A stretch of DNA of 40,953 nt from Spirochaetaceae bacterium (lineage in GTDB: Bacteria > Spirochaetota > Spirochaetia > Treponematales > Rectinemataceae), in the NCBI GenBank assembly GCA_025355995.1, contig JANXYQ010000086.1:1-40953 (forward strand). Direction: 5' to 3'. Position 1 is the first letter of the stretch; each line of letters opens with the position of its first letter. Position numbers and translations under genes: made by a program. The notes beneath the pieces were generated by a model. It saw nothing but the letters and a program-made list of their open reading frames with translations, had not been told where the DNA came from and made no database searches. Of the stretch, positions 1 to 40,953 are shown piece by piece.

Positions 1-463
1 AATCGGGGTCCATGGTCTTGTAGTCGTGGTCGAAGTCGACCCAACGCCCGGCGCGGGTCATGATCGTGCGCCACTCCTTCGTGTAGCGGAGCACGGAGGC
101 GCGGCAAGCCTCGTTGAAGTTGGCGATGCCGTAGCGCTCGATGTCGGTCTTCGAGTCGAGGCCGAGCTCCTTCTCGATGAGGTTCTCGACGGGCAGGCCG
201 TGGCAGTCCCACCCGAAGCGGCGCTCGACCTTGAAACCCTTCATCGTCTTGTAGCGGGGCACTATGTCCTTGATCGTGCCGGGCACGAAGTGGCCGAAGT
301 GGGGGAGGCCTGTGGCGAAGGGGGGGCCGTCGTAGAACACGAATTCCTTCCTGCCCTCGCGCTGGGAAATCGACTTCTCGAAAATCCGCCCCGATTCCCA
401 GAATCGGACTATCTCCTCTTCCATCCGCGGGAAGCTGACTTTCGGGTCGACCGGCTTGTACAC
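1..463 (-). CDS. ileS: Isoleucyl-tRNA synthetase, N-terminal part (type 2, eukaryote-like)
   Basis: Charges tRNA-Ile with isoleucine in the cytoplasm. Only the first 154 codons are present; the gene runs off the left edge. The start is GTG at 463, preceded by GAGGAGGAG with a short spacer. The HIGH motif appears as HFGH within ATGLPHFGH, followed by [10 protein letters not shown] and [20 protein letters not shown]-type sequence around the HIGH motif and the [11 protein letters not shown] block are typical of the eukaryote-like IleRS2 group rather than the ordinary bacterial IleRS1 (ANGxIHIGH). IleRS2 enzymes are generally insensitive to mupirocin, so that trait is inferred, not seen. cydC ends 83 bp upstream in the same orientation. 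Confidence 0.95.
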
Positions 464-546
464 GATGCTCCTCCTCGAGAATCCCGGCTACTGTCGGGTT
501 GGCGATTATCGCATAAAGGAGGGCATCATATCCAGCTTAGCTGGGA

Positions 547-2268
547 CTACCTATCCAGGCGCTGCACCCTTTCCGCTATGCGGAAATCCCGCTCCCGGTG
601 GCTGATGATGATGACGCTTCTCCCCGCGAGCCTCCGCGCGATGGCGTCGAGGAGGGCCTCGGCGGTGGCGTCGTCCAGGCCCTCGGTCGGCTCGTCGAGG
701 AGGTAGATGGGTGCCTCCTTCAGGAGGGCCCGCGCGAGGACCAGCCGCTGGAGCTCGCCCCCCGACACGGCCCTGCCCGTCTCGCCCACTATCGTGTCGA
801 GCCCGAGGGGCAGCTTGGCCAGCAGGTCCCCGAGCTGGGCCGCCTCGCAAGCCGCGAGGAGGCGCTCCTCTAGGCCGGGTCCGCCGGGTCCGCCCCCGGG
901 CGCCGCGGCGAGGAGGAGGTTCTCCCTGATCGAGGCGTGGTAGAGGAAGGGCGCCTGGGGCAGGGCCGAGAAAAATGACCGGGCCCTGTCCGGGCCGAGG
1001 GAGCGCAGGTCGAGGTAGCTCGCCGGGCCTTGGGTCCCGTTCCCGGCGACGAGCTCGATGGAGCCTTCCTGGTAATCCCAGAAGCGGAGAAGGAGGCTGA
1101 AGAGGCTGCTCTTGCCCACGCCCGAGGGCCCCGCGAGTCCAAGCCTCCCGCCTGCGGGGAGCTCGAGATCCAGCGCCTCGAAGATCGTCGGTAGCCCCGG
1201 GGCGTAGCGGAAGCCCAGGCCGCGGATGGAGAGGCCCAGGGCCGAGGCGGAACGGATCTCGGCGGCGGAATCGCTCGCCTTCGCCGCGGACCCGGCGGAG
1301 ACGGCCGGCTCCGCATCCAATATCTCGAAGAGCCTTCTCGCGGCCTCGGCCATCTCGCCGGCCTTCTGGATGGCCGCGGGCAGGGGGAGGATGCACTCGA
1401 AGCTGGCCAGGACGAAGACGCTGAGCGCGGCCAGGTCGGCGGGGGGGAGGGCCCCCGCTGCGACGAGGCTGACGAGGACCAGGGAACCGCCCCAGACCGC
1501 GAGCGAGCTCGCGGCGCTCAGGCCGGCCTCGCCCAGGCCCCCGAGCGAATTGAGGCGGCGCTGGCTCTCGCACAGCCTCGCGTCGAGCTCTTCCATGAGG
1601 GCGGCGTGGGGGAGGGCGGCCCCCAGGACGACGAGCTCGGAAAGGCCCTCGATCTCCTCGACGATCGATGCGCGGAGCTCCGCCGAGGTCCGGACCTTGG
1701 CCCTGCCGGGGGCGGCCGCGAGGAGGGCGAGGAGGGCGGGGACGACGAGGCCCGCCGCGGCCAGGGCCAACCCGTCGATGAGGGCGAGCCGTCCGTCGAA
1801 GCGGGCTAGGAAGGGGAGGATGGCGGAGGCCGAGAGGAGGGCGACCGCGGCCGGCACGAGGCCGCGGACGTAGTAATCGTCCAGGCCGTCTATGTCTGCC
1901 CGTATCCTGGCGAGGAGATCCCCGCTCCTGTACTCCTCGAGGCGGGCGGGGGCCAGGGGGCCGATCCTGCGGTAGAACCAGAGGCGGAGGGAGGCCAGGA
2001 TGCGGAAGGTCGTGTCGTGGTTGAGGAGTCTCTCCGCGTAGCGCCCGGCGGCGCGGATGATCGCGAGGGCGCGGATGCCGGCGGCCGGGAGGGTGTAGCC
2101 CATCGCGAGATTGAGGGAGCCCGCGATGGCCATCGAGGCGATGAACCAGCTCGAGAGGGCCAGTAGGCCGATGTTGGAGAGCAGCGTCGCGAGGGCAAGG
2201 GCCATGCCCAGGGCTATGCGTCCCTTGTGCGGGGCGAGCAGGGCCGCGAGGCGGAGGAGCCTCCTCAC
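547..2268 (-). CDS. cydC: CydC, ABC exporter subunit for cytochrome bd assembly
   Basis: 573 aa. Half of the heterodimeric CydDC ABC exporter, which moves thiols (cysteine/glutathione) to the periplasm and is needed for cytochrome bd maturation. The N-terminal ~310 residues carry about six membrane segments; the C-terminal nucleotide-binding domain has Walker A GPSGVGKSS (Lys386), signature VSGGELQRL, Walker B IYLLDEPTEGLD and the switch histidine in IIISHRERDF. The start is GTG 2268, overlapping the cydD stop as GTGA, so the two are translationally coupled. An open frame continues upstream to 4149, but that part is an antisense-like shadow over cydD. Confidence 0.93.
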   Translation of the reverse strand: MRRLLRLAALLAPHKGRIALGMALALATLLSNIGLLALSSWFIASMAIAGSLNLAMGYTLPAAGIRALAIIRAAGRYAERLLNHDTTFRILASLRLWFYRRIGPLAPARLEEYRSGDLLARIRADIDGLDDYYVRGLVPAAVALLSASAILPFLARFDGRLALIDGLALAAAGLVVPALLALLAAAPGRAKVRTSAELRASIVEEIEGLSELVVLGAALPHAALMEELDARLCESQRRLNSLGGLGEAGLSAASSLAVWGGSLVLVSLVAAGALPPADLAALSVFVLASFECILPLPAAIQKAGEMAEAARRLFEILDAEPAVSAGSAAKASDSAAEIRSASALGLSIRGLGFRYAPGLPTIFEALDLELPAGGRLGLAGPSGVGKSSLFSLLLRFWDYQEGSIELVAGNGTQGPASYLDLRSLGPDRARSFFSALPQAPFLYHASIRENLLLAAAPGGGPGGPGLEERLLAACEAAQLGDLLAKLPLGLDTIVGETGRAVSGGELQRLVLARALLKEAPIYLLDEPTEGLDDATAEALLDAIARRLAGRSVIIISHRERDFRIAERVQRLDR

Positions 2269-3956
2269 TTCGCCGCCCCGAGAACCAGGCTCCTGTCCAG
2301 GCCGGGCGCGCTTCGGTGCGTGGCCAGGATCAGGCTCCGCCCCTCGGCCAGGGCCCTGATCGACTCCCTGACCAGAGCCTCGCTCTCGCCGTCGAGGTGG
2401 GCGGTCGGCTCGTCGAGGAGGAGGAGGCCGGGCGAGCGGAGGAATAGCCGCGCCAGGGCCACCCTCTGGATCTGCCCGGCCGATAGGCTTCTCCCCCCCT
2501 CGCCGACCTGGGTGTCGAGGCCCGAGGGGAGGAGCTCGGCGAAGTCCAGGACATGGGACGCTCGCGCGGCCAGGGCGATCTCGCCCGAGCTCGCGCCCCG
2601 GCGCCCGAGCCCGATGTTGTAGGCGATAGTGCCATGGAAAAGGCTGGGGCGCTGGGGGAGCCAGGCCAGGTCCTCGTAGAGCTCGCTCCTGTCGATGAGG
2701 CCGAGCTCCCTCCCGCCCAGGCTGATGGAGCCGCCCTGGCAGGCGGCGAGGCCGAGGATGAGGGAGAGGAGGGTCGACTTCCCGCAGCCGCTGGGTCCCA
2801 CGAGGGCCAAGCTCTCGCCCTCGGCCAGGGAGAAGCTCAGGGAATCGAAGAGGGGCCGGCCGGGGTAGGAAAAGGCCACCTGTCTGAATTCGACCGCCGT
2901 CCCCCCTCTCTCCCGCCGCGGGGAGCCCCGCGCGGCCGTGGGGCCGCCCTGCGCGCCGGCTTTCGCCTCGGTGCCGCCATCGCCCCCTTCCGCCGAGGGC
3001 GGCGCCTTCATCATGAGCTCGCGGATCTGCTCGGCGGCGCTCATGGCGCCCATGCGCGAGTGGTATTGGGCGCCCAGGCTGCGCAGGACCAGGAAGTACT
3101 CGGGCGCTATGAGGAGGATGAAGTAGCCCGGGAAGAAGCCCATCGTCCCCGAGAGGAGGCGCAGGCCCGTGAGGACGGCGACGATGGCTATGCTCACGGC
3201 GGTTATGAGCTCGAGCATGAACGAGGAGACGAAGGCTATGCGCAGGACGGACATGGTCGCGAGCCTGTACTCCTCCGAGCTGCGCTCGATCTCCTCGAGC
3301 TCGCGGCGCTGGGCCCCGAAGATCTTCACCGTAGCCAGGCCCCGCAGGGCGTCGAGGAAGCGGCCGCTTATGCGCGCGAGGCTGGCCCAGAGTGCCTGGT
3401 TCCTCGCGTGGGCCTCCTCGCCGATCACTATCATGCTCAACGGGAGGAAGACGGCGGTTAGGCTCAAGGCCAAGCCCGATATCCAGTCGAGGGGAAAGAC
3501 CACCGCCAGGATGGTGAAGGGGAGGAGGCTGGCTATGGCCCTCTGGGGGAGGTAGCCGGCGTAGTAGCCCTCGAGGGCCTCGACCGAGTCGACGAGGACC
3601 TGGGAGGTCTCGCCGGCGCGCATGCGAGAGAGGGCCAGGGGCCCCAGGCGCCGCAGGCCCCCGATCAGGTCGCGGCGCAGCGCCCGCTTCACGACCGAGG
3701 CGCACTCGAAGCCCGACCGCTTGACCGCCCAGGCGAGGAGGACTCGGAGGGCCATTACGGCCAGGAGCTCCGCGAAGCGCGGGGCGAGTTCCCTGAGTCC
3801 CTCCCCCTGGAGGATGGCGCGGTTCCCTATCGAGGCGAGGAGGGCCGTCTGGACGATGAGGAGAATGCCCGATAGCTCGCCCAGGGCCACGGTGAGGATG
3901 AGGAGGGGGCGCGCCGGTCTTCCCCGCCCCGCGAGCCAACGCGAATCGCCTGCCAT
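2265..3956 (-). CDS. cydD: CydD, ABC exporter subunit for cytochrome bd assembly
   Basis: 563 aa partner of CydC. Six-helix membrane domain over residues ~15-310, a low-complexity Gly/Ala/Glu linker at ~320-350, then an ATPase domain with Walker A GPSGCGKST (Lys393), signature LSAGQIQRV, Walker B LLLLDEPTAHLD and LATHRS. Conserved CydD features such as the FF(P)GYFILLIAPEYF-type helix are visible. The start ATG 3956 has no clear Shine-Dalgarno; a possible TTGGCA-N18-TAAACT promoter (3966-3995) would place transcription start only a few bases upstream. The gene is divergent from cydAB, so assembly factor and oxidase share one control region. Confidence 0.93.
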   Translation of the reverse strand: MAGDSRWLAGRGRPARPLLILTVALGELSGILLIVQTALLASIGNRAILQGEGLRELAPRFAELLAVMALRVLLAWAVKRSGFECASVVKRALRRDLIGGLRRLGPLALSRMRAGETSQVLVDSVEALEGYYAGYLPQRAIASLLPFTILAVVFPLDWISGLALSLTAVFLPLSMIVIGEEAHARNQALWASLARISGRFLDALRGLATVKIFGAQRRELEEIERSSEEYRLATMSVLRIAFVSSFMLELITAVSIAIVAVLTGLRLLSGTMGFFPGYFILLIAPEYFLVLRSLGAQYHSRMGAMSAAEQIRELMMKAPPSAEGGDGGTEAKAGAQGGPTAARGSPRRERGGTAVEFRQVAFSYPGRPLFDSLSFSLAEGESLALVGPSGCGKSTLLSLILGLAACQGGSISLGGRELGLIDRSELYEDLAWLPQRPSLFHGTIAYNIGLGRRGASSGEIALAARASHVLDFAELLPSGLDTQVGEGGRSLSAGQIQRVALARLFLRSPGLLLLDEPTAHLDGESEALVRESIRALAEGRSLILATHRSAPGLDRSLVLGAAK

Positions 3957-4045
3957 CGGAGCTGAAGTTTAGGTGAGATTCGCCTGGCATGCCAAGCGAG
4001 CCTGCGCCATACTGGTTCTGCAACCCGATTCGGCAGGGGGATCCC
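3957..4045. promoter_or_regulatory. Divergent cydDC/cydAB control region with 10-bp palindrome
   Basis: The 89 bp between cydD and cydA hold a perfect palindrome TGGCATGCCA (3985-3994). It overlaps the putative cydD -35 (TTGGCA, 3995-3990 on the minus strand; -10 TAAACT, 3971-3966). On the plus strand CATACT (4008-4013) is a plausible cydA -10, with only a weak -35 overlapping the same palindrome. A good Shine-Dalgarno AGGGGG (4035-4040) precedes cydA. The palindrome is therefore placed to affect both directions; the regulator is unknown. Confidence 0.45.
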
Positions 4046-5371
4046 ATGAGCGTAGAGCTGCTTTCCCGCATCCAGTTCGCGACGGTGGCGATATTCCACT
4101 TTCTCTTCGTCCCGCTGACCCTGGGCCTCAGCGCCCTGGTCGCCTTCATGGAAACGCGCTACGCGCAAACGGGCGACGAGGTCTATCTCCGGATGACCAA
4201 GTACTGGAGCCGGCTCTTCCTGATCAACTTCGCCGTGGGCGTGGTCACCGGCCTCACCATGGAATTCCAGTTCGGGATGAACTGGGCCGAGTACTCGAAG
4301 TTCGTCGGCGACATCTTCGGCGCCCCCCTCGCGATCGAGGCCACGGTGGCCTTCTTCCTCGAATCGACCTTCCTCGGGCTGTGGATGTTCAGCTGGAAGC
4401 GGGTGTCGAAGGGCGTCCACGCCGCCATCATGTGGGTCGTGGCCGTCGCGAGCACCATGTCCGCGCTCTGGATCCTCCTGGCCAACGGCTGGATGCAGAA
4501 GCCCCGCGGCTTCGAGATCGTGGCCGGCAGGGCGGTGCTCACCGATTTCGGCGCCCTCCTGTGGAACCCCTACGCCTGGATCAAGCTTTTCCACACGAGC
4601 ATGGCGGCCTTCACCCTGGCGGGCTTCTTCATCATGGGCATCTCGGCCATCCAGCTCCTGCGAAGGAAGCAGGCGGAGCTCTTCAAGAAGTCCTTCCGCC
4701 TCGGGGCCCTCGTCGGCATAGCCGCCTCGGTCCTCGTCATCTTCGCCGGGGATTTCTCGGGCAGGCAGGTGGCCGAGTACCAGCCCACCAAGCTGGCGGC
4801 CATGGAGTCGCAGTGGAAGACCGAGAGCGCCGCGCCCTTCTACCTCCTCGAGCTACCCCAGCCCTCCAGGGAGCGCAACAGCGTCGAGGCCATAGCCATC
4901 CCCAAGATGCTCAGCCTGCTCTCCTACCACGATCCCGAGGCGACGGTGAAGGGACTCCTCGATTTCCCCGCCGACCAGCGGCCCAACGTGCCGGTCAGCT
5001 TCTGGAGCTTCAGGCTCATGGTGACCCTGGCCTTCCTCTTCGTCCTCCTGGCCCTCGTCTCGGTCTATCTCTCCTACAAGGACGGACTCGAAAGGAACCG
5101 CTGGTTCCTCTGGATAATGTCCTTCGCGATCATCCTGCCCTACGCGGCCTGCGAGCTGGGCTGGGTCCTCGCCGAGCTGGGGCGCCAACCCTGGATAGTC
5201 TACGGCCTGCTCCGGACGCGGGACGCCGTCTCGAAATCCATCAGCCCGGGCGACGTCCTCATATCGCTCGTGGGCTTCATCCTGCTGTACGGCGGCCTCG
5301 CGGCCGTGGATGTTTTCCTCATAGCCAAATACTCCGCCAAGGCCGAGGAAGCGAAGGGGGTGGCGAAATGA
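4046..5371 (+). CDS. cydA: Cytochrome bd ubiquinol oxidase subunit I
   Basis: 441 aa, quinol-oxidising, haem-carrying subunit of the bd oxidase that reduces O2 to water in the inner membrane. Visible ligands and key residues: His18 (haem b595), His183 and Met325 (haem b558), Glu98 and Glu106, Arg8, and the Q-loop motif GRQVAEYQP with Lys249 and Glu254. The numbering tracks E. coli CydA closely, but the protein is about 80 residues shorter because the C-terminal half of the Q-loop is absent (short-Q-loop class). An ATG lies at 3989 in frame, but ATG 4046 matches the family N-terminus and has the ribosome site. Stop overlaps the cydB start (ATGA). Confidence 0.96.
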   Translation: MSVELLSRIQFATVAIFHFLFVPLTLGLSALVAFMETRYAQTGDEVYLRMTKYWSRLFLINFAVGVVTGLTMEFQFGMNWAEYSKFVGDIFGAPLAIEATVAFFLESTFLGLWMFSWKRVSKGVHAAIMWVVAVASTMSALWILLANGWMQKPRGFEIVAGRAVLTDFGALLWNPYAWIKLFHTSMAAFTLAGFFIMGISAIQLLRRKQAELFKKSFRLGALVGIAASVLVIFAGDFSGRQVAEYQPTKLAAMESQWKTESAAPFYLLELPQPSRERNSVEAIAIPKMLSLLSYHDPEATVKGLLDFPADQRPNVPVSFWSFRLMVTLAFLFVLLALVSVYLSYKDGLERNRWFLWIMSFAIILPYAACELGWVLAELGRQPWIVYGLLRTRDAVSKSISPGDVLISLVGFILLYGGLAAVDVFLIAKYSAKAEEAKGVAK

Positions 5372-6387
5372 CCTTGCAAGTCCTGTGGTTCGTGCTCTGG
5401 GGAACCCTGTGGGCGGTCTACTTCATGCTCGACGGCTTCGATTTCGGGGCGGGCATGCTGCGTAATTTCCTGGCCAGGGACGAGACCGAGCGCGGCCTCG
5501 CCCTCGCGGCCATAGGACCGGTCTGGAACGGCAACGAGGTCTGGCTCATCACCGCGGGCGGGGCGACCTTCGCCGCCTTCCCCGTGGTCTACGCCTCGAT
5601 GTTCAGCTTCCTGTACCTGCCCCTGCTCCTCATCCTCTTCTCCCTCATCGTGCGCGGAGTCTCGATCGAGTTCAGGAACAAGTCCGAGGGGCGGCGCTGG
5701 CGCTCCTTCTGGGACTGGGCCCTCTGCGTTTCCAGCTTCACCGCCCCCCTCGTGCTGGGCTTGGGCTTCGGCAACATCTTCGAGGGCCTCGCCATGACGA
5801 GCTCGGGCTACAGCGGGGGCTTCTGGCCCCTCTTCAATCCCTACGGCCTGCTCACGGCAGCGCTCTTCATCGTCCTTTTCCTCCAGCACGGCGCGCTCTG
5901 GCTCGAGTTCCGCACGGGAGGGGAGCTCGCCAGGCGCTCGCGCTCCCTCGCCTCCGTACTATGGTTCATCGTCATGGGAGTCGCCGTCCTTTTCCTCGTC
6001 GCGACCGCCTTCTCCACCAAGCTATACGACAACTACCTGGCGCGGCCGGCCTGGCTCCTCGTCCCGCTCCTCGCCGTACTCTCCCTGGCGGCGGTGAAGC
6101 TTTTCCACTCGATGGAGAGGGCCCTTCCCGCCTTCGCGGCCTCCTGCGGGACCGTGCTCCTCGTCGTGGCGACCGCCCTCGTGGGCCTCTTCCCCAACCT
6201 GATTCCCTCGAGCCTCGACCCGGCGGCTAGCCTGACCGCCTTCAACTCCTCCTCGGGTCCCTACACTCTCAGGCTGATGACTATAGTCGCCCTCATTTTC
6301 GTGCCCATCGTCATCGTCTATCAGTTCCTCGTCTACAGGTTCTTCCGGGCCAAGCTGACGAAAGCCGACGCGGGGGAGGGCTACTGA
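5368..6387 (+). CDS. cydB: Cytochrome bd ubiquinol oxidase subunit II
   Basis: 339 aa, second membrane subunit of the bd oxidase, with about eight or nine hydrophobic helices. The family signature GFDFGAGML lies near residue 25 and is followed by GPVWNGNEVWLI. The start ATG overlaps the cydA stop, giving translational coupling and equal output of the two subunits. No cydX-like small ORF with a ribosome site was seen in the 40 bp that follow; the next gene is convergent. Confidence 0.96.
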   Translation: MTLQVLWFVLWGTLWAVYFMLDGFDFGAGMLRNFLARDETERGLALAAIGPVWNGNEVWLITAGGATFAAFPVVYASMFSFLYLPLLLILFSLIVRGVSIEFRNKSEGRRWRSFWDWALCVSSFTAPLVLGLGFGNIFEGLAMTSSGYSGGFWPLFNPYGLLTAALFIVLFLQHGALWLEFRTGGELARRSRSLASVLWFIVMGVAVLFLVATAFSTKLYDNYLARPAWLLVPLLAVLSLAAVKLFHSMERALPAFAASCGTVLLVVATALVGLFPNLIPSSLDPAASLTAFNSSSGPYTLRLMTIVALIFVPIVIVYQFLVYRFFRAKLTKADAGEGY

Positions 6388-6397
6388 GAAATCGAGA

Positions 6398-6414
6398 GCC
6401 TCCGCGATGGAGGC
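6398..6414. terminator. Short hairpin between convergent cydB and sqr remnant
   Basis: GCCTCC-GCGAT-GGAGGC forms a 6-bp GC-rich stem 11 bp after the cydB stop. No T-run follows on either strand, so it is at best a weak or Rho-assisted terminator. Confidence 0.3.
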
Positions 6415-6429
6415 CCCCCGTCCCTCGGC

Positions 6430-7319
6430 TCACTTGACCCGGGCTATGCCCAGGCGGTCGAGAGTCCATTTCTCGTAGAAGCGCTCGGACACGCCCGTTT
6501 TCATCTTTCGGATGAAATATTTCTCGAAGCCTATCTTGGCCAGGTGGACCCAGCGACCCTGCTTCGCCCAGGTGACGTTGCGCGGCGGGATCTGGGGAAT
6601 GGCGACGAAAGCCATGCCGCCGTCCCCGAAGTCGGCGAGGCATATCGCGTTCCAGGTGGGCACCGACTCGAGCATATAGCCGGTCTTGGGCTCGCCCGTG
6701 GGGACCGGGGTGGGCTCCTTGGGCGCTATTGCTATGCATACCCCCGCCGAATAGATGTTCGGGCATCTCTTGCTCCGCTGGTGCTCGTCCACCAGGACGA
6801 AACCTCGGGGGTTGCAGAGTTCGGGCACCGAGGCGACGGCGTCCACGCCCTTGAAGGCCGGGATTATCATCGCAAAGCTCTGGGCTATCGTGCGCTCCCC
6901 GATCTGGGCTCCGTCGGGCCCGTGCTCGGTTATCGGGATCTCCCTCTCTCTCGCTTCCTTTATCCGTGCGTTAACCACCCACGAGATGCTGCGCTCTCGC
7001 AGCTTGCTCTCGAGCATTCCCTTGGAGTCGCCCACGCCGCCCAGGCCGAGATGGCCGACATAGGGCTCGCTCGAGACGAAGGTCATGGGCACCTTGTCCC
7101 TGATCCCGCGCTTGCGCAGGTCGGTGTCGATGATGAAGGCCATCTCGTAGGCGGGGCCAAAGCAGCTTGCGCCCTGGGCGGCTCCGACGACCATGGGGCC
7201 GGGGTGCTCGAGGAACTCCTTGTAGCGCTCGTTGGCTAGGAGGGTGTGGTCGAGGCTGCAAATGGACTGGGTGTGGGATTCCGGTCCCACGCCGCCCCTA
7301 GGATGACGATATTCGCCAT
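6430..7319 (-). pseudogene. sqr: Sulfide:quinone oxidoreductase, decayed by deletions
   Basis: The intact enzyme would oxidise sulfide and pass electrons to quinone via FAD. An ATG at 7319 with Shine-Dalgarno GGAGG opens MANIVILGAA, the start of the FAD-binding fold, but this frame stops after 26 codons. In another frame a GTG-started ORF (7290-6430, 286 codons) gives the rest of the protein: SHTQSIC, QGASCFGPAYE with a conserved cysteine, FVSSEPYVGHLGLGGVG, GYMLES and CLADFGDGG. About 120-130 residues seem to be missing at the frame break, and about 20 more between GYMLES and PTWNAICLAD. The estimates rest on remembered family architecture. A -10-like TATAGT (7359-7354) still lies upstream. 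An assembly error is the main alternative. Confidence 0.75.
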
Positions 7320-7423
7320 ATCAGCCTCCGTTCGAGGGGATGAGATAGGAAGAACTATAGACGATGGATTCTCGGTAGGCCAGGAATCGGCGGGCGGAAT
7401 GCGCGATCTCCCCTGGGACGGCC

Positions 7424-7609
7424 CTACTTCAGTCCCGGTTTCAGCTCGAAGGCGGGGCAGTGCTTCCCCGTGGCCCCGAAGACCTCGAACGAGGGCAGGT
7501 TACGGCTCTTGATGCCGAAGACGAGGCAGGAGCGCGGGAAGGCCGGTTCCCAGGTGATGCGGAAATGCAGGCACTTTAGGCAGTTCGGCGCTCCTGAGAT
7601 CACTACCAC
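7424..7609 (-). CDS. Small conserved four-cysteine protein
   Basis: 61 aa from GTG 7609, or 59 aa from GTG 7603; the second start has better spacing to the AGGAG at about 7612-7616. Pattern: CxxC near the N-terminus (CLKC), then FRITWEP, PRSC, VFGIKS, PSFEVFGATG and HCPAF. Four cysteines and conserved aromatics suggest a small metal-binding or zinc-ribbon-like fold. I recall similar short proteins in spirochaetes and delta-proteobacteria, sometimes mislabelled uracil-DNA glycosylase; no catalytic motif of that enzyme is present. Function unknown. Confidence 0.7.
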   Translation of the reverse strand: MVVISGAPNCLKCLHFRITWEPAFPRSCLVFGIKSRNLPSFEVFGATGKHCPAFELKPGLK

Positions 7610-7647
7610 CGCTCCTACGCGCTCGAATGTATGCCCTCGCTATATGC

Positions 7648-7682
7648 TTGTCTACGGCCCCGGAATTCCGTAAAGTGAGGGT
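7648..7682 (+). promoter_or_regulatory. Promoter of the rhomboid gene, start point at or near ATG
   Basis: TTGTCT (7648-7653), 17 bp, TAAAGT (7671-7676), then six bases GAGGGT and ATG at 7683. The expected transcription start falls on or next to the start codon, although GAGGG could also serve as a very close ribosome site if transcription began earlier. Confidence 0.5.
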
Positions 7683-8321
7683 ATGACTCGGAATTCACTC
7701 ATCAGGCGGCCGTTCCGCTATAGCTTCAAGAACCTCTCGATATGGCTCATCGCCGTCAACGTGCTGGTCTTCGCGCTGGAGTACCTCTTCCCGCAGGTCG
7801 GGGGATACCTGGCGATGACTCCGGCGCTCGTGCTCTCGGGAGCTGTATGGCAGCCGCTGACCTACATGTTCGCGCACGCCAACCTCACGCACCTCCTCGT
7901 GAACATGCTCGGCCTGCTCTTCTTCGGAACCGCTGTCGAGAAGGAGCTGGGCTCGCGGGAGTTCATCTTCTACTACCTCCTGATCGGCCTCCTCGCGGGC
8001 GTCTTCTCCTTCGCCGCCTACCTTTTCTCGGGCGGGGCCTACACTCCTCTCCTCGGGGCCTCCGGCGCCGTCTTCGCCGTCCTTCTCGCCTTCGCCACGC
8101 TGCAGCCCAACGCGCAGATCCTCATCTGGGGCCTGATTCCCGTCCGCGCCCCCGTCATGGTCATCGGCTACACGCTGATCGAGCTCTTCTCCCAGGTCAT
8201 CGGCACCTCGAGCAACGTCGCCCACCTGACCCACCTCGCGGGCTTCGCCTTCGGCTGGCTGTACTTCCTCGCGCGCTTCGGCGTCAATCCCTGGCGACGG
8301 TTCTTCCCCCGCGGCCGATGA
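7683..8321 (+). CDS. Rhomboid family intramembrane serine protease
   Basis: 212 aa, six or so membrane helices, the usual size of a minimal bacterial rhomboid. Cleaves transmembrane substrates within the inner membrane. Catalytic dyad: Ser127 in GASGAVF and His184 in HLTHLAG; the oxyanion-type residues His/Asn are seen in HLLVNMLGLLFFG. Its stop overlaps the start of the next gene (ATGA), so the downstream secreted protein is co-translated and could be a partner or substrate; that link is inference only. Confidence 0.93.
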   Translation: MTRNSLIRRPFRYSFKNLSIWLIAVNVLVFALEYLFPQVGGYLAMTPALVLSGAVWQPLTYMFAHANLTHLLVNMLGLLFFGTAVEKELGSREFIFYYLLIGLLAGVFSFAAYLFSGGAYTPLLGASGAVFAVLLAFATLQPNAQILIWGLIPVRAPVMVIGYTLIELFSQVIGTSSNVAHLTHLAGFAFGWLYFLARFGVNPWRRFFPRGR

Positions 8322-9025
8322 AGGCCCCGTCGCTCGCGCGGATCGGCCCAGCATTCGCGATGGCGCTGGCCCTCGCCGCCGGCGCCTCCGGGCCCTGCCG
8401 CGCGCAGTCCCCGTCCCCCGCCGGCAAGGAGCTGCTGCGCGCCGAGTTCTGGGCCGACATCGAGCCGGTGGCGGGCGTGGGCGACGAATGGCCGGTCGGT
8501 CCGCAGACCCTGCGCTCGCGCGTCCTCGACGAGTCGGCCTGGGTGTTCGGGGGCATGGTCTGGGGCTTCGAATTCAGGTATGCACCCTTCGACAAGACGA
8601 GGGCCATCCAGGAGCGCTTCGACCTCGCGCCCATCCAGTCCCTGGACGCGAAAGAGCTGTCCTTGGCCCCCGGCGCCCGGATGAGCACGCCGGACGCCTT
8701 TTATTCGTTCGTCGAATACGCTCCCGACGCCTCGCTGCTGTCGCTAATGGAGAGTTACGCGTACGACCCCTGGAAGGGCGCGCAGGGCATCGGGAAGGCC
8801 GACATGAGCCAGGGCGTCAAGGGCAGGCGCGCGGCCTACGTCGACGCCCTCAGGGCCGCGGTCCGCTCGTTGCTGCAGGGCCTGGAGCCGAACAAGCCGC
8901 GGCTGGTCCGGGGCAGGGTGGTCTTCGACAGGCCGCCCTCGATGGCTATCATCGGCGGCAGCTATACGGCCCAGGTGCGGGCCCGGGCGATGGTGATCGA
9001 GGTCATTCCCTACAAGGTGTATTGA
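8318..9025 (+). CDS. Conserved secreted protein of unknown function
   Basis: 235 aa. Start ATG 8318 overlaps the rhomboid stop. A Sec signal peptide with hydrophobic core at residues ~9-24 ends near CRAQ. The mature part is soluble-looking, with no recognised catalytic motif; visible blocks are WPVGPQTLRSRV near the N-terminus, MVWGFEFRYAP in the middle and IGGSYTAQVRARAMV near the C-terminus. I do not recognise a family; it resembles conserved periplasmic proteins of treponemes only in general character. Confidence 0.8.
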   Translation: MKAPSLARIGPAFAMALALAAGASGPCRAQSPSPAGKELLRAEFWADIEPVAGVGDEWPVGPQTLRSRVLDESAWVFGGMVWGFEFRYAPFDKTRAIQERFDLAPIQSLDAKELSLAPGARMSTPDAFYSFVEYAPDASLLSLMESYAYDPWKGAQGIGKADMSQGVKGRRAAYVDALRAAVRSLLQGLEPNKPRLVRGRVVFDRPPSMAIIGGSYTAQVRARAMVIEVIPYKVY

Positions 9026-9109
9026 CGCGGAGAACGCATCGCCCGTGGGAAAAACCGCGTGCCGTAGCGGAAGAATTATTGCTCGTGCCCTAGCCGAATC
9101 TCCGCGCTT

Positions 9110-10003
9110 TCACTGAGAAGAAAGCCTGTCCTTCTCGGTCGCTTCGTGGAGGCGCTCGAGCTGTGCCATGATCTCGTCCACGATCGCCTGCTTCTTGTCC
9201 TCTCGGAAGCGATGCTCGTGCTTCACCTGCTCGCGGAAGGCGGGGCAGTCGATGACGGGGCTGACCGTGTAGATGACCCGGTCCTCGCAGACCAAGTCCT
9301 CCATCATCCCGCCCTCTGAGTTGAGGCGCAGGATATTGCCGTTGATCCCCACGAAGCACATCTTCGAGAACGACTTCACGTAAGACGAGATCTCCCGCAC
9401 GCCCTTCTTGCTGTCGGGGTCCCAGGGCCGGTAGCGCGTGCCCGAGGGAAAGACGAGGACGAGGTTGCCCTGCTTCTTGAGCTCGTTGAGAGCCCTCATC
9501 GAGGCGAGGTTGACGGTAGTGCTCCTCATCATCTCGGCCAGGAGCTCCTTGGGGTCCTTGAAGTTGTCCTTGATGATCTCGAGGGATCGCGAGGGGTATA
9601 CTACCAGCCTCGTATAGGCCTCGGTGAAGGCGAGGACGACGGGGCTGGACTCATTGAGCTTGATGCCGGCTATCGCGAGGAGGGAGTCGGCGATTGCCTG
9701 CCCCTCGGGCCCGGCCTGCCTGAGCAGGTAGTGGAAGACGGGAAGGTCGAAGTTGGAGTAGTGCTCGAGGAAGAGGATGCAGGGCTCTCCGGCGGAGGCG
9801 GCCGCGAGCAACTCCCGGAGATTCTCCAGCCCGCGAACGGTCGATCCCGGCAGTAGATTCTCGGAGATTATGGAATCGATGAAGGGCAGGATATCGGGGT
9901 TGCCCTGTTGGTGCACGTTCTTGTCGGAGACGGTCATTTGGCCGCGCGAAACGGCCATCATGCGCATTATGCGATCGCGGTACTTGCGGCTGATGGGTTC
10001 CAA
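9110..10003 (-). CDS. PlsC-like glycerolipid acyltransferase
   Basis: 297 aa. Likely transfers an acyl group to glycerol-3-phosphate or lysophosphatidate at the inner membrane. The HxxxxD motif is HYSNFD and the substrate-binding motif is FPSGTRYRPW, a variant of the usual FPEGTRS. The start is TTG 10003, with AGGAGG five bases upstream. An in-frame start at 10045 is ruled out because a near-perfect promoter overlaps it. The Glu-to-Ser change in the second motif points to a divergent member (LPLAT superfamily), so the exact acceptor is uncertain. Confidence 0.85.
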   Translation of the reverse strand: MEPISRKYRDRIMRMMAVSRGQMTVSDKNVHQQGNPDILPFIDSIISENLLPGSTVRGLENLRELLAAASAGEPCILFLEHYSNFDLPVFHYLLRQAGPEGQAIADSLLAIAGIKLNESSPVVLAFTEAYTRLVVYPSRSLEIIKDNFKDPKELLAEMMRSTTVNLASMRALNELKKQGNLVLVFPSGTRYRPWDPDSKKGVREISSYVKSFSKMCFVGINGNILRLNSEGGMMEDLVCEDRVIYTVSPVIDCPAFREQVKHEHRFREDKKQAIVDEIMAQLERLHEATEKDRLSSQ

Positions 10004-10023
10004 AAAGGCCTCCTGACGGCAGG

Positions 10024-10052
10024 AGTATAGACAGCGACCCGCCATGTGTCAA
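10024..10052 (-). promoter_or_regulatory. Consensus promoter of the acyltransferase gene
   Basis: TTGACA (10052-10047), 17 bp, TATACT (10029-10024) on the minus strand, the closest match to sigma-70 consensus in the window. Start expected near 10017, giving a ~14-nt leader with AGGAGG and the TTG start at 10003. Confidence 0.85.
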
Positions 10053-10070
10053 CTTCGCGGGCCGCTTTCC

Positions 10071-11741
10071 CTAATAGCCGTCCGACAGCGAGCGGTTGAC
10101 GTCCTTCTGGTAGAGCTCCTGATAGACGTAGCTGCGGTTCTTGAGCTTCTCCTTGATATCCTTGGAGAAGGGCATGTACCGCCAGAAGATCCCGCGGATC
10201 TCCTTCTCGAGCTTCTGGATCCCCTCGGCCTCCTTGGTGATCCAGATGAGGTAGTCCTGGATGAAGTACTCCTTCACGTCGCCTCGGATCTTGCGGGACT
10301 GGAACCACTGGTAGTAGTTGCCCGTCAGGCCCTCTTCCATCCAGTAGTAGGAGGCCTTCTCCTTGGCCACCTGCCAGCGCAGGTCCGCGACCGCCGTGAG
10401 CACGGCGAGGCTGAGGTTCTTCGGGTACATCGGGATCGCGACGCGCCCGCGGCTCGTCGCCCGGTTGTGGTTGTCGAAGGGCTCCCAGCAGACGCCCGAG
10501 TCGCCGTAGCAGGGCACGAGGAGGACGAAGGGGACTATCCTGTTGAGGGCGCTCTTGTAGGGCCTGCAGAAGGCCTCGCAGTCTATCGACTCGATCCAGG
10601 CGAGGGCGTGCACGACGTTCTCCCGCGTGGCGATGTCCTTGATGCTCCCGTGGAAGTACTCGCGGGAGAGCAGCGGGAAATGGTTGCCCTGGCGGCCGAT
10701 GCACAGCCTCGTCATCTGCCGGAGCGTGTCGAATTCCTGGGCGAGGGTCTGCATGTCCGCCTTGGCTTCCTGGCCGAGGGCCCCGGCCTTCTCCTGGACG
10801 GTCTTCAGGTCCTCGCCCGCCTTGTCGAATTCGCCTATCGTCTGCATGAGCTCCTTGTCCACCGCCAGCATCTTCCGGATGATGTCGTAGAGCTCGCCCA
10901 TGGATTTCTTCTGCGTATCGTTGTAGGCCGCGGGCACGTGGAGCAGGCCCGGCTGGCTCTGGTGGCTGCAGATGCCGTCTACCCTCTCCTTGAGCAGGGA
11001 CTCGAGCTGGCGCCTCTCCTCCGCCTTCGCCTTCATGATTCCCTCGGAGGCGTCGCGCTTGCCCTGGGCCCGCTGTAGGAGGAGGGCGAAGCGCGACTTG
11101 TCGTCGCCGTCCTTGGCCCTCGGCTTGATCTCGTCGGTGGCGCTCGCGCTCACGAGGCCCGTCGCCACGGCGCGCATCCACTCGTCGACGTAATAGACCG
11201 GCTCGTCGATCTGCTTCTCGTAGACGACCCGGTGGAAGATCTCGGCCATCTCGGGCGAGAGCAGGTTGGGGAGGATGGCCGCGAAGCGGACGGCGATCTT
11301 CTTGGGTATCGGCGACTGGGCGCCTATCGAATGGAGGGCGAGCTTGGAGGCGATGTACCAATAGGCGGGGATGAGCTGCTGGCGGTAGACGCCCTTGTCC
11401 TTCGGGTCGGTGGCCTTGAGGTACTTGCCCAGGAGCTCGTGGAGTTTCGTGGCCTCCTCGCCCTCGCCGCCGAGGACCGTCTTGTAGTAGGCCGGGTCCG
11501 CGAACCAGGCAGCCGGCTTCTCGGCTTCCATCTTCGTCACCTGGTCGAAGCCCTTGCGGGTCAGGTCCACGTCGAACTCGCCCTTGTCGCGGGGCTCGGC
11601 GTTCGGGTCCATGCCGCCGAAGAGCGAGGTGAAGTCCGGCGGCAGCGAAGTTCCAACGGGAGCCTTCTGCGTCCCCGGACGATATTCCTCGACCGAAGCT
11701 CCGATCAGGGCGGCAATCTCGGGGTCAATGTCGTCGGACAC
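10071..11741 (-). CDS. Large conserved protein of unknown function
   Basis: 556 aa, soluble, no signal peptide or membrane helix. The start is GTG 11741 (first residues SDDIDPEIAAL) with GGAG seven bases upstream. A probable coiled-coil lies at ~residues 215-345 (charged K/E/A-rich stretch, KAKAEERRQLESLLKERV). The C-terminal half has many aromatics and cysteines (CYGDSGVCWEPF, YYWMEEGL, YYQWFQSRK). I recognise no named domain; proteins of this kind appear to be shared among treponemes (memory, not searched). It stands alone between the acyltransferase and the DUF475 gene. Confidence 0.8.
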   Translation of the reverse strand: MSDDIDPEIAALIGASVEEYRPGTQKAPVGTSLPPDFTSLFGGMDPNAEPRDKGEFDVDLTRKGFDQVTKMEAEKPAAWFADPAYYKTVLGGEGEEATKLHELLGKYLKATDPKDKGVYRQQLIPAYWYIASKLALHSIGAQSPIPKKIAVRFAAILPNLLSPEMAEIFHRVVYEKQIDEPVYYVDEWMRAVATGLVSASATDEIKPRAKDGDDKSRFALLLQRAQGKRDASEGIMKAKAEERRQLESLLKERVDGICSHQSQPGLLHVPAAYNDTQKKSMGELYDIIRKMLAVDKELMQTIGEFDKAGEDLKTVQEKAGALGQEAKADMQTLAQEFDTLRQMTRLCIGRQGNHFPLLSREYFHGSIKDIATRENVVHALAWIESIDCEAFCRPYKSALNRIVPFVLLVPCYGDSGVCWEPFDNHNRATSRGRVAIPMYPKNLSLAVLTAVADLRWQVAKEKASYYWMEEGLTGNYYQWFQSRKIRGDVKEYFIQDYLIWITKEAEGIQKLEKEIRGIFWRYMPFSKDIKEKLKNRSYVYQELYQKDVNRSLSDGY

Positions 11742-11810
11742 AGGCGTTCTCCGCTTCGTCCCGGCATGCCCCGCTGCTGCGGAGGCCCTGACTGCCGAGG
11801 CCGAATTTTA

Positions 11811-12761
11811 CTAGATTGTATCGCTCCCCGCCCCGCCCTTCAAGGCACCGGCGCCCCTGGCGTCCAAGACCGACTTGATGAAGAAGAAGCCGACGATGAT
11901 GAAGGTCGCCAGGGGGGAGAGCCACTCGGGGAGGCCGAGGCCGAAGGCCTCGCAGGTCATCACGGATCCCAGGGCGAGGATCGAGTACATCGCGCCGTTC
12001 TTGAGGAAGCGGTATTTCTTGATCCGCTCTATGTTGCCCACCGTGATCTGCCTGACGACTATCGCCCCGAGGCCGTTGCCGAGGAGGATGATGGGCACCG
12101 AGAGCGTGAAGGCGAAGGCGCCGAGGACCCCGTCTATCGAGAAGGTCAGGTCGATTATCTCGAGGTAGAGCAGTTTGGAGATGTCGGACATCGCGGAGCC
12201 GAGGAGGCTCGACTCCTGCTTCTCCGCGTTCTGCTTGAATCCGCTGGTGACGAAGAAGGCGGTCGAGCCGATGGTTACCGCGAAGGCGAGCTTGCCGCCC
12301 GCCTCGGAGCCGAACCATACCAGCGCGCAGATGAGGAGGGAGGCCGCGGCGTAGAACCACACTCCCTGCCGCATGAAGAAGCGCTCGCCCGGCAGGCCGA
12401 AGGCCTTGGGTTCCTGGAAGAGCCAGTGGAGGAACAGGAGGAGGAGGAAGACCCCTCCCGCCATGAGGAGGACCGGCTTGGCCGATTCGATCGCCTCGCG
12501 CACGAGGGGGTCGCTCGAGAAGGCAGCCATGAAGGCGCCGATCGGGCCGAGCCCGGGCAGGGTTCCCCAGACTATGAGCCAGGGCAGGAGTCCCCTGACG
12601 GCGAAGACCGCGATCAGGATGCCCCAGGTGAGGAACCACTTCCTGGCCTTCTTGCCGAGCCCTCCGAGGACTTCGGCGTTGATGATCGCGTTGTCCACGC
12701 TGGACACCGTCTCGAAGAGGCAGAGGCCGGCGACCGTTATGAGGATCGTTAGGATGGGCAT
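11811..12761 (-). CDS. DUF475 / TerC-like integral membrane protein
   Basis: 316 aa, about eight membrane helices. Matches the DUF475 group of the TerC superfamily: an acidic motif in a first helix (ETVSSVDNAIINAEVL) and a second one (LTFSIDGVLGAFAFT), the paired Asp-containing helices thought to bind metal ions. TerC relatives are linked to manganese or other metal export and metallation of secreted proteins; the substrate here is unknown. The start ATG 12761 has no ribosome site, and the promoter places the transcript 5' end at the ATG (see 12767-12796). Confidence 0.88.
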   Translation of the reverse strand: MPILTILITVAGLCLFETVSSVDNAIINAEVLGGLGKKARKWFLTWGILIAVFAVRGLLPWLIVWGTLPGLGPIGAFMAAFSSDPLVREAIESAKPVLLMAGGVFLLLLFLHWLFQEPKAFGLPGERFFMRQGVWFYAAASLLICALVWFGSEAGGKLAFAVTIGSTAFFVTSGFKQNAEKQESSLLGSAMSDISKLLYLEIIDLTFSIDGVLGAFAFTLSVPIILLGNGLGAIVVRQITVGNIERIKKYRFLKNGAMYSILALGSVMTCEAFGLGLPEWLSPLATFIIVGFFFIKSVLDARGAGALKGGAGSDTI

Positions 12762-12796
12762 GGCCCACTATAGCCCGAGCCCTCCGGCGCGGGCAA
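12762..12796 (-). promoter_or_regulatory. Leaderless-type promoter of the DUF475 gene
   Basis: TTGCCC (12796-12791), 18 bp, TATAGT (12772-12767), five bases GGGCC, then ATG 12761-12759. Expected start point is at the A of ATG. The promoter occupies the whole gap after the DUF362-ferredoxin gene stop. Confidence 0.65.
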
Positions 12797-13951
12797 TCAG
12801 CGGAGCAGCATCTTGATGAACCAGGGCCTGGAAATGCCGACGGCTCCGTGGGCGCAGAGCTCGTGGCAGCAGAAGCACCTGATGCAGAGGCTCAGGTCGA
12901 CGGACGGCCTCCCGTCCTTCATCGCGATGGCCTTGGGCGGGCATGCCTTCGCGCACATGCCGCAGCCCAGGCATTTTTGCCATTCGAAGGTGGGCTTTGG
13001 CTTGATGACGTTATTGAGCCGCTTCTTCAGGAATTTCGGGAGGAGGATGGCGTAGAAATTGAAGGCGACCTTAACGGTCGGCTTCTTGAAGTCCGCGACG
13101 CGGACCTCGTCCGGATTCTCGCCCAGGACGGCGATGGCCCCGGCCCCGGACGGGCAGAGCCCGCGCTCGATAGACTTGCGGATCGTCGGGACCTGCCTGG
13201 CCTTGAGCCCGATGAGGTCGGCGGCGACCGCGTCGAGGGCGAAGGGATTCGCGCTCGAAATGACGAGGCCTACCTTCCTCGGCGTCCCGTTGGTCGGGCC
13301 GTAGCCCTCCATCCCGATGATCGCGTCCATGACGGTGAGGCAGGGCTTGGCGAAGAGGCAGAGATCTATGAGGAGGTCGGCGAATTCCTCGCTGTCCTCG
13401 AAGCGCAGGTGGTACTCGGCCTTGTAGCTTCCCGGGATGATGCCGAAGAGGTTCTTCACCGCCCCGCTGTATACCGTCATCATGTGGGTCTTGATCCTGG
13501 GGATGCTGATGACCTTGTCGGCCTCGAGGAGGGGCCGTATCGTCTTGACGAGCTTGATTACCCTGCCCTCGGGGTAGGGGACGTCCACCGCCTCGGTGTC
13601 GTAGTTCAGCTGCGCCCCACTGGCCTCCGCGGCCTCCGTCATGCCGCACGTCTCATACACCGACTCGAGGGTCTTCCGGGTGTAGAAATGGTAGCCGCCG
13701 GGGCTGTCGCCGATGACGGGCTTGCCCCCGGCCTCCTTCACGAGCTCGGCGACGGCGCGGGCTACGGCGGGATGGGTGGTGGTGGCCTTCTCGGGCCTGC
13801 GTTTCATCAACAGGCTCACCTTGAGGAGGACCCTCTCGCCGGGCCGGATGAATTTCCCGATGCCGCCCAGGAGGTCGATCGACCGCGCGACGGCGCTCTT
13901 GACCTCGGCATACTCGTAATCGCCGCATCGCGCAATCGCGACTTCGCTCAT
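12797..13951 (-). CDS. DUF362 protein with C-terminal 2x[4Fe-4S] ferredoxin domain
   Basis: 384 aa, cytoplasmic. Residues ~1-300 are a DUF362 domain, with landmarks GERVLLKVSLL, PVIGDSPGG, ISIPRIKTH, VKNLFGIIPG and AIIGMEGYGPTNG. The last ~60 residues carry two ferredoxin cluster motifs, CLGCGMCAKACPP and CIRCFCCHELC, the second with an adjacent Cys-Cys. This suggests electron transfer to or from whatever the DUF362 domain does; no reaction is established for the family that I can name. Start ATG 13951 follows GGGAGG. Last gene of a four-gene operon; the permease stop lies 11 bp upstream. Confidence 0.9.
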   Translation of the reverse strand: MSEVAIARCGDYEYAEVKSAVARSIDLLGGIGKFIRPGERVLLKVSLLMKRRPEKATTTHPAVARAVAELVKEAGGKPVIGDSPGGYHFYTRKTLESVYETCGMTEAAEASGAQLNYDTEAVDVPYPEGRVIKLVKTIRPLLEADKVISIPRIKTHMMTVYSGAVKNLFGIIPGSYKAEYHLRFEDSEEFADLLIDLCLFAKPCLTVMDAIIGMEGYGPTNGTPRKVGLVISSANPFALDAVAADLIGLKARQVPTIRKSIERGLCPSGAGAIAVLGENPDEVRVADFKKPTVKVAFNFYAILLPKFLKKRLNNVIKPKPTFEWQKCLGCGMCAKACPPKAIAMKDGRPSVDLSLCIRCFCCHELCAHGAVGISRPWFIKMLLR

Positions 13952-13962
13952 CCCAGCCTCCC

Positions 13963-14871
13963 TCATCGGACCACGGCCAGCGCCGCATCGATCGCGAGGC
14001 CCGAGGCGATCGCGAAGACGAGGTTGAAGGCGATGTACAGCATGAAATTCCTCGTCCCGAGGAGGATCTTGACCGCGCCCAGGTTCGTGAGCTTGGTCGC
14101 CGGGCCGCTGATCATGAAGGCGATGGCCGACCCGGGCGACATGCCCATCTCGAGGGCGGCCTTCAGCAGCGGAATCGTCCCGCCCCCGCAGAGATAGGCG
14201 GGCACCCCGACCGAGGCGGCGATGACCGGCCCGAAGCCCGATCGGGGACCGAGGCTCGTGGCAGCCCATTCCCTCGGGAAATACTGGTCGAATAGGGCGG
14301 TTAAGGCGATGCCTCCGAGGAAATAGGGCGCAGTCTTGTAGAGGCCCCTCCAGAGGCTCGCCGCGAAATCCCGTGCCGAGGGGACTTTCCCCCGCTCGCC
14401 GCGCTCGGGGAAGACGCCCAGGTCGAAGAGCCTCCGATTCCCGAACAGGTATCGGACGGCCAGGCCGGCCGCCGCGCCCGCGGCGAGACAGGCGCCGAGC
14501 CTCATGATGGCGATGGGCAGTCCCAGGGCCAGGCTAAAGGCGAAGAGGTTCGGATTGATGAGAATGGAGGAGATCATGAAAGCGGCGAGGAGGTACTGGG
14601 GCGCCCCTCCTCGAGCCAGCGAGGCGAGGAGGGGGATGGTGCCGTACATACAGACCGGCGAGGCCGCGCCTAGAAGGGCGGCGAGGAGGCTCCTAGGCAG
14701 GGCATGGTCCGAGCCCCCGAGCCGCGCGACGGCCCCGGATATCCTCGCCCCGAGGAACACCGAGACCAGCGAGCCGATGACCAGACCGCAGGCCCAATAG
14801 GGGGCTATCCTCGCGAACTGGACGGCCACGAGCTCGGCCAGGTGGGCGGTTTCCCAGGTCCCTGTCATCAT
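13963..14871 (-). CDS. Permease of the ArsP/YraQ (PF03773-like) family
   Basis: 302 aa, about eight to ten membrane helices. The two pseudo-symmetric motifs of this family are visible: AASPVCMYGTIPLLASL and VPAYLCGGGTIPLLKAAL, each with a membrane-embedded cysteine, followed by INPNLFAFS and FMISGPATKL. Relatives export organoarsenicals or are annotated as putative metal/permease proteins; the substrate here is unknown. Start ATG 14871 (or 14868) directly follows GAGGGG, which overlaps the preceding DUF362 stop, so translation is coupled. It lies between two DUF362 genes. Confidence 0.85.
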   Translation of the reverse strand: MMTGTWETAHLAELVAVQFARIAPYWACGLVIGSLVSVFLGARISGAVARLGGSDHALPRSLLAALLGAASPVCMYGTIPLLASLARGGAPQYLLAAFMISSILINPNLFAFSLALGLPIAIMRLGACLAAGAAAGLAVRYLFGNRRLFDLGVFPERGERGKVPSARDFAASLWRGLYKTAPYFLGGIALTALFDQYFPREWAATSLGPRSGFGPVIAASVGVPAYLCGGGTIPLLKAALEMGMSPGSAIAFMISGPATKLTNLGAVKILLGTRNFMLYIAFNLVFAIASGLAIDAALAVVR

Positions 14872-14875
14872 CCCC

Positions 14876-15868
14876 TCATTTCGCCCTCTTGAAGCTGCTC
14901 TTGAAGTCCATCTTGATCTCGTCCAGCTTGGCGCCCACGACTTTGATTTTCGCGAGATCGGATACGCCGAGCCCTTGAGCGGCCGCGAGCTTGACGTGGG
15001 GAACCTGACTGAGCGCGAAGCCCATGAAGGTCAGGGCGACCGTGTCCAGCGCGACGGGATCCCTCCCCGCGAGGACTATCTCGGACTTGACGGGCGTATT
15101 GTATACCGGGCCATAGCCCTCGCCGCCCACCACGCCGTCGATCACCGCGAAATCGGGCATGCGGATCATGTTCAGGTCGACGATGATCTCGGAGAGCGGA
15201 AAGCTGTGGAGGCCGTTCTTGTCGCCGTAGCCCCCGTAGATCTTCTCCGACGGGATGCCGAAGCTGTTCTTCAGGGTGAGGGAGACGACGGCCTCGGGGA
15301 TGGAGTGGGTTTTGAGCTTGGGAACCTCTATCAGGACGTCGGCGTCCATGACGATCTTGGGAATGAACAGGCTTCTCCCGACGAGGCTCTTGGGGGGCTT
15401 GAGCTCGTAGCAATCCTTCTTCTCGCAGGAGTTGAAGTTGAAGAGTTCCACCCCCTTGATAGTGTCGTATTTGCTGATGGCGGCGTGGGTCTTGCTGAAG
15501 GAATCGCCTTGGAAGCCTCCCTCGGCGATTATTATCCGCGAAGGCTCCAGGGCTTTGAGCATGTCGACGAGGGTCGCGACGACCCGGTAATCCGTAGTCT
15601 TGGGATCGTCCGGGAAAGGCCCCGTGCAGAGATTCGGCTTGATCAGGACGACATCGCCCTTCTTGACGAGGCCGGTCAGGCCCCCGGCGTTTTCGATGGC
15701 CGTTCGGGTGGCGACCGCATAATCGCCTCCCCGGCCGATCCCGACGATTGGCTCGGGCGAGAGATCCGGCAGTGGCTTGACCACGGGGACGGCGCCGAGG
15801 GCGAGGGGTGCGAAGGCGAGTGCGATCGCCAATGCGAGCAGGTTTCCGGATCTTGGTCTCACGAGCAT
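14876..15868 (-). CDS. Secreted DUF362 domain protein
   Basis: 330 aa with a Sec-type signal peptide (hydrophobic core ~residues 9-25, ending near LGAVP). The DUF362 domain follows: VLIKPNLCTG, IIIAEGGFQGD, IEVPKLKTH, LKNSFGIPS, VIDGVVGGEGYGP. It lacks the ferredoxin tail of its paralogue encoded two genes downstream. Three other cysteines occur (NFNSCEKKDC region). Start ATG 15868 follows AAGGAG. Having one cytoplasmic and one exported DUF362 protein flanking a permease suggests a job split across the membrane (inference). Confidence 0.88.
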   Translation of the reverse strand: MLVRPRSGNLLALAIALAFAPLALGAVPVVKPLPDLSPEPIVGIGRGGDYAVATRTAIENAGGLTGLVKKGDVVLIKPNLCTGPFPDDPKTTDYRVVATLVDMLKALEPSRIIIAEGGFQGDSFSKTHAAISKYDTIKGVELFNFNSCEKKDCYELKPPKSLVGRSLFIPKIVMDADVLIEVPKLKTHSIPEAVVSLTLKNSFGIPSEKIYGGYGDKNGLHSFPLSEIIVDLNMIRMPDFAVIDGVVGGEGYGPVYNTPVKSEIVLAGRDPVALDTVALTFMGFALSQVPHVKLAAAQGLGVSDLAKIKVVGAKLDEIKMDFKSSFKRAK

Positions 15869-15889
15869 GACCGACTCCTTTTTTGCGGC

Positions 15890-16654
15890 TCAGAAAAAGG
15901 CCGAGAGGCTGAGGATGGCGGTGATTGCCGCGAAATAGGCGAAATAATAGAGCATTCCCTTGGGCTTCAAGATCAGGGCCAGCGCGGCGAGCGCGGAGAA
16001 ATCGGTGAGGGTCGCCAGGATCCTCATCGCCAGGAGGAAAAAGGGATTCTCCACGTTGCGCCTCGCGAAGAAGGCAGGCAGGAACGCGGTGGCCGGGCTC
16101 GCATAGAGGAAGCCGATGACGGCGCCCAGAGCGTAGCGGCGGAAGGCCGTGTCGGCCAGGGCCCCTGCCGCGAGGCAGGCCAGGGACGCGGCGATGGCCG
16201 GGAGGGCGGAACGCGGCCTGGGACGGAAGACGCTCGTCTCGCAGGGCCTCGCTCGCAGCGCGAGGAGGCCGCCGAGGCTCCCCGCCGCGAGGGCTAGGAT
16301 AATGCGGCCATAGCCCGTCCTCCAGATAAAAGTCGGATCCGTGAACGGCACGAGAGAATTGAAGAGGGCGTTGGCGCAGAGGAAGGGGACGGCGAGCGCG
16401 AGATCGAGGCCGGCGGCCAGGGCGAAGGCCGCCATGGGCGCGGCGCCCCAGAGGCCGAGGGGGAGCAGGACCCCTAATCCGGACGCGGAGAGCGTTCCTG
16501 CGAAGGCGGCCAGGCCGGAGGCGTTCCCGATCCCCGCGCGGATACGGCCCGCCTTGGCCAGGCGGTAGATCGGAAGGGCGAGTGCGCAACCTGCCACGAA
16601 TTGGATGAGGCTCGATCCGAAGCCGGCGAGCGAGTACGAAAGGAAAGCGAGCAT
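15890..16654 (-). CDS. Polytopic membrane protein, possible divergent permease
   Basis: 254 aa, strongly hydrophobic, about eight helices. Parts of the pattern (LLPLGLWGAAPMAAFAL, then a helix with NALFNS and a Gly/Ala-rich helix) resemble the PF03773-like permease encoded two genes downstream, but the CxxG motif is missing. The start ATG 16654 is preferred: the in-frame ATG 16672 lies upstream of a TATACT (16668-16663) that would leave it out of the transcript. First gene of a four-gene operon with gaps of 21, 4 and 11 bp. Function unknown. Confidence 0.75.
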   Translation of the reverse strand: MLAFLSYSLAGFGSSLIQFVAGCALALPIYRLAKAGRIRAGIGNASGLAAFAGTLSASGLGVLLPLGLWGAAPMAAFALAAGLDLALAVPFLCANALFNSLVPFTDPTFIWRTGYGRIILALAAGSLGGLLALRARPCETSVFRPRPRSALPAIAASLACLAAGALADTAFRRYALGAVIGFLYASPATAFLPAFFARRNVENPFFLLAMRILATLTDFSALAALALILKPKGMLYYFAYFAAITAILSLSAFF

Positions 16655-16662
16655 ATCGCGGG

Positions 16663-16668
16663 AGTATA
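16663..16668 (-). promoter_or_regulatory. -10 element of the membrane protein/DUF362 operon
   Basis: TATACT on the minus strand, eight bases before ATG 16654, so the leader would be only one or two bases. No convincing -35 at 16-18 bp (TTGGCC is at 20 bp). Confidence 0.45.
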
Positions 16669-16694
16669 GCATCCCTATTCGTCCGCTCGGCCAA

Positions 16695-16726
16695 TAAAAA
16701 AGGCCACCGCGTCGCGGTGACCTTTC
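16695..16726 (-). terminator. Intrinsic terminator of tRNA-Ala
   Basis: Minus-strand stem AAAGGTCACCGCG / CGCGGTGGCCTTT with one mismatch and a tiny loop, followed by TTTTTTATT. It starts about 8 bp after the tRNA 3' end. Confidence 0.85.
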
Positions 16727-16733
16727 TTACTCG

Positions 16734-16807
<74 letters not shown>

Positions 16808-16823
16808 GAATCGAACGGATGGC

Positions 16824-16853
16824 ATCTTATCTGAAGGCTTTAACCCATGTCAA
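16824..16853 (-). promoter_or_regulatory. tRNA-Ala promoter
   Basis: TTGACA (16853-16848), 18 bp, TAAGAT (16829-16824) on the minus strand; start expected near 16817, ten bases before the mature 5' end. Confidence 0.7.
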
Positions 16854-16904
16854 GCGGACTCAGGCGATTCGCGCGCGTGATTCGAATCCCGAAGCATCCT
16901 CTCC

Positions 16905-16940
16905 TTGTTGCTCGACCCCCCGGCAGTCCATACTATAGTA
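16905..16940 (+). promoter_or_regulatory. Leaderless-type promoter of the RNA methyltransferase gene
   Basis: TTGTTG (16905-16910), 18 bp, CATACT (16929-16934), six bases ATAGTA, then GTG 16941. The expected start lies at the GTG and no Shine-Dalgarno is present. Confidence 0.5.
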
Positions 16941-18308
16941 GTGAAATCACCAGAATACGGCCTAGCCATCTGCGCGCTCGGCCTCGAGAAAGTATGCCAG
17001 AACGAGATCGAGCGCATCGGCCTCGAGGTAGCGGGCAGGGAGCCGGGCCGGGTGCGCTTCGCCCTCGGCGTCCGGGGCGTGGACGATGCCGAAAAGGCCG
17101 CCGCTTCCCTCATGCGAGCCAACCTTTGCCTGCGCACCGCCGAGCGCGTCCTCGTGGAGGCCGGCCGCTTCCGCGCCCTCGATTTCGACCAGCTCTTCGA
17201 GACGGTCCGGACCCTGCCCTGGGAGCTCTACTTCCGCCGCGAGGACAAGCTCGTCATCGAGCGGGTGCGCATCAAGGATTCGCAGCTGGCGGCGCAGACC
17301 TCGGTTCAATCGGTGGTCCACAAGGCGATCTACGAGCGGCTGCTCTCGATATACAAGATCATCCGCATGCCCGAGACGGGCAGGGAGCGGGGCCTGCGCG
17401 TCTATCTCGACACGAACGATTGCGTCCTCGGGCTCGATACCTCGGGCGAGGCGCTGCACAAGCGGGGCTATCGCCTCGCCGTGGCCCAGGCCCCCCTCAA
17501 GGAGACCATCGCGGCGGGCATCCTCCTCCTCTCCGGCTGGAACCGCCGCCTGCCCCTGCTCGATCCCTTCTGCGGCTCGGGCACGATAGCAGTCGAGGCG
17601 GCCCTCTTCGCGATGGACCGAGCGCCCGGCCTGGGCCGCGCCTTCTCCCTCGAGGACATGCCCCTCGCGCTGGGCAGGGGCATGTCCTCGGCAGGCCCCC
17701 TGGCCGCCGAGACGGAGGCCGCCAAGGCCCGCGTGCGTCGGGACGCCGATTTCCGGATCGTCGGCAGCGACGCCGATCCCCGCGCCCTCGAGGCTGCCAA
17801 GGCGAACGCCGCCCGGGCGGGCGTCGCCGCCGGGCTGGAGTTCAGGCTCGCCAAGGCCGAGGACGCGAAGCCCGAGTACGAGGTCGGCAGCTTCCTGTGC
17901 AATCCGCCCTACGGCGAGAGGCTCGGCACCGTCGAGGAGGCCGAGGCCACCTACCGCGCCCTCGGCGAGACCGCCGAGCGCTTCTCGGGTTGGGGCCTGG
18001 GCTTCGTCACCAACAGGCCCGACTTCGGGGACTATTTCGGCCGCTACGCCACCGTGGCCCACAAGGTGATCAACGGCGCCGAGGAGCAGTGGTTCCACTG
18101 GTACCCGGCGGGCTCCGAGGGAGATCCGGGGCGCAAGCCCGAAGAGAAGCAGGCCGCGCGATTGGAGGGGTCGCGACGGCCCTCGGGCAGGCGCCCGAAC
18201 GATAGGTCGCGCTCGCAACCCGAGGGGGCGCGAAAGCCCGAGGGCCCGGGAAGGCCGTGGGTGGGGCCGGACAAGCCGGGCTGGAAATCCAAGAAGCCGC
18301 CTCGCTAG
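16941..18308 (+). CDS. rlmL: THUMP-domain class I RNA methyltransferase (RlmL/YpsC type)
   Basis: 455 aa. Probably methylates a guanine N2 in 23S rRNA using SAM. N-terminal THUMP/ferredoxin-like part (residues ~1-165, starting YGLAICALGLEKV), then a Rossmann methyltransferase domain with DPFCGSGTIAVEAAL, SDADPRALEAAKANA and the catalytic CNPPYGERL. After residue ~390 the protein ends in a disordered, Arg/Lys/Pro/Gly-rich tail of about 65 residues, likely an RNA-binding extension. Start GTG 16941 chosen because the family begins at this point and the promoter sits just before it; an upstream TTG at 16905 lies in the -35. The rlmL symbol is by family, not proven position. Confidence 0.85.
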   Translation: MKSPEYGLAICALGLEKVCQNEIERIGLEVAGREPGRVRFALGVRGVDDAEKAAASLMRANLCLRTAERVLVEAGRFRALDFDQLFETVRTLPWELYFRREDKLVIERVRIKDSQLAAQTSVQSVVHKAIYERLLSIYKIIRMPETGRERGLRVYLDTNDCVLGLDTSGEALHKRGYRLAVAQAPLKETIAAGILLLSGWNRRLPLLDPFCGSGTIAVEAALFAMDRAPGLGRAFSLEDMPLALGRGMSSAGPLAAETEAAKARVRRDADFRIVGSDADPRALEAAKANAARAGVAAGLEFRLAKAEDAKPEYEVGSFLCNPPYGERLGTVEEAEATYRALGETAERFSGWGLGFVTNRPDFGDYFGRYATVAHKVINGAEEQWFHWYPAGSEGDPGRKPEEKQAARLEGSRRPSGRRPNDRSRSQPEGARKPEGPGRPWVGPDKPGWKSKKPPR

Positions 18309-18344
18309 CAGTATATTGATGGCTCAAGGAGGCGACCGAAGCCC

Positions 18345-19805
18345 ATGCACACTCACGACGAGCAATACGGATACTGCGATCTTTCGGGGAACGCCTTGGA
18401 GCCCGAGAGCGCGTCGATAGTCGTTTTCGGCGCCACGGGCGACCTCGCCCGCAGGAAGATCTTTCCCGCCCTCTATAACCTCGAGCGCACGGGCATCCTC
18501 CCCGCGGATACCCGCGTAATCGGCTTCGCGAGGAGGGAGCTCACCCGCGAGCGATTCGCGGCCCAGTTGCGCGAGGCCTGCGCCCTGTACTCGCATTCGA
18601 AGCCCCTGGACGTCGAGGCCTGGGAGCGCCTCGCGGGCCGCATCTCCTATCTCCGCGGCTCCTTCGACGACGAAGGCGCCTACCGCGACCTCGCGCTACG
18701 CCTTGCCGAGCCGGGCAGTCCCGCGAACGCGCTGTTCTACCTCGCCGTCGCGCCGGAGGAGTTCGCGCCGGTCGCGCGCGGCCTCGCGGCCGCCGGCCTC
18801 GGCTGCGACGCTGTTCGCCGCGCGGCGGGCTCCTGCGGCCCCGCGCGTCGGCTGGTGGTGGAGAAGCCCTTCGGCCGCGACCGCGAGAGCGCCCGCGCCC
18901 TCAACGCCGTCCTTCAATCCTGCTTCGCCGAGGACGATATATTCCGCATCGACCACTATCTTGGCAAGGAAACCGTGCAGAACCTCCTGTACTTCCGTTT
19001 CGCCAACTCGATATTCGAGCCTCTCTGGAACCGCAACCACATCGAGTCCGTCGAGATCGACGTGCTCGAGACGGGCGGCATAGGGACGAGGGGAGGATAT
19101 TACGACAGGGCGGGAGCCGCCAGGGACATGCTGCAGAACCACCTCATCCAGCTGCTCTGCCTCGTCGCCATGGAGCCCCCCGCGGGCCTCGATCCCGAGT
19201 CCGTGCGCAACGAGAAGGTGAAGGTTCTGAAGTCCATCCGGGACTATTCCGCGCCCGAGCTCCTCGAGCGCTCTAGGAGGGGGCAATACTCCGGATACGC
19301 CGCCGAGGACCGCGTCGCGCCTGGCTCGGCCGCCGAGACCTTCGTGTCCCTGCGGCTCGAGGTCGATAACTGGCGCTTCGCAGGGGTGCCCTTCAAGCTC
19401 CGGACGGGCAAGGCTCTCGACAGGCAGGTGAGCGAGATCCGCGTCACCTTCCAGCGCCCGCCGGCCACCCTGTTCGCCGGCTACTGCGGCGAGCTCCTCT
19501 CCCCGAACGTCCTCACCCTCAGGATCCAGCCCGACGAGGGCATGTGGCTCGGCTTCAACGCCAAGGAGCCGGGAGCGGCCCGCGTCGCGCCCAAGGAGCT
19601 TCGCTTCGCCTATCGCGAGCGCAACGACGACTACTTCCCCGAGGCCTACGAGCGGCTCATAGCCGACGCCCTGGCCGGGGACTCGACCCTGTTCATCCGC
19701 TCCGACGAGACCGAGGAAGCCTGGCGGATAGTCGACGCGCTCGAGTCGGCATGGGCCGCTGGCCCCGCGCCCCTGCCCTACCCGGCGGGCTCCTCGGGGC
19801 CTTAG
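18345..19805 (+). CDS. zwf: Glucose-6-phosphate 1-dehydrogenase
   Basis: 486 aa, usual length. Oxidises glucose-6-phosphate to 6-phosphogluconolactone with NAD(P)+, first step of the oxidative pentose phosphate pathway. NAD(P)-binding motif GATGDLARRK (from residue 29), conserved VEKPFGRD, and substrate/catalytic motif RIDHYLGKE with His204. Start ATG 18345 lies 12 bp after AGGAGG. A TATATT (18312-18317) may be the -10. The stop overlaps the stop of the convergent kinase gene by four bases. pgl, the next enzyme, lies 1.1 kb downstream on the same strand. Confidence 0.97.
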   Translation: MHTHDEQYGYCDLSGNALEPESASIVVFGATGDLARRKIFPALYNLERTGILPADTRVIGFARRELTRERFAAQLREACALYSHSKPLDVEAWERLAGRISYLRGSFDDEGAYRDLALRLAEPGSPANALFYLAVAPEEFAPVARGLAAAGLGCDAVRRAAGSCGPARRLVVEKPFGRDRESARALNAVLQSCFAEDDIFRIDHYLGKETVQNLLYFRFANSIFEPLWNRNHIESVEIDVLETGGIGTRGGYYDRAGAARDMLQNHLIQLLCLVAMEPPAGLDPESVRNEKVKVLKSIRDYSAPELLERSRRGQYSGYAAEDRVAPGSAAETFVSLRLEVDNWRFAGVPFKLRTGKALDRQVSEIRVTFQRPPATLFAGYCGELLSPNVLTLRIQPDEGMWLGFNAKEPGAARVAPKELRFAYRERNDDYFPEAYERLIADALAGDSTLFIRSDETEEAWRIVDALESAWAAGPAPLPYPAGSSGP

Positions 19806-20719
19806 TCGGCGCTCACGGGCTCGACGCACTCGCGGATCGGGAAGATGATCGCCATCCGCGATCCGCCGCGCAGGGGGCCGGCCCCGCAGCGGCGGGCGAA
19901 GGACTCGACGAGGGCGATCCCCGCCGCCCCCGCCCTGGTCGTCAGGTCGAGCCCGTCGTCGCTCTCGGTGGCCAGCTCCAGCCCCTCCGGCACACCGTAG
20001 GCCTCGATCCTGGCCTTGGCGCCGTTCATCGACGCCCAGCGCGCCATCTCCATCGCTATGAAGACGAAGGTCTCGATGCTGCCGTGCGGGAGGCGGAGCA
20101 GGGAATCCGACTCGCAGAACGCGGAGACTCCCGGCCCGATGCTATAGGCTACCCTCTCGAGCACTAGCGACACGGGCCAGCCCCCTTCGGGCTCCGCCAC
20201 GCTAAGCAGCTCGTAGGAAAGCGCGAGCGCGTCCACGCGCGCCTTGATCGCGTCGAGCACGCCGAAGGTCCTTGCGTCTGCGGACTGGGATTCCAGCGCG
20301 AGCACCGATTGCAGTATCTGGAGGATGTTGTTGACGCGGTGGTCGAGCTCGTGGACTAGGCGGTCCCTATCCTTGAAGTGCCGCTCCACCGCGTCCAGGT
20401 CGTGCATGACGACGGTGTATCCGCCGTCCGGCTCGGGCAGGAGGTCCACCTTGCCGAAGCGCTTCTCGCCGGTGATGTGGACGATGCGCTTCGAGAAGGA
20501 GACGGCCTCGCCCGCCAAGGCGCGCTTCAGGAACGGCATTACCTCGTCGAAGAGCTTCTCTCCCCACAGCTCCCGGACGTGCATGCCGATCATCGATTCG
20601 GGCGTCCGGCCCAGGAGCCCGGCGTAGGCCTTGTTGGCGTAGCGGCAGCGCAACTCGGAATCCGTCGACCCGATGTATTGCGGCAATAGGTCGAGCATCC
20701 GCTTCGAGCTCTCGTCCAT
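19802..20719 (-). CDS. PAS/HisKA_2 sensor kinase-like protein with degenerate ATPase domain
   Basis: 305 aa, soluble. A PAS domain at residues ~10-110 (ADxxLRCRYANKAYAGLLGR-type start, GMHVRELWG). A HisKA_2-type phosphoacceptor helix contains His127 in LDHRVNNILQIL. The C-terminal ~110 residues have the position of a HATPase domain, but the N-box Asn expected in ELVxNAxKH is not seen (MEMARWASMNG), and only a weak G-box (GAAGIALV) remains. It may bind ligand or phosphate without normal kinase activity. Ribosome site AAGGAG six bases before ATG 20719. No receiver gene lies adjacent. Confidence 0.75.
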   Translation of the reverse strand: MDESSKRMLDLLPQYIGSTDSELRCRYANKAYAGLLGRTPESMIGMHVRELWGEKLFDEVMPFLKRALAGEAVSFSKRIVHITGEKRFGKVDLLPEPDGGYTVVMHDLDAVERHFKDRDRLVHELDHRVNNILQILQSVLALESQSADARTFGVLDAIKARVDALALSYELLSVAEPEGGWPVSLVLERVAYSIGPGVSAFCESDSLLRLPHGSIETFVFIAMEMARWASMNGAKARIEAYGVPEGLELATESDDGLDLTTRAGAAGIALVESFARRCGAGPLRGGSRMAIIFPIRECVEPVSAD

Positions 20720-20862
20720 GGGCGGCTCCTTGCCGGTAATCCGGCTCGCCGTGCTTGATGACGATCTCGTGAAAATGGCAGGGGGATACGAAGTGCGCGA
20801 AGCCTTATTTTACCTGCCGCCGAAGGCGCTAGCCCACGGCATTATTTCATGCTAACCCTTTG

Positions 20863-20915
20863 CCGCGGCATTTGCAAATTCCAGGGTAAAAAAGAGGCGA
20901 TTCCGCGGCATTTGC
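20863..20915 (+). repeat. Pair of 13-bp direct repeats upstream of pgl
   Basis: CCGCGGCATTTGC occurs at 20863-20875 and 20903-20915, 40 bp apart, about four helical turns. The second copy covers the start of the pgl -35. Possible regulator binding sites; the gap between the divergent kinase gene and pgl (20720-20946) holds nothing else recognised. Confidence 0.6.
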
Positions 20916-20946
20916 GCCGGCTGCCGGCGCGCCGTATACTGGCGGC
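20912..20946 (+). promoter_or_regulatory. Leaderless-type promoter of pgl
   Basis: TTGCGC (20912-20917), 17 bp, TATACT (20935-20940), six bases GGCGGC, then ATG 20947. Expected start at the A of ATG; no Shine-Dalgarno in the few upstream bases. Confidence 0.7.
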
Positions 20947-21636
20947 ATGACCGTTAAGACATTCAGGGGCGAGGACGCGTGGATCGAGGCCGCCCTCGCC
21001 GAGCTGCTCGCCGCCGCGCTCTCGGCGCGCGCCGAAGGCCGGGACTCCCTCGCCCTCGTCCTCGCCGGCGGCTCTACGCCGGAAGGCCCCTATCGCGCCA
21101 TGGCGGCGCAGGGCCTCGCCGGCCTCAGGGTAGATCTCTGGCTGGGCGATGAGCGCGTGGTTCCCGCCGCCGATCCCGCGCGCAACCTCATCATGGTCGA
21201 GCGCGCATTCGCCGATTGCTCCTGGGATTTCCCTCCGCGCCTCCGCGCCTGGCCGGAGGCGGAGACCGAGGCCCAGGCGATCTCAGCCAGCGCTCTCTAC
21301 GAGGAGGAGCTGGCCGCCTCTCTCGGAAGCGCCCCCGCCTTCGATCTGGCCCTTCTCGGCCTCGGCGCCGACGGCCACACGGCCAGCGTTTTTCCGAGCC
21401 GAGCCGGCTCGGAGGATGAAGGCGCTGGTCGCCTGGTCGCAGTTACCCGTTCGCCCCTGCCTCCGCCCCTCCGCATGACCCTGACCCTGGGCGCCCTCAG
21501 GGGCGCTCGCAGGCGCGTCTTCCTGGTCAGGGGATCGGACAAGCTCCCCGCCCTCGCCAGGCTCGAGGCCGAGGACCCGGCGATACCCGCCTCCGCCCTC
21601 GCCGGGCCCGGGGCGATCGCCCTCTACCTGCGTTAG
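20947..21636 (+). CDS. pgl: 6-phosphogluconolactonase (DevB type)
   Basis: 229 aa, usual for DevB. Hydrolyses 6-phosphogluconolactone made by Zwf to 6-phosphogluconate. Family motifs: LAGGSTPEGPYRA, LWLGDERVVPAADPARN and LLGLGADGHTASVFP. The start codon sits at the predicted transcription start. The stop (TAG) overlaps the marR stop by four bases in convergent orientation. No gnd gene lies within the window. Confidence 0.95.
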   Translation: MTVKTFRGEDAWIEAALAELLAAALSARAEGRDSLALVLAGGSTPEGPYRAMAAQGLAGLRVDLWLGDERVVPAADPARNLIMVERAFADCSWDFPPRLRAWPEAETEAQAISASALYEEELAASLGSAPAFDLALLGLGADGHTASVFPSRAGSEDEGAGRLVAVTRSPLPPPLRMTLTLGALRGARRRVFLVRGSDKLPALARLEAEDPAIPASALAGPGAIALYLR

Positions 21637-22097
21637 CCGCGCTCGGCATTCTCCAGGTTTGCTACGATCTTGCGGAGGCTTCTCTCGAAGGCGGCGATTT
21701 CGGATTCGCCGAGGCCGCGGTAGAAGAGCTCGGTCATCTTTTGCGAGGCCTCGCGGTACTTCGATTCGAGGGCGCGGTTGGCCTCCGTGCGCTCGATCAG
21801 GACTACTCGCCTGTCCTCGGGCGAAGGCGAGCGCCGGAGTAGCCCCGCTGCCTCGAGGCGGTCGAGCATGCTCGTCAAGGTCGAGGGCTCCAGGGCGGTG
21901 GCCTTGGACAGGGCGGTCGCGCCCATGTCCCCCGATTCCCAGAGGGCGAAGAGGATCCGGCCCTGGGCGGGGTTGATGGCGGCGAGCGAGGTTCGCTTGA
22001 GGATGCGCGCGAACACGCGCCCGCCGATCTGGTGGGCCTTCGCGACGAGGAAGCCTCCTTCCGAAGGAGGGCCGGCCCCTTCCCGCGCTTCGCTCAC
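21633..22097 (-). CDS. MarR family transcriptional regulator
   Basis: 154 aa. Winged-helix dimeric repressor that usually senses phenolics or oxidants. The wHTH spans ~residues 40-105: MGATALSKATALEPSTLTSMLDRLEAAGLL and the wing with SPEDRRVVLIERT (positions only approximate). Start GTG 22097 overlaps the upstream gene stop as GTGA, showing a two-gene operon with the PNPOx-fold protein. Autoregulation through the A+T-rich palindrome before that gene is likely. Confidence 0.9.
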   Translation of the reverse strand: MSEAREGAGPPSEGGFLVAKAHQIGGRVFARILKRTSLAAINPAQGRILFALWESGDMGATALSKATALEPSTLTSMLDRLEAAGLLRRSPSPEDRRVVLIERTEANRALESKYREASQKMTELFYRGLGESEIAAFERSLRKIVANLENAERG

Positions 22098-22543
22098 AAT
22101 TCCACGTCGAAGGCGCCGGAGGCGTGCCATCCGCGGGCCCGCACCGGATCGACGCGGAGGACCGTGTAGTCGGGGTCCGTGGGGCCCTTCGGGTAATACA
22201 TTTCCCAGCCCTCGACCCAGAGGGCGGCCTTCGCGCCTGCGTCGACCACCGCCCGGCCGGAGAGGCATAGGCCCGTGAATTCTGCCGGGATCATGAAGTA
22301 GACGCTGACCCAGGGTTCCGCCGCGGACTGGCGCGCCTTAACCGAGGAGGTATTCGTACCGAGGTAGACGGAGAGGCCCTTGTCCCTCTGGTACTCGGCG
22401 AGACTCGGGAAGCGCCTGTCGTCGCGTAGGTTGAAGAGGGCCCGGACGTGGGGATAGGGCTCCGCTCCGGTCGTGGCCAGGGCGAGCATGTCCGCCCTCC
22501 TCATGGTATCCAGGGCGAGGGTCTCGAGCTGCTTTGAGTCCAT
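22094..22543 (-). CDS. Pyridoxamine 5'-phosphate oxidase-fold flavin-binding protein
   Basis: 149 aa, split-barrel fold of the PNPOx-like/general stress protein 26 group. Visible: LALATTGAEPYPHVRALFNLR, FPSLAEYQ, YLGTNTSSVKARQ, VSVYFM, GLCLSGRAVV and a C-terminal YTVLRVDPVRARGW. Such proteins bind FMN or F420/haem-like cofactors and reduce small molecules; the substrate is unknown. Ribosome site GAGGAG before ATG 22543. First gene of an operon with the MarR regulator. Confidence 0.85.
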   Translation of the reverse strand: MDSKQLETLALDTMRRADMLALATTGAEPYPHVRALFNLRDDRRFPSLAEYQRDKGLSVYLGTNTSSVKARQSAAEPWVSVYFMIPAEFTGLCLSGRAVVDAGAKAALWVEGWEMYYPKGPTDPDYTVLRVDPVRARGWHASGAFDVEL

Positions 22544-22568
22544 GTTCCGCTCCTCGATAAAGGTTTTA

Positions 22569-22602
22569 TATAATATATTACTATATCGAAGTATTAGGTC
22601 AA
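22569..22602 (-). promoter_or_regulatory. Promoter with A+T-rich palindrome, probable MarR operator
   Basis: On the minus strand TTGACC (22602-22597) is followed 16 bp later by TAATAT (22580-22575). The spacer and -10 region form an imperfect palindrome (22569-22585, half-sites TATAnTA / TAnTATA, 12 of 17 positions symmetric). This stands out in a G+C-rich window and is typical of MarR binding sites. Operator role is inferred. Confidence 0.5.
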
Positions 22603-22651
22603 GTCCACAAGGGAGGTCAAAGCTTTATAACACTTAGCTTATGATCGGAGC

Positions 22652-23650
22652 CTACTGTGCGGCGAGCTGCCTTCGGGCGAAGGCCAGCTTCTCGCGCGCG
22701 TGGAAGGTTCCGCCTCCCTCGTGGTTGTTATAGGGGTATACCTTGATTTCCTTCGGCCCCGCATGCCAGTTATAGGCGGCGTAGACCGTGGAGGGCGGGC
22801 AGGTCATGTCCATGAGGCCGACGGAGTAGAGGGCGGGGGCCCTGGTCCTCGCCGCGAAATTGACGCCGTCGAAGTAGGAGAGGGTGCGGAAGGAACGCTC
22901 CTCCGCGTCGCGGTGGACTTTGAGGTAGCGGACGATCTCCCCGTAGGGGTCGGAGTCGGTGATCTCGGTGGCCCGGCGATAGTGGCAGAGGAAGGGCACC
23001 TCGGGCATTAGGAAGCGGACGTGGGGGGAGAGGGCCGCGGCAGCGATCGCGAGGCCACCGCCCTGGGAGCCGCCGGCGACGCCGATCCTCTCCGCGTCGA
23101 CGGCGGGATGGGCCGCGGCCGCCTCGACCGCCCTCGCGGTATCCGTCATGATGCGGCGGTAGTAGTAGGTATCCGGTGACTCGATGCCGCGCGTCATGAA
23201 GCCCGGGGCCGCCGGGCCGGAGACCGCCTCGTCGGGGGTATCGCCCGGCGACCAGCTGGAGCCTTGGCCCCGGCTGTCCATCACGAAATGGGCGTAGCCG
23301 GCCGATGCCCAGAAGAGGAAGTCCCAGGGGAAGGCCCGGCCCCCGCCGTAGCCGATGTACTCGACGACGCAGGGCAGCCGTCCGCCGCGGGAGGAGGGGA
23401 GGGAGGGCCGCAGGCCCGCCGCCGGGAGGATGAGCCAGCCGGCGACGCGCTGGCCGCCGTAGCCCGAGAACGAGACGTCGTAAGCCTCGACCGCGTCGAG
23501 CCCCGCGGCGTAGGGGACGAAGCGCGGATCCAGGGGATGGCGCCCGGCCTCGGCGAGGGTCGAGTCCCAGAACGCGTCGAAATCCTTTTCCTCTCGGCGC
23601 TCGGGCTTGTAGTCGGGGAGTTCGCCACGGGGAAGGTCGAAGAAAGCCAT
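22652..23650 (-). CDS. Acetylxylan esterase / cephalosporin-C deacetylase family hydrolase (AXE1)
   Basis: 332 aa, alpha/beta-hydrolase of carbohydrate esterase family 7 type, normally intracellular and active on acetylated xylo-oligosaccharides and other small acetyl esters. Landmarks: [28 protein letters not shown], nucleophile Ser195 in GGSQGGG, the acid Asp in [11 protein letters not shown] and His in [11 protein letters not shown]. Start ATG 23650 (not the in-frame 23680) has GAGGTGA at suitable distance and matches the family start MAFFDLP. Monocistronic; followed at its upstream side by a bidirectional terminator. Confidence 0.93.
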
Positions 23651-23717
23651 GCTGTTCACCTCTGCGAGCGACACTAGCATGGCGCGCGGCGGCTCGCAAT
23701 CGGCGGTTCAGCCTACG

Positions 23718-23745
23718 AAAAGGCCGTCCCACGGGACGGCCTTTT
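23718..23745. terminator. Bidirectional intrinsic terminator
   Basis: AAAAGGCCGTCC-CACG-GGACGGCCTTTT: a perfect 12-bp stem with A/T tracts at both ends. It lies between the esterase start and the P-loop gene end, so on the minus strand it could end P-loop gene transcription. Confidence 0.8.
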
Positions 23746-23787
23746 AGGGTCCATCGGAGTCGGGCCTAGACGGTTTCCTTTCAGTCG

Positions 23788-23879
23788 GCGGAGACTTCAA
23801 GTCTCCGCTATACGCAGGTTGCCGAAGGCAACCCATACAGTCATTATCCTTACAGTCAGCGGAGACTTCAAGTCTCCGC
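23788..23879. repeat. Palindromic repeat cluster: two 21-bp hairpins flanking a 17-bp hairpin
   Basis: GCGGAGACTTCAAGTCTCCGC occurs at 23788-23808 and 23859-23879, each nearly fully self-complementary, within longer near-identical direct repeats (CAGTCRGCGGAGA... through CTATAMGCAGG). Between them GGTTGCCGAAGGCAACC (23817-23833) forms a third hairpin with 7-bp stem. REP-like layout. The second copy contains the last codons and the TGA of the P-loop gene. Confidence 0.85.
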
Positions 23880-24575
23880 TATAAGCAGGGTCTTCGCGTC
23901 CAATTTCAGCTTGAGGTCCAGGGGATTCATCCGGCCGTGGTCCTTGACGACGGTGAAATGGATGTACTCGGCCTTGGGCTCGAGTAGGATGAGGACCGAG
24001 ATCGAGTCGAGGCAGTCCTTGAGGAGGACGGGGAAGTTGTTCTTGTCCAGCTGGGGCTCGTCCCCGGCGAGGGTGGCCGAGTACCAGACCTCGAGGCCGG
24101 CCTCGGCGGCGAAGTCCTTGACCTTGGCGAGGCGGTCGCCCGACGCGCCCTTCGTGAAATCGTAGCCGTCGACGATGAGGGTGCTCGCCTTGAAGCCGCC
24201 CTCGTTGACCATTGCGCGCAGGGAATGGACGATCTGGTCGATCGTGACCGCCTCCTGGGCGAAGTTCATGATCACCCGGTTCTTGACCAGGCCGTCCTTG
24301 ATATCGCCGAACTTCTCGAGGTTCCTTCGCTTGGCGAGCTCGGAGAAGATGTTCTCGTACCAGGAGATGACGTAGCTCGTATGAGCCGTGAACGAAACGT
24401 GGATGACCTTCTCGCCCTGGAGGAGCTTGTCAAGGGCGAGCTGCACCAGGACGCTCGTCTTTCCGATGCCCTTGCGGCTGGCGATAACGCCGATATTGCC
24501 CGCCTTGAGTCCGCCCTCGATGGACTTCTCAAGGAGGCGGACCGGACTCTTTGCGATGAGCTCCTCTTTAAGCAT
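23868..24575 (-). CDS. RecA/KaiC-like P-loop ATPase
   Basis: 235 aa, single RecA-type domain. Walker A ASRKGIGKTS (residues 32-41), a Walker B-like STLIVDGYDF near residue 135, and a replicative helicase/KaiC-like context (EGGLKAGNIGVIASRKG). No HTH, zinc finger or second domain is seen. Closest in general form to stand-alone KaiC/DnaB-like ATPases conserved in spirochaetes; function unknown. Ribosome site AAGGAG before ATG 24575. The last four codons and stop lie inside a palindromic repeat, which may have reshaped the C-terminus. Confidence 0.8.
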   Translation of the reverse strand: MLKEELIAKSPVRLLEKSIEGGLKAGNIGVIASRKGIGKTSVLVQLALDKLLQGEKVIHVSFTAHTSYVISWYENIFSELAKRRNLEKFGDIKDGLVKNRVIMNFAQEAVTIDQIVHSLRAMVNEGGFKASTLIVDGYDFTKGASGDRLAKVKDFAAEAGLEVWYSATLAGDEPQLDKNNFPVLLKDCLDSISVLILLEPKAEYIHFTVVKDHGRMNPLDLKLKLDAKTLLIAET

Positions 24576-24595
24576 ATAGACTCCTTGTACTCGTC

Positions 24596-24624
24596 AGTAT
24601 AAACCAATTCGCCCGTCCGGGCAA
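24596..24624 (-). promoter_or_regulatory. Promoter of the P-loop ATPase gene
   Basis: TTGCCC (24624-24619), 17 bp, TATACT (24601-24596) on the minus strand. An inverted repeat GCCCG-TC-CGGGC (24611-24622) overlaps the -35 and could be an operator. Confidence 0.7.
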
Positions 24625-24659
24625 AAGCGTATTTCGGTAGCGAATCCTTTGAGAAGGTC

Positions 24660-24752
24660 TACCGCGAAGTCACGCCAAGTAACACGAGGGAATAGGGGAG
24701 AACCCAGTCCTGCCTGCGACTCTTTCGCGTTCCTTCACGCCCCTTCGCGGAT
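24660..24752. repeat. Degenerate 10-bp tandem repeats in inverted orientation
   Basis: Around 24660-24690 the plus strand reads as decamers like CCGCGAAGTC ACGCCAAGTA ACACGAGGGA. Around 24718-24752 the minus strand reads CCGCGAAGGG GCGTGAAGGA ACGCGAAAGA. The two arms form a long imperfect inverted repeat downstream of fusA. No ORF lies in 24576-24780. Confidence 0.6.
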
Positions 24753-24780
24753 AGTTCCTGTATCCCTATCCGATCCTTTA

Positions 24781-26868
24781 TTATTTCTGCTCGGCGCGGC
24801 GCTTCTCGAGGTAGTCCTTGCGCAGCTGCTCGGAGACGTTGGTCGGCACCTTGCCGTACTTGAGGAATTCCATCGTGAACTCGGCCTTGCCCTGGCTAAG
24901 GGAGCGGATCACCGTGGAGTAGCCGAACATCTCGGAGAGCGGCACCTCGGCCTCGACCTTGCAGAAGGCCCCGTTCTCGCTGGAGGAGGAGATGAGGCCG
25001 CGCCTCTGGTTGATGGAGGCGAAGAAGTTGCCCTGGAACTCGGTCGGGCCCTCGACCTCTACCTTCATGATGGGCTCGAGGATGACGGGCTTGGCCTTCT
25101 CGTAGGCCTCGCGGAAGGCCCCGATGGCGGCCAGCTGGAAGGCTATGTCCGAGGAGTCGACCGCGTGGGAGGCGCCGTCGTTGACCGTCATCTTCGTGTT
25201 GACGATGGGGAAGCCGATGAGCGAGCCCTTCTCGATGGATTTCCTGAAGCCCTTGTCGCAGCTAGGGATGAATTCCTTGGGGATGGCGCCGCCCTTGACC
25301 GCGTCGACGAACTCGTAGTTCTTCTCCTCGCCCGGCTCCATGAAGCCGGCGACCCGGCCGTACTGGCCCGATCCGCCCGTCTGCTTCTTGTGCGTGTAGT
25401 TGAAGTCGGAGCGCTGGGTGATGGCCTCGCGGTAGGCGACCTGGGGCATGCCGGTGACGACCTCGCACTTGTACTCGCGCTTCATGCGCTCGACGTAGAC
25501 CTCGAGGTGGAGCTCGCCCATCCCGCGGATGATGGTCTGGTTGGACTCGGGGTCGATGTGGACGCGGAAGGTCGGGTCCTCTTTGGTGAAGCGGTTGAGC
25601 GCCTTGCCCATCTGGTCCGAGGACTTCTTGTCGACCGGCTCGATGGAGAGGGAGATGACGGGCTCGGGCACGTACATGGAGGTCATCGCGTAGTTGAGGT
25701 CGGGGTGGCAGAAGGTGTCGCCCGATGCGCACTCGACGCCGAAGAGGGCCACGATGTCGCCGTTGTAGCCCTCGCTGATGTCCTCCATCGCGTTGGCGTG
25801 CATGCGCACGAGGCGGCCGACCTTGAACTTCTTGTGCGAGCGGGTATTGAAGAGCTCCGTGCCCTTCTTGATGTCGCCCTGGTAGATGCGCACGTAGGTG
25901 AGCTGGCCGTACTGGCCGTCCTCGAGCTTGAAGCCGAGGGCGACGGTCTTCTCGGCCGGATCGGCCTTGAGGACCACTTCCTTCTCGGCGTCGTCCAGGT
26001 CGAGGGCAATGTTCACGACCTCGGTGGGGTCGGGGAGGTAGCGGGTGACGCCGTCGAGGAGGACCTGGACGCCCTTGTTCTTATAGGCTGAGCCGACGAA
26101 CACCGGCACGAGCTGCTCGGCGACGCAGCCGGCGCGGACGGCCCTGACGATCTGGTCGTTGGTCGCGGTACCCTCGAGCACCGCCTCCATGAGCTCGTCG
26201 TCGTACATCGAGGCGGACTCGAGGAGCTCCTCGCGGTACTTCGCGGCGTCGTCCACGAGGTGGGCGGGGATCTCGGCGTAGCGCAGGTCCTCGCCGTTGT
26301 CGCCGTCGAAGTAGACTGCCTTCATGTCGATGAGGTCAACTATGCCCTCGAGCTTGTCCTCGAGGCCGATGGGGATGGTGAGGAATACGGGATTGAGGCC
26401 GAGCTTCTCGGCGAGCTGGGCCTTCACCTTGAAGGGGTTGGCGCCCGTTCGGTCGCACTTGTTTATGAAGGCGAGGCGGGGAACGTGGTAGCGCTTGAGC
26501 TGGCGGTCGACGGTGATGGACTGGGACTGGACGCCGGCGACCGCGCAGAGCACGAGGATGGCCCCGTCGAGGACGCGCAGGGACCGCTCGACCTCGATAG
26601 TGAAGTCGACGTGGCCCGGGGTGTCGATCAGGTTGATGTTGTAGTCTTTCCAGTCGACGTTGGTTGCCGCCGACTGGATCGTGATCCCGCGCTCGCGCTC
26701 GAGGTCCATCGAATCCATCGTCGCCCCGACGGCGTCCTTTCCGTGGACCTCGTGGATCGCGTGGATCTTGTTGCAATAAAAGAGGATACGCTCGGAAAGC
26801 GTAGTCTTGCCGGAATCGATGTGCGCGCTGATGCCGATGTTGCGCATCGTGTGGATGTCGATAGCCAT
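24781..26868 (-). CDS. fusA: Elongation factor G, spirochaete/mitochondrial EF-G1 type
   Basis: 695 aa translational GTPase that drives ribosomal translocation. G1 motif AHIDSGKTT (residues 15-23), [11 protein letters not shown] switch region, [14 protein letters not shown], then domains II-V ending KRRAEQK. The wording [28 protein letters not shown] and [19 protein letters not shown] is that of mitochondrial EF-G1 and the spdEFG1 group (spirochaetes, planctomycetes, delta-proteobacteria), not canonical FusA. Start ATG 26868 with GGAG at proper distance; the frame is open further upstream but lacks signals. Not beside str-operon genes. A second EF-G for recycling would be expected elsewhere (inference). 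Confidence 0.97.
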
Positions 26869-26887
26869 ATCAATCTCCAGGGGGGCA

Positions 26888-26913
26888 AAAGCTCGAGCTT
26901 TCCTAGAAAGCTC
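26888..26913 (-). promoter_or_regulatory. Overlapping palindromes in the fusA leader
   Basis: AAAGCTCGAGCTTT (26888-26901) is a perfect palindrome. It overlaps GAGCTTTC-CTA-GAAAGCTC (26895-26913), a perfect 8-bp stem-loop. The shared arm can pair either way, 20-45 nt upstream of the fusA start within an ~82-nt leader. Confidence 0.5.
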
Positions 26914-26956
26914 TGCGTTATTTCGCCATATAGTAGAAAAACGCTGGTCTATTTGC

Positions 26957-26985
26957 AGTATAGATAAAAAGGCTCGAAGGTTCAA
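26957..26985 (-). promoter_or_regulatory. fusA promoter
   Basis: TTGAAC (26985-26980), 17 bp, TATACT (26962-26957) on the minus strand; start expected near 26950. Confidence 0.75.
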
Positions 26986-27007
26986 GTCCTGCTCCCTCGG
27001 CGACCCC

Positions 27008-27035
27008 TTGCGCTCCCGAAATAGCGGTGTATACT
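27008..27035 (+). promoter_or_regulatory. Promoter of the GAF protein gene
   Basis: TTGCGC (27008-27013), 16 bp, TATACT (27030-27035). Leader of ~16 nt with AGGCGG as ribosome site before ATG 27058. Divergent from the fusA promoter, with 22 bp between the two -35 elements. Confidence 0.65.
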
Positions 27036-27057
27036 GCTTGTCCTTTCAGGCGGATAT

Positions 27058-27531
27058 ATGGATTTTTCCAAACTCGAGTCAGAATATAGCGTCCTTCTCG
27101 CCGGCTCCGGCTCTCCCCGCGACAGGCTTAGCGCCCTCTGCGAGCTTCTGAAGGCTCGTGTCCCACAGTATGACTGGTTCGGTTTCTACGTCGCCCGCCG
27201 GGCCGAGCCCCTTCTCGACCTCGGGCCCTTCGCGGGAGAGGCGACCGAGCACACGCTAATACCTTTCGGGCGGGGCATCTGCGGACAGGCGGCCGAGAGC
27301 CGGGAGACCTGTATCGTAGACGACGTGAGCTCAGCCTCGAATTACCTGGCTTGCAGCCTGAAAGTGAAGTCCGAGATCGTCGTTCCGGTCATGGACCCGA
27401 GAACGGGCGACGTGGCCGGGGAGATAGACATAGATTCCCATGCCGTCGCGGCTTTCGCTCCCGAGGACAGGGCCTTCCTGGAGAGGCTGGCGCTCATCGT
27501 CGCCGCCGACGTCGCGGCGTTGCGGAAATAG
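27058..27531 (+). CDS. GAF-domain protein, free methionine-R-sulfoxide reductase-like
   Basis: 157 aa, one GAF domain covering almost all the protein, the usual length of fRMsr. Family landmarks are YDWFGFYV, FGRGICGQAAE, IVDDV, ACSLKVKSEIVVPV and GEIDIDSHAVAAF. Cys75 and Cys99 are spaced by 24 residues as the two catalytic-region cysteines of fRMsr are (yeast Cys101/Cys125). The third cysteine, ten residues before the first, is His65 here, while an extra Cys85 is present. Either a reductase with a changed disulfide relay or a ligand-binding GAF protein. Divergent from fusA. Confidence 0.8.
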   Translation: MDFSKLESEYSVLLAGSGSPRDRLSALCELLKARVPQYDWFGFYVARRAEPLLDLGPFAGEATEHTLIPFGRGICGQAAESRETCIVDDVSSASNYLACSLKVKSEIVVPVMDPRTGDVAGEIDIDSHAVAAFAPEDRAFLERLALIVAADVAALRK

Positions 27532-27551
27532 CCCCCGGGCGGGGCGAGGCG

Positions 27552-28946
27552 CTAGCCCGAGGGCTCCAGCTCGACCGTAAAGTGCCGCATGATGGGCGCC
27601 TCGCGAATAATACGGTAGCCCCGAGTTATGCGATCCCTGCGCTCGTAGACCGAGCCCAGGACCGCCGCGGCGTAGTCCATGTGGTCGTTGGTGTAGGCGC
27701 GGCGCGGCACGGCCAGGCGCAGGAGCTCGAGCGCGGGGTAGCGGTTCTCCCTCGTGTCGGGGTCGCGGTCGGCGAGAATGGCGCCGATCTCGACGCCGCG
27801 CACGCCGCCCTCCACGTAGGCCTCGACGCAGAGGGCCTGCGCGACGAACTCCTCGCGCGGGACGCGGGGCAGGAAGGCCCCGGCGTCCACGAAGATGGCG
27901 TGGCCGCCGTAGGGCCTCAAGACCGGGACGCCGTAGGATTCGAGCTTCGAGCCGAGGCGCGCTACCTGCCCTATCCTGGCCTCGAGGTAATCGAGCTCGG
28001 TCGCCTCGCGCAGCCCGACGGATAGGGCACCCAGGTCCCTCCCGGCCATGCCGCCATAAGTGTTGAAGCCCTCGTACATGATGTTGAACGGCATGGCCCT
28101 GCGCATCAGCTCCTCGTCGCGGAAGCAGAGCAGGCCTCCGATGTTGACGAGGCCGTCCTTCTTGCTCGACATCGCGCAGCCGTCCGCGTACGAGAACATC
28201 TCCCTGGCGATCTCGCGTATGCCCTTTTCGGCGTAGCCGGCCTCGCGCTTCTTGATGAAGTAGGAATTCTCGGCGAAGCGCGCCGCGTCTATGAAGAGCG
28301 GCACGCCGTGGGCGCGGCAGAGGCCCGAGACGGCTCGGACGTTGGCCATCGACACGGGCTGGCCGCCCGAGGAGTTGCAGGTGACGGTGAGTACGCAGAG
28401 GGGCACTTCCTCGCGGGTATAGGTCTTGAGGACGTACTCGAGCCTGTCGAGGTCTACGTTGCCCTTGAAGGGATAGTCGGTCGTCGGGTCGAGGGACTCG
28501 TCGACGGTGCAGTCCACGGCGCGCGCGTGCCTGAATTCGATGTGGCCCTTGGTGGTATCGAAATGCGCGTTGCCGGGAACCACCTTGCTCCTGCCCTCGG
28601 TCCCGACTCCGATGAGGGTCGAGAACAGGACGTTCTCCGCCGCCCGGCCCTGGTGCGTCGGGAGGAAGTGCTCGAAGCCCATGATGTCACGGACCGCGTC
28701 CTTGAGCTTGTAGTACGAGGTGGCGCCCGCGTAGCTCTCGTCGCCGAGCATCATCTCGGACCACTGGGCCGAGGACATGGCCCCCGTGCCCGAGTCGGTG
28801 AGTAGGTCGATGAAGACATCCTCGGCCCGGACGTTGAATAGATTGTATTTCGCGGCGGCCGCGATTCGCTCGCGCTCCGGGCGGGTAGTCCGTTTTATCG
28901 TCTCGATAGTCTTGATTCTGTAGGGCTCAGGGCAGGGGAACTCCAT
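27552..28946 (-). CDS. tnaA: Tryptophanase (tryptophan indole-lyase)
   Basis: 464 aa, PLP enzyme of the TnaA/TPL family; splits tryptophan into indole, pyruvate and ammonia. Family motifs DVFIDLLTDSGTGAMS, PTHQGRAAEN, CNSSGGQPVSMAN, SARF-like DAARFAENSYFIK, and PLP lysine Lys263 in SSKKDG. TPL has an arginine in its MERG motif for tyrosine binding; here the site reads VEIGA as in tryptophanases, so TnaA is preferred. Some other stretches (NIGGLLC, YGGMAGRDL, VSMANVRAV) look more TPL-like. Ribosome site GGAGG before ATG 28946. No tnaC leader or tryptophan permease is adjacent. Confidence 0.9.
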   Translation of the reverse strand: MEFPCPEPYRIKTIETIKRTTRPERERIAAAAKYNLFNVRAEDVFIDLLTDSGTGAMSSAQWSEMMLGDESYAGATSYYKLKDAVRDIMGFEHFLPTHQGRAAENVLFSTLIGVGTEGRSKVVPGNAHFDTTKGHIEFRHARAVDCTVDESLDPTTDYPFKGNVDLDRLEYVLKTYTREEVPLCVLTVTCNSSGGQPVSMANVRAVSGLCRAHGVPLFIDAARFAENSYFIKKREAGYAEKGIREIAREMFSYADGCAMSSKKDGLVNIGGLLCFRDEELMRRAMPFNIMYEGFNTYGGMAGRDLGALSVGLREATELDYLEARIGQVARLGSKLESYGVPVLRPYGGHAIFVDAGAFLPRVPREEFVAQALCVEAYVEGGVRGVEIGAILADRDPDTRENRYPALELLRLAVPRRAYTNDHMDYAAAVLGSVYERRDRITRGYRIIREAPIMRHFTVELEPSG

Positions 28947-28970
28947 GGATGCCTCCGTACTCGGATGACC

Positions 28971-28999
28971 AGTGTAGCGCCCGTCCCGGTCGACGGCAA
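28971..28999 (-). promoter_or_regulatory. tnaA promoter
   Basis: TTGCCG (28999-28994), 17 bp, TACACT (28976-28971) on the minus strand; leader of ~18 nt, too short for a TnaC-type leader peptide. Confidence 0.65.
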
Positions 29000-29075
29000 G
29001 GAAAATATTCGGTAATTATTGGCAATGTAATTACTTATAGAAACATACGGCCCCTCGTGAGCCCCGATCCTCGCC

Positions 29076-29104
29076 TTGTCCGCGGGCATCTACTGGGGTA
29101 GGAT
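29076..29104 (+). promoter_or_regulatory. Promoter of the FliL-like gene
   Basis: TTGTCC (29076-29081), 17 bp, TAGGAT (29099-29104). Weak -10; ATG 29125 follows with AGAGGTGG as ribosome site. Confidence 0.45.
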
Positions 29105-29124
29105 GAGCATAGAGGTGGTTGCCC

Positions 29125-29658
29125 ATGGCGCTATGGTCGGACGAGGACGTAGAGGCGGAGGCGCGACCCCGAGCGCCCCGTTCGGGGCTTCGCGGAGGCG
29201 AGCTGGCCTCCCGCGCCCTGGTCGTCGCGGCTGCCGCGCTCGCCCTCGTCATCGCGGCCGGCACGATCTACGGTCTCGCCGCCGGGACTCGGGCCAAGAA
29301 GCTCGAGCGCGAGGCCGACAAGGCCCAGGTCGCGGCCGAGCTCAAGGGCCGGGCTTCCTATACGGGCGTGGGCACGGTCAGGGCCAAGAGCGCCGACGCG
29401 AATTCGGCCGCGGTCGTCGTGGCCACGATAGCCTTCCCCTACGATTCGGGCGACCGGCCCTTCGCCGAGGAGCTGAGGCGCAAGGCCCCGGTGCTCAAGG
29501 CCGCCGCCGCCTCCGTGCTGTCGGCGAGGAAGGCGGCCGAGCTGGCGCCGGCCTTCGAGGGCTCGCTCAAGGCCGCGTTGCGCGACGCCTTCAACGCCAG
29601 GCTGTCCCTCGGCAAGGTGACGGAGGTCTGGCTGTCGGATTTCGCCGTCATACAGTGA
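29125..29658 (+). CDS. FliL-like single-pass membrane protein
   Basis: 177 aa. A cytoplasmic N-terminus of ~30 residues rich in charged residues, one membrane helix at ~32-52 (LVVAAAALALVIAAGTIYGL), then a periplasmic domain. The end (LRDAFNARLSLGKVTEVWLSDFAVIQ region) has the pattern of FliL, whose C-terminus pairs a long amphipathic helix with a final beta-strand FxIQ. FliL stabilises stators at the flagellar basal body. No other flagellar gene is nearby, so it may be an orphan paralogue. Start ATG 29125 preferred over TTG 29119 on ribosome-site spacing. Confidence 0.65.
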   Translation: MALWSDEDVEAEARPRAPRSGLRGGELASRALVVAAAALALVIAAGTIYGLAAGTRAKKLEREADKAQVAAELKGRASYTGVGTVRAKSADANSAAVVVATIAFPYDSGDRPFAEELRRKAPVLKAAAASVLSARKAAELAPAFEGSLKAALRDAFNARLSLGKVTEVWLSDFAVIQ

Positions 29659-29667
29659 GCGGAGCCA

Positions 29668-30240
29668 TTACGAATCGCGCTTCTTCGTCGTGAAGTAGAG
29701 GTCCTCCAGTTTCTCGCCGATGCTCCAGTACTCGCCCGTGAGGTAGACGATGGGATCGAGCGATCCTTTCGCGATCTCCCCCTCCTCGTCCAGCGCGTCC
29801 TCGTCGACGCGCATCGCCACGACGTGGCCGAGGAAGAGGTCGTGGTCGCCCACGGCGATCCTCTCCATCACCTCGCACTCGATGTTCACCGGGCATTCCT
29901 CGACACAGGGCGGCTTCACCTTAATCGAGGGTATGGGAGTCAGGCCGAATTCGCGGAACTTGTCCCGGCCGGTCCTTCCCGTAACCGTCCCGCAGCGGTC
30001 TACGGCTCGCAATATCGCGGTGGTCGGGAGGTTGACGACGAACTCGCGCGTCGCGGAGATCGAGCCGTGGGAGTGGGTCGCCGCGCGGATCGCTATGCCG
30101 ATGATCACCGGCTCGCGGACGCTGATATTGAAGACCTCGCCGAGGGTGACGATGTTCGGCCTGCCCTCGGCGTCGATGGATGTAATAAGGGCGGCAGGCG
30201 AGGGATACACCGGCCTATAGGCCTTCACCTCCCTTTTCAT
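29668..30240 (-). CDS. Flavin reductase-like FMN-binding protein
   Basis: 190 aa, flavin reductase-like split barrel. Landmarks: SPAALITSIDAEGRPNIVTLGE, PVIIGIAIRAATHSH, REFVVNLPT, GRDKFREFGLTP and a conserved ECEVMERI...LGHVVAM. Probably reduces or holds FMN using NAD(P)H; the substrate is unknown. A Cys pair (CVEECP) lies before NIECEV. The start ATG 30240 overlaps the acyl-CoA ligase stop (ATGA), so it is translated with that gene. Confidence 0.88.
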   Translation of the reverse strand: MKREVKAYRPVYPSPAALITSIDAEGRPNIVTLGEVFNISVREPVIIGIAIRAATHSHGSISATREFVVNLPTTAILRAVDRCGTVTGRTGRDKFREFGLTPIPSIKVKPPCVEECPVNIECEVMERIAVGDHDLFLGHVVAMRVDEDALDEEGEIAKGSLDPIVYLTGEYWSIGEKLEDLYFTTKKRDS

Positions 30241-32048
30241 GGCGACTCCGCCTCGCCGATAGCGCCTGCCCAATCCTTGTACAGGTAGCGCCTGATTTTC
30301 TTCGACGAGGTCTTCTCGAACTCCTCGGCCCGCACGCGGAAGTCCGAGATCTTCTTGTAGGGCGGCAGCGCGCGGTTGACGCGCTCCAGCTCCGCCTTCA
30401 CGAGAGCGAGCACCGCGGCCGCGTCCGCGGCGGTCGCCGCCCCCCGGTCGGCCGCTATGGCCTCGAGGTCGGGAACGAAGACCGCGGCCACCTCCTCCGC
30501 GGCCTTGACGCCGAGGGCCTCGGTCTCCCCCCCGCCCGCGCGCCGGGGCTTGCCTACCACGAGGATCTCGCGCACGACGCGCGAGCCCTCGAATAGCGCC
30601 TCGATCTCCTCGGGATAGATGTTCTTTCCGCCCGCGGTGACGATGAGGCTCTTGCTCCTCCCGGTGATGAAGATGAAGCCGCGGGCGTCGATGCGGCCCA
30701 GGTCCCCCGTGCGCAGCCATCCGTCGCTCGTGAACATCGCCGCGGTCGCCTCCGGATCGCGCCAATAGCCCCTCATGAGGGAGGGCGAGGTCACCTGGAT
30801 CTCCCCGATACCCTCCTCGTCCGCCTCGGCGATCCTCGCCTCGGTCCTGCTCACGACCAGGCCCGCGGAGCGGTGGTCGTGGCGCCTCGGCGTATTGGTC
30901 GCGATGAGGGGGCCGTTCTCGCTCATGCCGTAGCCCTGCACGATCGCGAAGCCGAGCTCGTCGAAGACCCTCGCGGTCGCGGCGCTCAAGGGACCGCCGC
31001 CAGCGACGAGGAGCCGCAGCGAGCCGAGCCCGGACTGGGAGCGCAGGCCCTTGAACAATAGCCGCCCGAGGCCGGGAAGCCCGAGCGCGACGCCGGCTCG
31101 GGACAGGGAGCGCATCGCGCCGACCGCCGTTCGCAGCGCGGCCCCCTTGGACTTGACGCCTTGGAGCAGGGCCTGCGCGAGCTTGTCGTAGAGCAGGGGG
31201 ACTGCGATCATGACCGTGCCGCCCGTGTCGCGCGCGTCGTCGACTATCACCTTCCCCACGACCTTCTCTACCATCGTTATCGCCGCCCCCACCGCCAGGG
31301 GCGAGACGAGGCTGCAGGTGGTCGGGTAGCTGTGGTGCAGGGGCAGGACGCACATGAAGACGTCCTCCTTGAATATGGGAAGCGAGCGAATCGACGCGTC
31401 GATATTGGCGATGATCCCGGAATGGCTCAGGACGACTCCCTTGGGCGCGCCCGTGGTTCCCGAGGTGAAGATGATCGAGGCCTCCGCGTCCGGGGCGATC
31501 GTCTCGGGGGAGGGCAGGCCGGCGCCCTGCGCGAAGGAGGCGGCTTGGGCCCAAGAGGCTACCGCGGGCCCGCCCGGTCCGCCGCCCGGCGGGAGCCCGT
31601 CGAGGCCGATGGCGGCCTTGACGCCCTCGATCGGGGCGAGGAGCCCGAGCAGGGGCCCCGAGAAGCGGCCGCTCGCGACGGCCGCGCCGACCTCGGCCGC
31701 CCGGAGCACGCGCCCTACGTCCCCCTCCGGGAGCAGCGCGTCGATGGGCACCGCCACCAGGCCCGCGGCGACGATGGCCATGTAGGCAGCGCCCCACTCG
31801 GGGCGGTTCTCGGACCAGATCGCGACTCGATCGCCCATCGCGAGCCCCTGCGCGGCGAGGAAGGCTGCGAGGGACGAGCATTCGAGGCCGAGGCGCTCGT
31901 AGCTCCACTCCTCGAATTCCCTGATCCCCCGCGCGCGGTACCGGAAGGCGACCCGATCGGCGTAGCGCGAGCAGACGTCCCTGAGCATGTAGTTGAAGTT
32001 GGGCCAGTCGAAGGGAGGAAGATCCTCGGCCAGGCAGTCCTTGGTCAT
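30237..32048 (-). CDS. Long-chain acyl-CoA synthetase (AMP-forming)
   Basis: 603 aa, adenylate-forming enzyme; activates a fatty acid to acyl-AMP then acyl-CoA at the membrane. ANL motifs: FTSGTTGAPKGVVLSH (P-loop), QGYGMSENGPL, WLRTGDLGRID, FITGRSKSLIVTAGGKNIYPEE and the C-terminal catalytic lysine in KTSSKKIRRY. Ribosome site GGAGG before ATG 32048. First gene of a two-gene operon with the flavin reductase-like gene. Chain length specificity cannot be read; a fadD symbol is not assigned. Confidence 0.93.
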   Translation of the reverse strand: MTKDCLAEDLPPFDWPNFNYMLRDVCSRYADRVAFRYRARGIREFEEWSYERLGLECSSLAAFLAAQGLAMGDRVAIWSENRPEWGAAYMAIVAAGLVAVPIDALLPEGDVGRVLRAAEVGAAVASGRFSGPLLGLLAPIEGVKAAIGLDGLPPGGGPGGPAVASWAQAASFAQGAGLPSPETIAPDAEASIIFTSGTTGAPKGVVLSHSGIIANIDASIRSLPIFKEDVFMCVLPLHHSYPTTCSLVSPLAVGAAITMVEKVVGKVIVDDARDTGGTVMIAVPLLYDKLAQALLQGVKSKGAALRTAVGAMRSLSRAGVALGLPGLGRLLFKGLRSQSGLGSLRLLVAGGGPLSAATARVFDELGFAIVQGYGMSENGPLIATNTPRRHDHRSAGLVVSRTEARIAEADEEGIGEIQVTSPSLMRGYWRDPEATAAMFTSDGWLRTGDLGRIDARGFIFITGRSKSLIVTAGGKNIYPEEIEALFEGSRVVREILVVGKPRRAGGGETEALGVKAAEEVAAVFVPDLEAIAADRGAATAADAAAVLALVKAELERVNRALPPYKKISDFRVRAEEFEKTSSKKIRRYLYKDWAGAIGEAESP

Positions 32049-32068
32049 ACTAGCCTCCGCGCCGTCGA

Positions 32069-32097
32069 ATAGTAGCTCCCCCTAAGGCCGCGGGCAA
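32069..32097 (-). promoter_or_regulatory. Promoter of the acyl-CoA synthetase operon
   Basis: TTGCCC (32097-32092), 17 bp, TACTAT (32074-32069) on the minus strand; the -35 lies inside the 3' end of pgmB. Confidence 0.6.
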
Positions 32098-32765
32098 GGC
32101 GTCCCGCGAGGGCCGAGCCCGCCGGCCTCCCCCGGCAGGAGCTCGTAGAGGCCGCGCACGACGATGTCGGCCTCGGGGAGGTCCTCCCGCCTGCCGATGC
32201 CGACGGAGAACATGCCTGCCCTGCGCGCGGCCTCGATGCCGGCCGCGGCGTCCTCGAATACCGTGCAGGCGGCGCTCTCCACGCCCAGGGCGGCCGCTCC
32301 CGCGAGGAAGACCTCGGGGTCGGGCTTGGACTTCGCGACGGTCGTCCCGTCGACGACGGCGTCGAAGAGCCCGGCAATGCCCAGCCTCTCGAGTATCAGG
32401 GGGGCGTTCCTGCTCGCGGAGCCGAGGGCGACGCGCAGGCCCCTCGAGCGGAGGTACCGTATGTACTCCTCGGCGCCCGGGAGGATCTCGTCCTTGCCCA
32501 TCGCCGAGACGAGCTCGACGTACCAGTCGTTCTTGCGCGCCGCGTGGCTCTCCATGTCGGCCGGGGCCATCTCCAGCCCGCCCAGTTCGAGCAGGATGGC
32601 CATGCACCGCAGGCGGCCCACGCCCTTGAGCATCTCGTTGTCGCCCTCGTCGAATCGGATGCCGAGCTCGTCGGCGAGCCGTTTCCAGGCTCTGAAGTGG
32701 TACTTGGCGGTATCTACTATGACGCCGTCCAGGTCGAAGAGGGCGGCCCTCATGTCGCTCAGCAT
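32082..32765 (-). CDS. pgmB: Beta-phosphoglucomutase
   Basis: 227 aa HAD-superfamily mutase; converts beta-D-glucose-1-phosphate to glucose-6-phosphate via the 1,6-bisphosphate. Motif I FDLDGVIVDTAKYHF with nucleophile and acid/base Asp pair, cap-domain sequence, motif II GSASRN, motif III Lys in VAKSKPDPEVF, motif IV FEDAAAGIEAA. The DGVIxDTAxYHxxAW start is characteristic of PgmB. Ribosome site GGAAGGA before ATG 32765. Divergent from the LacI regulator; its substrate is exactly what the GH65 phosphorylase at 39336 produces. Confidence 0.93.
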   Translation of the reverse strand: MLSDMRAALFDLDGVIVDTAKYHFRAWKRLADELGIRFDEGDNEMLKGVGRLRCMAILLELGGLEMAPADMESHAARKNDWYVELVSAMGKDEILPGAEEYIRYLRSRGLRVALGSASRNAPLILERLGIAGLFDAVVDGTTVAKSKPDPEVFLAGAAALGVESAACTVFEDAAAGIEAARRAGMFSVGIGRREDLPEADIVVRGLYELLPGEAGGLGPRGTPCPRP

Positions 32766-32797
32766 GCTGTTTCCTTCCGATCCGCGATTATCGGCGC

Positions 32798-32810
32798 GGC
32801 CCTTGGGGCC
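32798..32810. repeat. Inverted repeat in the pgmB/lacI intergenic region
   Basis: GGCCC-TTG-GGGCC lies immediately before a possible lacI -10 TATTCT (32812-32817). It is unlike the GTTnAACGTTnAAC operator found at the target promoters, and no copy of that operator occurs in 32766-32922. Confidence 0.35.
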
Positions 32811-32922
32811 GTATTCTAATGCCTAGTTCCTCGCGTTTGTCGAGGGGGGCAGATTGACGGACGCGTTCGAAAGCGGCATCCTCATCCTGAAATCGCGCGC
32901 GGGAAAAAGGTGGGCTGGTGGG

Positions 32923-34002
32923 ATGGCGACGATAAAGGACATCGCTCGGGAGGCCATGGTCAGCGTGACCACCGTCTCCAACGTCATCCACAACAAGAGC
33001 GCCCACGTCGCGCCGGAAACCGTCGAGCGGATCAACAAGATCATCGAGGCCCACAATTACACGCCGAATATGTCCGCCCGGGCCCTCGTCAACAAGTCCT
33101 CCCGCATCATCGGGGTCATCAACCACCTGATCCCGCAGCAAGCCGGCAGCTTCCTCCAGGATCCCTTCCACGGGGCCTTCATAGGAGGGATCGAGCGGGC
33201 GCTGCGCCTCCGCGACTATTACATGATGGTCAGGACGGTGGAGAGCGAGGCGGAGATCCTCTCCCTGTTCCGCAACTGGAACCTCGACGGCGTGATCCTC
33301 ACGGGGTTGTTCGAGGACAGCTTCTTCGGCAGGCTCATAAAGGCCGACAAGCCGATCGTCCTCCTCGACAGCTACATCGGGAGCGACAAGATATTCAACG
33401 TCGGGCTCGAGGACTACAGGGGTGGGCTCTTGGCCACCCGGTACCTGATCGACCGCGGCCACAGGGACATCGTGTTCGCCTCTCCGCGCATCGTCGCGCA
33501 CGGCGTCATCGACGAGCGGTACAAGGGCTACTGCGACGCCCTGAGGGCGGCCGGCCTCCCCCTCTCTCCGGAGAACGTCTACGAGCAGGAAATCACCATC
33601 TCCGAGGGGATCAAGCTCGGGCAGGCCCTGAGCGCCCGAAGGGACGTGAGCGCGATATTCGCCACCGCCGACATCCTCGCCGCCGGCATCATGTCCGGCC
33701 TCCAGGCCTCGGGCGTCCGCGTGCCCGAGGACATGTCGATAGTGGGCTTCGACGACCTCTTCATCAGCCGCATCACCAGCCCCCAGCTCACCACGATCCA
33801 CCAGGACGCCGACGCCAAGGGCGCGATCGCGGCCGACCTCATGGTCGATTACTTGGAGGGGAAGGCTCCCGCGAGCCGGACAATCATCATGCCGGTGAGC
33901 CTAGTCGAGAGGGCGTCGGTGGCGGCCGCCCCGACCCTCGGCCGCGCGATGCTGAATAGAATCCGCGGTGCCCAGGAAAAAAAGCGGGTTGACAGGTTTT
34001 AG
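32923..34002 (+). CDS. LacI family transcriptional regulator of the glycan locus
   Basis: 359 aa. N-terminal HTH (ATIKDIAREAMVSVTTVSNV, residues 2-21) with hinge ending near SARALVNKSSRIIGVI, then a periplasmic-binding-protein-like effector domain with FATADILAAGIMSGL and IVGFDDLFISRITSPQLTTI. Start ATG 32923 fits the family; a TTG at 32854 with GAGGGG upstream is a possible longer start (23 more residues). It lies directly before the genes carrying the two matched operators, which makes it their likely repressor. Effector unknown, probably the imported sugar. Confidence 0.93.
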   Translation: MATIKDIAREAMVSVTTVSNVIHNKSAHVAPETVERINKIIEAHNYTPNMSARALVNKSSRIIGVINHLIPQQAGSFLQDPFHGAFIGGIERALRLRDYYMMVRTVESEAEILSLFRNWNLDGVILTGLFEDSFFGRLIKADKPIVLLDSYIGSDKIFNVGLEDYRGGLLATRYLIDRGHRDIVFASPRIVAHGVIDERYKGYCDALRAAGLPLSPENVYEQEITISEGIKLGQALSARRDVSAIFATADILAAGIMSGLQASGVRVPEDMSIVGFDDLFISRITSPQLTTIHQDADAKGAIAADLMVDYLEGKAPASRTIIMPVSLVERASVAAAPTLGRAMLNRIRGAQEKKRVDRF

Positions 34003-34018
34003 GAAGCGGTTTTATAGT
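33989..34018 (+). promoter_or_regulatory. Promoter of the surface glycosidase gene
   Basis: TTGACA (33989-33994), 18 bp, TATAGT (34013-34018). The -35 overlaps the end of the lacI-type gene; expected start ~34025. Confidence 0.85.
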
Positions 34019-34026
34019 ATTCCAAA

Positions 34027-34040
34027 GTTTAACGTTCAAC
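34027..34040 (+). promoter_or_regulatory. LacI-type operator 1
   Basis: GTTTAACGTTCAAC, a 14-bp palindrome with one mismatch pair centred on CG. It begins eight bases after the -10, covering about +2 to +15, so a bound repressor would block transcription. Its reverse complement with one flanking base matches operator 2 in 14 of 15 positions. Confidence 0.75.
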
Positions 34041-34071
34041 CTATCTAGTCAACCAAGCGAGGTCGACACTC

Positions 34072-35907
34072 ATGACGCGAAGCGCTGCCATATACGTCTA
34101 CCTCCTTTCCGCGGCGATCCTGGTTTTCGCCGCCGGCTGTGCGACGGCTGGCGCCGGCCCGAAGGCGGGCGCCGGCTCGCGGGAGCAGGGGTCCGGGGCG
34201 AGCGGCGGGCTCAGGATCGAGGAGCCCGAGGCGCGCGGAGAGAAGAGGCCCCTTGTCCTGGTCCACTACATGCCCTGGTTCCAGGCGCCCCCGATAGCGG
34301 CCGGCTATGGCTTCCATTGGCACCAGGGCGGCGCGGTCTTCGATCCCTTCGCGACACTCCCGGACGGGCGGGCCAATATCGCATCCAACTATTATCCGCT
34401 TACCGGCCCCTACGACAGCCGGGACGGTAAGGCCCTCGAGTATCAGGCCGCCCTGATGAAGATGAGCGGCATCGACGGCGTCGTCTTCGATTGGTACGGC
34501 ATCGACGAGGCCCTTGACTACGGGCCGATCCACGAATCCACGCTCGCGATGATCGCGGTGCTCAAGGCGGCGGGACTCGCGTACGCGATATGCTACGAGG
34601 ACCAGAGCATAGGCAGGATGATCGAGGCGAAGCACCTGACGCGCGACGGCGCCCTCGCGGCCGCGAAGAAGACCTTCGATTGGCTGCAGGAGAATTGGTT
34701 CGCCGATGAAGCCTACGCGAAGCTGGACGGTCGCCCGGTGGTACTCTGCTTCGGGCCCCAGTACTTCAAGGACGCCGCCCAATGGAACGAGATCCTCTCC
34801 GTAGATGGACCGCGCCCCTGGCTGGTCTGCCTCGACGACCAGGGCTCGGCCGTCGCGGACGGCTCCTACGACTGGCCGCCGATGTGGGCCTCCGAGGGCG
34901 GAGCCCTCTCGAGGGATCGGCTTGTCTCCTACCTCAACGGCTTCTACGAGAGACAAAGCGCGAAGCCCCATCTCGTAGCGACGGCCTTCCCGGGTTTCTT
35001 CGACATATACCAGAAGGCTGGCAGCGGCCGCAGCTACGGCTTCCTCGACTACGCCGAGGGCGCGACCTTCGAGCTGACCTTAGGCGCGGCCATGCGCGCC
35101 CGTCCCGATATCATCCAGATTGCGACCTGGAACGATTACGGAGAGGGCACGGTCGTCGAGCCCACGATCGAGCACGGGTACCGGGAGCTCGAAGTCTTGC
35201 AGGACTTGCGTAGGCGGTTCGAGGCGGATTTTCCCTACGATTATTCCGACCTCCGCGCCCCCATCGAGCTCTTCAAGGCGAGACAGTCGGCAGCGGGCGG
35301 CGCCGATCGGCGAAAGAGCATCGGCGCCGTTTATGACGCGATATTCGCGAACTCTCCCGACGCGTATCGGGCCGCGCTGGCCGCCGCCAAGATCAAGACG
35401 GATTTCGGCGTCAGCCCCTACCTCCGCGAAAGAGCCGCCCCGAGCGCCGCGCTCGACCCGTCGCTCGCGGTCTTCGATCCCGCGGGGCGGGAGAATCTGG
35501 CTTTCAGGATGCCGATCGTCTATACCAGCAACATCTACGCATTCACCGGCGACAAGGCCGTCGACGGAGACCTCTCGAGCTACTGGGAGGGCGCGGCGAA
35601 TAGCTACCCCGACAGCCTCACCGTGGACCTGGTCTCCTCGCGGCGGCTCGGGACGGCGGTGCTGAAGCTCAATCCAAAGCGGATCTGGGGACCGAGGACG
35701 CAGCGCATCGAAGTACTCTCCAGCGAGGACGGGAAAGAATTCGTTCCGCTCGCGCCCGAGCGCGACTATCCCTTCGACCCGGCCGCCAACGGCAATGCGG
35801 TGGCCATACCCCTGGGCGTGGCCGCCCGCTACCTCCGCCTGGTCTTCAGCGGCAACAGCGGCGCGGGCGCGGGCCAGCTCGCCGAGCTCGAGATTTACGG
35901 CGAGTGA
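34072..35907 (+). CDS. Surface lipoprotein with GH99/GH71-like domain and C-terminal F5/8C-type module
   Basis: 611 aa. Lipoprotein signal with lipobox FAAGC (Cys23), then a Gly/Ala-rich linker to ~50. Residues ~58-385 resemble the GH99/GH71-like (WbsX-type) fold: LVHYMPWF, GIDGVVFDWYG, VVLCFGPQYF, and IATWNDYGEGT with Glu358. The C-terminal ~140 residues (NLAFRMPIVYTS..., AVDGDLSSYWEG, LRLVFSGNSG, LAELEIYG) look like a discoidin/CBM32 sugar-binding module. Likely cleaves or binds a glycan outside the inner membrane; known GH99 act on alpha-mannosides and GH71 on alpha-1,3-glucan, but the substrate here is unproven. Own LacI-controlled promoter. Confidence 0.85.
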   Translation: MTRSAAIYVYLLSAAILVFAAGCATAGAGPKAGAGSREQGSGASGGLRIEEPEARGEKRPLVLVHYMPWFQAPPIAAGYGFHWHQGGAVFDPFATLPDGRANIASNYYPLTGPYDSRDGKALEYQAALMKMSGIDGVVFDWYGIDEALDYGPIHESTLAMIAVLKAAGLAYAICYEDQSIGRMIEAKHLTRDGALAAAKKTFDWLQENWFADEAYAKLDGRPVVLCFGPQYFKDAAQWNEILSVDGPRPWLVCLDDQGSAVADGSYDWPPMWASEGGALSRDRLVSYLNGFYERQSAKPHLVATAFPGFFDIYQKAGSGRSYGFLDYAEGATFELTLGAAMRARPDIIQIATWNDYGEGTVVEPTIEHGYRELEVLQDLRRRFEADFPYDYSDLRAPIELFKARQSAAGGADRRKSIGAVYDAIFANSPDAYRAALAAAKIKTDFGVSPYLRERAAPSAALDPSLAVFDPAGRENLAFRMPIVYTSNIYAFTGDKAVDGDLSSYWEGAANSYPDSLTVDLVSSRRLGTAVLKLNPKRIWGPRTQRIEVLSSEDGKEFVPLAPERDYPFDPAANGNAVAIPLGVAARYLRLVFSGNSGAGAGQLAELEIYGE

Positions 35908-35945
35908 AGCGGCCTCGGCCTTCGGAAAATAGCTACGAAAATTTC

Positions 35946-35974
35946 TTGACAGGGATTTGGGGCGGGATTACACT
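35946..35974 (+). promoter_or_regulatory. Promoter of the sugar ABC/GH65 operon
   Basis: TTGACA (35946-35951), 17 bp, TACACT (35969-35974). Expected start ~35981. Confidence 0.85.
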
Positions 35975-35981
35975 CCCGTAG

Positions 35982-35995
35982 GTTAAACGTTAAAC
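35982..35995 (+). promoter_or_regulatory. LacI-type operator 2
   Basis: GTTAAACGTTAAAC, same palindrome as operator 1 and seven bases after the -10. A further half-site-like TAAACGT follows as part of the direct repeat TTAAACGTTAAACG. Confidence 0.75.
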
Positions 35996-36066
35996 GTATT
36001 TTGCGGCCTCGACTTTCCATCGGCGCCGCTCGAAGAAGAATCAGGTCACAGGAGGAAGGAGAAGCT

Positions 36067-37428
36067 ATGAGAAAGACAGCAATCGCATTGTGCCTCGCGC
36101 TTACGCTGGTCGGCATGGCGTCGGCGCAGAACGTAACGGTGAAGCTCGGGATCTGGCCGGAGGACACCCTCGCCGGCGACATCGCCATGCACCAGGGCTT
36201 CGTGAAGGAATTCAACGCGACGTACCCGAACGTGACGATCGTGCCGGCCTATTACAAGTACGCGACCGACACCTTCGTGTCCCTGGCCGAGACCGGCCAG
36301 CTCCCCACGATCTTCGAGTCCTGGTTCACCGAGCCTCAGAAGCTCATCGCCGGCAAATTCGTCAAGGACATCACCGCCGAGGTGAAGGCCCTCGGCTGGG
36401 ACGCCAAGATGAACAAGTCGGTCCTCGACCTCATGTCCAAGGACGGGAAGATCTACGGCGTGCCCCGCGACGCCTACGCCCTCGGCCTCATGGTCAACGT
36501 CGAGCTCTTCAAGAAGGCCGGGCTCGTCGACAAGAGCGGCCTCCCCCTCTATCCGAAGACCTGGGACGAGCTCGCCAAGACTGCCAAGACCATCAAGGAC
36601 AAGACCGGCGCGGCCGGGCTCTGCCTCCTCGCCAAGGACAACGCCGGCGGCTGGCACTTCACCAACATCGCCTGGGCCTTCGGCGCCAAGTTCGAGGCGC
36701 AGAAGGCCGGCAAGTGGGTCGCCGCCTTAAATACCCCCGAGGCCGTCGCCGCGGTGCAGTACATCAAGGACCTCAAGTGGAAATACGACGTGCTGACCGC
36801 CGATCCGACCAACGAGGACTGGGGCACGGGCTTCCGCGAGCTCGGAACCGGCGCGGCCGCCATGTACATCGGGGCCCAGGACGCCGTCAACCAGCCCACC
36901 CAGGTCAACGGGCTCGACGTCAAGAGCCTCGCGCTCGTGCCCGTCCCCGCGGGCCCCAAGGGCCAGTTCTCCCTCATGGGCGGCACTCCCTACATGTTCC
37001 CCGCCAACGCGACCTCCGCCCAGGTCACCGCCGCCCTCCACTACCTCGAGGTGATGGGCCGGGCTCCCCTCGTCAACGCGAAGACGGTCGCCGGCCTCAA
37101 GGCCGATGCCCAGAACCGCAAGAACCAGGGCGTCCCCGTCGTGCCGACCTTCCCCGCATGGACGGACCCCGCCTTCCTCAAGGCCCAGGCCGCCGCCCTC
37201 GACGAGTCCCGCAACGTCGATATGCGCCTGTACAACGATTACTACGCGGCGGTCGCCAAGAAGGGCAACCTCCGCACCGAGGAGCCCTTCGCCGCGCAGG
37301 ACCTCTACGCCGAGCTCACAAAGGTTCTCCAGGCCGTCGTGACCGACAAGGGCGCCAACGTGCAGGCCCTCCTCGACACCGCCCAGAAAAACTTCCAGCC
37401 CCTCCTCGACAAGGCCGCCAATAAGTAA
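36067..37428 (+). CDS. Sugar ABC transporter substrate-binding protein
   Basis: 453 aa, CUT1-type extracellular sugar-binding protein (MalE/UgpB class). Signal peptide MRKTAIALCLALTLVGMASA, cut before Gln21, with no lipobox cysteine, so the mature protein is predicted free in the periplasm. Landmarks: KLGIWPED, FNATYPNVTIVPAYY, KIYGVPRDAYALGLMVNVELFKKAGL (family anchor, residues ~130-155), TWDELAKTAKTIK and MGGTPYMFPANATS. Strong ribosome site AGGAGGAAGGAG before ATG 36067. First gene of the operon; specificity unknown, presumably a di- or oligosaccharide for the GH65 enzyme. Confidence 0.93.
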   Translation: MRKTAIALCLALTLVGMASAQNVTVKLGIWPEDTLAGDIAMHQGFVKEFNATYPNVTIVPAYYKYATDTFVSLAETGQLPTIFESWFTEPQKLIAGKFVKDITAEVKALGWDAKMNKSVLDLMSKDGKIYGVPRDAYALGLMVNVELFKKAGLVDKSGLPLYPKTWDELAKTAKTIKDKTGAAGLCLLAKDNAGGWHFTNIAWAFGAKFEAQKAGKWVAALNTPEAVAAVQYIKDLKWKYDVLTADPTNEDWGTGFRELGTGAAAMYIGAQDAVNQPTQVNGLDVKSLALVPVPAGPKGQFSLMGGTPYMFPANATSAQVTAALHYLEVMGRAPLVNAKTVAGLKADAQNRKNQGVPVVPTFPAWTDPAFLKAQAAALDESRNVDMRLYNDYYAAVAKKGNLRTEEPFAAQDLYAELTKVLQAVVTDKGANVQALLDTAQKNFQPLLDKAANK

Positions 37429-37438
37429 TAGGCAGCCT

Positions 37439-37480
37439 CGACTCTTCCGTCCGCGGGTCCGCCCCCGGACGGAAGAGTCG
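37439..37480 (+). other. Long perfect hairpin between binding-protein and permease genes
   Basis: A 15-bp perfect stem: CGACTCTTCCGTCCG (37439-37453) and CGGACGGAAGAGTCG (37466-37480) with a 12-nt loop. No T-run follows, so attenuation/mRNA-end protection of the upstream binding-protein message is likelier than full termination. TATACT (37481-37486) starts immediately after it and may give a secondary promoter for the permeases. Confidence 0.75.
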
Positions 37481-37517
37481 TATACTGTCGATATCCAATC
37501 CTTCCCGCGGGGTAGAG

Positions 37518-38432
37518 ATGAGCGCAGCCAGTCCGGCTCGGATGACGAAGAGGATCCCGTTCGACGTTAGGCTCAGGAAGAACCTGCCCGGCTGGCTCAT
37601 CATGCTGCCGAGCCTGGTCCTGTTCTCCTTCTTCGTGTGGGAGCCCCTCCTCGAGAGCGTCCGCCTCTCCCTCTATACCGCCGAAGGCATGAGACTCGTC
37701 CAGTTCGTCGGCTTCCAGAACTACCTCGACGTCTTCCAGCACCCGGACTTCTGGCCGGCCATCCGCAATACCTTCTACTACACGCTCTGGTCCCTCGCGA
37801 TCGGCTTCCTCGTGCCGATCGTACTCGCCATCCTCATCAACGAGATCCGCAGGGGGAGGTCCTTCTTCAAGGTCGGCATCTACCTCCCCAACATCGTCCC
37901 CGGGATGGCCATGGTCCTCATGTGGGGCTTCATCTTCAAGCCGAGCAACGCGGGCATACTGAATGTCATGCTGAGCGCCCTCGGCATCCACGCCCAGCCC
38001 TGGCTCACGGATCCGCACCTGACCATCCCCCTCATCGTCGCCACCCTGACCTGGCAGGGCGCCGGGGCGACCGCGCTGCTCTACATCGCCGGCCTCCAGG
38101 GCATCGATCCCGAGCTCTACGACGCGGCCATAATGGACGGGGCGGGAATCTGGAAGCGCGTCCGCTACATAACGGTGCCGAATATCTACAACCTCGCCAG
38201 GACCCTGCTGATCCTGCAGATAATCTCCGTGTTCCAAATACTCTACCAGCCCTTGGTAATGACCAACGGAGGGCCCAACAACGCGTCGATCTCGATAATG
38301 CAGCTCGTCTTCCGGTACGCGTTCCAGAATTACGATTACCCCAAGGCGGGAGCCGTCTCGGTGATCATCTCGCTCATCCTGATCGCCCTGACCGCGGCGT
38401 ATAATAAGCTGAACAAAGAGAAGGACATGTAG
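37518..38432 (+). CDS. Sugar ABC transporter permease (MalF-like)
   Basis: 304 aa, six membrane helices. Inner-membrane channel subunit of a CUT1 sugar importer. The ATPase-contact EAA loop is ELYDAAIMDGAGIWKRV, followed by YITVPNI. The N-terminal WLIMLPSLVLFSFFVWEPL helix is typical of MalF/UgpA proteins. Start ATG 37518 follows GGGGTAGAG. The next permease starts nine bases after the stop. Confidence 0.94.
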   Translation: MSAASPARMTKRIPFDVRLRKNLPGWLIMLPSLVLFSFFVWEPLLESVRLSLYTAEGMRLVQFVGFQNYLDVFQHPDFWPAIRNTFYYTLWSLAIGFLVPIVLAILINEIRRGRSFFKVGIYLPNIVPGMAMVLMWGFIFKPSNAGILNVMLSALGIHAQPWLTDPHLTIPLIVATLTWQGAGATALLYIAGLQGIDPELYDAAIMDGAGIWKRVRYITVPNIYNLARTLLILQIISVFQILYQPLVMTNGGPNNASISIMQLVFRYAFQNYDYPKAGAVSVIISLILIALTAAYNKLNKEKDM

Positions 38433-38440
38433 GCGGGGCT

Positions 38441-39310
38441 ATGGCGAACAAGAACGCTGGATACGGCATCATCCGGGACCTCGACCTCAAAAGCCCGGGC
38501 GTCCGCTCGGGGTACAGGCTCGTTTTCGCGATCTGCGTAGTCGCCCTCCTCGTCGGGATCGCGCCGATGGTATGGGTCGTCGTCTCGGGCTTCAAGACCA
38601 TCAAGGAATTCGTGATATCGGTCAACGTCATCCCCGAGTCTTTCGATATCTCCAAGTATACGGGGACCTGGATCAGCCTCAAATTCGCGAAGTACTACCG
38701 GAACTCCCTCGTATCCGTGATAGGCAGCGTGGGCTGCGCCGTGATCTTCAACGGGCTCCTGGGCTACGCCCTCTCGAAGGTCAAGCCCTCCGGCTGGAGG
38801 ATCGTGTACGCCTTGGTGATGGCCGGCCTCCTCATACCCGCCACGACCAGCATCGTCCCCCTCTTCATCAACATCACGAGGGTGCACTTGAACGGCAGCT
38901 TCGTTCCGCTCTGGCTCTCGATCGGCGCCAACGCCTTCTACGTGGTGCTCTTCAAGACCTTCTTCGACTCGCTCCCGAACTCCCTCGTCGAGGCGGCGAA
39001 GATCGACGGCTGCACCGACTTCAGGGTGTTCCGCAGCATAGCCCTGCCCCTGAGCCGCTCGATAATGATGGTCGTGGCCATCTACGCGATCAACGCCGCC
39101 TGGTCGGACTTCCTCCTCCCCTACCTGGTGCTGAACCAGTCGGGCCTGGAGACGGTGATGGTGAGGCTTTTCCAGTTCAGGAACGGGAAGACCTCCGACA
39201 TCGACATCCTCAGGGCCATCGTCTTCGTCATCATCCCGCCGACGGTCCTGTTCCTGTTCTTCCAAAAGCAGATAACCCAGGTGACTGCGCAGTCGGGCAT
39301 CAAGGGATAG
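38441..39310 (+). CDS. Sugar ABC transporter permease (MalG-like)
   Basis: 289 aa, six membrane helices, second channel subunit of the importer. EAA loop SLVEAAKIDGCTDFRVF followed by RSIALPLSRS. The first helix (LVFAICVVALLVGIAPMVWVV) and the PLWLSIGANAFYVVLFKTFF region are typical of MalG/UgpE proteins. No ATPase gene follows; as in many Gram-positive and spirochaetal sugar importers, a shared MsmX/UgpC-type ATPase encoded elsewhere is probably used. Confidence 0.94.
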   Translation: MANKNAGYGIIRDLDLKSPGVRSGYRLVFAICVVALLVGIAPMVWVVVSGFKTIKEFVISVNVIPESFDISKYTGTWISLKFAKYYRNSLVSVIGSVGCAVIFNGLLGYALSKVKPSGWRIVYALVMAGLLIPATTSIVPLFINITRVHLNGSFVPLWLSIGANAFYVVLFKTFFDSLPNSLVEAAKIDGCTDFRVFRSIALPLSRSIMMVVAIYAINAAWSDFLLPYLVLNQSGLETVMVRLFQFRNGKTSDIDILRAIVFVIIPPTVLFLFFQKQITQVTAQSGIKG

Positions 39311-39335
39311 CGAAATCCCTTATTGAGGTAACTTC

Positions 39336-40953
39336 ATGGCTAAGGTCGCTGATCGTTATTTGAGGCTCGATCCCTGGATGATCGTCGAGGAGGGCTGGGA
39401 CGGGACCAAGAGCCTCGTCTCCGAGTCGGTCTTCTCGCTCGGGAACGAGTACATGGGAGTGCGCGGGTACTTCGAGGAGGGATTCTCCGGCGAGAGCCTC
39501 CTCGGCAGCTATTTCAACGGCGTATACGAAGAGGAGCCCTGCGAGGGAACCGCCTACAAGGGCATCGTCCAGAAGACGCACTTCATGGCGAACGCGGCGG
39601 ACTGGCTCTACGCGAGGATTTCCTTCGAGGGCGAGGCCCTCGACCTCGGCTCCTCCGCAATCGGGAATTATCGGCGCTGCCTCGACCTGCGGAAGGGGAC
39701 GCTGACGCGCGAATTCGACTGGCGAGTCGCAGGCGGAAAGGCCATCCGCGTCTCCCTCCTCCGCTTCCTCGACATGAAGGACTACGAGAGGGGCTACCAG
39801 CGCCTCGCCTTCACCCCTCTCGGCTTCTCCGGGACGCTGAGTCTCAGGATCGCAAACGATTTCGGCACGATCCATGCCGGCAGGAAGAGATGCCTGTGGA
39901 AGGACCTGAGGCGCGGCTTCGGCGCGGCCGGGAGCGCCGCCGCCATGGCCTCGACCCTCACGACGGGGCAGAGACTCTTCACGGGCTTCGTCTGGGCGTC
40001 GAACCGCGGCGCCGCGGCGGAGCGCTTGGAGTCCGGAATGCTCGCCGGCTACGGCATCGAAGTCGGCCTGATCTCGGGCGAGGAGAGCTTCGTCGAGAAA
40101 ATAATCTATAACCTCGTCGAGAAGGACTCGTCGGTCGATCCGGATAGCGTCTGGAACAGGGGCATGGAGGGCCTGTCCCTCCTGGGCGCTAGGCCCTTCC
40201 CCGTGGCCCGGAGGGCGCAAGAGGAATACTGGCTCTCGTTCTGGGAGCGCTTCGACGTGCGGATCGACGGGGACGAGCTGAACCAGCAGGGCATCAGGTA
40301 CTGTGTCTTCCAGATGCAGCAGACCTACCACGGCGCAGACCCCTCGGACAATATAGGCGCCAAGGGCCTGACCGGCGAGGCCTATAACGGGCACGCCTTC
40401 TGGGATACCGAGACCTACTGCCTGCCCTTCTTCCTCTTCACGAACCCCGGGGCGGCCAGGAACCTACTTGAGTACCGCTACAGGACCCTGCCCCAGGCCA
40501 TGGACCGCGCGAGGATGCTCGACTGCCGCGGCGCCTGCTATCCCGTAGCCACCCTGAACGGGGAGGAGGCCTGCAATCTCTGGCAGCACGCGAGCCTGCA
40601 GTTCCAGCCCAGCACCGCGGTAGCCTACGGCATCGCCCACTATTCGAGGGTCTCGGGGGACCGCGATTTCCTCTACGGGCACGGGGCGGAGATGCTCCTG
40701 CAGATCAGCCGCTTCCTCGAGTCGCGGGGAGCCTGGGACCAGTCGGGGTCGGGCTTCGGATTCTACGCCGTCATGGGGCCGGACGAGTTCCACATGATGG
40801 TCAACAACAACTGCTATACCAACTTCATGGCGAAGAAGACCTTCGAGTTCTCCCTCGCCACCCTGGCGGCGATGAGGGAGGAGAGACCCGAAGCCTATAG
40901 CTCCCTCGCCTCGCGGACCGGCCTGGCCGACGCCGAGCTCGAGGGCCTCGAGC
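39336..40953 (+). CDS. GH65 disaccharide phosphorylase (maltose/kojibiose/nigerose type), 3' end cut
   Basis: First 539 codons; the gene runs off the right edge (full family members are ~750-800 aa). Cytoplasmic inverting phosphorylase: alpha-disaccharide + phosphate gives beta-glucose-1-phosphate + the other sugar. N-terminal beta-sandwich (SLGNEYMGVRGYFEEG), then the (alpha/alpha)6 barrel with GLTGEAYNGHAFWDTETY, LFQ-like QHASLQFQPSTAVAY and GPDEFH with general acid Glu484. Ribosome site GAGGT before ATG 39336. Last visible gene of the LacI-controlled operon; linkage specificity is not readable. Confidence 0.95.
   Translation, partial: MAKVADRYLRLDPWMIVEEGWDGTKSLVSESVFSLGNEYMGVRGYFEEGFSGESLLGSYFNGVYEEEPCEGTAYKGIVQKTHFMANAADWLYARISFEGEALDLGSSAIGNYRRCLDLRKGTLTREFDWRVAGGKAIRVSLLRFLDMKDYERGYQRLAFTPLGFSGTLSLRIANDFGTIHAGRKRCLWKDLRRGFGAAGSAAAMASTLTTGQRLFTGFVWASNRGAAAERLESGMLAGYGIEVGLISGEESFVEKIIYNLVEKDSSVDPDSVWNRGMEGLSLLGARPFPVARRAQEEYWLSFWERFDVRIDGDELNQQGIRYCVFQMQQTYHGADPSDNIGAKGLTGEAYNGHAFWDTETYCLPFFLFTNPGAARNLLEYRYRTLPQAMDRARMLDCRGACYPVATLNGEEACNLWQHASLQFQPSTAVAYGIAHYSRVSGDRDFLYGHGAEMLLQISRFLESRGAWDQSGSGFGFYAVMGPDEFHMMVNNNCYTNFMAKKTFEFSLATLAAMREERPEAYSSLASRTGLADAELEGLE

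Follow-up and report, generated by a model that had tools for sequence, protein, structure and literature searches.

LarA, a lactate/malate racemase, uses a rare nickel-pincer nucleotide cofactor, which is made by the products of larB, larC, and larE. Among membrane proteins of the PF03773/ArsP_1 family, ArsP and SO_0444 are said to export a soft metal or an organometal. DUF362 (PF04015) is a common family whose function is unstudied in the literature found, and it belongs with LarA to Pfam clan CL0471 (PMC11770544). According to another report, larB, larE, and larC are present without larA in about 15% of the genomes analysed, and in most cyanobacteria the protein that likely uses the cofactor has yet to be identified (PMC11796402). 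Here, we describe a putative operon in which two DUF362 genes accompany a PF03773 permease gene. It lies in a 40,953-nucleotide stretch of DNA from a Spirochaetaceae bacterium (the window) and consists of four minus-strand genes separated by 21, 4, and 11 bp, as the first-pass annotation had proposed and the gene calls agree. The features of the region are as follows.

16733 to 16807, minus strand: tRNA-Ala(GGC), found with ARAGORN; upstream boundary of the operon
16702 to 16722, minus strand: terminator-like hairpin with a T run after it, located between the tRNA-Ala gene and gene 1, read from the sequence
16663 to 16671, minus strand: speculative extended −10-like element just 5′ of the gene 1 start, read from the sequence
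15890 to 16654, minus strand: gene 1, membrane protein of 254 aa, by profile a divergent paralogue of the permease encoded by gene 3
14876 to 15868, minus strand: gene 2, DUF362 protein of 330 aa, predicted to be exported and modelled with a LarA-type fold
13963 to 14871, minus strand: gene 3, PF03773/ArsP_1 permease of 302 aa with two CxxG cysteines
12797 to 13951, minus strand: gene 4, DUF362 protein of 384 aa with a C-terminal 2x[4Fe-4S] ferredoxin domain
11811 to 12761, minus strand: TerC/DUF475 membrane protein (DUF475, 164 bits; TerC, 59.5 bits), possible fifth gene

At the upstream end, an in-frame ATG at 16672 is also a possible start of gene 1, and use of the −10-like element would leave a very short leader or none at all; this element was unreported by the promoter scan, and the hairpin was reported by a scan on the plus strand only. 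At the other end, the TerC/DUF475 gene starts 35 bp past gene 4, and the operon could therefore exceed four genes, but that gap holds a promoter-like match at 12796 to 12767 (promoter scan). No TerC/DUF475 gene follows gene 4 in L124, a locus of a Clostridia metagenome-assembled genome (MAG). Recent horizontal transfer was rejected: with a GC content of about 0.64, the operon stays within the window range of 0.61 to 0.70, and thus nothing marks it as a recent arrival. Our tentative reading, held with somewhat less than even confidence, is that the operon encodes a unit of transport and extracytoplasmic proteins whose ligand is thiophilic, of the nickel-pincer type or another.

The gene 3 product matched ArsP_1/PF03773 at 115 bits (cut-off, 32.3) and shares with ArsP, SO_0444, and SaoE the paired cysteine motifs, here CMYG and CGGG, with cysteines C74 and C228. 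It differs from these permeases in those motif letters, in a near-constant DUF362 neighbour, and in a paralogue (gene 1) that lacks those cysteines. Its NCBIfam scores also stay below the cut-offs, at 93 of the 300 bits required for the SO_0444 Cu/Zn efflux protein and 48 of the 325 bits required for SaoE. A literature search for SaoE/SaoT matched the letters in other meanings only. The two membrane cysteines had been noticed at first reading, and they proved invariant in 26/26 sequences of one alignment (25 of the 29 loci L028 to L056 plus gene 3), in which their conservation is not by construction, and in 33/33 of a second (32 of 80 permeases plus gene 3). These 80 permease loci are the best 80 of 597, some of their genomes also belong to the order-wide set described below, and cysteine conservation among them is partly by construction because the search patterns contain the cysteines. 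A structure model of the permease (pLDDT, 88.8) had no Foldseek match at an E value of ≤0.001, and the PDB sequence search returned nothing. In the second-look comparison, its best match was ArsB (Z, 14.4; 280 aligned residues), a value that helical models reach, and VcINDY, NaCT, and TRAP transporters also appeared at a Z of about 10 to 12. The model possibly represents a small ion-transporter-superfamily fold (ArsB, INDY, TRAP; elevator-type).

Gene 1 reached only 9.7 bits against ArsP_1, below the cut-off of 32.3, and searches of PDB sequences gave no useful match. Its resemblance to the gene 3 permease, already suspected in the first-pass annotation, was substantiated by a profile-profile comparison with the gene 3 family (probability, 95.5%; E, 1.5e-8), and its HMM matched proteins of that family at E values from 2e-14 to 2e-3. 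By these profiles, gene 1 is a divergent paralogue of the permease, and it lacks both conserved cysteines.

These permease data bear on metal or metalloid efflux, in which the permease would export a soft metal or an organometal and the DUF362 proteins would act as chaperones or reductases. PF03773 membership, the subthreshold SO_0444 and SaoE matches, the invariant cysteines, ArsB as the best second-look fold, and the adjoining TerC gene all fit such a role. However, the recurrent neighbour clusters of the permease, inspected by eye and nonsystematically, include aldo/keto reductase-, TetR-, and flavodoxin-like proteins, and arsenic or metal resistance genes were not noticed among them; efflux also leaves the LarA-fold partner unexplained. 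We regard it as a possible but unlikely explanation.

Both DUF362 genes exceeded the Pfam cut-off of 24 bits, gene 2 at 117 bits and gene 4 at 204 bits, the latter with additional 4Fe-4S (Fer4) matches. Gene 4 thus has the DUF362-ferredoxin layout, with the cluster motifs CxxCxxCxxxCP and CxxCxxCxxxC. Two differences from the family described as Npun_F2552 are that both proteins fall below its NCBIfam equivalog cut-off of 500 bits (95 bits for gene 2 and 197 bits for gene 4) and that they are tied here to a permease. The N terminus of gene 2 carries a Sec-type signal sequence without a twin-arginine motif, as judged by eye, and the protein is predicted to lie outside the cytoplasm; no signal sequence was seen in gene 4, which is predicted to be cytoplasmic. 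This agrees with the proposed pairing of one DUF362 protein bearing a signal peptide with another bearing two 4Fe-4S clusters. Gene 4 also showed a weak NCBIfam match to a nickel-pincer isomerase (E, 5.6e-5).

LarA-fold modelling, which covered gene 2 of the two DUF362 proteins, yielded a model with a pLDDT of 83.9 and a pTM of 0.85. A sequence search of the PDB with gene 2 gave nothing convincing. The model matched malate racemase 6d6z (Z, 19.4; rmsd, 2.5; 212 aligned residues), Foldseek returned a LarA-family match at an E value of 4e-7, and the second-look ranking placed LarA-family structures at a Z of 19.4 to 17.1 and a T. maritima protein at 15.0, with the next row at 5.9. As modelled, gene 2 has a LarA N-terminal-type fold, an addition beyond the first-pass annotation. 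The alignment spans residues 34 to 266 of the 6d6z chain (target length, 393), such that the LarA C-terminal domain is absent.

In an alignment of 40 DUF362 proteins (38 of 59 listed DUF362 rows plus the two window proteins), all of which match Pfam DUF362 at an E value of ≤0.001, residues K186, H188, K200, and H221 of gene 2 are invariant. A weakly scoring hhalign comparison of DUF362 with LarA (E, 0.01 to 0.03), for which 4 of 9 LarA loci were used after near-duplicates, the divergent L169, and L177 (represented by a wrong ORF) were left out, placed the KTH motif on LarA PH and a conserved lysine on a LarA lysine; K200, H188, and H221 were thereby aligned with the cofactor lysine K184 and with histidines H174 and H200 of LarA. 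In comparison with the LarA superfamily (Lar_N/DUF2088), gene 2 shares the predicted fold over about 212 residues and the Pfam clan, and it may share the weakly aligned lysine and two histidines, but it differs in the missing C-terminal domain, in its predicted export, and in having no invariant counterpart of R75 or of the second catalytic histidine H108, since the 40 DUF362 proteins show neither an invariant arginine nor a third invariant histidine. Single-histidine LarA homologues do exist, according to one report (PMC12611868).

A LarA-like fold would also suit a hydroxy-acid unit, in which the exported DUF362 protein is racemase-like, acting on a 2-hydroxy acid or a related compound, and a carboxylate-carrier-like permease moves that compound. 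The VcINDY, NaCT, and TRAP matches of gene 3 agree with this proposal, but helical proteins often reach such middling Z values, a carboxylate carrier is not expected to have invariant membrane cysteines, and the second catalytic histidine is not invariant. We consider a hydroxy-acid unit doubtful at best.

The reading of a nickel-pincer-type or other thiophilic ligand draws further on gene neighbourhood. Like cofactor biosynthesis clusters, some permease loci contain larB, larC, and larE: such genes neighbour the permease in 5 of the 80 loci, again the best 80 of 597 (L101, L124, L135, L137, and L165), and beyond the 80 in a sixth, L201. These loci have differing gene orders and represent about five lineages, with L135 and L165 looking like one; were each genome to carry a single lar cluster, the expected number would be about 0.36 of 80, and the probability of at least four is 5e-4. 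Across 194 genomes of the order, in which permease-bearing genomes were defined by an identity of at least 40% (10 of the 48 have fragments only), LarC occurs in 26/48 genomes with the permease versus 44/146 without it (P = 0.003, kinship ignored), leaving 22 of the 48 without LarC. Strong LarA matches show no such association (15/48 versus 47/146).

In contrast to those clusters, the window's operon has no lar genes nearby, and neither LarC nor a LarE over the cut-off was found elsewhere in its genome (G000), a further difference of gene 2 from the LarA superfamily. LarE over the cut-off was also absent from six tested genomes of genus g20, and where a sister genome has a NikM-like/larE/larC/larB locus, G000 retains both flanks but has an MFS-like gene and others between them. 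Synthesis of the nickel-pincer cofactor by this organism is therefore not supported by its gene content. Among 60 larC regions, drawn from 59 of the 70 LarC-positive genomes (the other 11 were left out), a DUF362 or permease gene was present in just one, and no larA match was found; the permease occurs in just 3 of 20 LarC-positive genomes that have no LarA match. Thus, G000 and the larC regions led us to reject a general dependence on the nickel-pincer cofactor. In four LarC-positive, LarA-negative controls, DUF362 was found in Synechococcus elongatus and Haloferax volcanii, with no match in Corynebacterium glutamicum or Methanocaldococcus jannaschii.

G000 encodes three LarA homologues, and this combination of LarA with missing LarC and LarE would suit cofactor salvage, whereby the exported DUF362 protein captures the nickel-pincer nucleotide or a precursor from neighbouring cells and genes 1 and 3 import it for LarA; the predicted export of a LarA-fold protein encoded beside a permease fits as well. 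However, 37 genomes of the order combine strong LarA with a lack of LarC, and just 3 of them (G000, G140, and G192) have the permease, which led us to reject salvage as the general explanation; moreover, larBCE genes lie beside some permease loci. We consider salvage improbable.

The arrangement itself is conserved, as a check on co-occurrence elsewhere revealed. All four genes occur in identical order in L124 (identities of 25% for gene 1, 48% for gene 2, and 44% for gene 4), and counterparts of genes 1 to 3 occur in L087 of a Lutispora MAG (38% for gene 1 and 58% for gene 2) before the contig ends. Retention of the four-gene order in the clostridial MAG at 25 to 48% identity argues for long selection for the arrangement. 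Among the best 80 of 597 permease loci, 77 have a DUF362 gene, and in 67 it directly adjoins the permease gene, in the same orientation and no more than 250 bp away. Together, these data indicated that the clustering exceeds chance, and the DUF362-permease pair is the widespread core of the unit. Orthologues of gene 1 were found only in L087, L124, and the window's genome: no relative was detected at an E value of ≤1e-3 among the order's 193 other genomes, matches in the phylum sample were weak, none was convincing beyond the three genomes in the phylum and clostridial samples, and plasmids had none. This narrow distribution would fit a loose gene set in which only the DUF362-permease core is functional and genes 1 and 4 are incidental passengers, but the identical four-gene order in L124 makes that very unlikely.

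Taken together, co-conservation, the modelled LarA-type fold of gene 2, the invariant residues, the permease cysteines, and the larBCE neighbours count for a unit handling a nickel-pincer-type or other thiophilic ligand. Counted against it are the lack of larC and larE in G000, the LarC-less permease-bearing genomes, the single positive larC region, the weak hhalign score, and the missing R75 and H108 counterparts. The core of the unit would be the gene 3 permease and the LarA-fold gene 2 protein, predicted to act outside the cytoplasm. The DUF362 proteins may bind a nickel-pincer-nucleotide-like or other thiophilic metal ligand, and the permease may move that ligand, or the substrate of the DUF362 protein, via its two cysteines; gene 1 is perhaps a partner subunit of the permease, and gene 4 may serve as an inner redox or acceptor partner. 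Redox-linked transport or metal/metalloid handling, as first suggested, is thus partly retained: the cysteine pair, the two 4Fe-4S clusters of gene 4, and the larBCE neighbours fit, but the LarA fold favours a ligand of the nickel-pincer type, or a related one, over arsenic or sulfur in general.

More broadly, DUF362 could be a second nickel-pincer-nucleotide protein family and a candidate client where larBCE occurs without LarA, with a dedicated permease of its exported members transporting either the cofactor or its ligand through the membrane; we put this forward as a speculative proposal of low probability. The fold, the invariant residues, and the neighbourhood link DUF362 to nickel-pincer chemistry and turn an open question into a testable one. 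If the link holds, this chemistry would have a new location in an exported LarA-fold protein served by a permease of its own, and the unit may move or use the nickel cofactor, or a similar compound, across the membrane.

The first-pass annotation had proposed that four genes of the window form a single unit. These genes and their downstream neighbor, all on the minus strand, are as follows:

15890-16654, minus strand: gene 1, divergent permease paralogue, no Pfam domain over threshold
14876-15868, minus strand: gene 2, predicted exported protein, Pfam DUF362
13963-14871, minus strand: gene 3, permease, Pfam ArsP_1
12797-13951, minus strand: gene 4, Pfam DUF362 plus 4Fe-4S domains
11811-12761, minus strand: TerC/DUF475 gene, 35 bp downstream of gene 4

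The gaps from gene 1 to gene 4 are 21, 4, and 11 bp, and the 5′ flank of the unit carries a terminator-like hairpin and a tRNA-Ala gene. An extended −10-like sequence lies at 16663-16671, 8 bases 5′ of the gene 1 start at 16654, and its position suggests a leaderless transcript or one with a very short leader. TerC proteins are described in PMC10550928 as metalating exported enzymes. On the same strand, 69 bp past the TerC gene, lies a 556-amino-acid open reading frame (10071-11741) with no Pfam match over threshold.

GTDB species genomes were scanned with the gene 3 family, yielding the best 80 of 597 loci. The proposed unit was borne out, since its gene order is identical in a Clostridia MAG (L124; identities to genes 1 to 4 of 25%, 48%, 45%, and 44%) and its first three genes are present in a Lutispora MAG (L087; 38%, 58%, and 51%), where the contig then ends. 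Gene 1 found no orthologue beyond its own genome among the 194 genomes of the order, and none convincing among 392 genomes of the phylum. Likewise, the only strong match in the order of the Clostridia MAG (33 genomes) or in the class of the Lutispora MAG (366 genomes) was the MAG itself. Weaker matches look like gene 3-type permeases, judging from their frame length of about 300 amino acids and the same behavior among the 80 permease loci.

A DUF362-like gene was found in 77 of these best 80 loci (all except L137, L139, and L159), and it adjoins the permease on the same strand in 67. The corresponding figures for 29 loci of the order, a set sharing some genomes with the 80, are 24 and 21. Many DUF362 neighbors carry signal or lipoprotein-like N-terminal sequences, as judged by eye. 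Other recurrent neighbors in the 80 loci, also named by eye, are a DUF4405-like membrane protein (19 loci), aldo/keto reductase (19), TetR (9), carboxymuconolactone decarboxylase-like proteins (7), and flavodoxin-like and exported flavodoxin-like proteins. The four-gene unit is a rare form of a DUF362-permease core kept across several phyla; the initial observation was sound, and the system is bigger than first described.

The AlphaFold2 model of gene 2 (pLDDT 83.9, pTM 0.85) retrieved LarA and malate racemase structures as top Foldseek hits (E 4e-7). A second structure comparison gave a best Z of 19.4 (rmsd 2.5, 212 aligned), falling to 15.0 for a T. maritima protein before the following row at 5.9. 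Kinship of DUF362 with LarA was already known at clan level, since PMC11770544 gives clan CL0471 as common to DUF362 and DUF2088 and used DUF362 as an outgroup. LarA1 is described as binding its cofactor by K184 and R75 and nickel by H200, with catalysis by H108 and H174. All 40 aligned DUF362 proteins matched Pfam DUF362 (three also Lar_N) and share invariant K186, H188, K200, and H221 (gene 2 numbering). In hhalign, with weak scores, H188 and K200 fall on the histidine and lysine of the LarA PH...K motif; neither R75 nor H108 of LarA is matched by an invariant residue among the 40.

Genes for making the nickel-pincer cofactor of LarA recur near the permease. Homologues of larB, larC, or larE lie within about 6 kb in five of the best 80 of 597 loci (L101, L124, L135, L137, and L165), against a rough chance expectation of at most 0.36. 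In L124, larE, larB, and larC are divergent from gene 1; in L165, larE-larB-larC lead into the permease, with a 4-base larC/permease overlap as called; and L201, from the order, reads DUF362, permease, larE, larB, larC. In Clostridium polyendosporum (L101, 7868-12829), a CbiM/NikM-like transporter, an ABC protein, larC, and larE lie downstream of the DUF362-permease pair. Across the order, LarC occurs in 26 of 48 permease-bearing versus 44 of 146 other genomes (P = 0.003, ignoring kinship), and strong LarA showed no association with the permease over the 194 genomes, kinship uncorrected. Among 60 larC regions, covering 59 of the order's 70 LarC-positive genomes, only one contained DUF362 or the permease and none a LarA match. 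The cofactor link recurs but is not obligate.

The window's genome encodes three LarA homologues (contigs C102, C120, and C46; L167 to L169), and a search found no LarC and no LarE over the cutoff. The lar locus of a sister genome (L205, G060:C127:8041-19255) aligns on both flanks with contig C133 of the window's genome (L271, 9500-15700); between them, the sister has NikM-like, ABC, larE, larC, and larB genes, and the window's genome an MFS-like transporter and other genes. For these reasons, the latter is without local cofactor synthesis, unless the genes for it are in the small part, a few per cent, that was not assembled. LarC is absent from 37 of the order's 62 genomes with strong LarA.

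The gene 3 model (pLDDT 88.8) gave no Foldseek match at E ≤ 0.001. ArsB led the second comparison at Z 14.4, with VcINDY, TRAP, and other carriers at about 10 to 12. These matches suggest, without proving, an elevator-type carrier, in which re-entrant hairpins could be the site of the two conserved cysteine motifs. A three-protein gene 1 profile matched the gene 3 profile over 223 columns (probability 95.5%, E 1.5e-8), and gene 1 lacks both cysteines invariant in gene 3. The two may be halves of a heteromeric carrier, one of them silent.

Papers that mention DUF362 report no function for it in the portions available. In the titles and abstracts found for PF04015, COG2768, COG2006, Npun_F2552, and LarB/LarE/LarC, DUF362 is never named a cofactor client; the background also draws on PMC11770544, PMC7583248, PMC12611868, PMC11796402, and PMC5742341. 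Our best reading, a tentative one, is that the permease would work as a carrier in concert with the LarA-fold DUF362 protein, and the ligand handled would be nickel-pincer-type or another soft ligand.
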